From contig PAQY01000022.1 in assembly GCA_002709955.1 (NCBI GenBank), positions 1 through 64,000 of the forward strand: DNA of 64,000 nucleotides, in the 5' to 3' direction. A program made the translations under genes and the position numbers. Positions 1 through 64,000 of the stretch are shown here, piece after piece (positions within the stretch are counted from its first letter, which is position 1; every line of letters starts with the position of its first letter). The DNA is from Rhodospirillaceae bacterium (GTDB lineage Bacteria > Pseudomonadota > Alphaproteobacteria > UBA8366 > Aestuariispiraceae). The notes beneath the pieces are model-generated. The model searched no databases, was not told the origin of the DNA, and saw only the letters and a program-made list of their open reading frames with translations.

Positions 1-578
1 CAAAACAGCTCAAACGTAACTTGACTATTCATCAAGATACACAATCAACCGCAGCCATAATGACCACCGCCAACCGCGTATCCCTTCCAGATATCAACAA
101 TGTCAAATAACCGATATTCTGTTTCGATCCGGGTCGCCGCCGCCGGGTTAGCGTTGGTGTTCCCTCGTCGAGGAGGCGGCTTATACGGGCCATGTCCGGG
201 GGTGTCAAACGGTTTTGAGAAACTTTTTTGACGACAATGCGTTTTTTTTCATACCGACCCAGAAACATCCCGCTTTTCCGGGTTCTTTTTCAGGCAAGGC
301 TTTGAAATGCCTTAATTCATCAACTTGACGGGTTTCGCACCAACCAGTATCGATAAAGAGGTTGAGGCAAATCACCGATAGATATCAGTCGATTTAACGT
401 AAAAACCGCTGTTTTTCGCGCATTCGGCCTGATATTTGCTTAGACGAACTGGCGAATCACGATAGTGAATCCGTTTCTGTCACCGTTTTGACGAGGCGAA
501 ACCTATTGTGACTATGGGCATTAACGGGCCTGCATCAAAGACAATGGTCTTGATACAGAGAGATGGGAGCAAGGTTTC
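1..578. other. Non-coding leader region upstream of the M23 peptidase
   Basis: No gene can be supported here. The stretch is AT-richer than the coding DNA around it. Two GANTC (CcrM-type) sites lie at 454-458 and 467-471. A short stem of CCCG/CGGG followed by a T-rich run sits near 274-295. The promoter of the downstream endopeptidase gene is probably inside, but no convincing -35/-10 pair was found. A 78-codon minus-strand reading frame (268 to 32) is judged too weak to call. Confidence 0.5.
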
Positions 579-2108
579 GTGGAAGTCGACAAGGCGCATT
601 TTCGGGCCCTGCGGGGATCTGCGACCAGGGCAAAGGCGGGCCTGTTGCATCGCCTGGGCGTTACATCAAACACGGATGCCCAAACGGACGCCCAACCGGA
701 TGCCCGTCATTTCGTCACCCATCGTGCCGGCAACCCTGTCAGTAAACGGCGGCGTCTTATGACGGGTCTGCTGACGCTTTCCGGATTAAGTCTGGCGGCG
801 GGTCTGGGCATCACCATGATGTCAGAACCGTCTATCCCAATGAACCGCGCGGTTGCCACAAGCGAATCCTATGATGCGCTGATCCCATCGGCCAGCGGCA
901 CGATATCTTCTGTGAAGCTGTCGGAACAATGGGAACTGGCGGCTTTGGGATCCGATTCGACGGCCCATGATGACTTGTTGACCCAACCTTACACGGTCAA
1001 TATTGAAATCGCCTCCGGTAACACCCTGATGTCCGTCCTGTTGGATATTGGTCTGGACCGCGCCACGGCCTATTCCCTGGTGCAATCCCTGTCCGAAGCC
1101 TTTGACCCACGCCATTTGCGCCCGGGCCAGACGATGGACGTTACCATGGTGCCCACCGTTGAAGGGTCCATTGGGAAGGTCACAGCGCTGGCCTTTCATC
1201 CAGATGGATTGCGCACCATCAATGTGACAGAATCGGAAGATGGCTATACCGCCGTCGAAGACATGCGTGAATTAAGCGATCACATCGTTCGCGCGGATGG
1301 GGAAATTGACAGTTCGCTGTATGTCGCCGCCCGCCATGCAGGTGTGCCAAATGCCGTTCTGGGGTCCTTGATCAATATCTTCTCTTTCGACATCGACTTT
1401 CAGCGGGAAGTCCAGCCCGGCGACCGGTTCTCTCTGATGTTCCAAGAACGGCGCACCGATGAAGGCCAGACCGTGGATTACGGTGATATCATGATGGCGG
1501 AAATGACGGTCGCTGGCACGATAAAGCGGTTCTATCGCTTTGAAGATGATGAGGGGCGGTCTGATTATTATGACAGCAAAGGGCAGTCTGTACGCCGTGC
1601 ATTGCTGCGCACCCCGGTTGAAGGCGCGCGCATTTCATCAGGCTTTGGCAAACGCTTCCACCCGATTCTGGGCTATAACAAAATGCATAAGGGATTGGAC
1701 TTTGCCGCCTCGACAGGAACGCCGATCTATGCCGCTGGCGATGGCGTTGTGGAAATGGCCGGCTGGAATGGGGGCTATGGCCGCTATATCCGCATACGGC
1801 ACAATGGCACCTATAAGACCTCCTATGCCCATTTAAGTCGCATCGACAGTCGCATCAAGTCGGGTGCCCGCGTCGACCAGCGTCAGATCATTGGCTATGT
1901 CGGCACGTCCGGGCGTTCCACCGGGCCGCATTTGCATTATGAAGTCCATGTGAACAACAAGCAGGTCAATCCCCAGGGCGTTAAGCTGCCCACCGGGAAA
2001 ACCCTGAAAGGGGCGGAACTGGCACGATTCGAAAGCCTGCGGGACAAGCTGGAATCGCAATATGCTGCGGTCGAGCCCCGCACCCAGGTCGCCCAGGCGA
2101 TGGAATGA
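579..2108 (+). CDS. M23 family metallopeptidase (membrane-anchored murein endopeptidase)
   Basis: Predicted zinc endopeptidase cleaving peptidoglycan cross-links in the periplasm. The 509-residue product starts at GTG 579, preceded by a purine-rich GGGAGCAAGG. A basic segment (KRRR) and one hydrophobic helix at about 58-82 anchor it in the inner membrane. The middle region (about 118-200) resembles the LysM-like/OapA domain of MepM-type enzymes. The C-terminal LytM/M23 domain (about 350-450) carries the zinc-site motifs HKGLDF and HLHYEV. Motifs and length fit the MepM/YebA type well, but a role in growth or division cannot be assigned from sequence. It is monocistronic, followed by a GST gene about 140 bp downstream. 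Confidence 0.9.
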   Translation: MEVDKAHFRALRGSATRAKAGLLHRLGVTSNTDAQTDAQPDARHFVTHRAGNPVSKRRRLMTGLLTLSGLSLAAGLGITMMSEPSIPMNRAVATSESYDALIPSASGTISSVKLSEQWELAALGSDSTAHDDLLTQPYTVNIEIASGNTLMSVLLDIGLDRATAYSLVQSLSEAFDPRHLRPGQTMDVTMVPTVEGSIGKVTALAFHPDGLRTINVTESEDGYTAVEDMRELSDHIVRADGEIDSSLYVAARHAGVPNAVLGSLINIFSFDIDFQREVQPGDRFSLMFQERRTDEGQTVDYGDIMMAEMTVAGTIKRFYRFEDDEGRSDYYDSKGQSVRRALLRTPVEGARISSGFGKRFHPILGYNKMHKGLDFAASTGTPIYAAGDGVVEMAGWNGGYGRYIRIRHNGTYKTSYAHLSRIDSRIKSGARVDQRQIIGYVGTSGRSTGPHLHYEVHVNNKQVNPQGVKLPTGKTLKGAELARFESLRDKLESQYAAVEPRTQVAQAME

Positions 2109-2247
2109 TCCTGACCGGATATCCCTTGGCATACATCCATAGGCTGGACTAATCCCCACAGGTATCCGAAGGTACATAGCAGGATCTCGATGGGGATATC
2201 GAGCCTGAGCGACCATGCGCATTTCTCAATCCCATCGGAGACTGAAT

Positions 2248-2868
2248 TTGTCCTACACGCTCTACAGCCACAAAGGCTCTGGTGGATTTGCAATAGAGGC
2301 CGCACTGACCCTGGCACAAGCCCCCCATTCAGTTGTCGAAATTGACACCCGGGGCGGCGAGCAGTTTTCAGACGAATTCCGCGCCATCAATCCCTGGAAA
2401 CAAGTCCCTGCGCTGACATTGCCGGACGGGTCGATCATGACCGAATCAGCCGCAATGGTAATCCATCTGGCTGCCGCCCTACCCGACGCGAAACTGGCCC
2501 CGATGCCTGGTTCAGCCCAGCACGCCGCCTTTCTGCGCTGGATCGTCTTCATGACCATCAATATTTATGAAAGCGATCTTCGGGTCTATTACCCTGCCCG
2601 CTATACCGACGAGATGAAGGGGCGTGACGGCGTCAAGCGCGCCGGAATGGATCATTTCCGCCGGGGCCTGCAAACCATGGAAGACGTGCTGGACCCCGGC
2701 CCCTATATTCTGGGGGAGACTTTCAGCCTGGCCGATATCTACCTGGCTATGGTCTATGTCTGGTATCCGGAGGAGATTGATCTGCCCCGCATACACGCAT
2801 TGAAGAATCAGATTGCCCAGCATCCCGTTATCGGGCCCATCTGGCACCGCCATTTCGGATCAAAGTAA
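2248..2868 (+). CDS. Glutathione S-transferase family protein
   Basis: A 206-residue cytosolic GST-fold protein. The N-terminal thioredoxin-like domain begins SYTLYSHKGSGGFAIEAAL and contains NPWKQVPAL with the conserved cis-Pro and PDGSIMTES for glutathione binding. The C-terminal helical domain carries the GETFSLADIYLA motif. The frame is open from ATG 2215, but TTG 2248 is preferred because CGGAG lies 7 nt upstream and it gives a normal GST N-terminus. If ATG 2215 is used the protein gains 11 residues. The substrate is unknown. Palindromic repeats that could act as a terminator follow the gene. Confidence 0.85.
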   Translation: MSYTLYSHKGSGGFAIEAALTLAQAPHSVVEIDTRGGEQFSDEFRAINPWKQVPALTLPDGSIMTESAAMVIHLAAALPDAKLAPMPGSAQHAAFLRWIVFMTINIYESDLRVYYPARYTDEMKGRDGVKRAGMDHFRRGLQTMEDVLDPGPYILGETFSLADIYLAMVYVWYPEEIDLPRIHALKNQIAQHPVIGPIWHRHFGSK

Positions 2869-2910
2869 CCACCAGGCTATAGGGAAAATCCCGAGCAACC
2901 GGAATCAACA

Positions 2911-3014
2911 CCAGAGCATCATGCGCTCGCATGAGCTCATGTAATACCAAAGCATCATGCGCCCGCATGAGCTCATGTAATACCAGATCATCATGCGGGC
3001 GCATGATGATCTGG
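2911..3014. repeat. Three tandem 36-bp palindromic repeats
   Basis: Two 36-bp copies (2911-2946 and 2947-2982) differ at only two positions, and a third truncated copy (2983-3014) diverges. Each contains an ATGCG-NN-CGCAT palindrome. The left half of the unit (CCAGAGCATCATGCG) recurs at 55266-55292 on the other strand, so the unit belongs to a dispersed family. It fills the gap between two convergent genes. Confidence 0.85.
2983..3014. terminator. Perfect 15-bp hairpin between convergent genes
   Basis: The arms CCAGATCATCATGCG and CGCATGATGATCTGG are perfectly complementary, with only GG in the loop. It lies between the GST gene (+) and the permease gene (-), where a bidirectional terminator is expected. 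There is no U-tract on either side, so termination is inferred from position and stability alone. Confidence 0.5.
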
Positions 3015-3028
3015 GACCCAGATAAACG

Positions 3029-4804
3029 TTATAGCGGCCAGAAGATTATAATGGCGGGCACCGCAACAAGGGCGATCAGAATCTCCAATGGCAGCCCAAC
3101 CCGCCAATAGTCGCTGAAGCGATAACCACCCGGCCCCATCACCAGCGCATTGTTCTGGTGCCCGATTGGCGTCAGGAAGGCGCAGGACGCCCCAACCGCG
3201 ACTGCCATCAGAAACGGATCCGCCGACAGACCCAGTTCTCGGGCAATGGCCAGGGCAATGGGAGCCATCACCACCGTGGTCGCCGCATTGTTCAATACGT
3301 CACTCATCGTCATGGTGGCGACCAGGATCACACCCAGGATCAACCAGGCCGGCATATCGCCTGCAATGGACAAGATACTGTATGCGATCAGCCCCGTCGC
3401 CCCGGTCGATTCCATTGCCCCGCCAACAGGAATAAGCGCACCCAACAGCACGATCACCGGCCAGTCCACGCTGTCATAGACCTCGCGCAAAGGGACGACC
3501 CCAAACAGGACGATAGCGACCACAGCGACACCGAAGGCAATGGGCAGAGACACATACCCCGTGGCTGCCGCCAGCACGGCCCCGGCAAAGCACAACAGGA
3601 CCGTTGTCCCCCGACCACGACGGCCCAGGCTTAAATCCCGTTCGCGCAATGGCAGCGCCCCGAATCTGGCAACGGCTTCATTCAGTTCTTCGGCGGCCCC
3701 CTGCAACAGCAAGATATCGCCCGCCTTGAACCTAAAATCCTTCAAGCGCCCGCGATGGGGTTTGCCCTGTCGTGACACACCCAACAGGGCAACACGATAT
3801 CGTGCCCCGAACCGCAACTGAGCAACTGTGCGGCCATCCAGCGGGGACCCCTGCTGAACGACCATCTCCATGGACGCGGCCTCACCCGATTTCAGAATTT
3901 CCTGGGGCGTCGGGCCGCCGCCGCTCAGTTTCAAGCCGAAGTCTGATACGAAACGATCAATCTCCTCCGCCACCCCTTCCAGGATCAAATGGTCGGTCGC
4001 GTGCAACGGTTCATGCCGGGGGGGCGAGGGATAATTCCGACCACGCCGGATCAGTTTCACGATCACGACGTCAAGGTCCTCACTCATCGCCTCAATTTCC
4101 GTAATCGTCTTGCCGTAGATTTTACTGTCTTTGGATAGTTTCACTTCCGCCGTATAAACTTCCATGCCAAACCGTTCGGTATTCTCTTTCCCGGTGGCTT
4201 GAGGGATCAACCGCCAGCCAAACACGACCAGATAGATCAGCCCAATGATCGCAACCACACCACCGACCGGCAGAAAGTCGAACATTGCGTAGCTTTCCCC
4301 CACGGATTCGCTGCGAATCGCGGAGATTAGAATATTGGGCGGCGTTCCGATCAATGTCAGCATGCCCCCCAGAATCGACGCAAAGGCAAGCGGCATCAGC
4401 AACAGACGCACCGGACGTTCCGCCTTGCGCGCCGACTGAATAGCAACCGGCAACAACAAGGCCAGGGCCCCGACATTGTTCATGAAGGCACTGAGCAGCG
4501 CCGCCGTGCCACTGAGTCCCCCAATATGCCCGACCGTGGTGCCAGAGCCGCGCTGAACCAGCCTGGCGATTGGATCAATCGCCCCAGACGCTGACAAAGC
4601 CCGACTGAGGATCAGGACCAAAGCGACCGTCACCGTCGCGGCATTGCCAAATCCAGAAAACGCATCCTTCGGGTCAATCAACCCCAAAAGCGTTGCCGCC
4701 AACAATCCCATCAGGGCGACCAGATCATAGCGAAAGCGCCCCCAAATGAAGAGGCCCAGCAACGCAACCAATATTCCCAGGATCAGCCCCTGATCAATTG
4801 TCAC
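3029..4804 (-). CDS. SLC13/DASS-family permease with two RCK-C domains
   Basis: A 591-residue inner-membrane transporter of the sodium-coupled dicarboxylate/sulfate (DASS) family. The two membrane halves each carry a hallmark motif: IGTPPNILIS in the first, DVLNNAATTVV in the second. They are separated by two cytoplasmic TrkA-C (RCK-C) domains at about 205-380, starting near KLSKDSKIYGK and VVQQGSPLDGR. Such domains are typical of the large bacterial SLC13 subgroup and suggest regulation by a bound ligand. The start is GTG, overlapping the TGA of the upstream carboxypeptidase gene by 4 nt (GTGA), so translation is probably coupled. The substrate cannot be told from sequence; sulfate, dicarboxylates or a peptide-breakdown product are possible. 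Confidence 0.88.
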   Translation of the reverse strand: MTIDQGLILGILVALLGLFIWGRFRYDLVALMGLLAATLLGLIDPKDAFSGFGNAATVTVALVLILSRALSASGAIDPIARLVQRGSGTTVGHIGGLSGTAALLSAFMNNVGALALLLPVAIQSARKAERPVRLLLMPLAFASILGGMLTLIGTPPNILISAIRSESVGESYAMFDFLPVGGVVAIIGLIYLVVFGWRLIPQATGKENTERFGMEVYTAEVKLSKDSKIYGKTITEIEAMSEDLDVVIVKLIRRGRNYPSPPRHEPLHATDHLILEGVAEEIDRFVSDFGLKLSGGGPTPQEILKSGEAASMEMVVQQGSPLDGRTVAQLRFGARYRVALLGVSRQGKPHRGRLKDFRFKAGDILLLQGAAEELNEAVARFGALPLRERDLSLGRRGRGTTVLLCFAGAVLAAATGYVSLPIAFGVAVVAIVLFGVVPLREVYDSVDWPVIVLLGALIPVGGAMESTGATGLIAYSILSIAGDMPAWLILGVILVATMTMSDVLNNAATTVVMAPIALAIARELGLSADPFLMAVAVGASCAFLTPIGHQNNALVMGPGGYRFSDYWRVGLPLEILIALVAVPAIIIFWPL

Positions 4805-5928
4805 AGATCACCCAGCACAGCATAGAGTGCATCCAAATGCGCCGCCCCTAGCAGGCGGCAACGCGCAATTGACCATCCATAAATCGGATCCGGCGCATTG
4901 GCATTGTCCTTAAATGGCATTTCCAGTGTCATGCACAAAGCACCAAAACGCTCCGCCAATTGCGATGTGCACATTGCAAGATTGGCTTTACCCGGCGCGG
5001 CGGCAGGATACCCAAATTCTGACTGAAAATCTGGATTGGCCCGGCACAGTGCAGCCTCATAGCGTTTGCGAAGGTCAATCAATTTATCGGTTGCAGAGGG
5101 TATCGCATCCGCCCCGGCGATGAAGTTGTAAGGCAATCCCTCATCCCCGTGCACATCCAAACAGAAGTCCAATCCGGCCTGATCCATCGCCTGCCGGGTC
5201 AGGAAGACCTCCGGACTATCTTCCAGGGTCGGGTTCGCCCATTCGCGGTTTAAATTCATGCCCCTGGCATTGGTGCGCAAATGCCCCCGGCGGCTGCCAT
5301 CCGGGTTCATATTCGGAATCGCATAGACCGTCGCACGGGACAGAATTTCGCGGCTGACCGGATCGCTGGTATCCAACAGGCGGGTCACCATCCCTTCCAT
5401 AAACCATTCTGCCATGGATTCGCCCGGATGCTGGCGGGCAATGGTCCAGATGCTTTTCTTGGTTTCATCGCCGTCCCCAATGACCAGCAAGTCCAGTTCC
5501 TCTCCATCGGAGGTTTCGCCCAAAACCACATGGCGGCAATTGGGGCGCATCTGACAGGCTGCAATCAGGTCACGATGGCGTTCCCTGGAATAGGGTGCGA
5601 AATAGGCGACATAGAAGCTGTCAAATTCGGATGTATGGTCAATTGACAGGACCTGGCCGTCAAATTCCGTGCTGACCCGAAACCACGTTTCCCGATCATA
5701 AGAAAGGCAGGCGCGGTAGCCTTCCCACCCTTTGACATAGGAAGCCTCTCCCGCATTCATGATATTCAACCGGACCGGTTGTCCAGCAACACCGCTGACA
5801 CGAAAATGGAACCACTGAAAGAAACCATCCGGCCCAGCATCCTTGCGAATGCGCAATTGAACATCATCCGGCGAATTGGCAGAAATTACCTCGATATTAC
5901 CGGAATCAAAATTGCTGGCGATGTGCAT
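4801..5928 (-). CDS. M14 family zinc carboxypeptidase (cytosolic type)
   Basis: A 375-residue metallocarboxypeptidase of the bacterial Nna1/AGTPBP-like M14 subfamily. An N-terminal beta-sandwich domain (about 1-120) precedes the catalytic domain. Zinc ligands are visible in ARQHPGES (H and E) and LDVHGDEG (H), the substrate-binding NPDG motif follows, and the catalytic Glu is in TLEMPF. There is no signal peptide, so it is cytosolic. The frame is open 23 codons further upstream, but ATG 5928 is chosen because GGAGGG lies 4 nt before it. It is translationally coupled to the downstream SLC13 permease, suggesting that uptake and hydrolysis, or hydrolysis and export, are linked. The peptide substrate is unknown. 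Confidence 0.88.
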   Translation of the reverse strand: MHIASNFDSGNIEVISANSPDDVQLRIRKDAGPDGFFQWFHFRVSGVAGQPVRLNIMNAGEASYVKGWEGYRACLSYDRETWFRVSTEFDGQVLSIDHTSEFDSFYVAYFAPYSRERHRDLIAACQMRPNCRHVVLGETSDGEELDLLVIGDGDETKKSIWTIARQHPGESMAEWFMEGMVTRLLDTSDPVSREILSRATVYAIPNMNPDGSRRGHLRTNARGMNLNREWANPTLEDSPEVFLTRQAMDQAGLDFCLDVHGDEGLPYNFIAGADAIPSATDKLIDLRKRYEAALCRANPDFQSEFGYPAAAPGKANLAMCTSQLAERFGALCMTLEMPFKDNANAPDPIYGWSIARCRLLGAAHLDALYAVLGDL

Positions 5929-6111
5929 AAACCCTCCAAAATGTAACGCATTCGACATGACTGTGTGGCAATAAACCATAACGACTGGTCGGGGCACTCA
6001 AAAGCCCTGTTATGATCCGGACGTCGCTAACACAAAAATATTGATCTTTCACACCACACTATTATCTAGCGCTCAGATATAGGAACGTGCATAGCAAGCC
6101 GCTAGAGAATT

Positions 6112-6141
6112 ATGCGATCGCATGCGGTCGCAGGTGATGCT
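6112..6141. repeat. Palindromic ATGCG-NN-CGCAT element
   Basis: A perfect 12-bp palindrome ATGCGATCGCAT (6112-6123) is followed directly by TGCGGTCGCAGGTGATGCT. The 15-mer ATGCGGTCGCAGGTG matches, with one mismatch, the reverse complement of 55266-55280. It is probably a degenerate member of the dispersed family seen at 2911-3014. It lies in the 324-bp divergent gap between the M14 and MFS genes. Confidence 0.6.
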
Positions 6142-6170
6142 GTAGCCAATTGCTGTGTTTAGAAAATACG

Positions 6171-6198
6171 CCGTCGCAATCGACTTCGTTTGCGACGG
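6171..6198. promoter_or_regulatory. Inverted repeat in the M14/MFS divergent promoter region
   Basis: The arms CCGTCGCA (6171-6178) and TGCGACGG (6191-6198) are a perfect 8-bp inverted repeat with a 12-nt spacer, followed by TTTTGG. It lies 55 nt upstream of the MFS start, so it could be a regulator-binding site or a leader hairpin. No regulator gene lies next to it. Confidence 0.4.
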
Positions 6199-6252
6199 TT
6201 TTGGTCTATAGTGTTGTGCCTGTGCCCCCTGACGAATGAAAGACGGGTTTCC

Positions 6253-7659
6253 ATGATAAGCGCCTTAAAAGTCAGTTGGGCATTGTTTCTCGGCCTGGGC
6301 CTGATCATGGTCGGCAATGGGCTGGGCGGCAGCCTGGTTGGCATTCGCACCCAGGTCGAAGATTTTGGCAACACGCTGACCGGTTTTGTCGTCGCAGGCT
6401 ATTTCGCAGGCTTCTTTCTAGGGTCGGCAATTGTCCCACAGATGTTGGCAAAGGTTGGCCATGTCCGGGTTTTCGCCGCATTAGCCGCGCTGGCCTCTAT
6501 GACGATCCTGGTCTATCCCCTGATCATTGATCCCTATGTCTGGATTCTGATGCGGATTCTGACCGGGCTTGCCTATGCCGGTCTGTATATCGTGGTGGAA
6601 AGCTGGCTGAACGAAAAGGCGACCAATGACACGCGGGGACAAATCCTGGCGATTTATCTGGTCGTTTCCATGCTGGGTCTGGCCAGTGGGCAATTGGTTC
6701 TGAACCTGTATGACCCTGCAAATTTCCAACTGTTCACCATCGTATCGGTTTTGATTTCTGTGGCGGCCCTGCCGGTTCTGATTTCAGGTGCCCGCGCGCC
6801 GGAATTTACCGCCCCGGAATCCCTGGGCCCGATCCGATTATTCAAAATCTCCCCCCTGGGCACGGTTGGCATGGTGATGGTCGGCGCAACAGCCGGCATG
6901 TTGATCGGGATGGGCCCAGCCTACGCCTATAAAATGTATGGGACGTCCTTCGCGTCGCTGTTTATGGTCGCCATCTTTGTCGGGGGGTTCCTGTTCACCT
7001 GGCCGATCGGGAAGCTGTCTGATATTTTTGACCGCAGGAAGGTCATTGTAATATCTGCAGGTGCCTGTGTCCTGATCGGCATATTAGGGTTGGTTTTTCA
7101 AGACCCCGGCAGCCTGGACAAGCTGCAGACCTATCAGGAATTTTATCCGATTGGCGACGACCTGTTCAGCAACCGGAATCTCCTGTTGCTGGTTGCCCTG
7201 CTGTTTGGCGGGGTAGCGATGCCGCTGTATTCGCTGTGCATCGCGCACACCAACGATTATCTGAATTCCAAACAGATGGTGGCTGCCAGTTCAACAATGA
7301 TCATGGGGAACGGGCTTGGCGCAATGTTTGGCCCGAATATAGCCGGTTTTGCCATGGATATGTTTGGAACGCCCGGATATTTCTGGTCACTGATCGCAAT
7401 CAATCTGATCTTTGTCGGTTTTGGTATCTATCGCATGACGCGCCGGCCATCGCTGCCCGCAGAACAGCAGGGCCCCTTTGTGGCCATCGATTCCAGAATG
7501 TCCGCTGCGGGTGTAACAGCCCTGCGCCCGGATCTGGAATGGCCGGAAACAGATCAGGAATCGGACCTGATGTATTGCCATCCAGACTTTGAAGCGGATG
7601 AGGAGGATACGCCCGAGGCGACCGTTCCAGAGGCGAAACCCGCGCCGGACAAAAGCTAA
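6253..7659 (+). CDS. MFS transporter, YcaD-like
   Basis: A 468-residue inner-membrane major facilitator with about 12 hydrophobic segments. The first half resembles E. coli YcaD, notably the helix 4-5 region YIVVESWLNEKATNDTRGQ and the GKLSDIFDRRK motif A loop between helices 6 and 7. The C-terminal 70 residues form a long acidic cytoplasmic tail (for example EADEEDTPEA) beyond the last helix, longer than in YcaD. The start is ATG 6253 rather than 6190, because the protein then opens directly into the first helix. The substrate is unknown; most YcaD relatives are uncharacterised exporters. Confidence 0.87.
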   Translation: MISALKVSWALFLGLGLIMVGNGLGGSLVGIRTQVEDFGNTLTGFVVAGYFAGFFLGSAIVPQMLAKVGHVRVFAALAALASMTILVYPLIIDPYVWILMRILTGLAYAGLYIVVESWLNEKATNDTRGQILAIYLVVSMLGLASGQLVLNLYDPANFQLFTIVSVLISVAALPVLISGARAPEFTAPESLGPIRLFKISPLGTVGMVMVGATAGMLIGMGPAYAYKMYGTSFASLFMVAIFVGGFLFTWPIGKLSDIFDRRKVIVISAGACVLIGILGLVFQDPGSLDKLQTYQEFYPIGDDLFSNRNLLLLVALLFGGVAMPLYSLCIAHTNDYLNSKQMVAASSTMIMGNGLGAMFGPNIAGFAMDMFGTPGYFWSLIAINLIFVGFGIYRMTRRPSLPAEQQGPFVAIDSRMSAAGVTALRPDLEWPETDQESDLMYCHPDFEADEEDTPEATVPEAKPAPDKS

Positions 7660-7704
7660 CTTTCTGCGAAAGACACAGCGGATTTTGCGTGTTATCTTTT
7701 TGAC

Positions 7705-8079
7705 ATGTCAGATCAATCACCCCTGGACCTGGATCATTTCCGCGCGCTGTTGACCAACCGATTGGCGGAAATTGAAGCCCTTGCCCAATCCAGCAAGGAG
7801 TCGCGCGCCCCCGTAACCCTGGATCAACAATCCGTTGGTCGCCTGTCGCGCATGGATGCGATGCAGGGCCAGGCCATGGCATTGGCGACGGAGCAGCGCC
7901 GCACGACAGAGCGCCATCGCATCCGTGCCGCCCTGGCCCGCATCGACAGCGGCGATTACGGATACTGCCTGAAATGTGGTGACGAGATTCCAGCAAAGCG
8001 ATTACAGCTTGACCCGGCAACCCCGGTCTGTGTCGATTGCGTATCGGGGCCAGGCCCCGCCGGGTTGGGAACGGGATAA
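7705..8079 (+). CDS. TraR/DksA family zinc-finger regulator
   Basis: A 124-residue protein with an N-terminal coiled coil (about 8-80) and a C-terminal four-cysteine zinc finger (YCLKCG...CVDC). This is the DksA/TraR layout, in which the coiled coil enters the RNA polymerase secondary channel. The short length and the RRTTERHRIRAALARIDSGDYGYC stretch fit the small DksA-like group common in Alphaproteobacteria, beside the canonical longer DksA. It sits 9 nt upstream of an MFS gene and is probably co-transcribed with it. Which promoters it affects cannot be inferred. Confidence 0.88.
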   Translation: MSDQSPLDLDHFRALLTNRLAEIEALAQSSKESRAPVTLDQQSVGRLSRMDAMQGQAMALATEQRRTTERHRIRAALARIDSGDYGYCLKCGDEIPAKRLQLDPATPVCVDCVSGPGPAGLGTG

Positions 8080-8088
8080 GATTTTACA

Positions 8089-9345
8089 ATGCGTGGTGCG
8101 ATTGATTTCCTGCGGGCTGATCCGCGGTTGGCATTCTATGGCCTGTTCATGGCGTTTGGGTCCAGTTTCGGCCAAACTTTCTTTATCTCTCAATTCGGTG
8201 GGGAAATCCGGCGAGATTTCGCGCTCAGTGATGCCGCCTTCGGCACGATCTATGGCCTGGGCACGTTGTTATCTGCGGCGGTCATTGTCTATACAGGCGG
8301 CGTTATTGACCGCGTCGATCTGCGCCGTTGGACGCTGATCCTTCTGCCCAGCTGTGCCATCGCCTGTGCCCTGATGGGCTTTGCTCAGGGGCCGATCACC
8401 CTGTTCCTTGCAATATTCCTGTTGCGGCAGACCGGTCAGGGGTTGATGAGCCATACAATGGGGCACAGTCTGGGGCGCTATAGTCTGGTTGGCCGGGGCA
8501 AGGCGATAGCCTTTGGCGGCTATGGATTTCCGCTGGGCGAGGCCCTGTTCCCGGTGCTGGGCGTTGCAGTCATAGCCGTCTTTGGCTGGCGCGAGGCCTG
8601 GTTTGGCCTGTCGGGCCTGTATCTGTTTCTTGGCCTGCCGATCGCGCTGTGGCTGTTGCAGGGGCATGACGGACGCTATGCCCTGTACAAGCAGGACCTG
8701 GCGGATCAGGACGCCCAGGACCAACTGGCGGAAGCGGACCAGACACGCCCCCGCCCCATCCGCAATTGGCGACGCAAGGAAGTCTTGCGCGATCCACGCT
8801 TTTATCTGGCCCTGCCCGGCCTGATGTGTCCCAGCTATATTGTCACAGGCCTGTTGCTGCACGGTGTGCGGATTGCAGAATTAAAGGGATGGAGCCCGGA
8901 ACTATGGGCCGGCAGTGTGGTCTTTTACGCCATAGGCAGTATTCCGGCGGGGCTGATCATGGGGGCCTATATCGACCGAAATGGGGCGTCCCGCGGATTG
9001 CCCTTGTTCCTGGGCCCCCTGATTCTTGGATGTGTTGTATTGGCCCTGGGCACAGAAGCCTGGACGCCGCCCGTTTTCATGCTGTGCTGTGGCATCACCT
9101 CTGGCATGACCGCTGTCTTGCTGGTGGCGCTGTGGGTGGAAGCCTATGGTCGACGGTTTCTGGGGGAGATCAAAGCCATGATGACCGCGCTGGCCGTCTT
9201 AGCCAGCGCGGCTGCGCCACCGACCCTGGGCTGGATGCTGAATGCGGATTGGTCCGTGGCCCAACTGTGCCTGTTCTGTGGTGCATTGGCGATGATCGGT
9301 TGCAGCCTTTCCCTACCCGCCGCACGGCGCTACGCTACACATTAA
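8089..9345 (+). CDS. MFS transporter
   Basis: A 418-residue major facilitator with about 12 membrane segments and a central loop rich in charged residues (about 200-225, DLADQDAQDQLAEADQTR). It starts at ATG 8089, 9 nt after the DksA-like gene, suggesting co-transcription. The sequence resembles the sugar-phosphate/monocarboxylate-type MFS permeases without a diagnostic substrate motif. It is not closely related to the YcaD-like MFS protein upstream, so the two are unlikely to be a recent duplication. Confidence 0.85.
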   Translation: MRGAIDFLRADPRLAFYGLFMAFGSSFGQTFFISQFGGEIRRDFALSDAAFGTIYGLGTLLSAAVIVYTGGVIDRVDLRRWTLILLPSCAIACALMGFAQGPITLFLAIFLLRQTGQGLMSHTMGHSLGRYSLVGRGKAIAFGGYGFPLGEALFPVLGVAVIAVFGWREAWFGLSGLYLFLGLPIALWLLQGHDGRYALYKQDLADQDAQDQLAEADQTRPRPIRNWRRKEVLRDPRFYLALPGLMCPSYIVTGLLLHGVRIAELKGWSPELWAGSVVFYAIGSIPAGLIMGAYIDRNGASRGLPLFLGPLILGCVVLALGTEAWTPPVFMLCCGITSGMTAVLLVALWVEAYGRRFLGEIKAMMTALAVLASAAAPPTLGWMLNADWSVAQLCLFCGALAMIGCSLSLPAARRYATH

Positions 9346-9368
9346 TATGAGCTGAGAGGGAGCCTGAA

Positions 9369-9797
9369 ATGGCACGGAATTATTGGTTATTTAAGTCAGA
9401 GCCGGGCACATGGTCCTGGGACGATCAGGTCAAACGCGCTGATAAGGGCGAAGGCTGGGATGGTGTTCGGAATTACCAGGCCTCTAACAATATGAAGGCC
9501 ATGAAGATTGGCGATTGGGGCTTCTTCTACCATTCGGTCAATGAAAAGCAGATCGTTGGTATTGTTGATGTCATCGAGGAATACCATCCCGACCCGACCG
9601 ATGCGAAAGGGCGGTTTGGCATGGTCACGCTGCGGGCCATCCGTCCGTTTGAAAAGCCGGTTACCCTGGCCGATATCAAGGCGGAACCAGCCCTGGAAGA
9701 CCTGTCCCTGATCAAACAATCCAGACTGTCGGTGATGCCCATCCCCAAGGCGTCCTGGGATTTGATCTGTAAGATGGGACAGACACAGGCCGACTGA
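9369..9797 (+). CDS. EVE domain-containing protein
   Basis: A 142-residue stand-alone EVE-domain protein (PUA/YTH-like fold, related to human thymocyte nuclear protein 1). Visible hallmarks are YWLFKSEPGTWSWDD at the N-terminus, GVRNYQASNNM, GDWGFFYHS and the C-terminal LSVMPIPKASWD. The family is thought to recognise modified bases in nucleic acids. It starts 23 nt after the MFS gene behind GAGAGGGAGCC, a good SD. It is probably the last or penultimate gene of the small cluster beginning at the DksA-like gene. Confidence 0.9.
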   Translation: MARNYWLFKSEPGTWSWDDQVKRADKGEGWDGVRNYQASNNMKAMKIGDWGFFYHSVNEKQIVGIVDVIEEYHPDPTDAKGRFGMVTLRAIRPFEKPVTLADIKAEPALEDLSLIKQSRLSVMPIPKASWDLICKMGQTQAD

Positions 9798-9826
9798 CGC
9801 TCCTTTTACAGATTGGACCCTTAGCA

Positions 9827-10807
9827 ATGGGATTGCTCTCCATCACGCCGCGCCTGGACCCACAAATGGCACAGGCCTTGAAGATCGCGGCTGAACTTGC
9901 GGCAAAGACCAAGGAAAAGCATGGCTTGGGTGACGTTGCGGCAACCGACCTGCCTAACCAGCGCATCCTGTATAATGCTGACCGCGAATTCTGGAACCGG
10001 GACGCGCCAGAAATGGCGGAATCGACGGATATTACCATCGATACGGCAAATGGCCCGCTGGCGCTGCGCCTGCACCGTCCCAAGAATGCGACATCACCAA
10101 GCCCCGTGCTGATTTATCTGCATGGCGGGGGATGGATTGTCGGCAATCTGGACACACATGCCCGGATCATGCGCCTGTTGGCGGAGAAAAGCGGATGGTG
10201 CGTTCTGGGGGTGGATTATCACCTGGCACCAGAGGCGAAATTCCCGGTGCCCCAGGAGGACTGTCTGGCGGCGGCGCAATGGGTAATTACCCAGGGCGTA
10301 CAGCATGGGCTGGACCCAGACCGCATCGCGCTGGGGGGCGATTCCGCCGGCGGCAATATGTCAATGGCAACACTCCTTGCGCTGCGGGCCCAGGGTCAGC
10401 ATCACCGTGTGAAGGCCGCCCTGTTATATTATGGATCCTATGGTTTGCGGGATTCTGCTTCCCGCAGATTATGGGGCGGCGCGGAAGATGGGTTGAGCCC
10501 ACAGGACCTGGCCTTTTTCCGCACCTGCCTGATGAACAGCCCTGAAGAGATGACCGACCTCCGCTTCGACATACTGGCCAATCCATTGAACGACCTGCCA
10601 CCACTATACATCCTGGACGTCGCGATGGATCCGCTGGCAGATGACAGCGTTGCGCTGGCCCAGGCTGTTCAGGAAGCGGGGGGAACGATAGAGTACCGAC
10701 GTGTGGAGGGAGTCTTGCACGGCTTTCTGCATATGAGTGGCCATGTAGACGCGGCCATGACGGCGCTGACCGAAGGGGCGGCCTTCCTGCGCCACCATGC
10801 ACAATAG
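9827..10807 (+). CDS. Alpha/beta hydrolase, hormone-sensitive-lipase type (family IV)
   Basis: A 326-residue cytosolic esterase-like protein. The oxyanion motif HGGGW (YLHGGGWIVGN), nucleophile elbow GGDSAGGN, acid AMDPLADD and catalytic His (GVLHGFLHM) are all present and in the right order, so it should be active. There is no signal peptide. The natural ester substrate is unknown. A strong hairpin terminator follows about 20 bp after the stop. Confidence 0.9.
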   Translation: MGLLSITPRLDPQMAQALKIAAELAAKTKEKHGLGDVAATDLPNQRILYNADREFWNRDAPEMAESTDITIDTANGPLALRLHRPKNATSPSPVLIYLHGGGWIVGNLDTHARIMRLLAEKSGWCVLGVDYHLAPEAKFPVPQEDCLAAAQWVITQGVQHGLDPDRIALGGDSAGGNMSMATLLALRAQGQHHRVKAALLYYGSYGLRDSASRRLWGGAEDGLSPQDLAFFRTCLMNSPEEMTDLRFDILANPLNDLPPLYILDVAMDPLADDSVALAQAVQEAGGTIEYRRVEGVLHGFLHMSGHVDAAMTALTEGAAFLRHHAQ

Positions 10808-10827
10808 ACTTATCAGACAGCCAAAAT

Positions 10828-10866
10828 AAAACGGGCCGCTTCCTTATAGAAACGGCCCGTTTTTGA
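10828..10866. terminator. Bidirectional rho-independent terminator
   Basis: Arms AAAACGGGCCG and CGGCCCGTTTT flank a short loop. An A-run on one side and a T-run on the other give a U-tract in both directions. It separates the convergent hydrolase gene (+) and the F0 ATP synthase operon (-). Confidence 0.9.
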
Positions 10867-10903
10867 AAACTCAGTCAGACTGAAAGCCAGCCTTGAACCG
10901 TGC

Positions 10904-11401
10904 TCAATGAAGCTTTCCGGGCAGAGCCGAAATCGCGTCATCAATGGACTTATCGCCGCCTGCACCATTCATCGCTTTGGTCAGGACCTGCGTGGTGGCA
11001 CTGATTGCGATATCAACGGCCTGGTTCTTCACCTCAGCGATTGCATTTGCTTTCGCCTGAGAGATTTTTTCCACGGCCTGTTGTTCATGGCGCTCCATCG
11101 ATTGTTTCAGACGGGCGTCCATGTCTTTCTTCATCATTTTCGATTCGGACTTGGCGTTTTCGATAATCGACGCGGCCTGTTCGGTGGCTTCCCGTTGGGT
11201 GCGCTTCATTTCCGCCAAGGCAGACGTTGCCTCTTCTTTAAGAGTCTCAGCCTGTTTGATTTCATCGCGGATGCGATTAATCCGACCGTCGATTGCATTC
11301 AGAATGATCGAACGACCCTTCCAGAAAACCAACACAACGAAAATCGTGAACGAGACAAGAACCCAAAGATCTGTCGATTGGAGGATTGATTCATGTTCCA
11401 T
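10904..11401 (-). CDS. atpF: ATP synthase F0 subunit b
   Basis: A 165-residue peripheral-stalk subunit. One N-terminal membrane helix (about 12-28, VLVSFTIFVVLVFWKG) is followed by a long charged coiled coil that dimerises with b' and reaches up to F1 delta. It is the last gene of the minus-strand F0 operon, 4 nt after the b' gene. The presence of two different b-type genes is typical of Alphaproteobacteria and phototrophs. The F1 genes are not in this window, as expected for the class. Confidence 0.95.
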   Translation of the reverse strand: MEHESILQSTDLWVLVSFTIFVVLVFWKGRSIILNAIDGRINRIRDEIKQAETLKEEATSALAEMKRTQREATEQAASIIENAKSESKMMKKDMDARLKQSMERHEQQAVEKISQAKANAIAEVKNQAVDIAISATTQVLTKAMNGAGGDKSIDDAISALPGKLH

Positions 11402-11405
11402 GATC

Positions 11406-11999
11406 TCAGACCCCTTTCGCTGCCGCGTCTACAGCCTTGGTCACATCCGCTTTGGATGCCGCCTTGCCTGACAGTTTCTCGATAGAAGCCGCCGCGACTT
11501 CCTGCGCGACCTCGCGAATGGATGCCATGGCTTCTTTGCGGGCTTCCTCGATCGACGCTTCCGCATCGGTCATTTTAACCGCCAGATCGGCATCCAGCTT
11601 TTCCATTTTCTTGGCATGGTCCGCGACAATCTTTTCCTGCGCTTTACGCAGGATATCCTGTGCTTCTGACCGGGCCTCAGACAAAGCCTTTTCGACAGAC
11701 GCTTCCGCCTCTGCAATTTCAACACGCAGCTGCTCGGCCCGCTCCAGATCGGCACGGATCTTTTGTTCCCGTGACTCGATCACGTCCCCAACACGCGGGA
11801 CCGCGACCTTCCACATCAGGATAAACAGCGCGGCAAAAGTCACCGCCAACCAGAAAATCTGGCTGGAGAAAGAACTGGTATCCAATTGCGGCATGCCGCC
11901 CTGTTGTTCCGCCTCAGCCGCATAAACGCTGACAGAGCCGATCACGGAGACAACCGTCACAGCGGTAAGCTGCAGGCTGGATTTTAGAACCTTGTTCAT
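11406..11999 (-). CDS. atpF': ATP synthase F0 subunit b'
   Basis: A 197-residue second b-type stalk subunit. ATG 11999 is chosen over the in-frame GTG 12017 because AAGGGG lies 8 nt before it. The N-terminus (MNKVLKSSLQLTAVTVVSVI... VYAAEAEQQ) looks like a cleavable signal peptide with an AxA-type site. It is followed by the true membrane anchor (about 48-70, SQIFWLAVTFAALFILMWK) and a long Ala/Glu/Lys coiled coil. The order c-b'-b matches other Alphaproteobacteria. Confidence 0.94.
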   Translation of the reverse strand: MNKVLKSSLQLTAVTVVSVIGSVSVYAAEAEQQGGMPQLDTSSFSSQIFWLAVTFAALFILMWKVAVPRVGDVIESREQKIRADLERAEQLRVEIAEAEASVEKALSEARSEAQDILRKAQEKIVADHAKKMEKLDADLAVKMTDAEASIEEARKEAMASIREVAQEVAAASIEKLSGKAASKADVTKAVDAAAKGV

Positions 12000-12072
12000 C
12001 CTTGAAACCCCTTTCACTTGGATCCGGTGAGGGGCAGCCCTATTCGGACTGCCCCCAACTTGGCCCAGAGAA

Positions 12073-12297
12073 TTAGGCGAAAAGGATCAGGAAGGCGATC
12101 AGCAACGCATACAGCGCAACGGCTTCAACCAAGGCGAAGCCCAGCATTGCCAAACCGAAAACCTGGCTACGGGAAGCCGGGTTGCGGGCAACTGCGGTGA
12201 TCAGAGAAGAGAAGATGTTACCGATACCAAGACCCACCCCAAAGAGACAGATAACGGCCAAACCGGCACCAATCATTTTTGCTGATTCGAGATCCAT
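12073..12297 (-). CDS. atpE: ATP synthase F0 subunit c
   Basis: A 74-residue c-ring proteolipid of two membrane helices joined by the polar loop ARNPASR. Helix 1 has the Gly-rich packing motif GVGLGIGN. Helix 2 has the ion-carrying Glu at residue 58 ([11 protein letters not shown]). The residues around Glu58 lack the Gln/Ser set of sodium-binding rings, so proton specificity is inferred. It sits about 150 nt after atpB and 73 nt before the b' gene. Confidence 0.97.
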
Positions 12298-12445
12298 TTT
12301 ACGCTCACTCCTTCAATAGGCACGGTCACAGCCGCGCTTCCGTTAAGGGCCGGACGGGGGCTATTTTGGCCCGCCCGTACCCGCGAAACTCTCAAAAACC
12401 ATCCGGCCCTGGGCCGGATGGGCACGCAAGATCAAACGGCCGCAA

Positions 12446-13177
12446 TCAATGCAGATGCAGGCTGTCGTTCAGATACAGACAGGTCAGAACCGTAAACACA
12501 TAGGCCTGCAGAAAGGCGACTAGCACTTCAAACCCGGTCAGTGCCACCATCAGCGCGATCGGCAGGATGCTGCCAACGCCAAAGGTCAATGTGCCGATCC
12601 CAAACACGAAGCCTGCGAAAACCTTCAGCATCGTGTGGCCCGCCATCATATTGGCGAACAGACGAACCCCCATGCTGACCGGACGGGACAGATAGGAGAT
12701 GATTTCAATCGGAATCATCAGCGGGTACAACCAGACAGGCGCCCCGCTTGGCACGAAGAAGCTGAAGAAATGCAGACCATGCTTCAGCAAGCCCACAATT
12801 GTGACCAACACGAAAACAAAGGTCGCCATGACCAATGTCACGATAATGTGGCTAGTGAAGGTAAAGCTGCCTGGGACCAGACCCAGCATGTTGCCAAACA
12901 GGGTGAACATGAACAGCGTGAAGATGAAGGGGAAATACTTCCGGCCCTCATCCCCAACATTTTCTTTGATCAGCCCGCCAACAAATTCGTACATGGATTC
13001 TGACATGGACTGCCACCGGCCCGGCACCATGGCGCGGCGGGACATGCCCAGCACCATAAACGCGGTAACCACGACAACCGTCACCGACATCCACAAGGCA
13101 GAATTGGTATAGGCCACTGAATCCACAGGACCTTCGACGATAGGCTTAATGATGAATTGTTCGAGCGGACCAGCCAC
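12446..13177 (-). CDS. atpB: ATP synthase F0 subunit a
   Basis: A 243-residue integral membrane subunit forming the proton half-channels beside the c-ring. The essential Arg is residue 172 in SMGVRLFANMMAGH. The last helix contains VAFLQAYVFTVLTCLYLND with the conserved Gln. ATG 13177 is preceded by AGAAGGGG. Length and motifs are standard. Confidence 0.97.
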   Translation of the reverse strand: MAGPLEQFIIKPIVEGPVDSVAYTNSALWMSVTVVVVTAFMVLGMSRRAMVPGRWQSMSESMYEFVGGLIKENVGDEGRKYFPFIFTLFMFTLFGNMLGLVPGSFTFTSHIIVTLVMATFVFVLVTIVGLLKHGLHFFSFFVPSGAPVWLYPLMIPIEIISYLSRPVSMGVRLFANMMAGHTMLKVFAGFVFGIGTLTFGVGSILPIALMVALTGFEVLVAFLQAYVFTVLTCLYLNDSLHLH

Positions 13178-13277
13178 GGCGAACCCCTTCTCGCTGTTAG
13201 TCCGGGCCTATTGGCCCGTTTCCCAAAACCGTTTTACGCATAGGCCCGACTCTGAGCCAAATTCCAATTACTTTTTC

Positions 13278-13697
13278 TTACTTTTTTTCCTGATCTTCCC
13301 GATCCCCATCCGCGTCGCCTGTTTCAGCGCCACCAGAATGGGACCCGGATCGGTCCCCGATACGCCGCCATCCGACGGTTTGATCCATGCCCATCGACAG
13401 GCGGTAGACATTCAAAACCCCGGCAGCCCCGCCGAAGAAGAAAAACACAACCATCAACCAGGGTGTGGTTCCAAGCCATTGATCCAGGCCATAGCCGACC
13501 CCAACCCCGATGCCAAGCGCCGCGACCAGTTCGGTCCCAAGGCGCATCGCATACCCAATCCCTTTCATTCCGGAGTCCGGCGCGTCCCCCTGTTCCTGTG
13601 ACTTGGAAGACCCCGTCCGTCCATCATACGCATCCCGCGCCGCGCGCAATCGCGCATCGAAATCCGCAGACGAAGACTTTTTGTCATCCCCGGTCAT
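13278..13697 (-). CDS. atpI: ATP synthase subunit I (AtpI/AtpZ family)
   Basis: A 139-residue accessory protein, first gene of the F0 operon. A charged N-terminal cytoplasmic part (DDKKSSSADFDARLRAARD) is followed by two membrane helices with the glycine-rich ALGIGVGVGYGLDQWLG and MVVFFFFGGAAGVLNVYR, and then an acidic tail. The family helps c-ring assembly or magnesium/calcium handling. The operon promoter should lie in the gap above 13697. Confidence 0.9.
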   Translation of the reverse strand: MTGDDKKSSSADFDARLRAARDAYDGRTGSSKSQEQGDAPDSGMKGIGYAMRLGTELVAALGIGVGVGYGLDQWLGTTPWLMVVFFFFGGAAGVLNVYRLSMGMDQTVGWRRIGDRSGSHSGGAETGDADGDREDQEKK

Positions 13698-13867
13698 GAT
13701 CGACCTTGCAGAAAGGCCAACATCACAGTGAGCACCCCTTCATCCTTGCATGCCGATCCGGGGCAAAAGCACCCTTTCAGACATGCGCGCGGACCATAAT
13801 CAGACTGCCTGAGAGAGTCAAGAAAAGCCACGCGAAAATTCCGCAACGCAGCATCCTTTTCTAACAA

Positions 13868-14126
13868 TCAGGAAAAGCCCAAATTCTCACGAAACCGCTG
13901 CATGAAGTCGGGTACACCAGTTCCATTCAATGTCTGGTTCAGAGCCATAGTCGTTTTGGGCCCAATCACGCCATCCTCCCTCAGCTTTGGACCAACTTTC
14001 AATTCCTGGGCTGGATGATCATTGAGCGTTGCCTGCAAGGCACGACCCCAGGAGGTTCCAGCCTCAATCTGCTGCCTTGCTTGCGATCGATTGTGTTGAA
14101 TTGTTAAAGTTCAGGTGTGTCGTCAT
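13868..14126 (-). pseudogene. Frameshifted peptidoglycan-binding-domain remnant
   Basis: On the minus strand an AAGGAG box (14135-14140) precedes ATG 14126 by 8 nt, opening a frame that reads MTTHLNFNNSTQSIASKAAD and then stops. In another frame the same stretch continues as QIEAGTSWGRALQATL, then ELKVGPKLREDGVIGPKTT and MALNQTLNGTG, ending at TGA 13868. The GPKLREDGVIGPKTTMAL core resembles a peptidoglycan_binding_1 motif. An intact SD and start followed by a frame break suggest a recently inactivated small gene. A real 20-residue peptide cannot be excluded. Confidence 0.55.
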
Positions 14127-14183
14127 CACAATTTCTCCTTTTTCGTGTTTCCCAGTGGTACGTTAGAATTTTGCGAGGGTGCT

Positions 14184-14846
14184 ATGCTTCGAATATTGTT
14201 GTTCAGTGTGATCGCGCAGTTTTTGGTCATCGCGCCTGCATTTTCTGAAACATCCCCTTGGCCTGAATACTGGAAGGAAATCGTTTCGCCGATTCCCAGC
14301 CCCGGAGGTGTGAAATGGTTTTATGGAACTTGGGGTCCGATAACTGACTATGACTACGCCCAGTTCAGTGAGGTCACGATAGTTCCCGGGGTTGAAATGA
14401 CCGACCAACCCTACGGAGCGTCTACGGCGTGGCAAGATCCCTATCGCGTGCTGTATGAGGGCGAAGATCGGGTCCTGCTGGGCTTTCATAACAAATGCGC
14501 GCCAAACGCCTATGTTCCAGAAGGTACCAAAAGCTGCCTGTATGTAAGGCTTTATGGGATTGTACTTCATGAAGACTACAAAAATCGCATGCTGATGATG
14601 CGCCTGCTTTGTGATGTGCAGCCTTATTCTCTGTATGAGCAGGATCCAGAGGCTTTCACCAAAATGCTGCTTGGTTCCCTGTGTGGAGCAAATTGGGATG
14701 AAATCAGAACAGGTAAAGGGTGGATGACACAAGTGCTCGTGCCCGGATCTACCTTGCGGTGGGACACAAAACGATACCTTCCACCAAATTGCGAAAACCC
14801 CCGCTACACCTTTGAAAACAATCGGTGTGGGATATCCCAAGATTAG
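14184..14846 (+). CDS. Hypothetical secreted protein with several Cys
   Basis: I do not recognise this 220-residue protein. ATG 14184 is chosen over 14115 because it starts a clear signal peptide (LLFSVIAQFLVIAPAFSETS, cleavage probably after FS) behind GAGGG. The mature protein is rich in Trp, Tyr and Pro (SPWPEYWKEIVSPIPSPGG) and has about six Cys that could form disulfides in the periplasm. The DNA is AT-richer than its neighbours, and the gene lies beside a frameshifted remnant, suggesting an acquired islet. No catalytic motif is visible. Confidence 0.65.
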   Translation: MLRILLFSVIAQFLVIAPAFSETSPWPEYWKEIVSPIPSPGGVKWFYGTWGPITDYDYAQFSEVTIVPGVEMTDQPYGASTAWQDPYRVLYEGEDRVLLGFHNKCAPNAYVPEGTKSCLYVRLYGIVLHEDYKNRMLMMRLLCDVQPYSLYEQDPEAFTKMLLGSLCGANWDEIRTGKGWMTQVLVPGSTLRWDTKRYLPPNCENPRYTFENNRCGISQD

Positions 14847-15120
14847 CGCGGAAAACCAGTGATCTGGATTATCAACAGGACAGGTACCTTGATGGTATCT
14901 GACATTACATACATTTTTCTGTTTTATGTTCGTGTTTTGTTCTTTTTTAATTATCATCTTAAACCCGTTCGTCTTCATTCCATTTTTTGGGAAGTTTTTG
15001 CGATCCCTAGGCAAAAAGCACTGAGGAAGATAACGCAATACCTACACCACCCTAGAACAGGATAGTCGTTTTGTCAATCATAAAAAGAACAAAAAGTATA
15101 AATATTATTGATCTTGAGCC
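14847..15120. other. AT-rich spacer
   Basis: A 274-bp AT-rich stretch between the orphan secreted protein gene and the 3' end of folE. No reading frame, hairpin terminator or repeat could be supported. Confidence 0.4.
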
Positions 15121-15717
15121 CTAGATCATCGCCAGGAATTCGCGGCGCATTTCCGGGTTTTCACGGAAGGCACCGGTCAGGTGGGTGGTGATTGTGCTGA
15201 CGCCCGGTTTTTGGATACCGCGTGTGGTCATGCATTGATGTTCCGCATCGATCATAACAGCCACGCCGCGGGGGCTGAGCACCCGGGAGATGGTGTCGGC
15301 GATCTGGACCGTCATCGTTTCCTGTGTCTGCAGACGACGGGCATAAATATCAACCACGCGCGCCAGTTTGGAAATGCCCACGACCCGGCTTTGCGGCAGA
15401 TATGCCACATGCGCCGTCCCGATGATCGGGACCATGTGGTGTTCGCAATGGCTGTGAAACGGGATGTTGCGCAGCATCACCATCTCGTCATAACCCTCGG
15501 TTTCTTCGAAGGTGCGGCGCAGTTCTTCTTCGGCGTCAATCGCATAGCCGGCGTAGAATTCCTCATAGGAACGCACGACGCGGCTGGGCGTATCCAACAG
15601 GCCCTCGCGGGTGGGATCATCGCCAGCCCAGCGCAACAGGGTGCGCACAGCGTCTTCCGCCTCCTCAAAACTGGGGCGAGCGGCGACAATCTTGGGGCGT
15701 AGCGCCTTGTCCGACAT
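15121..15717 (-). CDS. folE: GTP cyclohydrolase I
   Basis: Converts GTP to 7,8-dihydroneopterin triphosphate, the first step of tetrahydrofolate synthesis and a possible entry to queuosine. The 198-residue product has zinc-binding HCEHH and [10 protein letters not shown] and the substrate motifs [13 protein letters not shown] and [10 protein letters not shown], so it is the canonical type I enzyme. ATG 15717 has GAGG 9 nt upstream; ATG 15732 would add five residues. It is transcribed away from the Fe-S scaffold-like gene, so the 150-bp gap holds divergent promoters. Confidence 0.96.
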
Positions 15718-15868
15718 GACAAGCAACCTCATACCAATGCGCTTTAGCGGACTATCCGCGAACGCGTGAATGCGGGTATATCATTGCAATGACCGGCGAA
15801 GTCAACAATATCAGGGGCGACATTCGTTATTAGTTTTGTTCCATTCCGGCAACAAAGGGTGAATTTTC

Positions 15869-16327
15869 ATGGCAGAGCAAAGCCCGACCAATGCTCATGA
15901 GGCGCTGTACAATGCGCGTATCCTAAGCCTTGCCGGTGGGCTGAATAAAGAGGACCGATTGGCCCATCCCGATGCCAGCGTGCAAATGGACAGCCCCCTG
16001 TGTGGCAGTCGTATTCGTGTCGATGTGACAGTGGATTCTAACGGATTGGTACAGGCGTATGGACAACAGGTGCGTGCCTGCGCCCTGGGTCAATCTTCCG
16101 CTGCGATCATGAAGGCGCATGCCGTGGGGAAAAGTCTGAATGAATTGACCCAAATCCGCGATGCGCTGGAAGACATGTTAAAGCGCGACGGACCACTGCC
16201 TCAAGGGGAGTGGGCTGATCTGGCGGTGCTGGAACCAGCGCGGAGCCATAAATCCCGCCATGCCTCCATTCTATTGCCCTTCAAGGCGGTGGTTAAGGCG
16301 GTGCAGGAGGCCGTGAATGCCCGCTGA
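15869..16327 (+). CDS. NifU/IscU-like iron-sulfur scaffold family protein
   Basis: A 152-residue protein related to the IscU/NifU N-terminal scaffold domain. Two of the three family cysteines are present (SPLCGSR and [11 protein letters not shown]). The third position reads RHASILLPF, with Ala in place of Cys, so the classical three-Cys cluster site is incomplete. This divergent form recurs in Alphaproteobacteria that use SUF. It may bind a labile cluster or zinc, or have another role. Its stop overlaps the yidD start by 11 nt, so the two are one operon. Confidence 0.85.
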
Positions 16328-16565
16328 TCCCAGCGCCCCCCGCATTGGTCTGGCGGCCCGTTTTCTTATGGGGTTAATCTATTTATACCGCTACACCCTC
16401 TCCTACTTCCTGGGTCGGCACTGTCGCTATCTGCCAACCTGTTCTGACTATGGGCTGGAAGCCATCCGGCGGCATGGTGCACTTAAAGGGGGGCGGCTGA
16501 CCTTGCGGCGGATAACGCGCTGCCATCCGTGGGGCGGGTCTGGCTATGACCCCGTTCCGGATTGA
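16317..16565 (+). CDS. yidD: Membrane protein insertion efficiency factor YidD
   Basis: An 82-residue member of the YidD family (formerly DUF37), a small membrane-associated protein that helps YidC-dependent insertion. Hallmarks are an amphipathic N-terminal helix ([18 protein letters not shown]), [19 protein letters not shown] and the C-terminal [16 protein letters not shown]. The gene usually sits next to rnpA/yidC; here it lies between a scaffold-like gene and glycosyltransferases. It overlaps the upstream gene by 11 nt. Confidence 0.95.
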
Positions 16566-16571
16566 GTGCTG

Positions 16572-17258
16572 ATGGCCTCCCCCCCGACGCTGAGTGTTAT
16601 CATACCCACCCGCAATGCTGCCCTGCCGCTGGCGCGACTTTTGCCACAGTTAAACACGGCGCGGTTGGACCTGGATGTCATTGTCAGTGATGGCGGATCC
16701 CAGGATGACAGCGTGGAAATCGCCGCTCGCCATCAGGCGCGCATCACCCAGGCGGAGGGGGGGCGTGGGCCGCAGCTTCGCGCAGGCCAGGATCTGGCAT
16801 TCGGCGACTGGCTGTTCTTCCTGCATGCGGATTCGACCCTGCCACGGGGATGGGACGCCTATATCCTGGCCTTTATCACCAACCTGGCCCATCGGGATCA
16901 GGCGGCGTATTTTCAATTCCAACTGGACTCAGACTCCGCATCCGCACGCCGTTTGGAGCGCATGGTCGCCTGGCGATGTGGCACCTTTGGATTGCCCTAT
17001 GGCGATCAGGGATTGCTGATTTCCAAGGAATTTCTGGCGCGCCTGGGCGGCATACCGGATCTGGCCCTGATGGAAGATGTCGCGCTGGCCCGGAAAATTG
17101 GCAAGGCGCGCCTTGTCGCCCTGGACGCCCCTCTGCTGACCGCCGCCGATAAATTCCAGCGCGATGGATATCTGTGGCGCAGTGCAAAGAACCTGACATG
17201 CCTGTGCTTGTATTTCTGTGGCGCACCCAACCGATTGCTGCGGTGGATATATCGATGA
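16572..17258 (+). CDS. GT2 glycosyltransferase, TIGR04283-like
   Basis: A 228-residue family 2 glycosyltransferase. The N-terminus reads LSVIIPTRNAALPLARLL, followed by VIVSDGGSQDDS for nucleotide-sugar binding and the DxD-like LHADSTLPRGW. Size and motifs match the TIGR04283 group (annotated as arsenosugar biosynthesis or rSAM/selenodomain-associated transferase 2). It starts right after yidD; GTG 16566 is an alternative start two codons earlier. Its 3' end overlaps the next transferase gene by ATGA. The radical-SAM partner (ArsS-like) is not visible nearby, so the product is uncertain. Confidence 0.85.
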   Translation: MASPPTLSVIIPTRNAALPLARLLPQLNTARLDLDVIVSDGGSQDDSVEIAARHQARITQAEGGRGPQLRAGQDLAFGDWLFFLHADSTLPRGWDAYILAFITNLAHRDQAAYFQFQLDSDSASARRLERMVAWRCGTFGLPYGDQGLLISKEFLARLGGIPDLALMEDVALARKIGKARLVALDAPLLTAADKFQRDGYLWRSAKNLTCLCLYFCGAPNRLLRWIYR

Positions 17259-17863
17259 TCCACAGGCGAAGACATCTGATTTTGTTTGCCCGCGCCCCCC
17301 GTCTGGGCGTTGGAAAAAGCAGGCTGGCCCAGGATATCGGCAGGTTACAGGCCTGGCGCTTCTATCGTGGCAATCTGCAAACCATGATCCGGCGATTACA
17401 GGCCGGGCCCTGGACCCTGACGATCGCGGTCGCCACCCAGGAGGATGTGACCCATCCAGCCTTTGCCGGATTGCCCGTGATGGTTCAGCCCAGTGGCGAT
17501 CTTGGGGTCCGCATGAGTGGGATTCTGCGCCAGATGCCGCCCGGTCCCGCGATCATCATCGGCAGCGATATTCCCGGTATCCAATCCCACCATATTCACC
17601 AGGCCTTTAATACATTGGGGACCACCGACGCCCTATTCGGCCCGGCGGATGATGGTGGCTATTGGTTGGCGGGTCTGGCCCGTAGACGCCCGGTGCCCTA
17701 TGGTTTTATGCGAAATGTCCCCTGGTCAACACAGGGTGCCCTGACGGCAACACTGGCGACACTGCCAACAGATATGCGGGTCGGCTTTCTGGACACCCTC
17801 TCAGATATTGACGATGGGGCCAGCTATGCAACCTATTTGAAGGAAGGGGGACGTGCACGGTGA
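17255..17863 (+). CDS. Nucleotidyl/glycosyltransferase-fold protein, TIGR04282-like
   Basis: A 202-residue GT-A fold protein of the TIGR04282/DUF2064 group (rSAM/selenodomain-associated transferase 1). Diagnostic stretches are LILFARAPRLGVGKSRLA at the N-terminus, IIIGSDIPGI and the acidic ALFGPADDGGYWLAGL. ATG 17255 overlaps the preceding TGA (ATGA), which fixes the start although the frame is open to 17174. It pairs with the TIGR04283-type gene just upstream, as in many genomes, and is coupled to the kinase-fold gene downstream. Confidence 0.86.
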   Translation: MIHRRRHLILFARAPRLGVGKSRLAQDIGRLQAWRFYRGNLQTMIRRLQAGPWTLTIAVATQEDVTHPAFAGLPVMVQPSGDLGVRMSGILRQMPPGPAIIIGSDIPGIQSHHIHQAFNTLGTTDALFGPADDGGYWLAGLARRRPVPYGFMRNVPWSTQGALTATLATLPTDMRVGFLDTLSDIDDGASYATYLKEGGRAR

Positions 17864-18915
17864 CCCAGCTAAGCGACCAGATCCCGGCCCTGCATGCGGC
17901 ATTAAAACAAGTGCCGACCTTTCAGGATGTTGCGCTGGACTCGCTGATCCCGATGCCGACATCCGGCCTGGCTCATGATCATGTCATCCTGTCCGGGCGC
18001 GACCTGCTGTTGCGGGTTCCCAGACAAAGCCAGATGCGCCTGGATGCAGAGCGGAACCTGCGCTATCAGGCGGCCTGTTTTCAGCGGATGGAGGCCAGCG
18101 GCCATACCCCGAAATTCCATGGCTACCTGCCCCCCAGCAAGACCGTGCCGATGGGGGCGTTGATCGTCGACCATATCCACGGCACAGTTTTATCTGCACC
18201 CAATGATTTGCCAGCCGCTGCCAAAGCCCTGGCCGCGATCCATGCCCTGCCCTTGCCTGACCGCACAAAACGTGCGCCACTGATAGATCAAACCGATCCG
18301 ATGGCGGAGACCTTGGCAGAAGTGCAAGGCCAGGCCGCTTTCCTGCCCCAGGCCGAATTGGATAGCGACAGTCTGCGCATGATCCGGGAAGAACTAAGCG
18401 CCGCGCAACAGGATGTCACCGCGTTGCCCAAGGCCCCGGTGACCCTGATATCCTTTGATGCCCATCCGGGAAATTTTCTGGTCAATGATGATGGCACTGC
18501 CATTCTGGTGGATCTGGAAAAGGGGCGCTATGGCGGGGCGGGATTCGATCTGGCCCATGCGACACTGTACACCTCCACCACCTGGGATGTTGCGACCTAT
18601 TCAGAGCCCAGCAGGGAGGATATCGCAGATTTCTATCAGTGCTGGCGCGCTGCCCTTCCGACGGCATTGGGGGATTCGCTGGCCCCCTATCTGATGCCCA
18701 TGCGGCGGCTGATGTGGCTGTGGTCCATCACCTGGTGTGCAAAATGGCGGGTAGAGAGCGGTAAGCAACTCCGCGCGGCAAAACATGAAGCCCAGGATAC
18801 GGAAGACTGGTCTGCAGAAAATACCAGCGCCAGTCTGATTGATCATGTCCGGGGCCGTGTGGACCTGTATCTGTCGCCAGACATTATCCAAAAGGTTCGC
18901 CAGGACTGGTCCTGA
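17860..18915 (+). CDS. Phosphotransferase (aminoglycoside-phosphotransferase/choline-kinase fold)
   Basis: A 351-residue APH-fold small-molecule kinase. The catalytic loop is ISFDAHPGNFLV, with Asp and Asn in the usual positions, and the metal-binding ILVDLEKGRYGGAGFDLAH follows. The N-terminal lobe is short but has the RDLLLRVP strand. The GTG start overlaps the upstream TGA by 4 nt, so it is translationally coupled to the two transferases. The substrate is unknown; a sugar, an amino alcohol or a product of the coupled transferases are possibilities. Resistance is not implied. Confidence 0.82.
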   Translation: MTQLSDQIPALHAALKQVPTFQDVALDSLIPMPTSGLAHDHVILSGRDLLLRVPRQSQMRLDAERNLRYQAACFQRMEASGHTPKFHGYLPPSKTVPMGALIVDHIHGTVLSAPNDLPAAAKALAAIHALPLPDRTKRAPLIDQTDPMAETLAEVQGQAAFLPQAELDSDSLRMIREELSAAQQDVTALPKAPVTLISFDAHPGNFLVNDDGTAILVDLEKGRYGGAGFDLAHATLYTSTTWDVATYSEPSREDIADFYQCWRAALPTALGDSLAPYLMPMRRLMWLWSITWCAKWRVESGKQLRAAKHEAQDTEDWSAENTSASLIDHVRGRVDLYLSPDIIQKVRQDWS

Positions 18916-18920
18916 TCGCC

Positions 18921-19394
18921 CTAATTTTCCTGGGCAAACTGATCCAGGCGCGTCTTCAGGTCCGTGATTTCCTTTTGCAGGCGCTGCAAATCAGCCACGT
19001 CCATCCCCGTTGCCTGTTTAATACAGTCCGGAATGCGCGCCGCCCGTTTCCGCATATCATGTCCTGCCTGCGTCAGGGCAACGCGCACCTGGCGTTCATC
19101 CTTGCTGTCCCGTTGACGGTGCACCAGTCCCATGGATTCCAACCGCTTCAACAAGGGTGTCAACGTATTGGATTCCAGATGCAACATTTTACCCAGCCCG
19201 CCAACGGTCTGATCATCCTGTTCCCACAGCGAAACCAAGACAAGATACTGAGGATAGGTAATCCCTAAATCCTCCAGCAATGGCTTATAGACACGGGTAA
19301 AGGCATGCCCCGTTGCATAGACAGAAAAGCATAAATGCTCAGACAGCTTTCTGACGTCTTCCATTTCAGTGGCTTCAGGCACTTCACGCATCAT
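18921..19394 (-). CDS. ohrR: Organic hydroperoxide-sensing MarR regulator OhrR
   Basis: A 157-residue MarR-family repressor. Cys22 (EHLCFSVY) lies at the position of the peroxide-sensing Cys of OhrR, and Tyr36 and Tyr47 (TRVY, TYPQY) match the pair that hydrogen-bonds it. A second Cys at 124 (IPDCIKQ) suggests a two-Cys mechanism as in Xanthomonas, with an intersubunit disulfide on oxidation. The winged helix has GKMLHLESNTLTPLLKRLE and RDSKDERQV. ATG 19394 follows GGAG by 7 nt; the open frame upstream to 19640 is not used. It is divergent from ohr across a duplicated operator. Confidence 0.92.
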   Translation of the reverse strand: MMREVPEATEMEDVRKLSEHLCFSVYATGHAFTRVYKPLLEDLGITYPQYLVLVSLWEQDDQTVGGLGKMLHLESNTLTPLLKRLESMGLVHRQRDSKDERQVRVALTQAGHDMRKRAARIPDCIKQATGMDVADLQRLQKEITDLKTRLDQFAQEN

Positions 19395-19426
19395 GGCGAT
19401 ACTCCAATCTTTCCATGTTAATATAA

Positions 19427-19507
19427 ATCGCACGCGATCTAATCGCAAGCGCTTGACAGGCTGAAAAATACCTATATATATCGTGCACGATCTAATCGTA
19501 AGCGATT
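19427..19507. promoter_or_regulatory. ohrR-ohr divergent promoter with duplicated OhrR-type operators
   Basis: Two 28-bp copies (19427-19454 and 19480-19507) match at 23 of 28 positions. Each begins with an ATCG...CGAT palindrome, perfect in the second copy (ATCGTGCACGAT), and continues CTAATCG-N2-AGCG-N-TT. Between them lies the likely ohr promoter: TTGACA at 19453-19458 and TATATA at 19475-19480, with a 16-nt spacer. The arrangement would let OhrR flank and close the promoter, and also control ohrR. OhrR binding is inferred from gene context. Confidence 0.7.
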
Positions 19508-19533
19508 TTAAAACCCATGAAAGGAATGACCCC

Positions 19534-19959
19534 ATGTCTATTGATGTAAAATACCGCACCTCTGCCCGCGCCACCGGTGGTCGGGATGGCAAATCTGGAA
19601 CGCTGGAAGGCAATCTGACGGTCACCATGGCAACGCCCAAGGAATTGGGTGGGGCTGGCGGCGACGGCGTAAACCCGGAACAGCTTTTCGCAACGGGCTA
19701 TGCCGCGTGTTTTCTGGGTGCGATGAAATTCGTCGCCTCTCAAGGCGGACCAAAAGTGCCGAATGACGCAACGGTCACCGCCACTGTTGGCATCGGCCCC
19801 CGCTCTGAAGGCGGTTTCGGTCTGGAAATCGAATTGGAAGTTTCTTTGCCCGGCGTGGACAAGGACAAGGCGCAAGAACTGGTCGAAAAAGCCCACCAGG
19901 TCTGCCCGTATTCCAATGCGACCCGGAACAATATCGATGTGCAATTGACGGTCGTCTAA
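19534..19959 (+). CDS. ohr: Organic hydroperoxide resistance protein Ohr
   Basis: A 141-residue thiol peroxidase of the Ohr/OsmC family that reduces fatty-acid and other organic hydroperoxides. The two catalytic cysteines are Cys59 ([10 protein letters not shown]) and Cys124 ([12 protein letters not shown]). ATG 19534 is chosen over 19483 because AAAGGAA lies 8 nt upstream and it gives a normal Ohr length. It is controlled with the divergent ohrR gene. A strong hairpin terminator follows. Confidence 0.95.
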
Positions 19960-19976
19960 TTCCCCGAAACGAGACG

Positions 19977-20012
19977 GCACGACCCGGCTGAAGACCCTTC
20001 GCCGGGTCGTGC
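19977..20012. terminator. Hairpin terminator after ohr
   Basis: Perfect 12-bp arms GCACGACCCGGC (19977-19988) and GCCGGGTCGTGC (20001-20012) with a 12-nt loop, followed by TATTT. It lies between convergent genes and may serve both. Confidence 0.85.
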
Positions 20013-20016
20013 TATT

Positions 20017-20835
20017 TCACGCCTCAAAAACAGCATAATAGTGTTCTGGGAAACCCGCCTGATCCCGGCTGGTCGTATTGAAAGGGGGTTTTAGCCCGCC
20101 CTTGAAATGCTTGCGCACCAAGTCTTGCCAGGCCGCGACAGGATCGGTAAATCCGCGGGCGTCACAAATGTGATCAAACCATCGTTTTCCAACCGCAACA
20201 TGGCCGATTTCATCATCATGAATGATGGTCAGGGCTCTGGCGCTTTGTTGGTCCCCTGCCGCCTGAAGACGTTTGATCATATCAGGTGTCACATCCAATC
20301 CCCGGGCCTCAAGAACCATCGGCACGATGGCCAGCCTGGCCAGCAAATCATGGGCGGTTTCCATCGCGGCCTGCCACAAGCCATCATGCGCCGGCAGATC
20401 TCCATAACCCCCGCCAAGCTCTTGCAGGCGATCTTCCAGCATCAGGAAATGGCGGGCCTCATCGTCTCCAACCGCGATCCAGTCATCGAAAAAGGCTTCG
20501 GGCAGATCCTGGCCAGAAAATCGCGCAATCATATCAAATGCCAGATCGATGGCATTCAATTCGATATGGGCAAGGGCATGCAGCAGGGCAATGCGCCCGG
20601 CAACGCCTGCATTGATTTTTCGGCGGGGAACATCGCGGGGCAGCATCAGCACCGGTTGATCGGGCCGCGCGGGGCGATCCGGCACCGACCCGGTCGCTGC
20701 CACACCGATCATTCTGCGACACAGCCATTGCCGTGCAACAGCGCGCGCCGCATTGGCTTTCTGGCGGGCATCGGCAGTGTTCAATACCTGAACTGCCGCA
20801 TCCCCCAGCGTCACCGTGTCAAAGGCGGAAGTCAC
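20017..20835 (-). CDS. Ferritin-like domain protein, DUF455 family
   Basis: A 272-residue DUF455 protein. The helical bundle has Glu/His pairs consistent with a di-iron ferritin-like site: LLHALAHIELNAIDLA, GDDEARHFLMLEDRL and IHDDEIGHVAVGKRW. Several related proteins are annotated as iron-containing hydroxylases, but no reaction is known for this one. The GTG start overlaps the bcp stop by 4 nt (GTGA), so it is the second gene of a bcp operon. The link to the peroxiredoxin suggests a redox or iron-related role. Confidence 0.88.
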   Translation of the reverse strand: MTSAFDTVTLGDAAVQVLNTADARQKANAARAVARQWLCRRMIGVAATGSVPDRPARPDQPVLMLPRDVPRRKINAGVAGRIALLHALAHIELNAIDLAFDMIARFSGQDLPEAFFDDWIAVGDDEARHFLMLEDRLQELGGGYGDLPAHDGLWQAAMETAHDLLARLAIVPMVLEARGLDVTPDMIKRLQAAGDQQSARALTIIHDDEIGHVAVGKRWFDHICDARGFTDPVAAWQDLVRKHFKGGLKPPFNTTSRDQAGFPEHYYAVFEA

Positions 20836-21296
20836 AGATCCTTCAGGGCCGCCTGAACAGCCTCAACATGACCGGGAACCTTCACCTTGCGCCATATTTT
20901 TGCCAGTTTTCCATCGGCATCAATCAGGAAGGTAGCGCGATCAATACCCATATATTTGCGGCCATACATGCTTTTTTCGACCCAGGTGCCATAGGCCTCG
21001 CACACGGTGCCATCCTCATCCGCTGCAAGCGGGAAATTCAGCTCATACTTGGCCTTGAACTTGTCATGTTTGGCAACGCTGTCTTTTGAAACGCCAATGA
21101 CTGTCGCGCCAATGCTGGAAAAGTCCGCCTGTGCATCGCGAAAGCCACAGGCTTCCTTGGTGCAGCCAGGAGTATCATCCTTGGGATAAAAATACAGAAC
21201 GACCGGTTTACCCTTCAACGCCGACAATGAAATACTGTCGCCGCCATCGGTGGGAAGGGTGAAATCAGGGGCGACATCGCCTTCTTCAAGTGCCAT
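20832..21296 (-). CDS. bcp: Thioredoxin-dependent peroxiredoxin Bcp
   Basis: A 154-residue atypical two-Cys peroxiredoxin of the BCP/PrxQ class. The peroxidatic Cys45 and resolving Cys50 are in DDTPGCTKEACGFRD, as in E. coli Bcp. It reduces hydrogen peroxide and organic hydroperoxides with thioredoxin. ATG 21296 has GGAGAA 4 nt upstream; ATG 21317 is less likely. It is the first gene of an operon with DUF455, close to ohr, so peroxide detoxification is concentrated here. Confidence 0.95.
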   Translation of the reverse strand: MALEEGDVAPDFTLPTDGGDSISLSALKGKPVVLYFYPKDDTPGCTKEACGFRDAQADFSSIGATVIGVSKDSVAKHDKFKAKYELNFPLAADEDGTVCEAYGTWVEKSMYGRKYMGIDRATFLIDADGKLAKIWRKVKVPGHVEAVQAALKDL

Positions 21297-21364
21297 GGAA
21301 TTCTCCCATATCTGCAATAAAGATTGTCTGTGAACAGATTTAAGGCGGGATCGAAAGATCGCAA

Positions 21365-21391
21365 GGCCGCATCCCGGAATGGAATGCGGCC
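21365..21391 (-). terminator. Hairpin after rne
   Basis: Perfect 8-bp arms GGCCGCAT (21365-21372) and ATGCGGCC (21384-21391) with an 11-nt loop lie 10 bp past the rne stop. The downstream sequence on the minus strand has no real U-run, so this is a moderate candidate. Confidence 0.5.
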
Positions 21392-21400
21392 CATGCGATT

Positions 21401-24163
21401 TTAACCGATTACCTTATTCCACCAGCCGCGCTTTTTCTTCTTAGGCGGCCCTTCTTCAACGACAGGTTCCGGGGCCGGTGGTACATCCGTCATCCCCTCA
21501 TTCGCAGCGGCCATCACCTGGTCCCTGGCGGGCTCTGCGGGTGTTGGTGACGGGGCCGTGTCTTGAACAACGGTCTCGCCCTCAGCCGCTTCCGCCTTCG
21601 CAGGCTTTGGCTTTGCCGGGGCGGCCTTCTTGCGTGACCGCTTAGCCGGTTTTGCTGCTTTTGCTTCGTCGCCGCTGGTCTCAGTCGGTGCCGCCTCGTC
21701 TGTTCCAGACTGAACGGCGGGCGCCGCGTCCGGCTTTGCCGCTGCCGCTTTTTTGCGGCTGCGACGCGCGGGCTTTACCTTCGCCTGAGGTTCAGTTGCT
21801 TCGACCCCGGAATCCGCGCTGGTATCTGTACTGTCATTCGCGGCATTTCCAGGCACGACTTGCGGACCGTCCTCGGAGGATGAAGCAGCCTCTGATGACG
21901 CACCCTCTGCGGCTGGTTTACGACCACGGCCCCGCCCACGGCGTGGCGGGCGTGACTTTTCATCACTGTCATTACCAACGTCAGGGGACGTGGCCTCAGA
22001 CCCGTCTTGCGGCACCGGGTTGGAATTCTCCGACCCACTGTCAGCCTGGCTTTGACCATCAGACGCATCAGATTGCCCATCACCATTCTGACCTTCTGCA
22101 GCCTGGCCTTCTGCAGCCTGGCCTTCTGCTCCTTGGCCCTCTTCCCGACCGCGATTCCGGCGGCGACCGCCACGACGACCCCGCTTGCGACGGCGGCGGG
22201 TCTTATCGTCCCCGTCGCCTCCGTCAGCGCCGCTGCCTTGGTTCTCTTGGGTGTTGGCATCAGAATTATTGTCGGCGACGGCAGTATCTTCGTCATCACC
22301 CTCGGTAATGACTTGCGCATTCTGGTCTTCGACCGCTGTGTCAGTAGATTCCTCGTCCCGGCGACCCCGGCGGCGACCACCGCGGCGGCTGCGTTTGCGA
22401 CCGCTGCGGTCTTCATTGCCTTCCGCAGCAGGCCGTTGCGGGCGTTCATTATTGCGGGGCGCAGGTGATTCCCCAGACCGATCAATCGGACGATCCGGTG
22501 CACGCTCTACGACCTGCTCGACACCCTCTTCACCCTCACCCGTGCCTGTGCGCGTCAGTTCATAATGGGGGGGTAACATGCCATCAACCGCTTCCAGGGT
22601 GACGGTGATGCCGTACCGGCTTTCCATCTCCATCAAGCTGGTGCGTTTGTGATTCAGCACATACAGCGCAACCGAACCCGGTACTTTTGCTGTAACCGTA
22701 GTAGCACGGCGGCGCAGACATTCTTCCTCAATCGCACGGGTCACCATCAGGGCCGCCGATTCCGTCGAAACGATATACCCAACACCGCCACAGGTCGGGC
22801 AAGGCTGGCTCATCGCCTCAATCAAGCTTGGGCGCAGACGCTGGCGGGACATTTCCATCAGGCCGAAGCTGGAAATCCGCCCAACCTGAATGCGGGCGCG
22901 ATCCCGGCGCAATGCTTCTTTCAGCCGTCGTTCAACCGCAGCGTCGTTACGATTTTCATCCATATCGATGAAATCGATGACGATCAGCCCGGCCAGATCC
23001 CGCAGGCGCAATTGGCGCGCCACTTCATCAGCGGCTTCCAGATTGGTTTTCAGCGCGGTTTCTTCGATATGCCGTTCCCGTGTCGATTTGCCGGAGTTCA
23101 CATCGATAGCAACCAGCGCTTCTGTCTGGTGAATGACGATGGACCCGCCAGAGCGCAACTGCACGGTCGGCTCATGAATCTGGGCCAATTGCTGTTCCAC
23201 CTGATAGCGGTGCAATAGCGGGATGCCCTGATCATCTTTATACGGCTGAACCTTCTTTGCGTGGCTGGGGATCAGCGCGCGCATGAAGTCCTTGGCGACG
23301 CGATAGCCCTCATCGCCGGCGATCAGCACTTCCTCGATATCCTTGGTATAGACATCGCGGATGGCGCGCTTGATCAGATTGCCTTCCTCATGAATCAGGC
23401 ACGGAGCCGAAGATTCAAGCGTCTTTTCGCGAATATCATCCCACAATTTCATGATATAATCGAAATCGCGCTTCACTTCCGCCTTGGAGCGTTCGGCTCC
23501 CGCAGTGCGCAGGATGATCGCCATGCCTTCCGGCACATTCAATTCGGCCAGAATTGTCTTCAGCCGCTTGCGATCGGCCACATTGGCGATCTTGCGGCTG
23601 ACCCCGCCGCCGCGCGACGTATTGGGCATGACAACGCAATAACGCCCAGCCAGGGAGAGATAGGTTGTCAGCGCAGCCCCTTTATTGCCACGCTCTTCCT
23701 TCACAACCTGAATCAACATCACCTGACGGCGTTTTATCACTTCCTGAATTTTATACTGGCGGCGCAGTCGAGGACGGCGCAAGGACGCTTCCTCAACGGC
23801 TTCGTCAACGCCTTCGCCGGCACCCATATCCTCAACGCCATCACCGGTTTCGGTGGTTTCGTCGTCATCGTCATGGGCATCGTGGTCATCGTCGACCAGC
23901 TCTTCGCGGTCACCGACGGGAATGCGGTAATAATCGGGATGAATTTCTGAAAAAGCCAGGAACCCGTGGCGGTTGCCACCATATTCTACGAAAGCAGCCT
24001 GCAAGGATGGCTCAACCCGCGTTACTTTCGCGAGGTAAACATTTCCTTTTATTTGCTTCTTTGTCGTTGTTTCGTAGTCAAATTCCTCAAGCCGGTTGCC
24101 ATTTACCACGACGACCCGGGTTTCTTCCGGGTGGGTCGCATCGATTAACATTCTGCGTGTCAT
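21401..24163 (-). CDS. rne: Ribonuclease E
   Basis: A 920-residue endoribonuclease and degradosome scaffold. The S1 region (about 35-175) is split by an acidic insertion (85-126). The DNase I-like domain has the catalytic Asp354 (AIDVNSGK) and Asp397 (IVIDFIDMDENRND), 43 residues apart as in E. coli. The Zn-link cysteines are C455 and C458 (PCPTCGG). From about 540 on, the protein is low-complexity: Arg-rich clusters (KRSRRGGRRRGRRDE), Gln/Gly/Asp stretches and Lys/Pro/Ala tracts, ending in KKKRGWWNKVIG. The Arg-rich parts should bind RNA and partner proteins. A short tandem repeat lies in the coding DNA at 22092-22136. Confidence 0.97.
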   Translation of the reverse strand: MTRRMLIDATHPEETRVVVVNGNRLEEFDYETTTKKQIKGNVYLAKVTRVEPSLQAAFVEYGGNRHGFLAFSEIHPDYYRIPVGDREELVDDDHDAHDDDDETTETGDGVEDMGAGEGVDEAVEEASLRRPRLRRQYKIQEVIKRRQVMLIQVVKEERGNKGAALTTYLSLAGRYCVVMPNTSRGGGVSRKIANVADRKRLKTILAELNVPEGMAIILRTAGAERSKAEVKRDFDYIMKLWDDIREKTLESSAPCLIHEEGNLIKRAIRDVYTKDIEEVLIAGDEGYRVAKDFMRALIPSHAKKVQPYKDDQGIPLLHRYQVEQQLAQIHEPTVQLRSGGSIVIHQTEALVAIDVNSGKSTRERHIEETALKTNLEAADEVARQLRLRDLAGLIVIDFIDMDENRNDAAVERRLKEALRRDRARIQVGRISSFGLMEMSRQRLRPSLIEAMSQPCPTCGGVGYIVSTESAALMVTRAIEEECLRRRATTVTAKVPGSVALYVLNHKRTSLMEMESRYGITVTLEAVDGMLPPHYELTRTGTGEGEEGVEQVVERAPDRPIDRSGESPAPRNNERPQRPAAEGNEDRSGRKRSRRGGRRRGRRDEESTDTAVEDQNAQVITEGDDEDTAVADNNSDANTQENQGSGADGGDGDDKTRRRRKRGRRGGRRRNRGREEGQGAEGQAAEGQAAEGQNGDGQSDASDGQSQADSGSENSNPVPQDGSEATSPDVGNDSDEKSRPPRRGRGRGRKPAAEGASSEAASSSEDGPQVVPGNAANDSTDTSADSGVEATEPQAKVKPARRSRKKAAAAKPDAAPAVQSGTDEAAPTETSGDEAKAAKPAKRSRKKAAPAKPKPAKAEAAEGETVVQDTAPSPTPAEPARDQVMAAANEGMTDVPPAPEPVVEEGPPKKKKRGWWNKVIG
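22092..22136. repeat. 15-bp tandem repeat inside rne
   Basis: The unit CCTTCTGCAGCCTGG is present twice and followed by a diverged third copy. On the minus strand it encodes repeats of Gln-Ala-Ala-Glu-Gly in the disordered C-terminal part. In-frame expansion is possible without loss of function. Confidence 0.7.
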
Positions 24164-24934
24164 ATAATCCTACCTCGACGTCTCCGGCCCTTATCGCGCG
24201 GATCGTCGGCAGCCGTTGCGCAAGCATCACCGTCCCCACGCAGCGCCGATATCGGGCCGCGCGAGCCGGGCGCGTTGCGGATACGGGTTTTGCGTTACGC
24301 AATTCCTTATCCGTCTCGCTTATGCTCACTGGTTTCATTGTGTCGCTTTCGCGTTGCTTCTAATACGTCATTTACTATATCCGGCGGTGCCGGGCGGTTC
24401 AGTACCGGCCAGGCCGGGGCAATTCAAAATGCGGCACTGTGGTTCGGGTCAATAGGTCGATCCGGAAACCCGGATATCGTCCACCGAGCCTGACGCGCCG
24501 ATGAGTCTGTTAGCCTGTGATCCCGGTCCTTTCGTCAGAAAAACCGTGCACACAAAGCAGCAGAGGGCCACGCCCGGCAACGACGAGACATCAAACCCAA
24601 TCCCAGAATGTCGACTTAGCGCCCTTTGTGAAAAGGGTCCTCGAACTCTGCGACGAACGGCGTGCCCCGGATCGTTCCGACCTGTGCCCGGCCCGCAAAG
24701 GAAACTGGCGGCGCGCCGCTATTCGGCGCTGCCGTTCGCCCCCTGCGGCGGACACGAAACGGACTCTCTCAAGGGAGAGACTATCTGCGCATTGCGCGTT
24801 GCACAATCTTAAACCGAAGACAAATTCAAGATACTTATAAATTAACTGTCCTTGTGCTTTGAATTTCCTGGCGACTCACGGCATATCATAGGGGAAACAC
24901 TGGACGGGACTTGCCGAGTCAGGAGCGGCACGGG
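24164..24934. other. Long divergent spacer upstream of rne and the amidase
   Basis: A 771-bp stretch with no supported gene, between the divergent rne and amidase genes. On the minus strand it probably holds a long rne leader, as known in other proteobacteria where RNase E trims its own 5' UTR. Clear hairpins are GCGCCG/CGGCGC (24713-24729), TCTCTC/GAGAGA with loop AAGG (24765-24780) and CCCTTT/AAAGGG near 24623-24640. Near 24830 the sequence becomes AT-rich and could hold the amidase promoter. Confidence 0.5.
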
Positions 24935-26206
24935 ATGCGTCAGGCATGGACGGGGTGCCTTAAGCCCCTCAAATATCACTTATTTAAACCGGTCGTGCTT
25001 TGCGCGATGCTTTTGTGTGCCGCATCCGCATTCCTGATGCCACATATCAGCGTCGCGCAATCATCGGGCCCCGTGCTGTCCGATGCCCGCATTGGTGAGC
25101 GCGAGGGGGAGACCCGCTTTGTTTTAGAATTTGACCGCCCTGTGCCCTACAAGGTGTTCACCCTGGCCGGTCCCGACCGCGTGGTGATTGATCTCCCCTC
25201 CGTTGACTGGAAAGGGCCAGGCCTGGACGAAGTGCGAGGGCGGGGGCTGATTGGCGGATATCGTCACGGTCTTTTTAAACCCGGCATCACCCGCGTTGTT
25301 ATCGACCTTTCGGCCCCGGCGACCGTCATGCGCCATTTCGCCCTGGATGCAGCAGACAATGCCGGCCCCCGGGTGGTGATTGATCTGGGCCCGGTCGCAA
25401 AGACCACGCCATCCACCGTAGCGATGGAATCCGGGGGGTGGGATGCCTATGCGCAGGAACTGGCGCGATCTTCCCCGGCGATTGCAACGCCAGGACCGCC
25501 GCCGGGCTCTAACAAGCGCGTCGTGGTGCTGGACCCTGGCCATGGTGGGGTCGATCCCGGTGCCATCAGCACCAGCGGCGTCTATGAAAAAAAGGTTGTC
25601 CTGACCTATGCCAAAGCCTTGAAAAAGGCGTTAGAGGCGACCGGGCGGTATGATGTTGTCCTGACCAGAGACCGCGACATCTTCATTCCCCTGCGAGATC
25701 GGTATCAGATCGCGCATGAAGTGAATGCCGGGCTGTTCATCTCCTTGCATGCGGATTCCCACAATTCTTCCAGCCTGCGCGGCCTGTCCGTCTATACACT
25801 TTCTGATAAGGCGTCCGACAAGGAAGCCGAGGCTTTGGCGACCAAGGAAAACAGGTCCGACCTGTTGGCAGGAACGGATTTGACCGGCTACGAGGCTGAT
25901 GTAACATCCATATTGATCAGCCTGGCCCAGCAAAGTGTTAAGCAAAGCAGCGCCTATTTCGCAGAAATCCTGGTGGATGAAATGCAGACATCGGCGCGAT
26001 TGCTGCGCAACCCGCACCGCTTTGCAGGGTTTGCCGTGCTGAAATCGCCGAATATTCCCTCCGTCCTTATCGAATTGGGCTATCTGTCGAACAAGTCGGA
26101 CGAGGCCACCCTGATGTCCGCAACGCATCAGACAAAAATGGCCGATGGGATGGTGCGGTCGATTGATCTGTATTTTGACAGAAAAGAAAAATTGGAGCGG
26201 TCCTGA
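24935..26206 (+). CDS. N-acetylmuramoyl-L-alanine amidase, AmiC type
   Basis: A 423-residue periplasmic zinc amidase that splits septal peptidoglycan between MurNAc and L-Ala. The signal segment is hydrophobic (VVLCAMLLCAASAFLM, then VAQSSG). The AMIN domain (about 45-140) targets the division site. The amidase_3 domain has zinc motifs VVLDPGHGGVDPGA and ISLHADSHNSS, a Glu in YEKKVVLTYA and the catalytic Glu in SVLIELGYLSN. ATG 24935 follows AGGAG by 10 nt; the frame is open to TTG 24911. It sits 168 bp before the PBP1A gene, so both may be involved in cell-wall growth. Confidence 0.93.
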   Translation: MRQAWTGCLKPLKYHLFKPVVLCAMLLCAASAFLMPHISVAQSSGPVLSDARIGEREGETRFVLEFDRPVPYKVFTLAGPDRVVIDLPSVDWKGPGLDEVRGRGLIGGYRHGLFKPGITRVVIDLSAPATVMRHFALDAADNAGPRVVIDLGPVAKTTPSTVAMESGGWDAYAQELARSSPAIATPGPPPGSNKRVVVLDPGHGGVDPGAISTSGVYEKKVVLTYAKALKKALEATGRYDVVLTRDRDIFIPLRDRYQIAHEVNAGLFISLHADSHNSSSLRGLSVYTLSDKASDKEAEALATKENRSDLLAGTDLTGYEADVTSILISLAQQSVKQSSAYFAEILVDEMQTSARLLRNPHRFAGFAVLKSPNIPSVLIELGYLSNKSDEATLMSATHQTKMADGMVRSIDLYFDRKEKLERS

Positions 26207-26374
26207 GACCCCGATATCTGCGATGTTCCGCAAATCTTTAGCGAACTTGCCGCAATTGGACCATGGAATCGCCCAATCTGAACGTATAGACTTGGCATGC
26301 TACCCCGTGGCACAAGTCTGTCCGGTCATTGGGTGGGTAACTGCGTAACCGTAATGTTAGTTTAGGGAGTCCCT

Positions 26375-28966
26375 ATGCGTTTTGTCGGCCGTGCCTTTTT
26401 GTATCTGTTTTTCCTGGGGATGCTGGTGGGCGTCGCCGGGTTGGGCGTCGTTGGCTGGGCATTCTGGCATTATGGTCAGGGCCTTCCAGATTATAAGCAA
26501 TTGGCGGATTATGAACCACCGACCTCTACCCGTGTGCATGCAGGCGATGGTCGACTATTGGCAGAATTTGCCGTTGAATCGCGGGTTTTCGTTCCCATTG
26601 ATGCCATTCCAAAACGTGTTTCAGAAGGCTTCATCGCGGCAGAGGATCAAAATTTCTATAGGCATTTTGGTGTGGATATTCAGGCACTGATCCGCGCCGT
26701 TATCACCAACGTTGTCCATGTCACACAAGGGCGGCGGCTGGTTGGGGCGTCCACAATCACGCAACAGGTGGCAAAAAACTTTCTGCTGACAAATGAAGTG
26801 TCCATCGCACGAAAAGTGAAAGAGGCCATTCTGGCGCTGCGCATCGAACGCGCGTTGAATAAGGACCGCATCCTGGAACTGTATTTGAACGAGATTTATC
26901 TGGGCTATCGGTCCTATGGCGTTGCCGCTGCGGCCCTGAACTATTTTGATAAAAGCCTGGATGACCTGACCATTGCCGAAATCGCCTATCTGGCGGCCCT
27001 GCCGAAAGGTCCGAACAATTATCACCCGGTCCGGCGAAAAGAGGCTGCGATTGCCCGCCGAAACTGGGTGATCGACCGGATGCTGGAAGAGAAATTCATC
27101 ACGGCAGAGGAAGCCGCTATCGCAACGGCATCGCCGCTGGTTGTCCAAAATCATGCTGATGCGGATCTGGTCGATGCCGGGTATTTTCTGGAAGAAGTCA
27201 GACGGGACCTGGGCGATCGCTTTGGCGAAGACGGGCTGTATTCCGGGGGGATGTCGGTGCGGACCTCACTGGACCCGACATTGCAGGAAATGGCCCGCCA
27301 GTCCTTGCGGGATGGGTTGATCGCCTATGATCACCGCCATGGCTATCGCGGGGCCGTCGGGCGCGTGGGCGACAATGAACCCTGGCTGGAAGCACTGATC
27401 GCCTTTCAAATACCCGCAGGTGCCCTGAATTGGGTGCCCGCCGCCGTGTTGTCGGTTGACAAAGATAAGGCGCAGATCGGATTGCGGAACAACAGCACGG
27501 GAACTATCCCCTTAGATGAAGTCCGCTGGGCCCGCGCCGCGCTTGGCGGGGAAGACCGCACGGTGGGGCCATCGATCAAATCAGTCACTGACGTCCTGAA
27601 AGTCGGGGATATTATTCTTGTCGAGCCGGTAACCCAGACCACGCCAAATGAAGAGGGCGAAACCCCGAAACCTTATCCGGAAGGCACCTATAGCCTGCGC
27701 CAGATACCGGAAGTGAACGGCGCTATCGTTGCCATGGACCCCCATACCGGCCGTGTTTTAGCCATGTCCGGTGGCTGGAGCTTTGAAACCAGTCAATTCA
27801 ATCGGGCAACCCAGGCCTATCGGCAACCAGGATCGGCTTTTAAGCCCTTTGTTTATCTGACCGCCCTGGAAAACGGCTATACACCCGCCACAATCATTCT
27901 GGATGCGCCTTTTGTTATTGATCAGGGGCCGGGGCTTGGGAAATGGAAACCCTCAAACTTCTCCAACGAATTCTATGGCCCGTCCCCCATGCGCGTCGGC
28001 ATTGAAAAATCGCGCAATCTAATGACGGTGCGTCTGGCCCAGGCGATTGGCATGGATAAAGTGTCCGAAACAGTAGAGCGGTTTGGGATCGTCAAGAACA
28101 TGCCGCCGCAATTGGCCATGTCGTTAGGGTCTGCGGATGTGCGCCTGATTGACATGGTTGCGGCCTATGGCGCGCTGGTCAATGGCGGAAAGAAGGTCGA
28201 ACCAACATTGATCGACCGTATTCAGGACCGCAACGGTAAGACAGTGTTCCGGCATGATGATCGCACCTGCGCTGAATGTGATGTCAAATACTGGGACAAT
28301 CAGCCGGTACCAATCCTGCCGGACAACAGGATCCAACTGACAACGCCGACATCTGCCTATCAGATCGTCACCATGCTGGAAGGCGTGGTTCAGCGGGGAA
28401 CCGGACGAAGCATCGCACAGTTGGGCAAGCCATTGGGCGGTAAAACAGGAACCACGAATGATTCCCGCGACACCTGGTTTGTTGGATTTTCTCCTGATCT
28501 GGTTGCCGGAATCTTTATTGGTTTCGACACCCCAATTCCATTGGGCCGCCAGCCCTGGGGGGGTCAAGAGACCGGGTCGTCTGTTGCAGCCCCGGTTTTC
28601 AAAGAATTCATGGGCCAGGCCCTGGCCGATAAACCCGCCATTCCCTTCCGAACACCCCCTGGCATTCGCATGGTGCGCATTGATGCGGAAACCGGCAAAC
28701 TGGCCAGCCCATCCAGCAGTAAGGTCATCCAGGAAGCCTTTAAGGCCGGAACAGAACCCGGTGCCAATTCCGATGGTGTCATCATCACCGGCAATGGCGC
28801 CCCGATCCTGCCAATCGTCCAAACTGGAGAGCCGGGCGTCCAAGATGGGGGTGACTCTGAACCCGCATCCTCCATTGGAAATAATGGATTCATTCCGATG
28901 CCAACAAACAACGCCCCAACCGGCGATAATCCCAATTCTCCCGCAGCGCCTAGCGGTATCTACTGA
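26375..28966 (+). CDS. mrcA: Penicillin-binding protein 1A (bifunctional class A)
   Basis: An 863-residue class A PBP that polymerises and cross-links peptidoglycan. A short cytoplasmic end and one membrane helix (about 6-32) precede the GT51 domain with EDQNFYRHFGVD, GASTITQQVAKN and RILELYLNEIYLG. An OB-like insert (about 320-430) precedes the transpeptidase domain with the active Ser in PGSAFKPF, the second motif in EKSRNLMTV and GGKTGTTND. The tail (about 780-863) is Gly/Asn/Pro-rich and disordered. ATG 26375 is behind GGGAGTCCCT. Confidence 0.97.
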   Translation: MRFVGRAFLYLFFLGMLVGVAGLGVVGWAFWHYGQGLPDYKQLADYEPPTSTRVHAGDGRLLAEFAVESRVFVPIDAIPKRVSEGFIAAEDQNFYRHFGVDIQALIRAVITNVVHVTQGRRLVGASTITQQVAKNFLLTNEVSIARKVKEAILALRIERALNKDRILELYLNEIYLGYRSYGVAAAALNYFDKSLDDLTIAEIAYLAALPKGPNNYHPVRRKEAAIARRNWVIDRMLEEKFITAEEAAIATASPLVVQNHADADLVDAGYFLEEVRRDLGDRFGEDGLYSGGMSVRTSLDPTLQEMARQSLRDGLIAYDHRHGYRGAVGRVGDNEPWLEALIAFQIPAGALNWVPAAVLSVDKDKAQIGLRNNSTGTIPLDEVRWARAALGGEDRTVGPSIKSVTDVLKVGDIILVEPVTQTTPNEEGETPKPYPEGTYSLRQIPEVNGAIVAMDPHTGRVLAMSGGWSFETSQFNRATQAYRQPGSAFKPFVYLTALENGYTPATIILDAPFVIDQGPGLGKWKPSNFSNEFYGPSPMRVGIEKSRNLMTVRLAQAIGMDKVSETVERFGIVKNMPPQLAMSLGSADVRLIDMVAAYGALVNGGKKVEPTLIDRIQDRNGKTVFRHDDRTCAECDVKYWDNQPVPILPDNRIQLTTPTSAYQIVTMLEGVVQRGTGRSIAQLGKPLGGKTGTTNDSRDTWFVGFSPDLVAGIFIGFDTPIPLGRQPWGGQETGSSVAAPVFKEFMGQALADKPAIPFRTPPGIRMVRIDAETGKLASPSSSKVIQEAFKAGTEPGANSDGVIITGNGAPILPIVQTGEPGVQDGGDSEPASSIGNNGFIPMPTNNAPTGDNPNSPAAPSGIY

Positions 28967-29122
28967 TCGGAAAACAGCCACCCAGCCCGAAAGTGCGGCG
29001 ATCGAATAGAGGCTGTGAAATGGTCGATTGGTTGCCATAATACCAGGAAGGCGCTATGCAGCGCCCTATTCGGGGCGCGATTGGCCCTGATCCGTCGTCA
29101 GCCAATTGGGAACGCAAATAGA

Positions 29123-30103
29123 ATGCCCCTTTCCCCTGTTCAGAGAAAAGGTGTTTTCACGGCGCTGAAAATCGCTGTTACCGTGGCATTGTTCTGGATG
29201 ATCGCATCCAAGCTGGACCTGTCCGATATCGCAAATCGCCTCAGCACGGCACAGCCATTAGGGTTGGGCCTGGCGACAGTGCTGATCTTTTTCCAACTGG
29301 CCTTGAATTCTGAGCGTTGGCGCAGGCTGCTGCGGATGGATCAGGTCACCCTGCCTTATCGACTGAGTTATCGGTATTATCTGGAGGCCATGTTCTTCAA
29401 CCAGGCCCTGCCCGGTGCCGTGGGTGGGGATGTCATGCGTGTCTATCGCATTCGGAAATTTTGCGCTTCTGTCGGGCAGGCGCTGACCAGTGTACTATTG
29501 GATCGCATCACCGGTCTGATCGGGCTGTGCCTTCTGATTGCGATTGGTTTGCCCATGCTGATGCAACGAACTGGCGATCATGGCATCCTAAACGGGTTCC
29601 TGATGATCGGTCTGGCAGGCGTGATTGGACTCGGGATCGTAATCCTGATCGCACGACAATCAGAACAGGGGCGGGGCGGTCGTATCCGTGCGTTCGTTGT
29701 TAAGCTGTCGCGTGTCTTTGTGCGATTGATCAGCCGCCCCCGCGATGCCGTGCCGATACTGCTGCTTGCGCTGGGGACACATTTGACCATTGTGCTGACG
29801 GCCTATATCTCTGCACAGGCCTTGGCGTTGCCGTTCACCTACTGGGATTGCCTGATCATCGTGCCAACGTCTATCCTGATCGCAACATTGCCGATCTCGC
29901 TGGGCGGATGGGGCGTTCGTGAGGGGGCAATGGCAGCCGGATTCGCCCTGATCGGGGGCGATGCCGGGGGGGCGGTTGCCCTGTCCATTGTAATGGGACT
30001 GGAAATTCTGGCCGTCGGACTGGTTGGCGGCATTGTGTGGTTTATGAGTGGCACCACCCGCGCGGATGCAGAAGCCCTGACCCTGGTGGAAAAAGGAGAG
30101 TGA
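29123..30103 (+). CDS. Lysylphosphatidylglycerol-synthase-like membrane protein (UPF0104/DUF2156-type TM domain)
   Basis: A 326-residue polytopic membrane protein with about 8-9 helices, of the LPG synthase transmembrane/YbhN/AglD family. Family motifs are the NSERWRRLLRM loop, the FFNQALPGAVGGDVMRVYRI stretch and the C-terminal ISLGGWGVREGAMAA. Members are linked to lipid or polyprenyl-glycan flipping, or as the membrane half of MprF. ATG 29123 is chosen over 29015, giving a normal N-terminus. It is followed 2 nt later by a methyltransferase-GT2 fusion gene, so a lipid-linked sugar as cargo is a reasonable guess. Confidence 0.84.
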   Translation: MPLSPVQRKGVFTALKIAVTVALFWMIASKLDLSDIANRLSTAQPLGLGLATVLIFFQLALNSERWRRLLRMDQVTLPYRLSYRYYLEAMFFNQALPGAVGGDVMRVYRIRKFCASVGQALTSVLLDRITGLIGLCLLIAIGLPMLMQRTGDHGILNGFLMIGLAGVIGLGIVILIARQSEQGRGGRIRAFVVKLSRVFVRLISRPRDAVPILLLALGTHLTIVLTAYISAQALALPFTYWDCLIIVPTSILIATLPISLGGWGVREGAMAAGFALIGGDAGGAVALSIVMGLEILAVGLVGGIVWFMSGTTRADAEALTLVEKGE

Positions 30104-30105
30104 GT

Positions 30106-31773
30106 GTGGCAAAGACGGCGACCGTAAAGAAAGCGACAGCGAAGAAAGCTGCGGCCAAAAAGGCGGTTTCAAAAAAAAGCACCGCAACAAAGGTCAACGC
30201 CAAAAAGGGGAGCGCCAAAAAGGCGAGCGCAAAAAAGGCCTCTACCCGCAAAACATCTGCAAAAGCTGCGACCACACATCTGTCCATCCCCAAGCGAAAT
30301 GGGTGGCAGAACACGCTATCGGCCCGAAAGACCGCCATTCTGGAATATAACCAGCAGATGGCCGCCAAGCGGGATGATTGGCGCGCCAAGAATGCCGGTT
30401 TCTATGACGATGACATGGCCTTCCTGAGATTCCTGATTCCGGAAGGGTCGCGCATTCTGGATCTGGGCTGTGGGACCGGCGCGCAATTGGCGGGGCTGAA
30501 ACCATCCTTTGGTATGGGCGTGGATTTTTCCGCCAATATGGTTGATGTCGCACGCAGCACCTATCCCGAACATGAATATCCGGAACTGCAATTCCGCGTC
30601 GGCGATGTAGAACAGTTGCGCAGCCTGCGCGGGGAGCTTGCCGGTCCCTATGATTTCATCCTGCTGTCCGATACGCTGGGCTTTGTGGATGACTGTCAGG
30701 CGATGCTGGAGCAGATACACGACCTGTGTGATGAGGAAACCCGCATCGTCATTACCTATTACAGCCATTTGTGGGAGCCGGTCCTGCGCGCGGGGGAGGC
30801 AACGGGCCTGAAAATGCCCCAGCCTGAGGTGAACTTCCTCAGCCCCGCCGATATCGGCAATATATTGGGCCTGTCTGATTTCGATGTGATCAAGACTGAA
30901 TGGCGTCAATTGGTACCTGCCCGCCTGTTTGGCGTGGGCACGGCGATCAATCGCTATATCGGAACCTTGCCGCTGATCCGGAAGCTTTCGCTGCGCCATT
31001 TCATTGTTGCGCGGTCCCAGCGCAAGGCGAAACGCAAGGACCTTTCGACCACGGTTCTGGTCCCCTGTCGCAATGAAAAGGGTAATATCGAAAGCGCGAT
31101 CACCCGCCTGCCCCGCTTCTGTAAAGATATGGAAGTGTTGTATGTTGAGGGCAATTCCTCCGACGGGACATTCGAGGAATGCGAACGCGTGCGCGATCAC
31201 TATGCTAAGCCTGAAAATGGCGCCTGGGATATCAAGGTTTTCAAACAACCCGGCAAGGGCAAGGGTGATGCCGTCCGCAAAGGCTTTGACGAGGCCCGCG
31301 GCGATATTCTGATGATCCTGGATGCAGACCTGACCATGCCGCCGGAAGAATTGCCGAAATTCTATGAGGCCATCGCCACCGGCAAGGGGGAGTTCATCAA
31401 TGGATCCCGCCTGGTTTATCCGATGGAAAAGGGCGCGATGCGATTCCTGAATTATTGGGCGAACCGAACCTTTGCCATGATCTTCTCATTCTTGCTGAAC
31501 CAGCGTTTCACCGACACTCTGTGCGGGACGAAGGTTCTGACACGGGCCGATTATCACAAGATTCAGGCAGGCCGCAGCTATTTCGGGGATTTCGATCCGT
31601 TCGGCGATTTTGATCTGATTTTTGGTGCGGCAAAACAGAACCTGAAGATCATTGAAATCCCCATGCGCTATGCCGACCGCACCTATGGCGAACCCCAGAT
31701 CAGTCGCTTCCGCGATGGCTGGTTGTTGTTGAAAATGGTCGTCTTTGCCTGGCGCAAGCTGAAAGCCTTTTGA
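30106..31773 (+). CDS. Fusion: Lys/Ala-rich tail, SAM methyltransferase and GT2 glycosyltransferase
   Basis: A 555-residue multidomain protein starting at GTG 30106, with AAGGAG 7 nt upstream and 2 nt after the previous stop. Residues 2-50 are a histone H1/AlgP-like Lys/Ala/Ser/Thr tract (AKTATVKKATAKKAAAKK and repeats). Residues about 85-310 are a class I methyltransferase (RILDLGCGTGAQLAG, SDTLGFVDD). Residues about 325-550 are a GT2 domain of the polyprenyl-phosphate sugar transferase type: VLVPCRNEKGNIESA, GNSSDGTFEE, LDADLTMPPEELPK, INGSRLVYPME and a membrane-like NRTFAMIFSFLL. It overlaps the next methyltransferase gene by 4 nt. The fusion probably makes and modifies a lipid-linked sugar; the cationic tail may bind membrane or polyanions. 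Confidence 0.82.
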   Translation: MAKTATVKKATAKKAAAKKAVSKKSTATKVNAKKGSAKKASAKKASTRKTSAKAATTHLSIPKRNGWQNTLSARKTAILEYNQQMAAKRDDWRAKNAGFYDDDMAFLRFLIPEGSRILDLGCGTGAQLAGLKPSFGMGVDFSANMVDVARSTYPEHEYPELQFRVGDVEQLRSLRGELAGPYDFILLSDTLGFVDDCQAMLEQIHDLCDEETRIVITYYSHLWEPVLRAGEATGLKMPQPEVNFLSPADIGNILGLSDFDVIKTEWRQLVPARLFGVGTAINRYIGTLPLIRKLSLRHFIVARSQRKAKRKDLSTTVLVPCRNEKGNIESAITRLPRFCKDMEVLYVEGNSSDGTFEECERVRDHYAKPENGAWDIKVFKQPGKGKGDAVRKGFDEARGDILMILDADLTMPPEELPKFYEAIATGKGEFINGSRLVYPMEKGAMRFLNYWANRTFAMIFSFLLNQRFTDTLCGTKVLTRADYHKIQAGRSYFGDFDPFGDFDLIFGAAKQNLKIIEIPMRYADRTYGEPQISRFRDGWLLLKMVVFAWRKLKAF

Positions 31774-32534
31774 TCGTGAGCATCGATCCCCGATTGACTG
31801 CCCATAGCAAGGTCTGGTCCAAAAAGGCCGGGCTGCGCGCCGTCTATGGCGATTACTATCGCCGCATGCTGTCGGCCCTGCCCCAAGAAGGGGCCTATCT
31901 GGAAGTCGGCGCTGGATCGGGCCACAGCCGGGATTTCAGCAAGGGGTTGGATATCACGCGACTGGACATCTTGCCCGCCCCCTGGGTCGATGCCGTGGCC
32001 GACGCCCATCAATTGCCTTTTCCAGATGGCTGTTTCGATGGGATATTCATGATCGATGTGCTGCATCATCTGGCGGATCCCAAGACCTTCTTTCAGGAAG
32101 CCGCCAGGGTTCTGAAGCCAGGCGGGCGCATTGCCTTGATCGAACCCGGCATCACACCGTTAAGCTGGGTCTTCTATAATTACCTGCATGAAGAGCCCGT
32201 GGATCTGTCGGTCGATCCGATGGTCAAACAAGATTATGGTGCGACCAAAGACCCGTTTGAGTCCAATCAGGCCATCCCCACCCTGCTGTACCGGCGTGAA
32301 GAACACCGCATATCCCTGTCCGAAGGGGTACCTGCCTTGCGCACCGTCAGCCGCCAGTGGTTGAGCCTGTTTGCCTATCCCCTGTCTGGCGGGTTCAAGG
32401 CGTGGTCGCTGTTGCCAGCCTCTCTGGTCGATCCCGTGCTGCGTCTGGAAGACAGGTTGATCCCCTGGATGGGCAGCCTGATTGGCTTCCGGTTGTTCGT
32501 GGTGATGGAAAAGCGGCACAAAGCAACGCCATGA
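31770..32534 (+). CDS. Class I SAM-dependent methyltransferase
   Basis: A 254-residue Methyltransf_11-type enzyme. Motif I is YLEVGAGSGHSRDFSKG, followed by RLDILP, AHQLPFPDGCFDGIF and IDVLHHLADP; the post-motif is VLKPGGRIALIEPG. The C-terminal half (HEEPVDLSVDP onward) is less conserved and may form a substrate cap. The start is TTG 31770 in TTGA overlap with the upstream TGA, or GTG 31776. Coupling to the MT-GT2 fusion suggests action on the same product. Confidence 0.82.
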   Translation: MIVSIDPRLTAHSKVWSKKAGLRAVYGDYYRRMLSALPQEGAYLEVGAGSGHSRDFSKGLDITRLDILPAPWVDAVADAHQLPFPDGCFDGIFMIDVLHHLADPKTFFQEAARVLKPGGRIALIEPGITPLSWVFYNYLHEEPVDLSVDPMVKQDYGATKDPFESNQAIPTLLYRREEHRISLSEGVPALRTVSRQWLSLFAYPLSGGFKAWSLLPASLVDPVLRLEDRLIPWMGSLIGFRLFVVMEKRHKATP

Positions 32535-33373
32535 ACTACCGCCACGCCTTTCATGCGGGAAACTTTGCCGATGTGCACAAACACTGGGTCCTGACCCTGT
32601 TGCTGGAGCGTCTGTGCGCGAAGGATAAACCCTTCTTCGTGCTGGACAGCCATGCCGGGGCGGGCTTTTACGACCTGGAACGGGAAGAAACAGAACGGAC
32701 CGGCGAAGCGGCACAGGGCATCGCCCGGTTTCTGGATGCAGAACCCCTGCCAGACTGCTTTGATGCCTATGCAAATACCATCCGCGGTCTGAACCCGGAT
32801 GGCGGGTTGCGCTGGTATCCGGGATCCCCCTGGCTGGTCGCACAAGCCCTGCGCGCCGGGGACCGCTTCATCGCGGTGGAAGCCCATCCAGAGGAAGCCC
32901 GCCTGTTGCGCGAAACCCTGCGCCAGACCCGTGCTGCCCAGGTTTTGCAGCGGGATGGCTATACAGTAATCCCGTCAACCCTGCCGCCCAAGGAACGACG
33001 GGGCCTGGTCCTGATCGATCCGCCCTATGAAACGCCTGACGAAATCGCCCGCATTGTGAAGGCCGTGGTCGATGGCATGGTGCGGTTCCCCAGCGCCAGC
33101 ATTGCCATCTGGTATCCCATCAAGACCCGCGCCCTGGGTGACGTGCTGACCCAAAAATTGAGTGAGGCGCTGCCTGCCACAGACCGGGGACGCCTGCGCT
33201 GTGAACTTTGGGTCACGGCACCCGACCGCGAAGAATCTGGCCTGACCGGCAGCGGATTGCTGTTGCTCAATCCGATCTGGCCCATGGAAGAAACCCTGAA
33301 TATCGGCATGCCGTCGCTGGCCCATATCCTGGGTCAGAACGCCCAGGCCGGATCACGGGTGGATAGGTTTTAA
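32531..33373 (+). CDS. rlmJ: 23S rRNA (adenine(2030)-N(6))-methyltransferase RlmJ
   Basis: A 280-residue m6A methyltransferase for 23S rRNA. The N-terminus NYRHAFHAGNFADVHKHW is diagnostic, the SAM-binding part has LDSHAGAGFYDL, and the catalytic motif is DPPYE (LVLIDPPYETPDE). The ATG overlaps the previous TGA (ATGA), so the start is clear and translation is coupled, although a link to the glycosyltransferase genes is not obvious. A REP-like repeat region follows. Confidence 0.95.
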   Translation: MNYRHAFHAGNFADVHKHWVLTLLLERLCAKDKPFFVLDSHAGAGFYDLEREETERTGEAAQGIARFLDAEPLPDCFDAYANTIRGLNPDGGLRWYPGSPWLVAQALRAGDRFIAVEAHPEEARLLRETLRQTRAAQVLQRDGYTVIPSTLPPKERRGLVLIDPPYETPDEIARIVKAVVDGMVRFPSASIAIWYPIKTRALGDVLTQKLSEALPATDRGRLRCELWVTAPDREESGLTGSGLLLLNPIWPMEETLNIGMPSLAHILGQNAQAGSRVDRF

Positions 33374-33421
33374 GCCTGCCGCCGTCTCTTGCTTTACGGA
33401 AAAGAGGGCAAACAGAGCCGA

Positions 33422-33503
33422 CGTTCCCGCGCGGGCGGTATCCAGGGCGAAAGGCACCAATTCTGCCTGCCGCCCTGGTTCCCGGATCAAGTCCGGGATG
33501 ACG
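33422..33503. repeat. REP-like intergenic element, copy 1
   Basis: A composite element of short palindromes: CCAGGGC/GCCCTGG and TCCCGGATCAAGTCCGGGA, ending in ATGACG. The part from TATCCAGGGC to GGGATGACG matches copy 2 (33571-33655) with few changes. Such units are known as dispersed intergenic repeats in many Alphaproteobacteria. Confidence 0.8.
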
Positions 33504-33570
33504 AAATGGCGTATATGTCAGCCCCTCAGCGCCCTTCGAGCCTTCTCTGCGCGCTCTGCGTTTATTCCCC

Positions 33571-33655
33571 GTCATACTCGCGAAAGCGGGTATCCAGGGC
33601 CAAACGCACCAATTCTGCCTGCCGCCCTGGATCCCGGATCAGGTCCGGGATGACG
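33571..33655. repeat. REP-like intergenic element, copy 2
   Basis: The complete copy: it begins CGTCATACTCGCGAAAGCGGG, carries CCAGGGC...GCCCTGG, and ends with the TCCCGGATCAGGTCCGGGA hairpin and ATGACG. The ends GTCAT and ATGAC are complementary, so the whole unit can fold. It is in direct orientation to copy 1, 149 bp away, between the rlmJ stop and the DMGDH-like gene's 3' end. Confidence 0.8.
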
Positions 33656-33670
33656 CATTGCACGCGCGCC

Positions 33671-36106
33671 CTAACCCCGCATACGCTCCGCTTTCGGGTC
33701 GAACAAGGGCTCTGACAGGATCGTGGCTGGCAACATTTCGCCAAACACCTCGACCCGGAAGAGGTCGTCGCTGAACTCCTCTGCCATATCAGCGGGGATA
33801 TAGCCCATGGCGACGGATTTGTTGGCATGATGGGCATACATGCCCGACGTTACATAGCCGACAATCTTGCCGTCACGATAGATCGGCTCGTTACCCATCA
33901 CATCGATTTCTTTTGCTTTCAGGGTGAAGGTCACCAGCCGTTTGGCGGGCCCGTCCTGCAATTCCTTCATTGCTGCCTCTCGACCGATGAAGTCATTCTT
34001 CTTCATATCGACAAATCGGCCCATCGCCGCCGCATAAGGACCGTAGATCGGGCGATATTCTGTCGCCCAGGAGCCGAACCCTTTTTCCAGGCTCATGGAG
34101 CGCATCGCACGGGACCCAAACAGTTTGATCCCATAATCGGCACCGATGGTCAGGATGTCATCAAACAGGCGGGTATGGAATTCCGGCTTCACCCAAAGCT
34201 CGTAACCCAGATCCCCGGTGAAGGAGACCCGCCCGACCATGGCAGGGACCATGCCCAATTCCATCTTTTTGAAATCCAGGAACTTGAAGGCGTCATGAGA
34301 AACATCGGCATCGGTTAATTTAGCCAAGACTTCGCGGGCCTTTGGACCAGCAATGGTCAGGCCGACAAGGCCCAGGCCATGCGCCTTGATCGTCACACTG
34401 CCGTCTTCTGGCAGATGCGCTTCAAACCAGCGCATGTGATAGGCTTCGCCCGCGCCGGACCCAAAGATGAAGAATTGCTCGTCAGCCAGTTTGCCAACGG
34501 TGAAATCACCAATGACCTTGCCCTTTTCGTTCAACATGGGCGACAGGGTCAGTCGGCCCTGGCGCGGCATCTTGTTGGCCAGCATATGGCTCAGCCAGCT
34601 TTCCGCCCCCGGTCCGGTGATTTCATATTTTGCGAAGGACGAAATATCGGCCAGTCCGACCCCATTTCGCACGGCCTGACATTCCGCCTTGATATGCGGG
34701 AAGGCATTGGATCGCAGGAAGGTGATGTTTTCCACCGGCTCCATGCCCTTGGGCGCGTACCACAGCGCCTGTTCCATGCCATAGGCGACACCAAACACCG
34801 CATTCATGGCCTTCTGGCGCTCATAGATCGGGGTGGTGCGCAGCGGGCGGGCGGCGGTCAGTTCCTCATTCGGGAAACGGACCTTGAACCGGCGGGAATA
34901 GTTTTCCCGCACCCGGGCATTGGTATAGGCCATTGTCGTCCAATCGCCATAGCGCGACACATCCATGCCCCAGATATCAAAGCCCGGATCGCCATTGATC
35001 ATCCAGTTCGACAGCGCCAGGCCGACCCCGCCGCCCTGTCTGAACCCTGCCATAACGCCACAGGCGCACCAGTAATTCTTCAGGCCGCGCACTGGACCCA
35101 CCAACGGGTTGCCATCGGGCGCGAAGGTGAAGGGTCCATTGATGATCTGTTTGATCCCGGCGCGCTGGAACGGTGGGAAGTGACGGAAGCCAACTTCCAG
35201 CGATGGCGCGATACGATCGATATCTTCCTGCAGCAATTCATGGCCGAAATCCCAGGGTGTCTCTTTTGGGGACCACGGCACGCAGGCCTTTTCATAGGTG
35301 CCCATCAGCATGCCCTGGCGTTCCTGACGCATATAAATCTCGCCATCAGGATCAACGACATGCAGCACTTCCTTGCCGGTGGATTTATTGATCTCCGCCA
35401 CTTCGGGCATGTCTTCGGTGATCAGATACATATGTTCCATGGCCAGAACCGGCAGTTCCAGGCCAACCATGCGCCCGACTTCCCGCGCCCACAGACCGCC
35501 CGCATTGACCACATGATCGGCCTGCATGGTTCCCTGTTCGGTGATCACGGTCCAGGTGCCGTCCGGATTCTGCTGCAGGTCGGTGACGCGGTTTCTCAGG
35601 TAAATCTCTGCCCCGCCCAGCTTGGCCGCCTTGGCATAGGCATGGGTCGTGCCCGATGGATCCAGATGCCCATGCAACGGTGTCCACAATGCGCCCAGGA
35701 ATTCCTTGGGGTCCATGATCGGCAGGATCTTTTCCGCCTCTTTCGGGGTCAGCAATTCGGTTTCGATGCCCAGCAGCTTCTCCTGGCTCTGCATCACTTT
35801 CAGCAGCTCCAGACGCTCTGGCGTCGCGGCCAGGAACACACCCTCGGTCAGATGGAAACCGGTCGACTGGCCGGAAATTTCCTCGATCTCTTTATACAGA
35901 TCAATGGTATAGGATTGCAGCTTCGCGACCTGCGGGTCGCCATTGATGGTGTGAAAACCGCCCGCCGCATGCCAGGTCGACCCGGATGTCAGTTCAGACC
36001 GTTCGATCAGAACCACATCTTTCCAACCCAGCTTGGTCAGATGATACAATACCGAACACCCAACAACCCCGCCCCCGATTACCACCGCCTGTGCATGCGA
36101 CTTCAT
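33671..36106 (-). CDS. Dimethylglycine/sarcosine dehydrogenase-like FAD protein with GcvT domain
   Basis: An 811-residue flavoprotein of the DMGDH family. The N-terminal DAO domain has the FAD fold VVIGGGVVGCS and GSTWHAAGG, whose His aligns with the covalent FAD-binding His of DMGDH. A FAO_M-type linker (about 370-430) and a GcvT-like folate-binding domain with its C-terminal barrel (about 430-811) follow, so a tetrahydrofolate-coupled oxidative N-demethylation is expected. ATG 36106 follows AAAGGG by 8 nt; the frame is open to 36151. It is divergent from dddP over 270 bp. The exact methylated amine (dimethylglycine, sarcosine or other) cannot be inferred. Confidence 0.88.
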   Translation of the reverse strand: MKSHAQAVVIGGGVVGCSVLYHLTKLGWKDVVLIERSELTSGSTWHAAGGFHTINGDPQVAKLQSYTIDLYKEIEEISGQSTGFHLTEGVFLAATPERLELLKVMQSQEKLLGIETELLTPKEAEKILPIMDPKEFLGALWTPLHGHLDPSGTTHAYAKAAKLGGAEIYLRNRVTDLQQNPDGTWTVITEQGTMQADHVVNAGGLWAREVGRMVGLELPVLAMEHMYLITEDMPEVAEINKSTGKEVLHVVDPDGEIYMRQERQGMLMGTYEKACVPWSPKETPWDFGHELLQEDIDRIAPSLEVGFRHFPPFQRAGIKQIINGPFTFAPDGNPLVGPVRGLKNYWCACGVMAGFRQGGGVGLALSNWMINGDPGFDIWGMDVSRYGDWTTMAYTNARVRENYSRRFKVRFPNEELTAARPLRTTPIYERQKAMNAVFGVAYGMEQALWYAPKGMEPVENITFLRSNAFPHIKAECQAVRNGVGLADISSFAKYEITGPGAESWLSHMLANKMPRQGRLTLSPMLNEKGKVIGDFTVGKLADEQFFIFGSGAGEAYHMRWFEAHLPEDGSVTIKAHGLGLVGLTIAGPKAREVLAKLTDADVSHDAFKFLDFKKMELGMVPAMVGRVSFTGDLGYELWVKPEFHTRLFDDILTIGADYGIKLFGSRAMRSMSLEKGFGSWATEYRPIYGPYAAAMGRFVDMKKNDFIGREAAMKELQDGPAKRLVTFTLKAKEIDVMGNEPIYRDGKIVGYVTSGMYAHHANKSVAMGYIPADMAEEFSDDLFRVEVFGEMLPATILSEPLFDPKAERMRG

Positions 36107-36376
36107 ATGACCAACCCTTTTAAATGAGAAATAAGCATCTAGCGCAGACAATCGCGCGTCTTTATCCGCCGCGACAATCGCCCTGCGACTTCAACTGTCC
36201 CATTTTCACCAATCGTGTCGGTATCGGAAAAGTATAGTCAGGTCGCATCCCAGCCAATTTCCGGCATTTCACGCCGCTATTAGAATTGACGGAAAATCAA
36301 ATCCGGGATCAAGCTTACCGCCAGTGATAATCTGGAATGAGCGCTGTTGCGCCGTCCTTTCTGAAAGCCACAGGCC

Positions 36377-37723
36377 ATGCCATATGATCCCTATGTCCTT
36401 GGGTCCAATCGTAAGATTGATCCGACGCGCCGCCCCTCCTCGCTGACCGAATTTCTGCCGGATGGGACCCCCAATGATGGCGATAGGGTGGAGATCGGGC
36501 CGACGGATCTGGCCTTCGCGGAATGGGCGGCACTGGGGCTGACAATACCGGATATGCCCTCGCTGCGGGACTATCGCCTGTCGCGGCTGGTGGAACAGGT
36601 GAACAAGCATGATCTGGGCGGGCTGTTGATGTTTGATCCGCTGAACATCCGCTATGCCACCGACACGACCAATATGCAGATCTGGGTGATGCATAATTTC
36701 TGCCGCGCCTGTCTGGTGCTGCCGGATGGGCATATGGCGCTGTGGGACTATACCCCGGCGCGCCATCTGTCTGCGCATCTGCCGCTGGTCAAGGAAGTGC
36801 ATCCAGGCGCCGACTTCTTCTATATGGATGCCGCCCAGCGGGCGGAAGAACGCGCCGCCCTGTTCGCGCAACAGGTCGACAGCATCGTGCGCGCCCATGC
36901 GGGCGACAACCGCCGCCTGGGCCTGGATAAAAGCGAGATTGCCACCTATTGGGCGCTGGAGAATATCGGCTTCAAAATCAGGATCGGTCAGGAAATGACC
37001 GAACATGCCCGCAAGGTGAAGAATGAGAATGAGTTGAATGCCATGCGCTGTGCGATTGCCGCCTGTGAAGCGGCCATGGCGGAAATGCAGGCAGCGGTCA
37101 TCCCCGGCATGACAGAGGTCGGTGCCTGGGCCGAACTGCAAAAGGGCAACCACATTCGTGGCGGGGAGTGGATCGAAACCCGCATCCTGTCCTCCGGCCC
37201 GCGCACCAATCCCTGGTTTCAGGAATGCGGCCCCCGGATCATGAAGGAAGGCGATATCCTGGCCTATGACACCGATATGGTCGGTCCCTATGGATATTGC
37301 GCGGACCTGTCGCGCACCTTCAAGATCGGCGACGGCAAGCCCACAGATGCAGAGCGGGAGGCCTATCAAGTCGCCTATGAGCAGATCCAGAACAATATGC
37401 AGCTTCTGAAACCCGGCGCATCCTTCAAGGAATTGATGCAGGGGGCCAAACCCCTGCCGGAGAAATTCCGGGAGCGTCGCTATAGCGTCATGTATCACGG
37501 TGTTGGCCTGTGCGACGAATATCCGGCCGTGATGTATCCGGAGGACTGGGAGTCGACGGGCTATGATGGCATGCTGGAACCTGGCATGTGTGTTTGTGTT
37601 GAGGCCTATGTCGGCGAAGTCGGTGGGACCTGTGGTGTGAAGCTGGAAGACCAGGTGGTGATCACCGAAACCGGGTTTGAAAATCTGACCAATTATCCGT
37701 TTGAGGAGCGCCTGCTGAGCTAG
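36377..37723 (+). CDS. dddP: DMSP lyase DddP (M24-fold)
   Basis: A 448-residue member of the M24 fold in which the peptidase was turned into a lyase cleaving dimethylsulfoniopropionate to dimethyl sulfide and acrylate. The metal ligands and catalytic Asp reported for Ruegeria DddP (Asp295, Asp297, Asp307, His371, Glu406, Glu421, with Asp377 catalytic) map with a constant +3 shift to Asp298, Asp300, Asp310, His374, Glu409, Glu424 and Asp380. The peptidase motif HGxGxxxHE is replaced by HGVGLCDEYP. Shared blocks such as MFDPLNIRYATDTTNMQ and ASGPRTNPWFQECGPRI support the call. The start is ATG 36377. Confidence 0.9.
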   Translation: MPYDPYVLGSNRKIDPTRRPSSLTEFLPDGTPNDGDRVEIGPTDLAFAEWAALGLTIPDMPSLRDYRLSRLVEQVNKHDLGGLLMFDPLNIRYATDTTNMQIWVMHNFCRACLVLPDGHMALWDYTPARHLSAHLPLVKEVHPGADFFYMDAAQRAEERAALFAQQVDSIVRAHAGDNRRLGLDKSEIATYWALENIGFKIRIGQEMTEHARKVKNENELNAMRCAIAACEAAMAEMQAAVIPGMTEVGAWAELQKGNHIRGGEWIETRILSSGPRTNPWFQECGPRIMKEGDILAYDTDMVGPYGYCADLSRTFKIGDGKPTDAEREAYQVAYEQIQNNMQLLKPGASFKELMQGAKPLPEKFRERRYSVMYHGVGLCDEYPAVMYPEDWESTGYDGMLEPGMCVCVEAYVGEVGGTCGVKLEDQVVITETGFENLTNYPFEERLLS

Positions 37724-37797
37724 ACCCTTGCAGAATGGCGCAACGCAGGCTGTATTGGACCCATCGTAACCGCGAATGAAGACTGTGGTCGTTTGAT

Positions 37798-38571
37798 ATG
37801 TGCCGATGGCTCGCCTATTGGGGTCCGCCCCTGTTCATGGAAGACCTGGTCACCAAACCGGATCATTCCCTTATCCATCAGAGCCTGCATGCAGCAGAGG
37901 CGAAATCTGAAACCAATGGCGATGGCTTTGGCATCGGCTGGTATGGGGAGCGGCCAGAGCCCGGCCTGTACCGTGAAATCCTGCCTGCCTGGAACGATGA
38001 TAACTTAAAGCATCTCTCCGCACAGATCAGGTCCCGACTGTTCTTTGCCCATGTTCGGGCGTCCACAGGCACCTCAACGACGCGGTCCAACTGCCACCCC
38101 TTCACCTATGGGCGCTGGTTGTTCATGCATAATGGCCAGATCGGCGGCTATGCCAAAATTCGCCGCAAGCTGGAGCAGATGCTGCCAGACTCGTTGTATT
38201 GCGGACGCCAGGGAACCACGGATTCCGAATTGATCTTCCTGCTGGCCTTGTCCCTGGGCCTGGATAACGACCCGATTGGGGCGATGCGAGAGAGCCTGTC
38301 CCTGGTAGAGCGCGAAATGACAGCAGCGGGAGTCGAAGATCCGCTGCGCTTCACCGCCGCCCTGTCCGATGGCACCCGATTGATCGCCTTCCGCTATTCC
38401 AGTGATCCCCATGCACCGACCCTGTACCATACCGGATCAGGCTCTGGCGCATTGACCGTTGTCTCAGAGCCTTTGGATACAGACCGCGCCCGCTGGACCG
38501 CCGTCCCGACCCAGCACGTGCTCAGCATCTATCAGGACGGCCGAATGACGACGGAGCCGCTCAGCCTTTGA
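37798..38571 (+). CDS. Class II glutamine amidotransferase
   Basis: A 257-residue Ntn-hydrolase glutaminase domain. The nucleophile is Cys2 (MCRWLAYWG), exposed after Met removal. Conserved parts are NGDGFGIGWYG, LFFAHVRASTG, NCHPFTYG, FMHNGQIGGY and TTDSELIF. It is of the YafJ/EgtC stand-alone type; an ergothioneine role would need EgtB/EgtD, not seen here. It lies 74 bp after dddP on the same strand but with no overlap. Its 3' end overlaps the convergent EamA gene by 11 nt. Confidence 0.88.
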   Translation: MCRWLAYWGPPLFMEDLVTKPDHSLIHQSLHAAEAKSETNGDGFGIGWYGERPEPGLYREILPAWNDDNLKHLSAQIRSRLFFAHVRASTGTSTTRSNCHPFTYGRWLFMHNGQIGGYAKIRRKLEQMLPDSLYCGRQGTTDSELIFLLALSLGLDNDPIGAMRESLSLVEREMTAAGVEDPLRFTAALSDGTRLIAFRYSSDPHAPTLYHTGSGSGALTVVSEPLDTDRARWTAVPTQHVLSIYQDGRMTTEPLSL

Positions 38572-39460
38572 CAGAGGCTTGAAGCGCGGGGCGGGGCACA
38601 GGATCTGGCGCGCTTACACGATTGCTTCGGGTGCCGACCCAGACACAGACCAGGACAATGATAACGCCCAAAAGCTGTATCTCGGTCAGCGCCTCCCCAA
38701 GCAGCACCCAGCCTAACAGGACCGCCGTGAGCGGACTGAGAAACCCAAAATTTGTTACCGCTGCCGGCCCCAATCTTTCGATCCCGCGAAACCAGAAGAA
38801 GTAGCTGAGGGCCGCGCCAATCAGGCCCAACCAGACAAAGCCAAGCGCATTCATAAGCGTCAGGGTCGGGAGCGGGGGTTCATAGATCAGCGCCAGAGGC
38901 AGAAGCAACAATCCCCCTGCGGTCAGTTGCCAGGCGACAAAGGTCAGCGCCGAAACGGGCGGATGCCATTTATGTGTCAACACGACACCAACAGCCATTG
39001 AAACCGCCCCGACAAGGGCTGCACCGGTACCAATAAAATCAATATGCGCATTGGGCCCCAACAGCAAAAGGCCCACGCCCCCAATGCCACAAACCGCGGC
39101 AACCACACCAAGCATCCGAAGCGGCGTATTTAAAATGTACCGCGACAACAGCAGAACCAAAAGGGGCTGAACAGCGCCCAATGTTGCGGCAACACCACCC
39201 GGCAATCTGTATGCGGCGACAAACAGGGCGGCCCAGAATATCGTGAAATTCAACGCCCCAAGAATGCCAACCCGCAGCAACCAGCGGGGTGATGGAATTT
39301 TGCGCGTCACCAGCATCAGCAACACTCCAGCCGGAAGCGCCCGCAACAATGCATCAGTCAATGGATACCCATCAGGAAGCATTTGTGTCGTGACGATATA
39401 CGTGCTGCCCCAGATGACGGGGGCAGAAGCGGCAAGCAATGAATCGAGCATTCTTGACAT
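38561..39460 (-). CDS. EamA/DMT-family transporter
   Basis: A 299-residue inner-membrane protein with ten predicted helices in two EamA repeats (the first from APVIWGSTYIVT, the second from AALVGAVSMAVGVV). This is the RhtA/YdcZ-type drug/metabolite exporter layout. ATG 39460 has GGAGA 6 nt upstream; the frame is open four codons further. It is divergent from a MarR gene with a palindromic operator between them, so it is probably repressed by that MarR protein and induced by its own substrate. Confidence 0.88.
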   Translation of the reverse strand: MSRMLDSLLAASAPVIWGSTYIVTTQMLPDGYPLTDALLRALPAGVLLMLVTRKIPSPRWLLRVGILGALNFTIFWAALFVAAYRLPGGVAATLGAVQPLLVLLLSRYILNTPLRMLGVVAAVCGIGGVGLLLLGPNAHIDFIGTGAALVGAVSMAVGVVLTHKWHPPVSALTFVAWQLTAGGLLLLPLALIYEPPLPTLTLMNALGFVWLGLIGAALSYFFWFRGIERLGPAAVTNFGFLSPLTAVLLGWVLLGEALTEIQLLGVIIVLVCVWVGTRSNRVSAPDPVPRPALQASVKG

Positions 39461-39473
39461 CGGTATCTCCATT

Positions 39474-39517
39474 TATCTTGACATCAAGATATTTCTATTT
39501 GCTTTGACGTCAAGATA
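39474..39517. promoter_or_regulatory. MarR-type operators between EamA and MarR genes
   Basis: A perfect palindrome TATCTTGA-CA-TCAAGATA (39474-39491) and a second related site (39500-39517, core TTGACGTCAA then GATA) lie in the 77-bp divergent gap. A third half-match (TTCTTGACATCGGTAT, 39451-39466) reaches into the EamA gene. The two-fold symmetry and spacing suit binding by the adjacent winged-helix MarR dimer, which would control both genes. Confidence 0.7.
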
Positions 39518-39537
39518 AAATTTGTTACGATATCTTT

Positions 39538-40035
39538 ATGGATCACGTGGACCGTATTCTTGCTCAATGGCAGCAGCAACGACCTGACCTGGATGTCGGG
39601 CCGATGGGCGTTATCGGTCGCATAAAGCGACTGCATGATCGGCTGTTCGAAGAACATGACCGGGTTTTCAGAATGTATGGATTGAATGGCGCAAGTTTCG
39701 ATGTCCTGGCGACCTTGCGCCGATCAGGGTCACCCTATGCCCTGACGCCAACCGAACTGATCGATTGGACAATGGTGACTTCCGGCACGATGACCAACCG
39801 ACTGGATCGTTTGGAAGAAAGCGACCTTATCGAACGGCGTCGCAATCCACAGGATGGGCGTGGATTTTTGATTGCATTGACACAAAAGGGGTTTGATCTG
39901 GTCGAAGCCGTCGTTTCAGCGCATGTTGAAAATCAACATCGCCTGATTTCAGCCCTTTCCCAGCAGGAGCAACAGGCTTTAAACGCGCTGACCCGAAAGT
40001 GGCTGACCCCTTTGGAAGAACCAACCACCGACTAG
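39538..40035 (+). CDS. MarR family transcriptional regulator
   Basis: A 165-residue winged-helix regulator. The HTH region reads FDVLATLRRSGSPYALTPTELI and VTSGTMTNRLDRLEE, and the wing has RRRNPQDGRGFLIALTQKG. The N-terminal helix is longer than usual, including GVIGRIKRLHDRLFEEHD, typical of the 160-residue MarR group. It has no Cys at the OhrR position, so it probably senses a small ligand. It is divergent from the EamA exporter gene, which is its most likely target. Confidence 0.9.
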   Translation: MDHVDRILAQWQQQRPDLDVGPMGVIGRIKRLHDRLFEEHDRVFRMYGLNGASFDVLATLRRSGSPYALTPTELIDWTMVTSGTMTNRLDRLEESDLIERRRNPQDGRGFLIALTQKGFDLVEAVVSAHVENQHRLISALSQQEQQALNALTRKWLTPLEEPTTD

Positions 40036-40058
40036 ACAGCGCGGCAACCTGCCACCAA

Positions 40059-40379
40059 TCAATGCAACCGCATCCAGGCATCGACATGACGGCTGTTGCC
40101 GGGCGTCACCAGATCATAGCGCGCGACATGGACCGAATGCAGCGAACCTTCAATCTGCTGCACCCAGAAATCCAGGAATTTATGCAATTCCGGATATTTC
40201 GGCGCGATATCCAGATGTTGCCACAGAAAGGATTGCAGGACTGCCGGGTGGTCCGGCATGTGATAGATAATCTCTGCCGTGGCGAGACGATAGCCCTTCA
40301 ACTGTTGTGACAGACCATCCTGCGGTGCCTCTGATGCGTCATACGCCGGGGAAACAGGGGTTGAAAAAGACTGAGTCAT
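40059..40379 (-). CDS. Usg family protein
   Basis: A 106-residue protein of the Usg family, named from a gene near trpF in Alphaproteobacteria; its function is unknown. The core is GYRLATAEIIYHMPDHPAVL, followed by QSFLWQHLDIAPKYPELHKF and FWVQQIEGSLHSVHVA. ATG 40379 is directly preceded by an AAGGAGA box and replaces the longer frame. It is monocistronic and convergent with the MarR gene. No trp genes are near it in this window. Confidence 0.88.
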   Translation of the reverse strand: MTQSFSTPVSPAYDASEAPQDGLSQQLKGYRLATAEIIYHMPDHPAVLQSFLWQHLDIAPKYPELHKFLDFWVQQIEGSLHSVHVARYDLVTPGNSRHVDAWMRLH

Positions 40380-40620
40380 AAACAATCTCCTTAGCAGCAA
40401 AACCGCACATCTTGGAGAGCGCCCAGGACCAATCGTCAGATCAAATTTCAAGGGCCACAGACGCATCCCTTAGACTGAAAGTCTGCCATCAATTTTCTTC
40501 GCGCTGCAATAAAAATGTTACAAATCAAAGCATTAGCAGCAATCATCTAAGAGCGCTGATAAAAATCAAAACTCCCCCTTGAAAATTTTGGCCGATTTTA
40601 ATACATCCACCGCACGAGGA

Positions 40621-40647
40621 TTGGCACTCTCATGCCAAGAGTGCCAA
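40621..40647. promoter_or_regulatory. CIRCE element upstream of groES
   Basis: TTGGCACTC-N9-GAGTGCCAA matches the HrcA operator consensus TTAGCACTC-N9-GAGTGCTAA with one symmetric change on each side. It lies 50 bp upstream of groES. A likely promoter (TTGAAA at 40579-40584 and a weak TACATC at 40602-40607) ends just before it, so HrcA would block initiation or elongation. hrcA is not in the window. Confidence 0.93.
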
Positions 40648-40697
40648 TCTTAATTACAGCGTGACAAACCTTTGTCTAAAATTGAGGAGGTTCAATC

Positions 40698-41012
40698 ATG
40701 GCATTCCGTCCCCTGCACGACCGCGTTGTTGTGCGCCGCGTAGAAGAAGACACCAAAACCGCTGGGGGCATTATCATCCCCGAAACCGCCAAGGAAAAGC
40801 CGATGCAAGGCGAAGTCATTGCCGTTGGCAATGGCCAGATTCAGGAAGACGGCAGCGTCCGCACCCTGGATGTGAAGGCGGGCGACCATGTGTTGTTCGG
40901 AAAATGGTCCGGTACGGAAGTTAAGATCGATGGGGAAGACCTGTTGATCATGAAGGAAAGCGACATTCTGGGCGTGATCGAATCCAAGGCCGCGACCAAG
41001 AAAGCCGCTTAA
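40698..41012 (+). CDS. groES: Co-chaperonin GroES
   Basis: A 104-residue heptameric lid of the GroEL chamber. The N-terminus [19 protein letters not shown] is canonical, and the mobile loop is [25 protein letters not shown] lies 8 nt upstream of ATG 40698. It is expressed with groEL and controlled by CIRCE. Confidence 0.98.
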
Positions 41013-41065
41013 ACGCGAAGGCTGCCTTTTCGGGGTCTTCCATAATCCCGTTACTGCCACATTAA

Positions 41066-42745
<1,680 letters not shown>

Positions 42746-42776
42746 GCATCACCGCTCAGCCCCGCGCTGAGACCAG

Positions 42777-42810
42777 AAAGGGCGGCCTCCTGCGGGAGCG
42801 CCGCCCTTTT
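42777..42810 (+). terminator. Rho-independent terminator after groEL
   Basis: Perfect 10-bp arms AAAGGGCGGC (42777-42786) and GCCGCCCTTT (42800-42809) are followed by T residues. The mirrored A-run on the other side lets it also serve the convergent hutD gene, whose stop is at 42813. Confidence 0.92.
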
Positions 42811-42812
42811 GC

Positions 42813-43364
42813 TTATTCGACGATGGCGAGGTGGATGGAGAGTATCGCGGTGTCACCCGGCACCGCCAGCGCGAGGCCGGGACCCGTATCCCAAATTGCG
42901 GTTTCCCCGGCGCGTATCTCCTGCTGATCCAGTTTCCCTGCCCCGGAAAGGCAATATACCGCATTCAGACCTTCGGGCGGTGACAGCGCCGTATCATCGC
43001 GCAGAACCCGAACCTCCGCCTTCACGCGCAGAGGATCGAACATAACGTTGAAATCCTGGATGGGACCAGCCAGCAATTCACTGTTGATTTCCTGATCGCC
43101 GCGAAAATCAATCGGCCTTTGGGGCAAGGCCTCAATCACAGCGCCGGTCCGGCGATCTTTCAGGCGCATCCCAACACCGGCAATCACGGTCAATATACGG
43201 TGCCGGTCCGGGAAGCTGGAAAACGGACCATCCGTGCGGACATCGGCAATGCTCAGCCGCCACAAAAAACCGTCCTCATCTTCCTTAAGGGCGATTTCCC
43301 GCGTGATCCCGCCACCATTTTTCCATGGTGTTTCCTTATAATCCTGCGCTTTGAATATTTTCAT
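42813..43364 (-). CDS. HutD family protein
   Basis: A 183-residue cupin-like HutD protein. The start KIFKAQDYKETPWKNGGGITREIA is the family signature (PWxNGGG), followed by WRLSIADVRTDGPFSSFPD and the HRILTVIAGVGM strand. HutD is linked to histidine utilisation and may bind formylglutamate, but no hut genes are here. The minus-strand start is only 10 bp from the end of the 266-bp palindromic element (43375-43640), whose edge gives the AGGG before it. Expression is therefore likely to be affected by that element. Confidence 0.88.
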   Translation of the reverse strand: MKIFKAQDYKETPWKNGGGITREIALKEDEDGFLWRLSIADVRTDGPFSSFPDRHRILTVIAGVGMRLKDRRTGAVIEALPQRPIDFRGDQEINSELLAGPIQDFNVMFDPLRVKAEVRVLRDDTALSPPEGLNAVYCLSGAGKLDQQEIRAGETAIWDTGPGLALAVPGDTAILSIHLAIVE

Positions 43365-43374
43365 GCGCGAGACC

Positions 43375-43640
43375 CTAGTGTGGTGCGCGGTTATTTGGAA
43401 TCACCAGGATCCCTTTATCGGCCTGTCGGCTAGAAGAGAGCGTGCAGGCGATGTGGTTCATCGTCAAACGCTCTCGACGCCGTCCGACGGGCCGATAAAG
43501 GGACCAAAGGCGCTGTTTGCGGCGCTTCGGGCCGCGTCGCCTTCCGCTTGCGATGCCCGGCATCGCTTCGCGAAACGCTCCTAACCGGAGCACCGCAAAC
43601 AGCGTCCTGGTCGATCCCAAATAACCGCGCACCACACTAG
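43375..43640. repeat. 266-bp nested inverted-repeat element (cruciform/MITE-like)
   Basis: The outer arms 43375-43409 and 43605-43640 are complementary over about 35 bp; the first 24 bp are perfect (CTAGTGTGGTGCGCGGTTAT then TTGG). Inside are two hairpins. The first pairs 43410-43429 with 43484-43503 (19 of 20 plus a G:T) and has inner stems 43436-43443/43469-43476 and 43449-43453/43459-43463. The second pairs 43511-43530 with 43585-43604 (18 of 20), with an inner GCGATG/CATCGC stem at 43550-43566. The whole can fold as a three-way junction. A TA dinucleotide lies inside each end. No protein is encoded. Confidence 0.9.
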
Positions 43641-43733
43641 CACAGGGTTTGTCACATTTTGTAATGAAAATCGAACCCTTGCCTTCACAGACAACAGGCC
43701 CCACTTCAAGTATCAAAACCAGGAAAGATCAGC

Positions 43734-44387
43734 ATGGCACAGAAAACGGAAAGAGACTTGGACGCCGCGCTTATCGACGCGGCAATGACGCTGTTTGCAG
43801 AACGCGGCTATGCCGCTGTTCGTTTGCAGGATATCGCAGACCGTGCCGAAATGGATTTGGGCATATTGCGCCAGCGCGTCGCCAATAAGCTGGATATCCT
43901 GAAACTGTTCCTGCGCCGCCTGGACGGCGATGTGCTGGGGGAGGATGCCGGTTTCGGGCCAGAAGAAACGGTGCGCGATCGTTTGTTCGATCTGTTGATG
44001 CGGCGCTTCGATGCGCTGACTCCCTATCGCCCCGCCTTGCAGGCTGTCATGCGCGATCTGCGCAGGGATCCTGCCGCGCTTGTATGCCTTGCGCCCCATG
44101 GCATGACGGCATTGGGCTGGTATCTTGAAGCTGCGGGCACTTCTGCCGATGGACTGACAGGCGCGATGCGGATCAAGGGATTGAGTGTCGTCTGGCTGCA
44201 CTGTTTGCGGATCTGGGAAAAGGATGACAGCGACGATCTGGCAAAAACCATGAAGGCCCTGGACAAAGCACTGAGCCAGGCGGAGCGCGTCGCAACCTGG
44301 ATGCAATCAAGCCCGCTTCACCGATCCGCCCGTAACCGTCCCGACCATGATGCCGAGGCAGACCCGTCACTGGGCACGCAGCCATGA
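43734..44387 (+). CDS. TetR family transcriptional regulator
   Basis: A 217-residue TetR-type regulator. The N-terminal HTH is ALIDAAMTLFAERGYAAVRL, then QDIADRAEMDLGILRQRVAN and KLDILKLFLRR. The C-terminal ligand domain (about 60-190) is helical and contains VWLHCLRIWEKDDSDD. Its direct target is not evident; the 266-bp palindromic element lies 93 bp upstream. Its 3' end overlaps the convergent AsmA gene by 21 nt. Confidence 0.85.
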   Translation: MAQKTERDLDAALIDAAMTLFAERGYAAVRLQDIADRAEMDLGILRQRVANKLDILKLFLRRLDGDVLGEDAGFGPEETVRDRLFDLLMRRFDALTPYRPALQAVMRDLRRDPAALVCLAPHGMTALGWYLEAAGTSADGLTGAMRIKGLSVVWLHCLRIWEKDDSDDLAKTMKALDKALSQAERVATWMQSSPLHRSARNRPDHDAEADPSLGTQP

Positions 44388-47027
44388 TCCTTTCAGGCGG
44401 ACACTGGGCGCACCGACCTCCCCCGTTGCGGTAAGCGATAACAGGGACCCGGTCTCCCCCGGGTTGTTTACTTTTATAGAGGCATTCAGGGTTTCCAGTC
44501 CGGGGGACAACCGGGCCTGCCCATCAGCAAACACCCCATCATTCCCTTGCAAACGCAGATTTGTGGTCAGCCCGTCTGGGGCCAGCACAATCTGTCCTGT
44601 CAACGGGCCAGGTTGACCAAAAGCCTGCTGAATATTGCGCCGCAGACGGCCCACATTGCCGACCTGCCCGCCCCCACGGGATCGCAGCACAAGGGATGCC
44701 GTACCGGTCACATCGATGGTCCCTGACAGGGTCGCAATGGCGGCATCCAACGCCGGACCGGTTCCGACCAGATCGCCTGTCAGAATCGCGGACCCATCGG
44801 GCACCAGCGGCAACCCCGCCCGCGCCGAAAACAGGCCCAGATCCACCATGCTGTCTTGCAGCGACACGGTCACATCCACTGAATCTTCCGTCCGCGTGGC
44901 GATGATGTCGCCGGTCACCCTCAATCCCGGCATTGCGGCGCTGGCACTTTTGCAAACAAAACCGCCGCTGCCATCGCCATCACATCCACCCGCCAGATCA
45001 AAAAGGGTCACGTCGTAGCCGCCCAGACTGCCATTGAAACTGCCGTCACTGACCGTCAGCTTAGGCATTAAACCCGGCGTAAAGACACCGTTCACCCGTG
45101 CATCACCCCCCGCACCCAGGACCTCAAACGCATATCCAACGCCGCGTTCCGGGGCCAGGGAAAGGTCCAATCGGGCCGATGTCTGTCCAAAGGACGCAAA
45201 GCTGGCCGCGCGCCGCGCGCCGACGCCAAAGGCCCCCAATATGCGATCCAGGGCGGGAATTTCAGCCGCCAGATGCGCATGACCGGCCTGCGCCGAATTC
45301 AGGGAAACCTGTCCCATAACCTGTGCCCCGGCCAGGTCCGCAATGGCCAAAGCCCCTTCAATGCCATCACCATCCTGTTGATTGCTGCGCAGATCCAGCG
45401 TGATGCCGGTTGCGGGAACACTGTTGAAGATCGCCCGGTCCAGGTACAGGGTGACGCTGTGCGGGCCAAGCCCCAACAGCGCCAAAATCTGTGTTATCGC
45501 CTCGGCCCCTGCCCCTGATGCCCCGTAACGATCAAGGTTCAGGGCGTCCCCCTGCAAGACGGCTTGCACCGATGGACCATCCCCGGCCCGGGATACAGAC
45601 ACGGCGCCCGCCCAAACCGTATCGTCCAGACGCCCCTTAATCTCCGTCAGTTCAAAGCCGCCTTTTGAAACCAATATCTTTGTAGTCGCATCAACAGCAC
45701 TGAACCGATCTGGCGGCAGGGTTTCCAACAGTGGCGTTAGCGCCGGCACACGCCAGTTCAGGACAGGGCGAATGTTACGGGCGATAAGACCGGCCTCCCC
45801 GTCAAACTGCCAGTCCTCTTCTTGCGCTGTGAAGGTCCCCAATACACTCAGGTCGGCATCGCCTGGCAGCGCAATACTGGCGCGATCAATGACCGCAATG
45901 CCGCCACCCGATGCAAATGATAAGGTCGCCTGACGCAGGGTTTGGTCTGGGAAGGCAATGGACCCTGCCCGCAACAGGGCAGTGACATCCACCCCCGAAA
46001 ACAGCCGAACACCCCGCATGAAATCCGTGACCAATTGGCTGCCATAGGTCCCAGCCTGGGCCGGATCCAGCCCCGTCAGATCCACCCGGGACAAGTCCAG
46101 TTTGATGTCCAGCGCCGGGCGCGACCCGGAAACCAGCGTCACGGTGCCTGCCCCGGTCACTTGACTGCTTTGCACATTCTCCAGCGTGAGCTTGAGGACA
46201 TTATCAGGGCTGGAGTCGATACGGGCATCAAGGGTCGCGGCCCCTTCGCCCAACAGACGGGTGATCGCATCCGCCTTCAGAGTGGACAGGAAGCCGACTT
46301 CTTCCAGCACCAGGGTTGCCTTGCCAGACCACCCCCCATTTTCCGTGGGACGCCCCTGGATCGCCAGATCACTGGCGCTGGGACCATGACCAACAGACAG
46401 GTTGACCGCGCCATCCATGCGGCCTTCCACTGAAATCCCCAATGGTTCATTCAGAACCCGCGCTTCACCATCAAAGGCATAAAGCCGTTGAGGGGCGGTC
46501 GCCTGATCCGCGCCAAGCGTTAAGCGCCCATTCACGGCCTCTAACTGATCCGGCAACCAATCAGGTCCATCCTGGAACCGCAAGCGCCCTTCCTCTATCA
46601 CAACGGAGGTCGCGCCGTCATATCGCCCGGTCGCAGCAAGGCGCAGGGGAAATTCCAGATCTGCCTCAACCAGTTCCAGATCTTCGGGGATCAATCGACC
46701 AAACAACAAGGCGCGGGGATTTAAGCTGCCGCGCAACCATCGGATCGCCCCGGTTACAGACTCGCCTGTAATTGCGATATCGGCGGCGGTAATGCGTGGC
46801 TGGGGCAAAATCTCAATCTGCAACCCACCGCGCAGAACAACTGTTACTCCCAATTGTTCCGAAATCAGGGACGCAACATCCGCCTTATAGGGGCTCCAAT
46901 CGATAAAGCGTGGCCCGACCCACAGTGACGCGATGACGGTCAGCATGATTGCGCCAGCCGACCATAGCCTGATGCGCCCCTTGCGTCTGCTCACACCGCG
47001 CGTTGGCGTATCTGCACCCTGCGCCAT
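44367..47027 (-). CDS. AsmA family protein
   Basis: An 886-residue inner-membrane-anchored periplasmic protein of the AsmA family. After a basic N-terminus (RRKGRIRLW) comes one membrane helix (about 24-40), then WSPYKADVASLISEQLGVTV, the AsmA/TamB-like start of a long beta-rich periplasmic part. The C-terminal AsmA domain (about 600-850) contains the repeated beta strands ending in RRNIQQAFGQPG. The family is linked to outer-membrane assembly and phospholipid transfer between membranes. It overlaps the tetR-like gene by 21 nt. Confidence 0.87.
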   Translation of the reverse strand: MAQGADTPTRGVSRRKGRIRLWSAGAIMLTVIASLWVGPRFIDWSPYKADVASLISEQLGVTVVLRGGLQIEILPQPRITAADIAITGESVTGAIRWLRGSLNPRALLFGRLIPEDLELVEADLEFPLRLAATGRYDGATSVVIEEGRLRFQDGPDWLPDQLEAVNGRLTLGADQATAPQRLYAFDGEARVLNEPLGISVEGRMDGAVNLSVGHGPSASDLAIQGRPTENGGWSGKATLVLEEVGFLSTLKADAITRLLGEGAATLDARIDSSPDNVLKLTLENVQSSQVTGAGTVTLVSGSRPALDIKLDLSRVDLTGLDPAQAGTYGSQLVTDFMRGVRLFSGVDVTALLRAGSIAFPDQTLRQATLSFASGGGIAVIDRASIALPGDADLSVLGTFTAQEEDWQFDGEAGLIARNIRPVLNWRVPALTPLLETLPPDRFSAVDATTKILVSKGGFELTEIKGRLDDTVWAGAVSVSRAGDGPSVQAVLQGDALNLDRYGASGAGAEAITQILALLGLGPHSVTLYLDRAIFNSVPATGITLDLRSNQQDGDGIEGALAIADLAGAQVMGQVSLNSAQAGHAHLAAEIPALDRILGAFGVGARRAASFASFGQTSARLDLSLAPERGVGYAFEVLGAGGDARVNGVFTPGLMPKLTVSDGSFNGSLGGYDVTLFDLAGGCDGDGSGGFVCKSASAAMPGLRVTGDIIATRTEDSVDVTVSLQDSMVDLGLFSARAGLPLVPDGSAILTGDLVGTGPALDAAIATLSGTIDVTGTASLVLRSRGGGQVGNVGRLRRNIQQAFGQPGPLTGQIVLAPDGLTTNLRLQGNDGVFADGQARLSPGLETLNASIKVNNPGETGSLLSLTATGEVGAPSVRLKGSWLRAQ

Positions 47028-47139
47028 ATATAAAGCCCCCTTTACCCAAACCGGAATACCTTTCGCAGGTCTGCCTAGACGTGGTCAATAGGAAGCGATT
47101 AAAGTAAAACGGTGACCTATGGATAAAAGAGGGCATTCA

Positions 47140-47316
47140 ATGGCTGATATCGTGAATTTGAGGACTGCCCGCAAACAAAAGGCCCGTAGCCTGAAAGAAG
47201 CGAAAGCAGATGCCAATCGGGCAAAACATGGCATATCCACGAAAACCCGATGCCTGGATAGCGCAAAGGCGCAGCGGGAATCGCATCAGCTGGATGGAAA
47301 AAAGCTCGTGGATTGA
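47140..47316 (+). CDS. DUF4169 family small protein
   Basis: A 58-residue basic protein typical of Alphaproteobacteria. The core is ADIVNLRTARKQKARSLKEA, followed by KADANRAKHGISTKTR. ATG 47140 follows GAGGGC and gives the family N-terminus; the frame is open seven codons further. The function is unknown. The next gene downstream is a potassium/proton antiporter. Confidence 0.8.
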   Translation: MADIVNLRTARKQKARSLKEAKADANRAKHGISTKTRCLDSAKAQRESHQLDGKKLVD

Positions 47317-47364
47317 AGGATTTAACGCTATCGCCCCGGCAAAAGCGTGGTAAGCTGAGACATT

Positions 47365-48969
47365 ATGCACGGAATCTCTGATATCACTGGAATTGCAATC
47401 GTAGCCGTCGCTGCCATGGTGTGCGGCATGGCGATGGTGCGCCTGCGTCAACCGGCCATCATCGGTTATATATTCGCGGGTTTGATCCTGGGGCCAAACG
47501 GCCTGTCGCTGGTCGAAAACCGCGAAACCATCGATCTATTGGCCCAATTGGGCGTGATCATGCTGCTGTTCTTCATCGGCATGGAACTCAGCCTGCGCAG
47601 TTTTCGCACGATCTGGAAGGTCGCGATCATCTCCGCCCTGGCACAGATCGGATTGTCCGTGGGGGCGCTTTACATCCTGGGTGGATTGTTTGACTGGCCG
47701 GTCGAATGGGCCATTCTGTTTGGCTTCTGCCTCGCGCTTTCCTCCACCGCCGTTGCGGTAAAGGTCTTGGAAGAAACCGGGGAACTGCGCAACAATACCG
47801 GACGCCTGACAGTTGGCATTCTGATCGCCCAGGATCTGGCGGTCGCGCCCATGCTGGTTGTAATCTCCAATATGTCCGCTCAGAACGAAGGCGGCATGAT
47901 CCATATGATTGTGGAAGTGTCGCTGTCCATCGGGATACTGCTTGCAATCATCCTTTTCCTGACGCGGCGATCCAAGGTCAATCTGCCGTTTCACAAGATT
48001 GTCAGCCCCAATTCGGACCTGAAACCGCTGGCGGCGCTGACCTTCTGTTTTGGCTTTGCCACAATCGCTGGGATCATTGGTCTTTCGCCCGCCTTTGGGG
48101 CGTTTCTGGCTGGCCTTATCGTGGGCAACAGCGCACAGCGACAAGAAGTTCATGAGAATGCCGGACCAATCCAGGCCATTCTGATCATGGTCTTCTTTCT
48201 GTCCATCGGCCTGTTGATTGATCTGCCCTTCGTTTGGGAGAATATCTGGCTGATCCTGGGCCTGTTGCTGTTTGTGATTATTTTCAAAACCGCCCTGAAT
48301 GTCCTGATCCTGCGTTTGCAGGGACAAAGCTGGCAGACCGCCTTTTCCGTCTCTCTGGTGATCGGACAATTGGGGGAGTTTTCCTTTGTCATGGCGGCGC
48401 TGGCATCGTCCGTTGCCGTGATCAGCGAGGAAATCCACAAGATGATCGTGGCGCTGACGGTGATTTCCTTGATTGTCAGCCCCCTCATGTTTGACCTGAA
48501 CCGACGGATCAAACACCGCGCAGCAAGCCGTATTTCCAGTGTGGGGGCCTTGTTCCGGTTTGCGTATTTCCGCGAATGGCAGGTCACCAAACGCGCATCG
48601 CGCGCCTGTTACGGCGGGGCGTTCCAGGTTGCGACCTGGACCCAGTTGCGATTGGAAAAACTGCGGCGGGATGTTGGCAAAAAGCTGGACGCCAGTAATG
48701 CGCAAAATCGCATTGGCGGAACCATAGATGGCGCTGCCACCACCGTCATTGCCGATGCGGAAATGGATGAACAGCCACCGACGAAAACAAAATCACCCCC
48801 ACAAACAACAGCCAAAGCAAAAGCATCTAGCGCAAAATCGACGGCTGCAACAGCGCCCAAGACGTCCGATGGCAAGGCCAGCCCAGCAAAGGCGGCAAAG
48901 CCTGCGGCGCGCGCCCCTACTGACGCCTCTAACTCTGACGCCTCTGACCCCGATAAGGACGATGCCTGA
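47365..48969 (+). CDS. CPA2 cation:proton antiporter (KefB/KefC type)
   Basis: A 534-residue membrane antiporter with 12-13 helices. CPA2 motifs are GYIFAGLILGPNG, FFIGMELSLRSFRTIWK, ALSSTAVAVKVLEE and GQLGEFSFVMAALA. Unlike KefB/KefC it has no TrkA-N regulatory domain. Instead the C-terminal 140 residues are soluble and end in a Lys/Ala/Pro/Thr-rich tract (for example KSTAATAPKTSDGKASPAKA). The tail is odd for the family and may be disordered. The gene overlaps rnhB by 8 nt. Confidence 0.87.
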   Translation: MHGISDITGIAIVAVAAMVCGMAMVRLRQPAIIGYIFAGLILGPNGLSLVENRETIDLLAQLGVIMLLFFIGMELSLRSFRTIWKVAIISALAQIGLSVGALYILGGLFDWPVEWAILFGFCLALSSTAVAVKVLEETGELRNNTGRLTVGILIAQDLAVAPMLVVISNMSAQNEGGMIHMIVEVSLSIGILLAIILFLTRRSKVNLPFHKIVSPNSDLKPLAALTFCFGFATIAGIIGLSPAFGAFLAGLIVGNSAQRQEVHENAGPIQAILIMVFFLSIGLLIDLPFVWENIWLILGLLLFVIIFKTALNVLILRLQGQSWQTAFSVSLVIGQLGEFSFVMAALASSVAVISEEIHKMIVALTVISLIVSPLMFDLNRRIKHRAASRISSVGALFRFAYFREWQVTKRASRACYGGAFQVATWTQLRLEKLRRDVGKKLDASNAQNRIGGTIDGAATTVIADAEMDEQPPTKTKSPPQTTAKAKASSAKSTAATAPKTSDGKASPAKAAKPAARAPTDASNSDASDPDKDDA

Positions 48970-49617
48970 CCTTTCCTTTGAACGCGCCCTGATTGATGAT
49001 ATCGGCGTGACAGGCCCCTGCCCGATTGTGGGGCTGGACGAGGTTGGACGCGGCCCCTGGGCCGGGCCTGTCATCGCCTGTGCCGTTGTCCTGCCTGATC
49101 CATTGCGGGATGATGCGGGGCTGCCCCTGTCGATCGTATCCATGATCGACGATTCCAAGAAAGTGACGGCGGCCCGTCGGGACGCGCTGTATGAATTATT
49201 ATGTGCGACCGTCCCCTATGGTTTGGGATCCGCCAGCGCGCAGGAAATCGATGATTTGAATATTCTGCAAGCCAGTCTGCTGGCCATGCGGCGTGCATTA
49301 TCAGCCCTGCCCGTTCCGGTCATGGGTGCCCTTGTCGATGGCAATCGTGACCCCAGACTGTGCCTGCCAACCCGACTGATTGTGAAGGGGGACAGTCATT
49401 CCCTATCCATCGCCGCGGCCTCGATCATCGCCAAGGTCCATCGCGATCGTTTGATGGGGGACCTGGCGCGGGACTATCCTGCCTATGGCTGGGAGCGGAA
49501 TATGGGGTATGGCACCAAGGCGCATCAAGACGGCATAAAAACATCGGGTGTCACACCGCATCATCGCAAATCCTTTGCCCCGATCCGCGCGCAATTGGAA
49601 AGTAAGATCAAGATATA

Positions 49618-49618
<1 letters not shown>
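48962..49618 (+). CDS. rnhB: Ribonuclease HII
   Basis: A 218-residue RNase HII that removes RNA and single ribonucleotides from DNA. The four acidic residues are in GLDEVGRGPWAGP (D and E), ALVDGNRDP and AKVHRDRL. The DDSKKVT motif also fits. ATG 48962 is inside the 3' end of the antiporter gene (8-nt overlap), which rules out the 78-codon longer frame. It is directly followed by the ccrM promoter. Confidence 0.96.
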
Positions 49619-50829
<1,211 letters not shown>

Positions 50830-50940
50830 TCACCGAACCTTGCATGGTCTTGGTCACCCGAAGCAATCCGCGCCGTTGTGATCCAAGGCCATGCACGCCT
50901 GCGTATCCCCTAGCAGTGATATGTAATTGGGATACGACAG

Positions 50941-51393
50941 ATGACTGTTCGCCGGGTGGTATATTTTTCACGGTCCATGACCGGACCGTCTGAAAAAGAC
51001 ATAGCCACAATTCTGGACGTAAGCCGCCGCAACAATCGGCGAGACGGCGTAACCGGCTTACTATTGCACTTACAGGGCGTTTTCGCGCAAGTTCTGGAAG
51101 GAACGCCTGAAAGAATTGACGCGGCCTTGCAGCGCATCAAAGACGATCCCCGCCATACCCATTTAACAATCCTGACAGACGAAACTGTCGCGCATCCGGT
51201 TTTTACCGATTGGTCGATGGCCTATATCGACACCAATGTCTCAGAACTGCTGTCCATAGCGGGCCTGAAAGGCGTGGAAGACGCGATGGAGGCTTTTGCA
51301 AATTGCAGCCCAGATGCCACGCCTGCGGTTCTGGATCAGACGCTGAACGGTCTTTCCCTTCAATTGCACAGCACATCTTCCACCCAGCATTAA
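50941..51393 (+). CDS. BLUF-domain blue-light photoreceptor
   Basis: A 150-residue short BLUF protein that binds FAD and senses blue light. The signature residues are Tyr8 (RRVVYFSRS), Asn32 (SRRNNRRDGVTGLLL), Gln50 (VFAQVLEG) and Trp91/Met93 (TDWSMAY), at the same numbers as in Slr1694. The C-terminal part (about 97-150) is a helical cap with no output domain, so signalling must go through a partner. Its end overlaps the convergent LysR gene by 4 nt. Confidence 0.93.
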   Translation: MTVRRVVYFSRSMTGPSEKDIATILDVSRRNNRRDGVTGLLLHLQGVFAQVLEGTPERIDAALQRIKDDPRHTHLTILTDETVAHPVFTDWSMAYIDTNVSELLSIAGLKGVEDAMEAFANCSPDATPAVLDQTLNGLSLQLHSTSSTQH

Positions 51394-52304
51394 AAGTCAG
51401 GGGGGACCTTCCCCAGTTCCTCATAAAGCCAGTTCCGGAATGCCGATATTTTTGAATCGGCCAAAGCGCCTTTGCGCATCAACAGGCGATACCGCATCGA
51501 AGACTGTTCGGGCATGCCAAAGGGCGCAACCAGGATCCCTGACTTCAATTCATTTTCAATCAGAACAGATCGCCCGATCATGATACCGCGTCCAGCAATA
51601 CAGCTTTGAACAATCATATGACTGTCGCTGAAACGCGGCCCCCGGGCGACATCGACCCCGGTAACATTTTGTTTTGCCAGGAACCCTTTCCATTCCAACA
51701 ACTGGCCCTGCAGGGCATCGGCATCGTGCAGCAACGTATGATGCGCAATATCAGCATATGATCTCAAAGGGCGGGCCGGATCGTTCAGCGTTTCCGGGCT
51801 GCAAACGACGCCCAGATCATCAGCACCCAATTCTTCGACATGCAGATCGGGATAATTCCCAAAGCCATAGCGAATTGCGATGTCTACATCTTCCGTCTCC
51901 AGATCGACAACGCGGTCAAAGGTCGCCAGCATCACATCAATACCTGGATTGGCCACATAGAACCGGTGTAAACGCGGGGCCAGCCACAGCGCCCCGAATG
52001 ACGATAGGCAGGTTACCGTCAGTGTCCGGTTGGCTTGCCCGGAAACAATCGCCCGCGACGCCTGATCTATGATGTCCAATGCCTGGGTCAATTGGGGCAG
52101 ATAACTGCGCGCGATATCGGTTTGCATCAATCCCTGCGGCAACCGTCGAAACAAGGGCTGACCCAGCCAGGCTTCTAATTGTTTAACCTGCTGACTGATC
52201 GCAGAGGGCGTCACCGCCAATTCATCCGCAGCCACGACAAAGCTGTCATGCCGGGCAGCGGCCTCAAAGGCGCGAACCGCTTTCAAAGGGGGAAGTCGCC
52301 GCAT
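51390..52304 (-). CDS. LysR family regulator, GcvA-like
   Basis: A 304-residue LysR-type regulator. The HTH is LPPLKAVRAFEAAARHDSFV, then AADELAVTPSAISQQVKQLE and WLGQPLFRR. The effector domain (about 95-300) includes SFGALWLAPRLHRFYVANPG and DVDIAIRYGFG, common in the GcvA/AmpR group. ATG 52304 has GGAG 6 nt upstream; a TTG 4 codons earlier is the alternative. It is divergent from the small DUF1127 gene over about 130 bp, which may be its target. Confidence 0.87.
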   Translation of the reverse strand: MRRLPPLKAVRAFEAAARHDSFVVAADELAVTPSAISQQVKQLEAWLGQPLFRRLPQGLMQTDIARSYLPQLTQALDIIDQASRAIVSGQANRTLTVTCLSSFGALWLAPRLHRFYVANPGIDVMLATFDRVVDLETEDVDIAIRYGFGNYPDLHVEELGADDLGVVCSPETLNDPARPLRSYADIAHHTLLHDADALQGQLLEWKGFLAKQNVTGVDVARGPRFSDSHMIVQSCIAGRGIMIGRSVLIENELKSGILVAPFGMPEQSSMRYRLLMRKGALADSKISAFRNWLYEELGKVPPDF

Positions 52305-52434
52305 CTCACACTCCAATTGAGTTAGATTTTCTTAGCCTAAGGGCTCAATCTTCGCGTTTGCGAGCAAACAGGGCAACCCCTATTTTGAGTTTCAAGAGAG
52401 CCCGGAATCAAGATTTTCAAACGGAGTGACGATC

Positions 52435-52647
52435 ATGAGTGATGCGTTATACCACACCACTTATACCGGCTATGCCCATCAGATGACTCGCGATGGCCTG
52501 ACCCTGGGTGGGTTGATCAAAATTTGGCATTTTCGCTGGAAAAGCCGCCGACAGCTGGAAACCATGACCGATGAACAACTGGCAGATATCGGCCTGACAC
52601 ATACGGAAATGCTGGTGGAAGCGATCAAACCATTCTGGGTGAAATGA
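52435..52647 (+). CDS. DUF1127 family small protein
   Basis: A 70-residue DUF1127 (YjiS-like) protein. The C-terminal half has the family core WHFRWKSRRQLETMTDEQLA, then DIGLTHTEMLVEA. ATG 52435 has ACGGAG 9 nt upstream. Related small proteins influence RNA or phosphate metabolism in some Alphaproteobacteria, but no function can be given here. It is monocistronic, ended by a clear terminator. Confidence 0.85.
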   Translation: MSDALYHTTYTGYAHQMTRDGLTLGGLIKIWHFRWKSRRQLETMTDEQLADIGLTHTEMLVEAIKPFWVK

Positions 52648-52691
52648 GCCACAGGCGGCCCCCTATCCGCTGAAAGCCATATCACTCAGAT

Positions 52692-52718
52692 AGGCCGGGA
52701 CAAACATCCCGGCCTTTT
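52692..52718 (+). terminator. Rho-independent terminator
   Basis: Arms AGGCCGGGA (52692-52700) and TCCCGGCCT (52707-52715) with a 6-nt loop are followed by TTTATTTG. It ends the DUF1127 transcript, and probably also the convergent flavoenzyme gene. Confidence 0.9.
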
Positions 52719-52728
52719 ATTTGTTCCA

Positions 52729-54135
52729 TCACAGACTTAGAATTTTTCCTGGGTTCATGATGTTATCTGGGTCCAGCGCCTTCTTTACCTGGCGCATCAC
52801 CGCAACGGCATCACCGTGTTCTGCGGTCAGGAAATGCATTTTGCCATAGCCGATGCCGTGCTCTCCGGTACAGGTGCCCCCATAGGAGATTGCGCGGTGG
52901 TTCATCCGTTCCACCAGGGCCTTAGCCCGCCCCAATTCTTCCTGATCATCCGGATCGAACATCAGGCACAGGTGATAATTGCCATCGCCAACATGCCCGA
53001 CAATCGGCGCATACAGCCCGGAATCCTGAATATCCCGCTTGGTGTCCAGAATACAGTCCGCCAGTTTTGAGATCGGCACACAGGCATCCGTCGCCATGCC
53101 CTTCTTACCTGGAACAGCCGCACAGGCGGCATAGAATGCGTTGTGCCGCGCCTCCCACAGGGTCGTGCGTTCTTCCTGGGTCGCGGCATATTGAAAGGCG
53201 CTGCCGCCATGTTCTGCGGATAGTTCCTGAACCTGTTGTGCCTGTTCCTGGGTGCTGGCCTCTGTCCCATGAAATTCAAAGAACAGGGTCACCTTCGGCT
53301 CAAAATTCTCCAGCTTGGAATAGCGGATACAGGCATCCATCTGAACCTCGTCCAGCAGTTCTATCCGCGCAACGGGAATGCCCAATTGGATGGTCAGGAT
53401 CACCGTATTGACCGCGCTTTCCAGATCCGGAAATTGACACACCGCGGAACGGATGGATTCTGGAATGCCATACAGGCGTAACTGCACCTCCGTGATGACG
53501 CCCAGGGTTCCCTCTGCCCCTACGAACAGACGCGTTAAATCATATCCAGCCGCAGATTTGCGCGCCCGTCCCCCGGTCTTGATGATCCGGCCATCGGCAG
53601 TCACCACCGTCAGGCCCATCACATTTTCCCGCATCGTGCCATAGCGTACCGCATTGGTGCCCGATGCACGGGTGGACGCCATGCCGCCCAAGGACGCATT
53701 GGCACCGGGATCGATGGGGAAGAACAGCCCTGTATCGCGCAGGTCTTCATTCAACTGCTTGCGCGTCACACCGGCCTGCACGCGACAATCCAGATCTTCT
53801 GCATTCACTTCCAGCAATTTGTTCATGCCGGACAGGTCCAGGCTGACGCCGCCTTTCAGGGCCGCGACATGGCCTTCCAAGGAGGTGCCAGTACCAAAGG
53901 GGACCACGGGTACTTTATGCTCCGCACAGATCCGAACCACCTCTGCCACGTCTTCTGTGGTTTCGGCAAAGACAACAAGATCCGGTGGCGCGGACGGGTA
54001 CCAGCCCTCCCCCCGGCCATGCTGATCACAGATCGCCTGACCGCTGGTGGCGCGCTCTCCAAAGCGCTGTCGCAGAATATCCAATGCAGGATTGTCGCTA
54101 AACCCGCTGCCAACCCGTTCCAATGCGGCCGCCAT
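52729..54135 (-). CDS. FAD-linked D-lactate dehydrogenase/glycolate oxidase-like protein
   Basis: A 468-residue FAD-binding oxidoreductase of the GlcD/D-LDH (cytochrome-linked) type. The PCMH FAD part has PVVPFGTGTSLEGHVAA, DPGANASLGGMASTRASGTN and GAEGTLGVITE. The C-terminal FAD-oxidase part has PIVGHVGDGNYH and CTGEHGIGYGK, including the conserved His residues. Length and motifs fit mitochondrial/bacterial LDHD. ATG 54135 has AAGGGG 6 nt upstream; GTG 54177 is open in frame. No GlcE/GlcF partners are adjacent, so it is probably a single-subunit D-2-hydroxyacid dehydrogenase. Confidence 0.88.
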   Translation of the reverse strand: MAAALERVGSGFSDNPALDILRQRFGERATSGQAICDQHGRGEGWYPSAPPDLVVFAETTEDVAEVVRICAEHKVPVVPFGTGTSLEGHVAALKGGVSLDLSGMNKLLEVNAEDLDCRVQAGVTRKQLNEDLRDTGLFFPIDPGANASLGGMASTRASGTNAVRYGTMRENVMGLTVVTADGRIIKTGGRARKSAAGYDLTRLFVGAEGTLGVITEVQLRLYGIPESIRSAVCQFPDLESAVNTVILTIQLGIPVARIELLDEVQMDACIRYSKLENFEPKVTLFFEFHGTEASTQEQAQQVQELSAEHGGSAFQYAATQEERTTLWEARHNAFYAACAAVPGKKGMATDACVPISKLADCILDTKRDIQDSGLYAPIVGHVGDGNYHLCLMFDPDDQEELGRAKALVERMNHRAISYGGTCTGEHGIGYGKMHFLTAEHGDAVAVMRQVKKALDPDNIMNPGKILSL

Positions 54136-54352
54136 ATCCATCCCCTTAGAAAAATTTTGGGCGTCGTGTCCTTGCACAACTGGGGCCAGCTATACCATGT
54201 AACAGGCAGGCCGACAAAACCGAAACATGCGGTGAACTGAGCAGCTGCGACACATCAACCGTTGTCACATAACAAATTCACGATAAGGTGCTAATCTTTC
54301 GTGACGCGCGACCTCGTGCTTTCAAAAACCCTGGTAAACCGCATAAGATTGT

Positions 54353-55009
54353 ATGGCAGAGATCGAGCCCACAAATCATACGTCCCCGCCGGATCCGGAG
54401 CCAAAACCACGTCGCGTGAAGGGGCTGGCGCGTCTGTTGCGCTATCGCTTGATCATCCCGATAGCCAGGGGGCGCCATAATGGCGTCGTCACGGCGCGCG
54501 GAACCGCCATCGGCCTGTTCTTTGGCCTAACCCCGACCGTTGGCATCCAGATGCCCATGATCCTGGTTTTCTGGGCCATGGCAAAATGGCTGAAGCCGAA
54601 ATGGAAGTTCAATCTTCTGGTCGCCCTGGCCTGGACCTGGCCGACCAATGTGCTGACCGCGCCGGCCTATTACTATCTGTGCCTGATGACTGGGCGGTTG
54701 TTGATGGGCGAAACGACGTCTTTAGGCTTTGATGCGTTCCGTGCCCATATCGAAGGCGTTCTGGCCCAGGATTCCAGTTTCCTGGATTCGCTATGGGTTT
54801 ATACGGTGGAGATCTTCCGCACCTGGGGTGTGCCGCTGTTTCTGGGATGCATTCCCTGGACCATCGCTGGAACCTGGGCAGGCTTTGTCCTGACCATGAA
54901 ATTCACGGAAAAACTGCGGGCCCAGCAACGCCGCCAGACTTTGAAACGGCGACAGCGTTTGGCCCGCAAACGCGCGGCCCAAGAGCGCGCCCGCGCCGCC
55001 CAGCTTTAA
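54353..55009 (+). CDS. DUF2062 domain-containing membrane protein
   Basis: A 218-residue inner-membrane protein. Two or three helices (about 50-80, 90-115 and 155-180) carry the DUF2062 stretch TARGTAIGLFFGLTPTVGIQ, then LAWTWPTNVLTAPAYYYLC. The C-terminus is a very basic coiled coil (QQRRQTLKRRQRLARKR) ending in RARAAQL. The function of DUF2062 is unknown; some are fused to glycosyltransferases. The last codons and stop are duplicated by a 29-bp tandem repeat. Confidence 0.85.
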   Translation: MAEIEPTNHTSPPDPEPKPRRVKGLARLLRYRLIIPIARGRHNGVVTARGTAIGLFFGLTPTVGIQMPMILVFWAMAKWLKPKWKFNLLVALAWTWPTNVLTAPAYYYLCLMTGRLLMGETTSLGFDAFRAHIEGVLAQDSSFLDSLWVYTVEIFRTWGVPLFLGCIPWTIAGTWAGFVLTMKFTEKLRAQQRRQTLKRRQRLARKRAAQERARAAQL

Positions 55010-55048
55010 TCATGCGCGCCCGCGCCGCCCAGCTTTAATCATGCGCGC
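54985..55048. repeat. 29-bp tandem duplication across the DUF2062 stop codon
   Basis: The unit GCGCGCCCGCGCCGCCCAGC followed by TTTAATCAT occurs at 54985-55013 and again exactly at 55014-55042, and a third partial GCGCGC follows. The first copy encodes RARAAQL and the stop. The second is untranslated. It is a recent exact duplication, as no change has built up. Confidence 0.92.
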
Positions 55049-55081
55049 TAAGTCAGCCCCGTGATCATCATCAATTAATTC

Positions 55082-55109
55082 TTGACATGTTCTCTTTAAT
55101 GGCTAGCAT
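55082..55109 (+). promoter_or_regulatory. Sigma-70-like promoter upstream of the 742-residue protein
   Basis: TTGACA (55082-55087) and TAGCAT (55104-55109) with a 16-nt spacer, in an AT-rich stretch. It lies 210 bp upstream of the next gene, leaving a long leader that contains a palindromic repeat at 55266-55292. Confidence 0.55.
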
Positions 55110-55265
55110 GCGTTCCGGGATGGGGCCACAATTGCGTCCAAATTTGGACAGGCTCCCTTTCCACTAAAACTCAAGCAACTCAATCCAACTGAGACTCTGG
55201 TCACGCCACGATAGGGCGGGGATAGCCCCCGCCTGTCGACAGCTGTGTACGGCATTCTGTGTGCG

Positions 55266-55292
55266 CACCTGCGAACGCATGATGCTCCAGGG
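55266..55292 (-). repeat. Dispersed palindrome family member
   Basis: Read on the minus strand, GAGCATCATGCGTTCGCA matches 17 of 18 bases of the repeat unit at 2915 onward (GAGCATCATGCGCTCGCA). It lies 27 bp upstream of the 742-residue protein gene, in its leader. Confidence 0.65.
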
Positions 55293-55318
55293 TCTTTTTA
55301 CTTTTAAGGAGACCCAAA

Positions 55319-57547
55319 ATGGGAACGACTAGCAGCGAAGCATCTGACTTGTTACCAAAGGGCACTGCCACCAGCGCCGCGACCCCGCCGTCTGGACCAG
55401 GATCAAATGGCCCTGGCTATGGCGGTTCATCTTTCGGGCAAGGGCCGTCTTATACACCGCCGGACGCAGCGATTCAGCATTTGCCCTTCCTGACTCCAAC
55501 CAACCCGATGCCAGAATACACGCCCAGCCTCAATTCAAGCTCGAATTCAAGCCAAAATCCAGGTCAGGGCTCCAGTTATAGCCCGGAGACCTATAATCCC
55601 TGGCCAACCCCCAGAACCACACCCACACATTTGGGTAAGGCAGAAATCGGATCCGATCGATCCGTCATGCCAGCACAGTCAGACCCAGACCGGGTCGCAC
55701 AGACCAGCCGCGACCAAATCCAGGCCTGGAAATCCCGCGTTGAGGCTCAGACTCAGCAACAGGCAAAGGCCGCTGCGCCCGCACCGACGCCAAAACCAAT
55801 GTCCGTGACACCAAAACGCCCGTCACCCCTGTCTGCAGAGGCGCGCGCTTCCAATGGACGCTTGGCGGAGGCTATGGCGCGGGCATCGGATCCGACACAA
55901 ATCCTGACAATCCTGAAAGATGCACAGGATATCGACCCGGTCCAGTTCAAGGCGGAATTCCAGGATATCTCTGATCAACTGTGGCAGAACCTGCCAGCCC
56001 ATCGCCGGGAAGCGGCGCATCAAGACTTCATGACCCAGGCAAAGAAAGCCCTGGGCTGGGATCAGGCCCCGACCCGGGACACCGGCCCGACACAAAGCCC
56101 CCATCCAGAGGCGAAGGATCCCACCCAACGGATCGGCCAGGTGGCACAGCAGCCCGCATCGGCGGAAGCTCAGCCGACCGCCGCCACGACGCCTGCACAA
56201 CAGGCCACACCGGGGACCCCTCAGGGCGCGGCGTCAGGGGACCAAACCATGGACCCGTCTCAGCCACCCGCATCCAATCCACAGTCGGACTCCGTCCCGA
56301 AATCCTATGAGGTGCAACGCAACCCGCATACCGGTGACGCCTATCTGTATGATGCCAAAACCAGAGACCTCGTCCGAACCGCCGACGGCACCCCCGCCAC
56401 AATCGGGGATGTCTCCATGCCCGTCACAGAAAATGACGTGAAAGCAACGCACCAACGCGATCAAGTGATGACGGATGTTTTGGCGCGTATAAGGGACGAC
56501 AAAATTCTCAAGCCGGGTGAAGCACAAGAGCTCTTGCAAAAGGTGGCAGAAACGTATCCTTACGCCCCCGCTATCCAGGAAAAAATAGACTACATGCTGA
56601 AGGCGCATCAGACGTCAATTTCCAAGGATAACAAAGATGTCTCAGTTGATACCTTCGAACGCCTCCATCAACAGCTGAAAGACCCGTCCTTCCAGGCGAA
56701 ATATGAGCAAAACATACGACACCTGAATAGGATAAAGACTGGTTATCAAGGCGGGGTACCAAAGTATCAATCTGATCGAGGGGCCGCCATAGAACGACAA
56801 AATGATGCCGCTCGAAAGGTAATATCAGCCTATGCAAAAGTTCAAAGCTTCAATTCTGGCTCGCAGGGTCCAATAAACTCGCAAAGCCAAATACATGACA
56901 AGAGACTCCTACAGGAAGCGTCGGCCGAGTTTAAAGCAGCAATGAGTGAGACCAGCAAGTATATGGACCTTCCCTATCCCGACTCTTCCTTGGGCATGGA
57001 TAAAAAGTTCAAGGCAGCCGAAACAGCCGGTCAGGACCGGCAGGATCTATTGATCGGCACGGCATTACTTTTGGCAGGTGGTTTTGTGGGATCCGGGGCA
57101 AAGGCTGTCGCCATGATGGCGTCCAAACGGCTTGGTAAATCTGCTGCTTCAATGGAATTTGCTGGAACGGCGGCCAAATTGTTAGCCTCTAATGGCGTCA
57201 GGGTGGCAGATGTGTACAACGCCTATCAAACCGGAGTGCGAGACGCGATTGATACCGTGTTAAAGGATGCAACAACGGCACAGGGGAAGCCCATAGATTG
57301 GTCAGACCCGGTTGCCCGGCACGATGCCCTGTCCAACAATCCAGACCTCCAGAAAACAATCACCGAAGCGGGCGAACGCTACGCCTTCGCCACATTCATC
57401 GGCAGTAAGGCTGGGGCCGCAGTTGGTACAGTCGCAGATGTCGCAGCGCCCGGGATGAATGGCCTCATCAAATCTGGTATCGAGAGTGGGGTCGGCAAAG
57501 CTGTAGAAAAAGAAACCCAAAGGACGTTCGAGCGGCTCAAAAAGTAG
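55319..57547 (+). CDS. Large orphan protein, Pro/Ser/Gln-rich with a hydrophobic C-terminal segment
   Basis: I do not recognise this 742-residue protein. Residues 1-340 are low-complexity, rich in Pro, Ser, Thr, Gln and Ala, with only a short ordered-looking piece (about 175-245, NGRLAEAMARASDPTQILTI onward). Residues about 345-600 are mixed helical and charged. Residues about 578-605 (LLIGTALLLAGGFVGSGAKA) and the Gly/Ala-rich end (about 690-720) could insert in a membrane. No signal peptide or catalytic motif was seen. ATG 55319 follows AAGGAG. Size and layout recall secreted effectors or surface proteins, but that is only a guess. Its end overlaps a convergent Sel1 gene by 11 nt. Confidence 0.75.
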   Translation: MGTTSSEASDLLPKGTATSAATPPSGPGSNGPGYGGSSFGQGPSYTPPDAAIQHLPFLTPTNPMPEYTPSLNSSSNSSQNPGQGSSYSPETYNPWPTPRTTPTHLGKAEIGSDRSVMPAQSDPDRVAQTSRDQIQAWKSRVEAQTQQQAKAAAPAPTPKPMSVTPKRPSPLSAEARASNGRLAEAMARASDPTQILTILKDAQDIDPVQFKAEFQDISDQLWQNLPAHRREAAHQDFMTQAKKALGWDQAPTRDTGPTQSPHPEAKDPTQRIGQVAQQPASAEAQPTAATTPAQQATPGTPQGAASGDQTMDPSQPPASNPQSDSVPKSYEVQRNPHTGDAYLYDAKTRDLVRTADGTPATIGDVSMPVTENDVKATHQRDQVMTDVLARIRDDKILKPGEAQELLQKVAETYPYAPAIQEKIDYMLKAHQTSISKDNKDVSVDTFERLHQQLKDPSFQAKYEQNIRHLNRIKTGYQGGVPKYQSDRGAAIERQNDAARKVISAYAKVQSFNSGSQGPINSQSQIHDKRLLQEASAEFKAAMSETSKYMDLPYPDSSLGMDKKFKAAETAGQDRQDLLIGTALLLAGGFVGSGAKAVAMMASKRLGKSAASMEFAGTAAKLLASNGVRVADVYNAYQTGVRDAIDTVLKDATTAQGKPIDWSDPVARHDALSNNPDLQKTITEAGERYAFATFIGSKAGAAVGTVADVAAPGMNGLIKSGIESGVGKAVEKETQRTFERLKK

Positions 57548-58340
57548 GCTTGCACGCGAGAAGGTCGACTGGGAGCAACGAACGCGCCCAGTCGACCACT
57601 TCTCGCTCTAAAAAGTCATATTCTTCTCGCGCTTCTTCAGCTTCAGCACTTTCATAAGACTTAATCTTTAAAAGAATCTCATCTTTGAGTTCGTCAGCAT
57701 CGGCTTCACCTAAAACTGACGCACGAAACAACCAACGAATAAATTTTTCTTGATACTTTGTTTCTAAAACCTCTTGTTCCTGTAGCAAAAGCCAAGAAAT
57801 CAATGAGGCATTCCAAGCACCCTTCGATACTCCGAGATCGCCCACTTTCTCCGCGTAACCCAAGGCAACCTCAAGATTTTGTTCAGTGCCAATACCCTTG
57901 AAATAGACATTAGACATATTCAGTAAAGCTTCTGGCATTCCACACTCTGCCGCCTCGCGCATAAAACTAATTGCCTCCTGCGCCTGCGCCTCCGTAGGGT
58001 CATGCTCTAAAATCCACATACCCAAGAAATAGCCTGCCTCCAAATTACCGGCTTCTGCGGCGCGGCGGCGGAGGGTTAGGCCTTTGTCGATATCCTGGAT
58101 AGAGTCCGGGCCATTGATATAGGCATCGGCCAGTAGGCCGTTGATGCGGGGATCGTCTCGCTCGGCATAGGGCTGAGCCAGGGTCAGAGCCTCCTCCCAC
58201 CGATCTGCATCGGCAGCGGCCCGCGCGGCCTCATAGGCCTGGGCCACATCCTGCTGGCGCCACCATACAAAGCCGCCCCCGACCGCGCCTGCGATCAAGA
58301 CCAGCCCCCACACCCAGATGATCGCCGCCCGCCTCTTCAT
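57537..58340 (-). CDS. Sel1-like repeat membrane-anchored protein
   Basis: A 267-residue protein with a basic start (KRRAA), one membrane helix (about 5-27, IIWVWGLVLIAGAVGGGFVWW) and then helical TPR/Sel1-type repeats (AADADRWEEALTLAQPYAER, KGLTLRRRAAEAGNLEAGYF, MREAAECGMPEALLNMSNVY). It probably faces the periplasm and binds a protein partner. ATG 58340 is used because the longer frame begins with TTG. Adjacent and convergent to the orphan 742-residue gene; a functional link is possible but unproven. Confidence 0.8.
   Translation of the reverse strand: MKRRAAIIWVWGLVLIAGAVGGGFVWWRQQDVAQAYEAARAAADADRWEEALTLAQPYAERDDPRINGLLADAYINGPDSIQDIDKGLTLRRRAAEAGNLEAGYFLGMWILEHDPTEAQAQEAISFMREAAECGMPEALLNMSNVYFKGIGTEQNLEVALGYAEKVGDLGVSKGAWNASLISWLLLQEQEVLETKYQEKFIRWLFRASVLGEADADELKDEILLKIKSYESAEAEEAREEYDFLEREVVDWARSLLPVDLLACKPTF
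57556..57606. terminator. Long hairpin at the overlapping convergent 3' ends
   Basis: The arm GCGAGAAGGTCGACTGGG (57556-57573) pairs with CCCAGTCGACCACTTCTCGC (57587-57606), 18 bp with a 2-nt bulge and a 13-nt loop. It lies 9 bp past the stop of the 742-residue gene, but inside the coding end of the convergent Sel1-like gene. There is no U-tract; it may be a terminator for the plus-strand gene. Confidence 0.5.
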
Positions 58341-58409
58341 GGTTGTAGAGTAGACTATGTCTTCAGGGGCAGGCAATCGTCTGTCGTGCCGGGCAGCGGT
58401 TTGTTGTTC

Positions 58410-59060
58410 TTAGGCTGCGTCCAATCCCATCTGCCAGAAGTCGATTTCAAGGCGCGTCGCCTGAGAGAAAGTCTTGGCAAGTTCCGTGCGACGGGAAACG
58501 CTGAGCGCGGACCCTGCCAAATCATCTAGATACAAGCGTGTCTCACGGCATGCCTTTTGATAGTCTGAGCCGGAATACATCGCGATCCAATCCGCATAGG
58601 GATTATCCGGGGAGGCGGGAGAATGGGCGAGGCCGATTTCGCCATAACCCAGAATACAGGGGGATAGCGCGACATAAAGGTCCAGCAGATTTCCGGCCAT
58701 TCCCCGTTCCAGCACATACCGCGTATACGCCATGGTCGGGGTTGCTTCCGGTTCCCTTTCCAGATCCGCAAGCGTTATCCCCCATTTTTTGCAGTATTTT
58801 CTGTGCAGATCCAATTCAATATCCAGGATAGCCTGCATTCCCTCTTTCGCGCGGTACAGGTCCTCCATGGACCGCGCCTTATATCCGGCAAGGGCATAGG
58901 CGCGGGCGAATTGAATCAGGAAAAGGTAATCCTGTTTCAGGTAATGACGGAATGCCGCTTCTGGCAGGCTGCCATCGGCCAAACCGCGCACAAAAGGATG
59001 ATGGGTATAGGCGTGCCATTCCGTGGAGCATTGCGCTTTAAGATCGTTGAAGAAGGTCAT
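58410..59060 (-). CDS. tenA: Thiaminase II / aminopyrimidine aminohydrolase TenA
   Basis: A 216-residue enzyme that salvages thiamine breakdown products by hydrolysing aminomethyl-pyrimidine to HMP. Asp44, Tyr112, Cys135 and Glu205 fall at exactly the same numbers as in Bacillus subtilis TenA (QDYLF, MAYTRY, LSPCILGYGE, RLEIDFW), so the active site is complete. It is the last gene of the thi operon and overlaps the binding-protein gene by 4 nt. Confidence 0.95.
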   Translation of the reverse strand: MTFFNDLKAQCSTEWHAYTHHPFVRGLADGSLPEAAFRHYLKQDYLFLIQFARAYALAGYKARSMEDLYRAKEGMQAILDIELDLHRKYCKKWGITLADLEREPEATPTMAYTRYVLERGMAGNLLDLYVALSPCILGYGEIGLAHSPASPDNPYADWIAMYSGSDYQKACRETRLYLDDLAGSALSVSRRTELAKTFSQATRLEIDFWQMGLDAA

Positions 59061-60028
59061 GGCAACGACACCTGCACCGCATAGCTGTCCAGTGGTGGTA
59101 CCGTCTGTGTCAAGCCCGCTTGCTTCATGAACGCCGCGAAAGCCTGATACCGATCCCGATCCAGTTGGATGGGATCTGCTGCTAACAAGGGCACCGTGTC
59201 GCGCCAGGCCCGTTGGTTCAGATCATCATCCAGGGAGGGATCGTCCTGAATGAAAATCTTCCAGGCGGCATCCGGATTGCTTTGAATAAAGGCGGTCGCA
59301 TCCCGCAGGGCTGCCAGAAAACGCGGCAGCCTGGAATCCTCGACTGCAACCGTGTCAGGGTGTGCCAACAGGATCAGTTCATCATACAGGGGGACACCGT
59401 GATCTTCTGGTAAAAAGGCCCGCCCCGGATGCCCTTCCAGGTCCATTTGGTTGAGTTCAAAATTTCGAAACGCCCCAATGACAGCATCAGTCTGACCCGC
59501 GATCAATGAAGGGGACAGCGACCAGTTCACATTGATCAGAGTAACATCATCCACCGTCAATCCAGCCTGATGCAGCATTGCCCCCAACAAGGCGCTTTCA
59601 AAACCGCCAACAGAATATCCAATGCGTTTTCCTTTCAAATCTGCCAGGGCCTGGATCGGCCCATCTGCCAATACGACCAGGCTGTTCAGGGGAGAGGAAA
59701 TCAGGGTTCCAACCCGCATCAGAGGCAGTTCCTGATCGGCGGCCAAATGCAAATGCGGCTGATAGGAAACGGCGAGATCCGCCTGCTTTGCCGCAACCAG
59801 TTTCGGTGGGTCATTGGGATCAGCAGGGGCGATCAGATCGACATCCAGATCATACTGAGCAAAAAACCCCTTATCCCTGGCGACGATCAAGGCAGCATGA
59901 TCTGGATTAACGAACCAATCCAGCAATACAACCAGCTTGTCTTGCGCATGCCCGGGTGACGGGGCAACCAGGGCGAAAAGCATAAAAAGCATCGCCCATG
60001 TAACGGCTTTGATCCTGTATAGTCTCAT
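59057..60028 (-). CDS. thiY: ABC transporter substrate-binding protein, ThiY-like
   Basis: A 323-residue periplasmic protein of the NMT1/THI5-like family that binds formylaminopyrimidine or HMP-type thiamine precursors. The signal peptide is clear (FMLFALVAPSPGHAQDK). The start of the mature part LVVLLDWFVNPDHAALIVA is typical of ThiY. It is followed by tenA with a 4-nt overlap and preceded by the permease gene by 30 nt. With TenA downstream, salvage of a pyrimidine breakdown product is the likely task. Confidence 0.9.
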   Translation of the reverse strand: MRLYRIKAVTWAMLFMLFALVAPSPGHAQDKLVVLLDWFVNPDHAALIVARDKGFFAQYDLDVDLIAPADPNDPPKLVAAKQADLAVSYQPHLHLAADQELPLMRVGTLISSPLNSLVVLADGPIQALADLKGKRIGYSVGGFESALLGAMLHQAGLTVDDVTLINVNWSLSPSLIAGQTDAVIGAFRNFELNQMDLEGHPGRAFLPEDHGVPLYDELILLAHPDTVAVEDSRLPRFLAALRDATAFIQSNPDAAWKIFIQDDPSLDDDLNQRAWRDTVPLLAADPIQLDRDRYQAFAAFMKQAGLTQTVPPLDSYAVQVSLP

Positions 60029-60058
60029 AATCTAGTTCTCCCTTTGGAATAGTGCGGT

Positions 60059-60823
60059 TCAGGCATAGCCGTTTTCCGGTTGCCAATTGGTCACCATGCG
60101 CAGCCCATGATCGACCAGGGCATAGAGCCCCAGAGCCATGACCGCCAATACCAGCAATGCCGCAAACATCAGGTCGGTCTGCATCCGCCCATTGGCATGC
60201 AGCATCAGGTACCCCAGACCGGCGGAAGACCCGACCCATTCTCCCACCACAGCGCCAATCGGGGCGACCGCTGTGGCAACCCGCAGGCCAGAGCCAAAGG
60301 CGGGCAAAGCGGCGGGCAATCGAATACACAGCAATATTGACCTGCGGGGCAGACCATTGGGTCCCGCCATGACCCGCGCCATGTCCAACCAGCCTGGATC
60401 AATTCGGCGCAGCCCGTCATAAAACGCCGCTGTGACTGGAAAATAGATGATCAGAACGGCCATCGCGACCTTGGACATCAGGCCATAGCCAAACCACAAT
60501 GTCAGCAACGGTGCCAGCGCAAATACCGGCAACGCCTGGCTGGCGATCAGAACGGGCATCAGCCATTGTCGCAACGGGGCATAGAGGATCAGGCTGATGG
60601 CGGAAATCCCGCCCAGAACCGTGCCACACAGCAACCCCAACACAATTTCCATCGCCGTAATACCGGCATGGGGGGCAATCACTGTGAACTGCGCGATCAG
60701 TGCCTCCGCAACGCGCACTGGGCCGGGCAGAATAAACTTTGGCACCCCGCTGATCCAGACAACGCATTGCCAAATCAGCAACAGGCCCACAGCGATTGTA
60801 AAAAGACGCAGGGCTTGTCTCAT
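60059..60823 (-). CDS. thiX: ABC transporter permease, ThiX-like
   Basis: A 254-residue inner-membrane subunit with six helices (BPD_transp_1). The EAA loop is LRRIDPGWLDMARVMAG...IRLPAALPAFGSGLRVA. It is the partner of the ThiY/ThiZ proteins encoded next to it and overlaps the ATPase gene by 4 nt. The family also covers nitrate, sulfonate and taurine permeases; the thi context decides here. Confidence 0.9.
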   Translation of the reverse strand: MRQALRLFTIAVGLLLIWQCVVWISGVPKFILPGPVRVAEALIAQFTVIAPHAGITAMEIVLGLLCGTVLGGISAISLILYAPLRQWLMPVLIASQALPVFALAPLLTLWFGYGLMSKVAMAVLIIYFPVTAAFYDGLRRIDPGWLDMARVMAGPNGLPRRSILLCIRLPAALPAFGSGLRVATAVAPIGAVVGEWVGSSAGLGYLMLHANGRMQTDLMFAALLVLAVMALGLYALVDHGLRMVTNWQPENGYA

Positions 60824-61644
60824 GCCAACCCCATTTCAGCAGAAGCGCGTATATCCTGACTGGTCGCATCCTGAAGCGCCAATTGCTGTAACAGTCCAGC
60901 CGCCCGTTCTGCCATACCAGGCGCATCCAGTGGCCGGGGTGTGGCGACATCCGGCAAGCGCCCCGCATCCGTCAATTGGACAGGGGCTCCCGCCAGCAGG
61001 GCGATCCGATCGGCCAGACGCAAGGCTTCCGACGGGTCATGCGTGACCAGCAATACAGTCCGCCCCGATAACAAACGGGCGGCGGTCTCCTGCAGGCGGA
61101 ACCGCGTTACGGCATCCAGAGCCGAAAATGGTTCATCCATCAAGACAAGCGGGCGGTCTTCCATCAGTGTGCGCGCCAGGGCAACCCGTTGGCGCATCCC
61201 CCCCGACAGGGCCGCCGGTCTGTCCTGTGCCCGCACGGCCAAGCCGACCTGATCTAAAAGATGCAAGGCTTTCTGGCGATCCTCTACACCGGTTCGATAA
61301 TGGCGCAGACGGTGTCCGATCAATACATTATCGATGATTGACAACCAGGGCAGCAACAGGTCGCGCTGTGCCATATAGGCGATCCGTCCCGCCAAAGGCT
61401 GGCCATCGCTGGCCCGGACTGTGCCCGTTGTCACGCCGCCATCTTCCGGTAGGCCCGCGATCAACCGCAACAAACTGGTCTTGCCAACACCACTGGGCCC
61501 CAACAGGGCTGTCCATTCCCCGGACCTTAGTGTCAGCGACACATTCTGAAAAATCAGACGCCCGGCAAAGGACAGGCCAGCATCCACCACATCAACCTCA
61601 ATTGAGGCCTGCCCGTCAGGTTTCGCCGCGAGGGCCGTTGTCAT
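60820..61644 (-). CDS. thiZ: ABC transporter ATP-binding protein, ThiZ-like
   Basis: A 274-residue ABC ATPase. Walker A GPSGVGKTSL, Q-loop MAQRDLLLPW, signature LSGGMRQRVALARTL, Walker B LVLMDEPFSALD and the switch His in LLVTHDPSEA are intact. ATG 61644 overlaps the thiD TGA (ATGA), fixing the start; ATG 61662 is in frame but inside thiD. It powers import through ThiX. Confidence 0.92.
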   Translation of the reverse strand: MTTALAAKPDGQASIEVDVVDAGLSFAGRLIFQNVSLTLRSGEWTALLGPSGVGKTSLLRLIAGLPEDGGVTTGTVRASDGQPLAGRIAYMAQRDLLLPWLSIIDNVLIGHRLRHYRTGVEDRQKALHLLDQVGLAVRAQDRPAALSGGMRQRVALARTLMEDRPLVLMDEPFSALDAVTRFRLQETAARLLSGRTVLLVTHDPSEALRLADRIALLAGAPVQLTDAGRLPDVATPRPLDAPGMAERAAGLLQQLALQDATSQDIRASAEMGLA

Positions 61645-62465
61645 CGACCCTGCTCCGCCCATTGCGCATGGAAATGGTGGACCGGTCCGTGCCCCTGACC
61701 AATCTGTAGTCGATCTGCTGCCAATATTGCATTGGAAATATAGGCCTTGGCGGATTTCGTTGCCTCTTCCAGGGTTTTCCCCAGGGCCAGATGGGCAGCA
61801 ATAGCGCTGGATAAAGTGCAGCCTGTGCCATGGGTGTTGCGGGTTTCAATCCGACGGCCAGGCAACCACGTACTGCCATCGGCTGTGACCAACAGATCCG
61901 CGGAGTCCTGTCCGCCCAGATGCCCGCCTTTCAGCAGGACCGCTTTAGGACCCAGTGCCAGCAAACGCTGTGCAAAAGTCACCATAGCGTCTGGCGTGTC
62001 GATTTCACTTTTACTATCCAGCAGCGTCGCCGCTTCGGGCAAATTGGGCGTAATGATATCTGCCAGGGGGATTAGGTCGGATAACAGGCTTGCCACCGCT
62101 TGGGGTGCCAACAGGGCATCCCCGCTTTTGGCCACCATCACCGGATCCAGAACGACCCAGCGCGGTTTATAGGCCTGCAACCCGTCCCGCACCGCACGAA
62201 TCAGCCCAGCATCGCCCAGCATACCGATTTTGACAGCATCAACATCGATGTCACTGAAAACAGCGTCCATCTGGGCGCGCACGAAATCCGGTGAGATCGG
62301 GAATATATCCGTGACTGCGCGGGTGTTTTGCGCGGTTAGGGCGGTGATGACAGAACACCCATAAACGCCAATCGCTGAAAATGTCTTTAAATCCGCCTGA
62401 ATGCCTGCGCCACCGCCGCTGTCAGAACCGGCAATGGTCATGGTGATCGGGGTCTTGTCGGTCAT
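61641..62465 (-). CDS. thiD: Hydroxymethylpyrimidine/phosphomethylpyrimidine kinase
   Basis: A 274-residue ribokinase-fold enzyme that phosphorylates HMP twice to HMP-PP. The substrate loop is GSDSGGGAGIQADLKTF and the anion hole is THGTGCTLSSAIAAHLA. It joins the salvaged pyrimidine to the ThiE reaction. Starts with ATGA overlap with the thiE stop. Confidence 0.96.
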   Translation of the reverse strand: MTDKTPITMTIAGSDSGGGAGIQADLKTFSAIGVYGCSVITALTAQNTRAVTDIFPISPDFVRAQMDAVFSDIDVDAVKIGMLGDAGLIRAVRDGLQAYKPRWVVLDPVMVAKSGDALLAPQAVASLLSDLIPLADIITPNLPEAATLLDSKSEIDTPDAMVTFAQRLLALGPKAVLLKGGHLGGQDSADLLVTADGSTWLPGRRIETRNTHGTGCTLSSAIAAHLALGKTLEEATKSAKAYISNAILAADRLQIGQGHGPVHHFHAQWAEQGR

Positions 62466-63133
62466 ACAAAGGCCCTTTCATGAAGACGTTTTGCGCGGTC
62501 CACCACCCTGCGCAACTGGGCGGCGGCAGCTTGTGGATCAGCGGCTTTGGTTATGGCACTGATCACGCAAACACCGTCCAGACCCGTTGCCATCACCGCC
62601 TCTGCCCGGGTCATATCAATGCCCGCAATGGCACAGCGTGGCAGTCCAGGGGCACCCGCGGTCAGCGCCGCAACACAGTCTTGCAAGCCAGTCAGACCAA
62701 TCGGCGCATCAGGATTGTGCTTACTGCCTGTTTCAAAAACGCCGCCAATGGATGCATAATCGACAATACCAGGATTAACAGCGCGCACTTCATCCAAGTT
62801 TTTGACGGTAATCCCCAGAATGTGATTTGGACCCAGAAGCAGCCTGGCATCCTGGGCTGAGATATCCTCACGTCCGACATGAACACCGTCTGCACCAGCG
62901 GCCAGGGCAACATCAACACGATCATTGATCAGCAAGGGCACGCCTGACCCGGCCAAGGCCTGTTTCAGGGCGCGGGCCTGTGCAATCATTTCGCGGGTGC
63001 TGGACGTCTTGTCGCGCAATTGCACCAGACTGACGCCCCCTGCCACAGCAGATTGAACCAATGAAATCCGGTCCCCCGTATCATGAGAAGGCCCAACGAT
63101 GAGATAGAGGGATAAATCGAAAAGGGCCTTCAT
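62462..63133 (-). CDS. thiE: Thiamine phosphate synthase
   Basis: A 223-residue TIM-barrel enzyme joining HMP-PP with thiazole phosphate. Visible motifs are VSLVQLRDK, the LLINDRVDVALAAGADGVHV barrel strand, then VGREDIS, and the phosphate loop GGVFETGSKHN. It sits between thiM and thiD with 4-nt overlaps on both sides. Confidence 0.96.
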   Translation of the reverse strand: MKALFDLSLYLIVGPSHDTGDRISLVQSAVAGGVSLVQLRDKTSSTREMIAQARALKQALAGSGVPLLINDRVDVALAAGADGVHVGREDISAQDARLLLGPNHILGITVKNLDEVRAVNPGIVDYASIGGVFETGSKHNPDAPIGLTGLQDCVAALTAGAPGLPRCAIAGIDMTRAEAVMATGLDGVCVISAITKAADPQAAAAQLRRVVDRAKRLHERAFV

Positions 63134-63897
63134 GCTGTCCGCTCCAACCGTTCGACATGCAGCGTCTCTATGCTGTGTTCGATGAATTCAGCAGTCAGAT
63201 TTGGGAAGGCATCTAACAGGGCCACAGCGAAGCTGCCCGGTCCCTGGGCGCGGTCCCCGGCATAGGCACCGGCCGCCCCAAAAGCCGCCAGGGCGGCCAG
63301 GGTCGCCAGAAACCGATCCTCCCGATGACAGGCCAGAAAGGCGGCAACCACAGCGGACAAGGCGCAGCCTGTCGCCGTCACTTTAGGCAACAGGGGATGA
63401 CCAACCGTCAGGCTGGCCTTATAGTCACGCGACCGAAGGCGATCCACTGCCCCGGTCCCGGCCAGAACGCCTGAGAACCCCTCCAGGGTTTCGGCCAGGG
63501 TGGAAGCCTCACCCGCGTTACACCGAATAACGGTTGGTTTCAGCTTAATCATTCGGATGGCTTCCGCCCGGCGTATATCCGATCGATCCACCATTACCGG
63601 ATCCAGAACCCAAGGCATTCCCATATTGCTGGCCGAACTGGCGGCCATACGACGGGCCAGGAATCGATCCGTACCGGGCGTGCCCAAATTGACCATCAGG
63701 GACTGGGCCGTGCGCAGAAAGTCGGGAATTTCATCCGGGTCCGAAGACAGGCTGGGAACAGCGCCAAGCGACAACAACACATTGGCTGTGATTGGCTCTG
63801 CAACCGTGTTGGTCAGGCAATGCACCCGAACCCTCTGCTCCCCAATTTCGTGCAGCACGCGATAGGCAAGCTTTGATAAGTCTGATACTGACATCAT
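63130..63897 (-). CDS. thiM: Hydroxyethylthiazole kinase
   Basis: A 255-residue ribokinase-like enzyme that phosphorylates the thiazole moiety in salvage. VHCLTNTVAEPITANVLLSL is the signature, PWVLDPVMV and the anion hole KVTATGCALSAVVAAFL follow. It is the first gene of the operon in the window. ATG 63897 is used as it fits the family; the frame is open up to GTG 63972. It overlaps thiE by 4 nt. Confidence 0.94.
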   Translation of the reverse strand: MMSVSDLSKLAYRVLHEIGEQRVRVHCLTNTVAEPITANVLLSLGAVPSLSSDPDEIPDFLRTAQSLMVNLGTPGTDRFLARRMAASSASNMGMPWVLDPVMVDRSDIRRAEAIRMIKLKPTVIRCNAGEASTLAETLEGFSGVLAGTGAVDRLRSRDYKASLTVGHPLLPKVTATGCALSAVVAAFLACHREDRFLATLAALAAFGAAGAYAGDRAQGPGSFAVALLDAFPNLTAEFIEHSIETLHVERLERTA

Positions 63898-63978
63898 TGT
63901 CTGTGCAACGCTCCACAGTGGCGCAAGCCACTCATCATGGACGGATATCAGCGCATAAAGGAGGTTTGGCACAGGTTA

Positions 63979-63998
63979 AGCCGCATAGCGTAGCGGCT
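63979..63998 (-). promoter_or_regulatory. Hairpin upstream of the thi operon
   Basis: Arms AGCCGC (63979-63984) and GCGGCT (63993-63998) lie 82 nt upstream of the thiM start, at the window edge. It could be the expression platform of a TPP riboswitch beyond the window, but no conserved TPP core was seen in the visible part. Confidence 0.35.
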
Positions 63999-64000
63999 AG

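Follow-up and report, generated by a model that had tools for sequence, protein, structure and literature searches.

The nested palindrome between a hutD-like gene and a TetR-family gene in the 64,000-nucleotide stretch of DNA analyzed here (the window) is best described as a mobile element with a structured cargo: probably, a miniature inverted-repeat transposon (MITE) whose two inner hairpins are in addition under selection at the level of RNA. Bacterial MITEs are usually viewed as short-lived deletion derivatives with insides that decay quickly. Here the interior is the conserved part, recurring in 25 families and bearing a base-pairing signature that is specific to one strand.

Architecture of the element

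Measured from TA to TA, the element occupies positions 43376 to 43639 and forms a palindrome on three levels. The short length (264 bp) and terminal inverted repeats of a MITE are both present, the outer arms (43375 to 43402 and 43613 to 43640) being 28 nt long and 96% complementary. Within them lie a first inner repeat (43410 to 43429 and 43484 to 43503; 20 nt, 95% complementary) and a second (43511 to 43530 and 43585 to 43604; 20 nt, 90% complementary). When folded as DNA, positions 43365 to 43650 reached -107.7 kcal/mol, compared with a mean of -53.9 (standard deviation, 3.5) for shuffled sequences, and none of 200 shuffles folded as well; a branched junction is predicted from one strand of the element. 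With a fold z score of -15.2, outer arms, and two 20-bp inner repeats, the 266-bp nested inverted repeat of the original prediction is real.

Absent from that prediction was the relationship between the two inner hairpins, which are inverted copies of the same core; because of this, the element and its reverse complement are about 67% identical. At 94 bp each, the hairpins are convergent copies of one module, TAGGAG..GCGATG-loop-CATCGC..CGACGC. Hairpin 1 (43410 to 43503) has its sense on the plus strand, where the conserved CTAGAAG (TAGGAG) side of the internal loop falls at 43430 to 43436, the nearly invariant stem-loop P3 (GCGATG..CATCG) at 43448 to 43463, and the conserved CGACGC side of the internal loop at 43475 to 43480. 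A 7-bp spacer (43504 to 43510) separates it from hairpin 2 (43511 to 43604), which has its sense, its CGACGC motif (43534 to 43539), and its TAGGAG motif (43578 to 43583) on the minus strand. The covariance model of the module (R1) scored 98.4 bits at 43408 to 43506 on the plus strand and 96.6 bits at 43508 to 43606 on the minus strand. Out to the hairpins, the left terminal inverted repeat spans 43376 to 43409 (plus) and the right 43605 to 43639 (minus), and the TA dinucleotides of the target-site duplication, assigned from the single TA at the empty sites of other copies, are at 43376 to 43377 and 43638 to 43639.

The earlier statement that no reading frame accounts for this DNA holds for transposase-sized open reading frames, of which the element has none. 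It is less secure in one respect: an 87-codon stop-free frame runs across the element in 10 of the 11 near full-length copies of the window's own genome, and for this frame a coding role may exist.

Copies, mobility, and target-site duplication

In the window's own genome (4.23 Mb, 24 contigs), 11 copies are near full length, with 87 to 100% identity, and nine of these are exactly 264 bp. Five further copies are cut by contig ends; in addition there are two internal deletion derivatives, of 145 and 139 bp, and 10 loci with bare arms, in one case with both arms joined. These bare outer arms (L048 to L057) are about 17 to 35 bp long, nearly all lack a partner within 3.5 kb, and are possible scars of excision or deletion.

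Empty sites were sought by joining the flanks of 13 copies around one TA and searching five congeners, which gave 13 aligned pairs. Gap-free empty sites with a single TA were found for L002, L009, and L010 (four comparisons), and the site for L007 had a single TA with a 1-nt gap beside it. Two pairs for L005 showed 2-nt differences, with AA at the right end, and those for L003 and L008 differed by 2 to 3 nt. Among the remaining pairs, that for L017 was diverged, that for L001 contained another element, and two were occupied sites in the congener G004. Many dispersed copies in one genome, together with single-TA empty sites at four loci in sisters, therefore identify the element as a MITE that duplicates a TA target, as had been suspected from the TA dinucleotides at its ends. 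That it is a non-autonomous, TA-targeting DNA transposon we regard as practically certain.

By a rough end test, 31 of 47 elements had a TA close to each end. A stricter TA rule accepted 43, of which 41 measured 260 to 286 bp and the others 145 bp (L017) and 252 bp (L091); elements of other genera, L091 excepted, measured 261 to 286 bp, a narrow length range that is partly built in because, outside the window's genome, TA was sought only 24 to 48 bp beyond the hairpins. Outer arms vary by genus, with starts such as TAGTG, TAGAG, TAGGAG, TACCAAGG, and TAGCCC, among others. At five loci (L013 [1675], L122, L130, L160, and L176), one inner hairpin lies the other way round from the remainder of the element, which points to recombination between the arms of that hairpin.

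Candidate transposases

A TA duplication, seen at the four empty loci (one with the 1-nt gap beside its TA), is typical of the Tc1/mariner/IS630 superfamily. The only PF13358 match in the window's genome belongs to one insertion sequence (IS) (L060, 1397 to 2466, contig C7), whose ends, CTAGAGCRTGATGATWTTAGACGG, differ from those of the element; the transposase gene of this IS is broken into two frames that overlap. Five of 12 relatives had a PF13358 match, and two genomes with many element copies (G005 and G022) had none. PF13340, of the IS5/IS427 type, was matched in 6 of 11 genomes.

Comparing 20 IS loci with 12 arms, with a tolerance of 3 mismatches per 13 nt, produced matches most of which look like chance. 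At the IS630 locus L239, the first 13 nt of the Marivibrio-type arm (G012) recur at both ends, with 1 and 0 mismatches, and these ends are also the ends of the IS copy in the window's genome. Two loci of the IS5/IS427 type have TA-flanked TAGG.. ends that agree with arms from other genera at 10 and 10 of 13 positions: L319 (1403 to 2255) with arm G012b and L326 (262 to 1104) with arm G335. Locus L331 in G004 looks like the same IS as L326. No IS with the GTGTGGTGCGCG ends of the window's element was found among the 20 IS loci tested or in the PF13358 IS of its genome, and when only the arms were searched for (five types, six genomes; 14 candidates in two genomes unscored), inspection by eye revealed no pair at IS distance. 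Nor did the 73 of 117 loci that were examined contain a plus-then-minus hairpin pair 200 to 4,000 bp apart.

The TA duplication and the match of L239 to the Marivibrio-type arm lead us to lean, with somewhat better than even confidence, toward a transposase of the IS630 type rather than another TA-targeting enzyme. The type is uncertain because the IS5/IS427-type loci L319 and L326 resemble arms at both ends; different genera may use different transposases.

A conserved hairpin module

Read in the TAGGAG sense, both hairpins align as one module. Its first stem, P1 (about 20 bp), is variable, as is the next, P2; the TAGGAG/CGACGC internal loop separates these two, and another loop lies between P2 and P3 (GCGATG..CATCGC), which is nearly invariant. 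A MAFFT alignment of 26 diverse hairpins showed compensatory change on both sides of 27 of the 35 predicted pairs, a number reached by 1 of 500 shuffled controls (mean, 21.2). Paired cells made up 92.2%, compared with 69.7% in shuffled alignments and at most 43.4% when the structure was slid, although the structure was predicted from the alignment on which it was tested, which gives it an advantage over slid versions. The two-sided changes all fall within P1 (19 pairs) and P2 (8 pairs); P3 has none and thus reveals little about pairing. Compensatory change beyond controls, a trait of conserved structured RNA, is accordingly present in this 26-hairpin alignment.

The hairpins occur in pairs. 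In a first set, all 47 close hairpin pairs were convergent, a count that included only one copy from the window's genome (L001) and so left out the flipped L013; in a second set, 46 of 50 pairs were convergent and four were flipped. Some metagenome-assembled genomes (MAGs) have one or two extra GC-rich hairpins of about 65 bp between the conserved two (L142, L158, L193, L198, L125, and L186).

Rfam gave no match at an E value of 1 or below in positions 43100 to 43900, and five matches across 18 element loci, none of them on an element. One locus (L105) has a suhB/mmgR small RNA (RF00519, 63.8 bits) at 2680 to 2754, about 1 kb from an element.

Strand polarity of mismatched pairs

Were a duplex cruciform under selection, a single transition would leave a G.T mismatch in one strand and an A.C mismatch in its complement, and a bias between them would not be expected. 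On the TAGGAG strand of 112 hairpins in the first set, we counted 275 G.U and 41 A.C mismatches, after dropping four antisense rows and removing identical rows from 127. Clustering at 70% left 40 hairpins and a ratio of 89 to 11, and left and right hairpins behaved alike (113 to 13 and 122 to 20, respectively). A second set that partly overlaps the first (135 hairpins, after five antisense rows were dropped from 140) gave 387 to 67. Subtracting the 14 rows identical to rows of the first set gave 339 to 60 (121 rows), and also removing four shared genomes gave 297 to 54 (105 rows).

Hairpins found by motif only, paired in a register based on Watson-Crick pairs only and restricted to 16-nt inner arms, gave 59 to 7 among 38 distinct sequences (12 to 3 in the window's genome, 47 to 4 elsewhere); an earlier motif-only count, with arms that overran the hairpin into junction bases, had given 50 to 33 (P = 0.08). 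The outer arms of 40 elements had no bias, with 45 G.U and 50 A.C. The sense strand was also the better RNA fold in 96 of 103 cases.

That G.U exceeds A.C where the TAGGAG strand is read argues for selection on a single strand, for which RNA is the simplest form, and not on a duplex cruciform. Because the two hairpins point in opposite directions, the bias is not accounted for by replication or by a transcript passing through both; strand-biased mutation would suffice only where most transcription ended within the element. From these sequence patterns, we consider it probable that the hairpins are under RNA-level selection. The original prediction had placed a structured RNA beside a MITE as competing explanations. 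As far as the inner hairpins are concerned, class-wide covariation and strand-polar G.U pairs support the RNA, which is a part of the MITE and not an alternative to it.

The strongest competitor to a MITE with RNA-selected hairpins is a MITE with no RNA function at all, its palindromes kept perfect by template switching or hairpin-templated repair. Processing of DNA hairpins does occur, as seen from hairpin flips (L013 and 4 of the 50 close pairs), deletion derivatives, and solo arms, the last two being common. Such processing predicts neither unpaired motifs that are fixed across a class nor G.U in excess of A.C on the motif strand of both oppositely oriented hairpins with no such excess in the outer arms, and we think it unlikely to be the whole explanation.

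Slightly less likely still is a single-stranded DNA hairpin read on one strand and used in movement or replication. Integron attC sites and the REP/IS200 ends are single-stranded DNA hairpins recognized on one strand, and G.T is the better mismatch in single-stranded DNA as well. Strand polarity fits this explanation, and since the sense strand was also the better fold with DNA parameters (91 of 103), it retains a small share of our confidence. When the element moves, however, TA is duplicated where the outer arms end, the signature of duplex cut-and-paste, and RNA is the simpler reading.

A duplex cruciform serving as a protein target, raised in the original prediction and compatible with the branched junction into which one strand folds, is very improbable, as the two strands of a cruciform are equal and should carry G.T and A.C in balance.

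Distribution across the class

By BLAST, 13 of 39 genomes, the element's own included, had matches, which in distant genomes lay mostly on the inner hairpins and not on the outer arms; one match in G005 spanned nearly the whole element at 68%. R1 detected the module in the order (20 of 43 genomes), in the class (38 of 385 genomes, which represent 25 families and 31 of the 277 genera), and in a sample of the phylum (12 of 398 genomes, two of these outside the class); all three counts include the element's own genome and, because stricter filters were applied, are lower bounds. A single genome had up to 92 matches, and match counts include some antisense cross-matches. Of the matches outside the class, L313 folds into the full architecture and L311 does not resemble the module. 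Hosts among the matches listed include Marivibrio halodurans (Rhodospirillales) and many Rhodospirillales MAGs.

Five elements were compared with plasmids: L306 matched one Agrobacterium plasmid, and L107, L101, L313, and L307 had no match. The window's element likewise had no plasmid match, the arm 19-mer and the core pattern had no exact match in viral contigs, and the one element tried against phages (L038) had none.

We tentatively propose, as a possibility that we rate below even, that this distribution reflects a class-wide mobile RNA module, in which an ancient hairpin RNA, kept as convergent pairs by selection on RNA folding, travels between outer ends that are specific to each genus. 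If so, what lasts in the element would be its RNA, and the transposon ends would be its changeable part, either swapped between transposon types or evolving quickly; the RNA would serve the element or host transcripts in a way that has not been described. The element would offer a testable case of a structured RNA persisting as the cargo of a parasitic DNA element.

Comparison with known repeat families

Several families of small bacterial repeats share some of these features. In the portions of PMC2229807 that treat them, RUP of Streptococcus pneumoniae and Correia/NEMIS of Neisseria are small noncoding MITEs with terminal inverted repeats, TA ends, and structured transcripts, and IS630-Spn1 is the proposed mover of RUP. 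Like them, the present element is small and has TA ends and terminal inverted repeats, its structured transcript being a prediction. The stem-loops of RUP and NEMIS form by pairing of the two ends, and each family is confined to one genus or species (PMC2229807, same portions), whereas here an outer stem is combined with two convergent hairpins, the core is class-wide, and the arms vary between genera.

CIR, an intergenic repeat of Caulobacter, Brucella, and other alphaproteobacteria, has an RNA drawn as two hairpin arms and a linker, is about 110 bp long, lacks terminal inverted repeats, and has GANTC at the hairpin loop, according to the corresponding part of PMC2229807. Both families are alphaproteobacterial and have two hairpin arms; by that description, the present element is set apart by its 264-bp length, its long terminal repeats, and loops that on inspection contain no GANTC. 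The length, the terminal pairing, and the loops speak against identity with CIR as described there.

REP sequences, as given in part of PMC3733652, are 20 to 40 bp long with one stem of 5 to 13 bp and a terminal tag. The same text describes REP/BIME palindromes as often head-to-head dimers, CGTC types as predominant in alphaproteobacteria, and the CGTC dimers of H. neapolitanus as lying inside a 41-bp palindrome. The element shares the head-to-head arrangement of palindromes, but unlike CGTC or GTAG REPs it has hairpins of about 94 bp with three stems and fixed internal loops, and the position of its GTAG is not conserved. Identity with these REPs is ruled against by the 94-bp three-stem units and the unconserved GTAG position. 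In the portions of PMC10969869 and PMC2267715 consulted, nothing similar is named, and we recognized no description of this element family in searches of open-licence papers.

A possible role in transcripts

Transposase type, transcription, and RNA function are inferred in the scheme that follows. An enzyme supplied in trans, most likely a Tc1/mariner/IS630-type transposase, would cut at the outer arms, and the element would be inserted at TA, often within CTAG. Its cargo, the hairpin module in two convergent copies, would act as RNA, and transcription from either side would meet a sense (TAGGAG) hairpin first, an order that favors a role independent of direction. In read-through transcripts, the hairpin would fold and either cap and protect them or be cut by an RNase, and capping, protection, or cutting would keep insertions beside genes tolerable. 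Whether the hairpin serves as a direction-independent RNA 3' end or insulator is conjectural, and we put it at roughly one chance in three. A classical terminator is not indicated, as by eye no U tract follows the hairpins. With its size and clear definition, the family is suited to asking why palindromic repeats occupy the ends of bacterial genes.

Genomic context

Neighboring genes, called by a simple ORF rule for 46 elements, were tandem in 24, convergent in 16, and divergent in 6. The TAG at an element end closed a frame open for at least 100 codons in 25 of 64 cases, on both sides in 6 of 29 elements, and insertion at such a frame-closing TAG leaves the length of the frame unchanged. This frequency exceeds that of TAG in the flanks (30 of 296; P = 1.4e-7). 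Compared with flanking CTAG sites (7 of 25; P = 0.46) it is not raised, and a preference for CTAG targets can therefore explain the association with stop codons.

In the window, the element is flanked by the hutD-like gene (42813 to 43364, minus strand; a 183-amino-acid ORF matching PF05962 with an E value of 6.5e-43) and the TetR-family gene (43734 to 44387, plus strand; PF00440, E value of 3.6e-8), at distances of 11 and 94 bp, within a base of the 10 and 93 bp reported earlier. The congener G004 has the window's element with the same flank (147 bases at 100% on contig C23). At this CTAG, the sister species G002 has a different element, of about 95 bp (CTAGAGCA..TGCTCTAG), so a fixed role of the palindrome in controlling hutD and tetR is not supported. 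Dedicated control of these two genes, proposed from the position of the element between them, is the least credible explanation of all, with copies at many unrelated loci, only 6 of 46 elements between divergent genes, and an unrelated element in G002 at the same CTAG.

The CTAGAGCA..TGCTCTAG element of G002 represents a second small TA-flanked family (contig C92, L274, reverse strand, approximately 1677 to 1777 of the reversed locus), and a similar element lies beside a solo arm in the window's own genome (L056, approximately 1727 to 1840).
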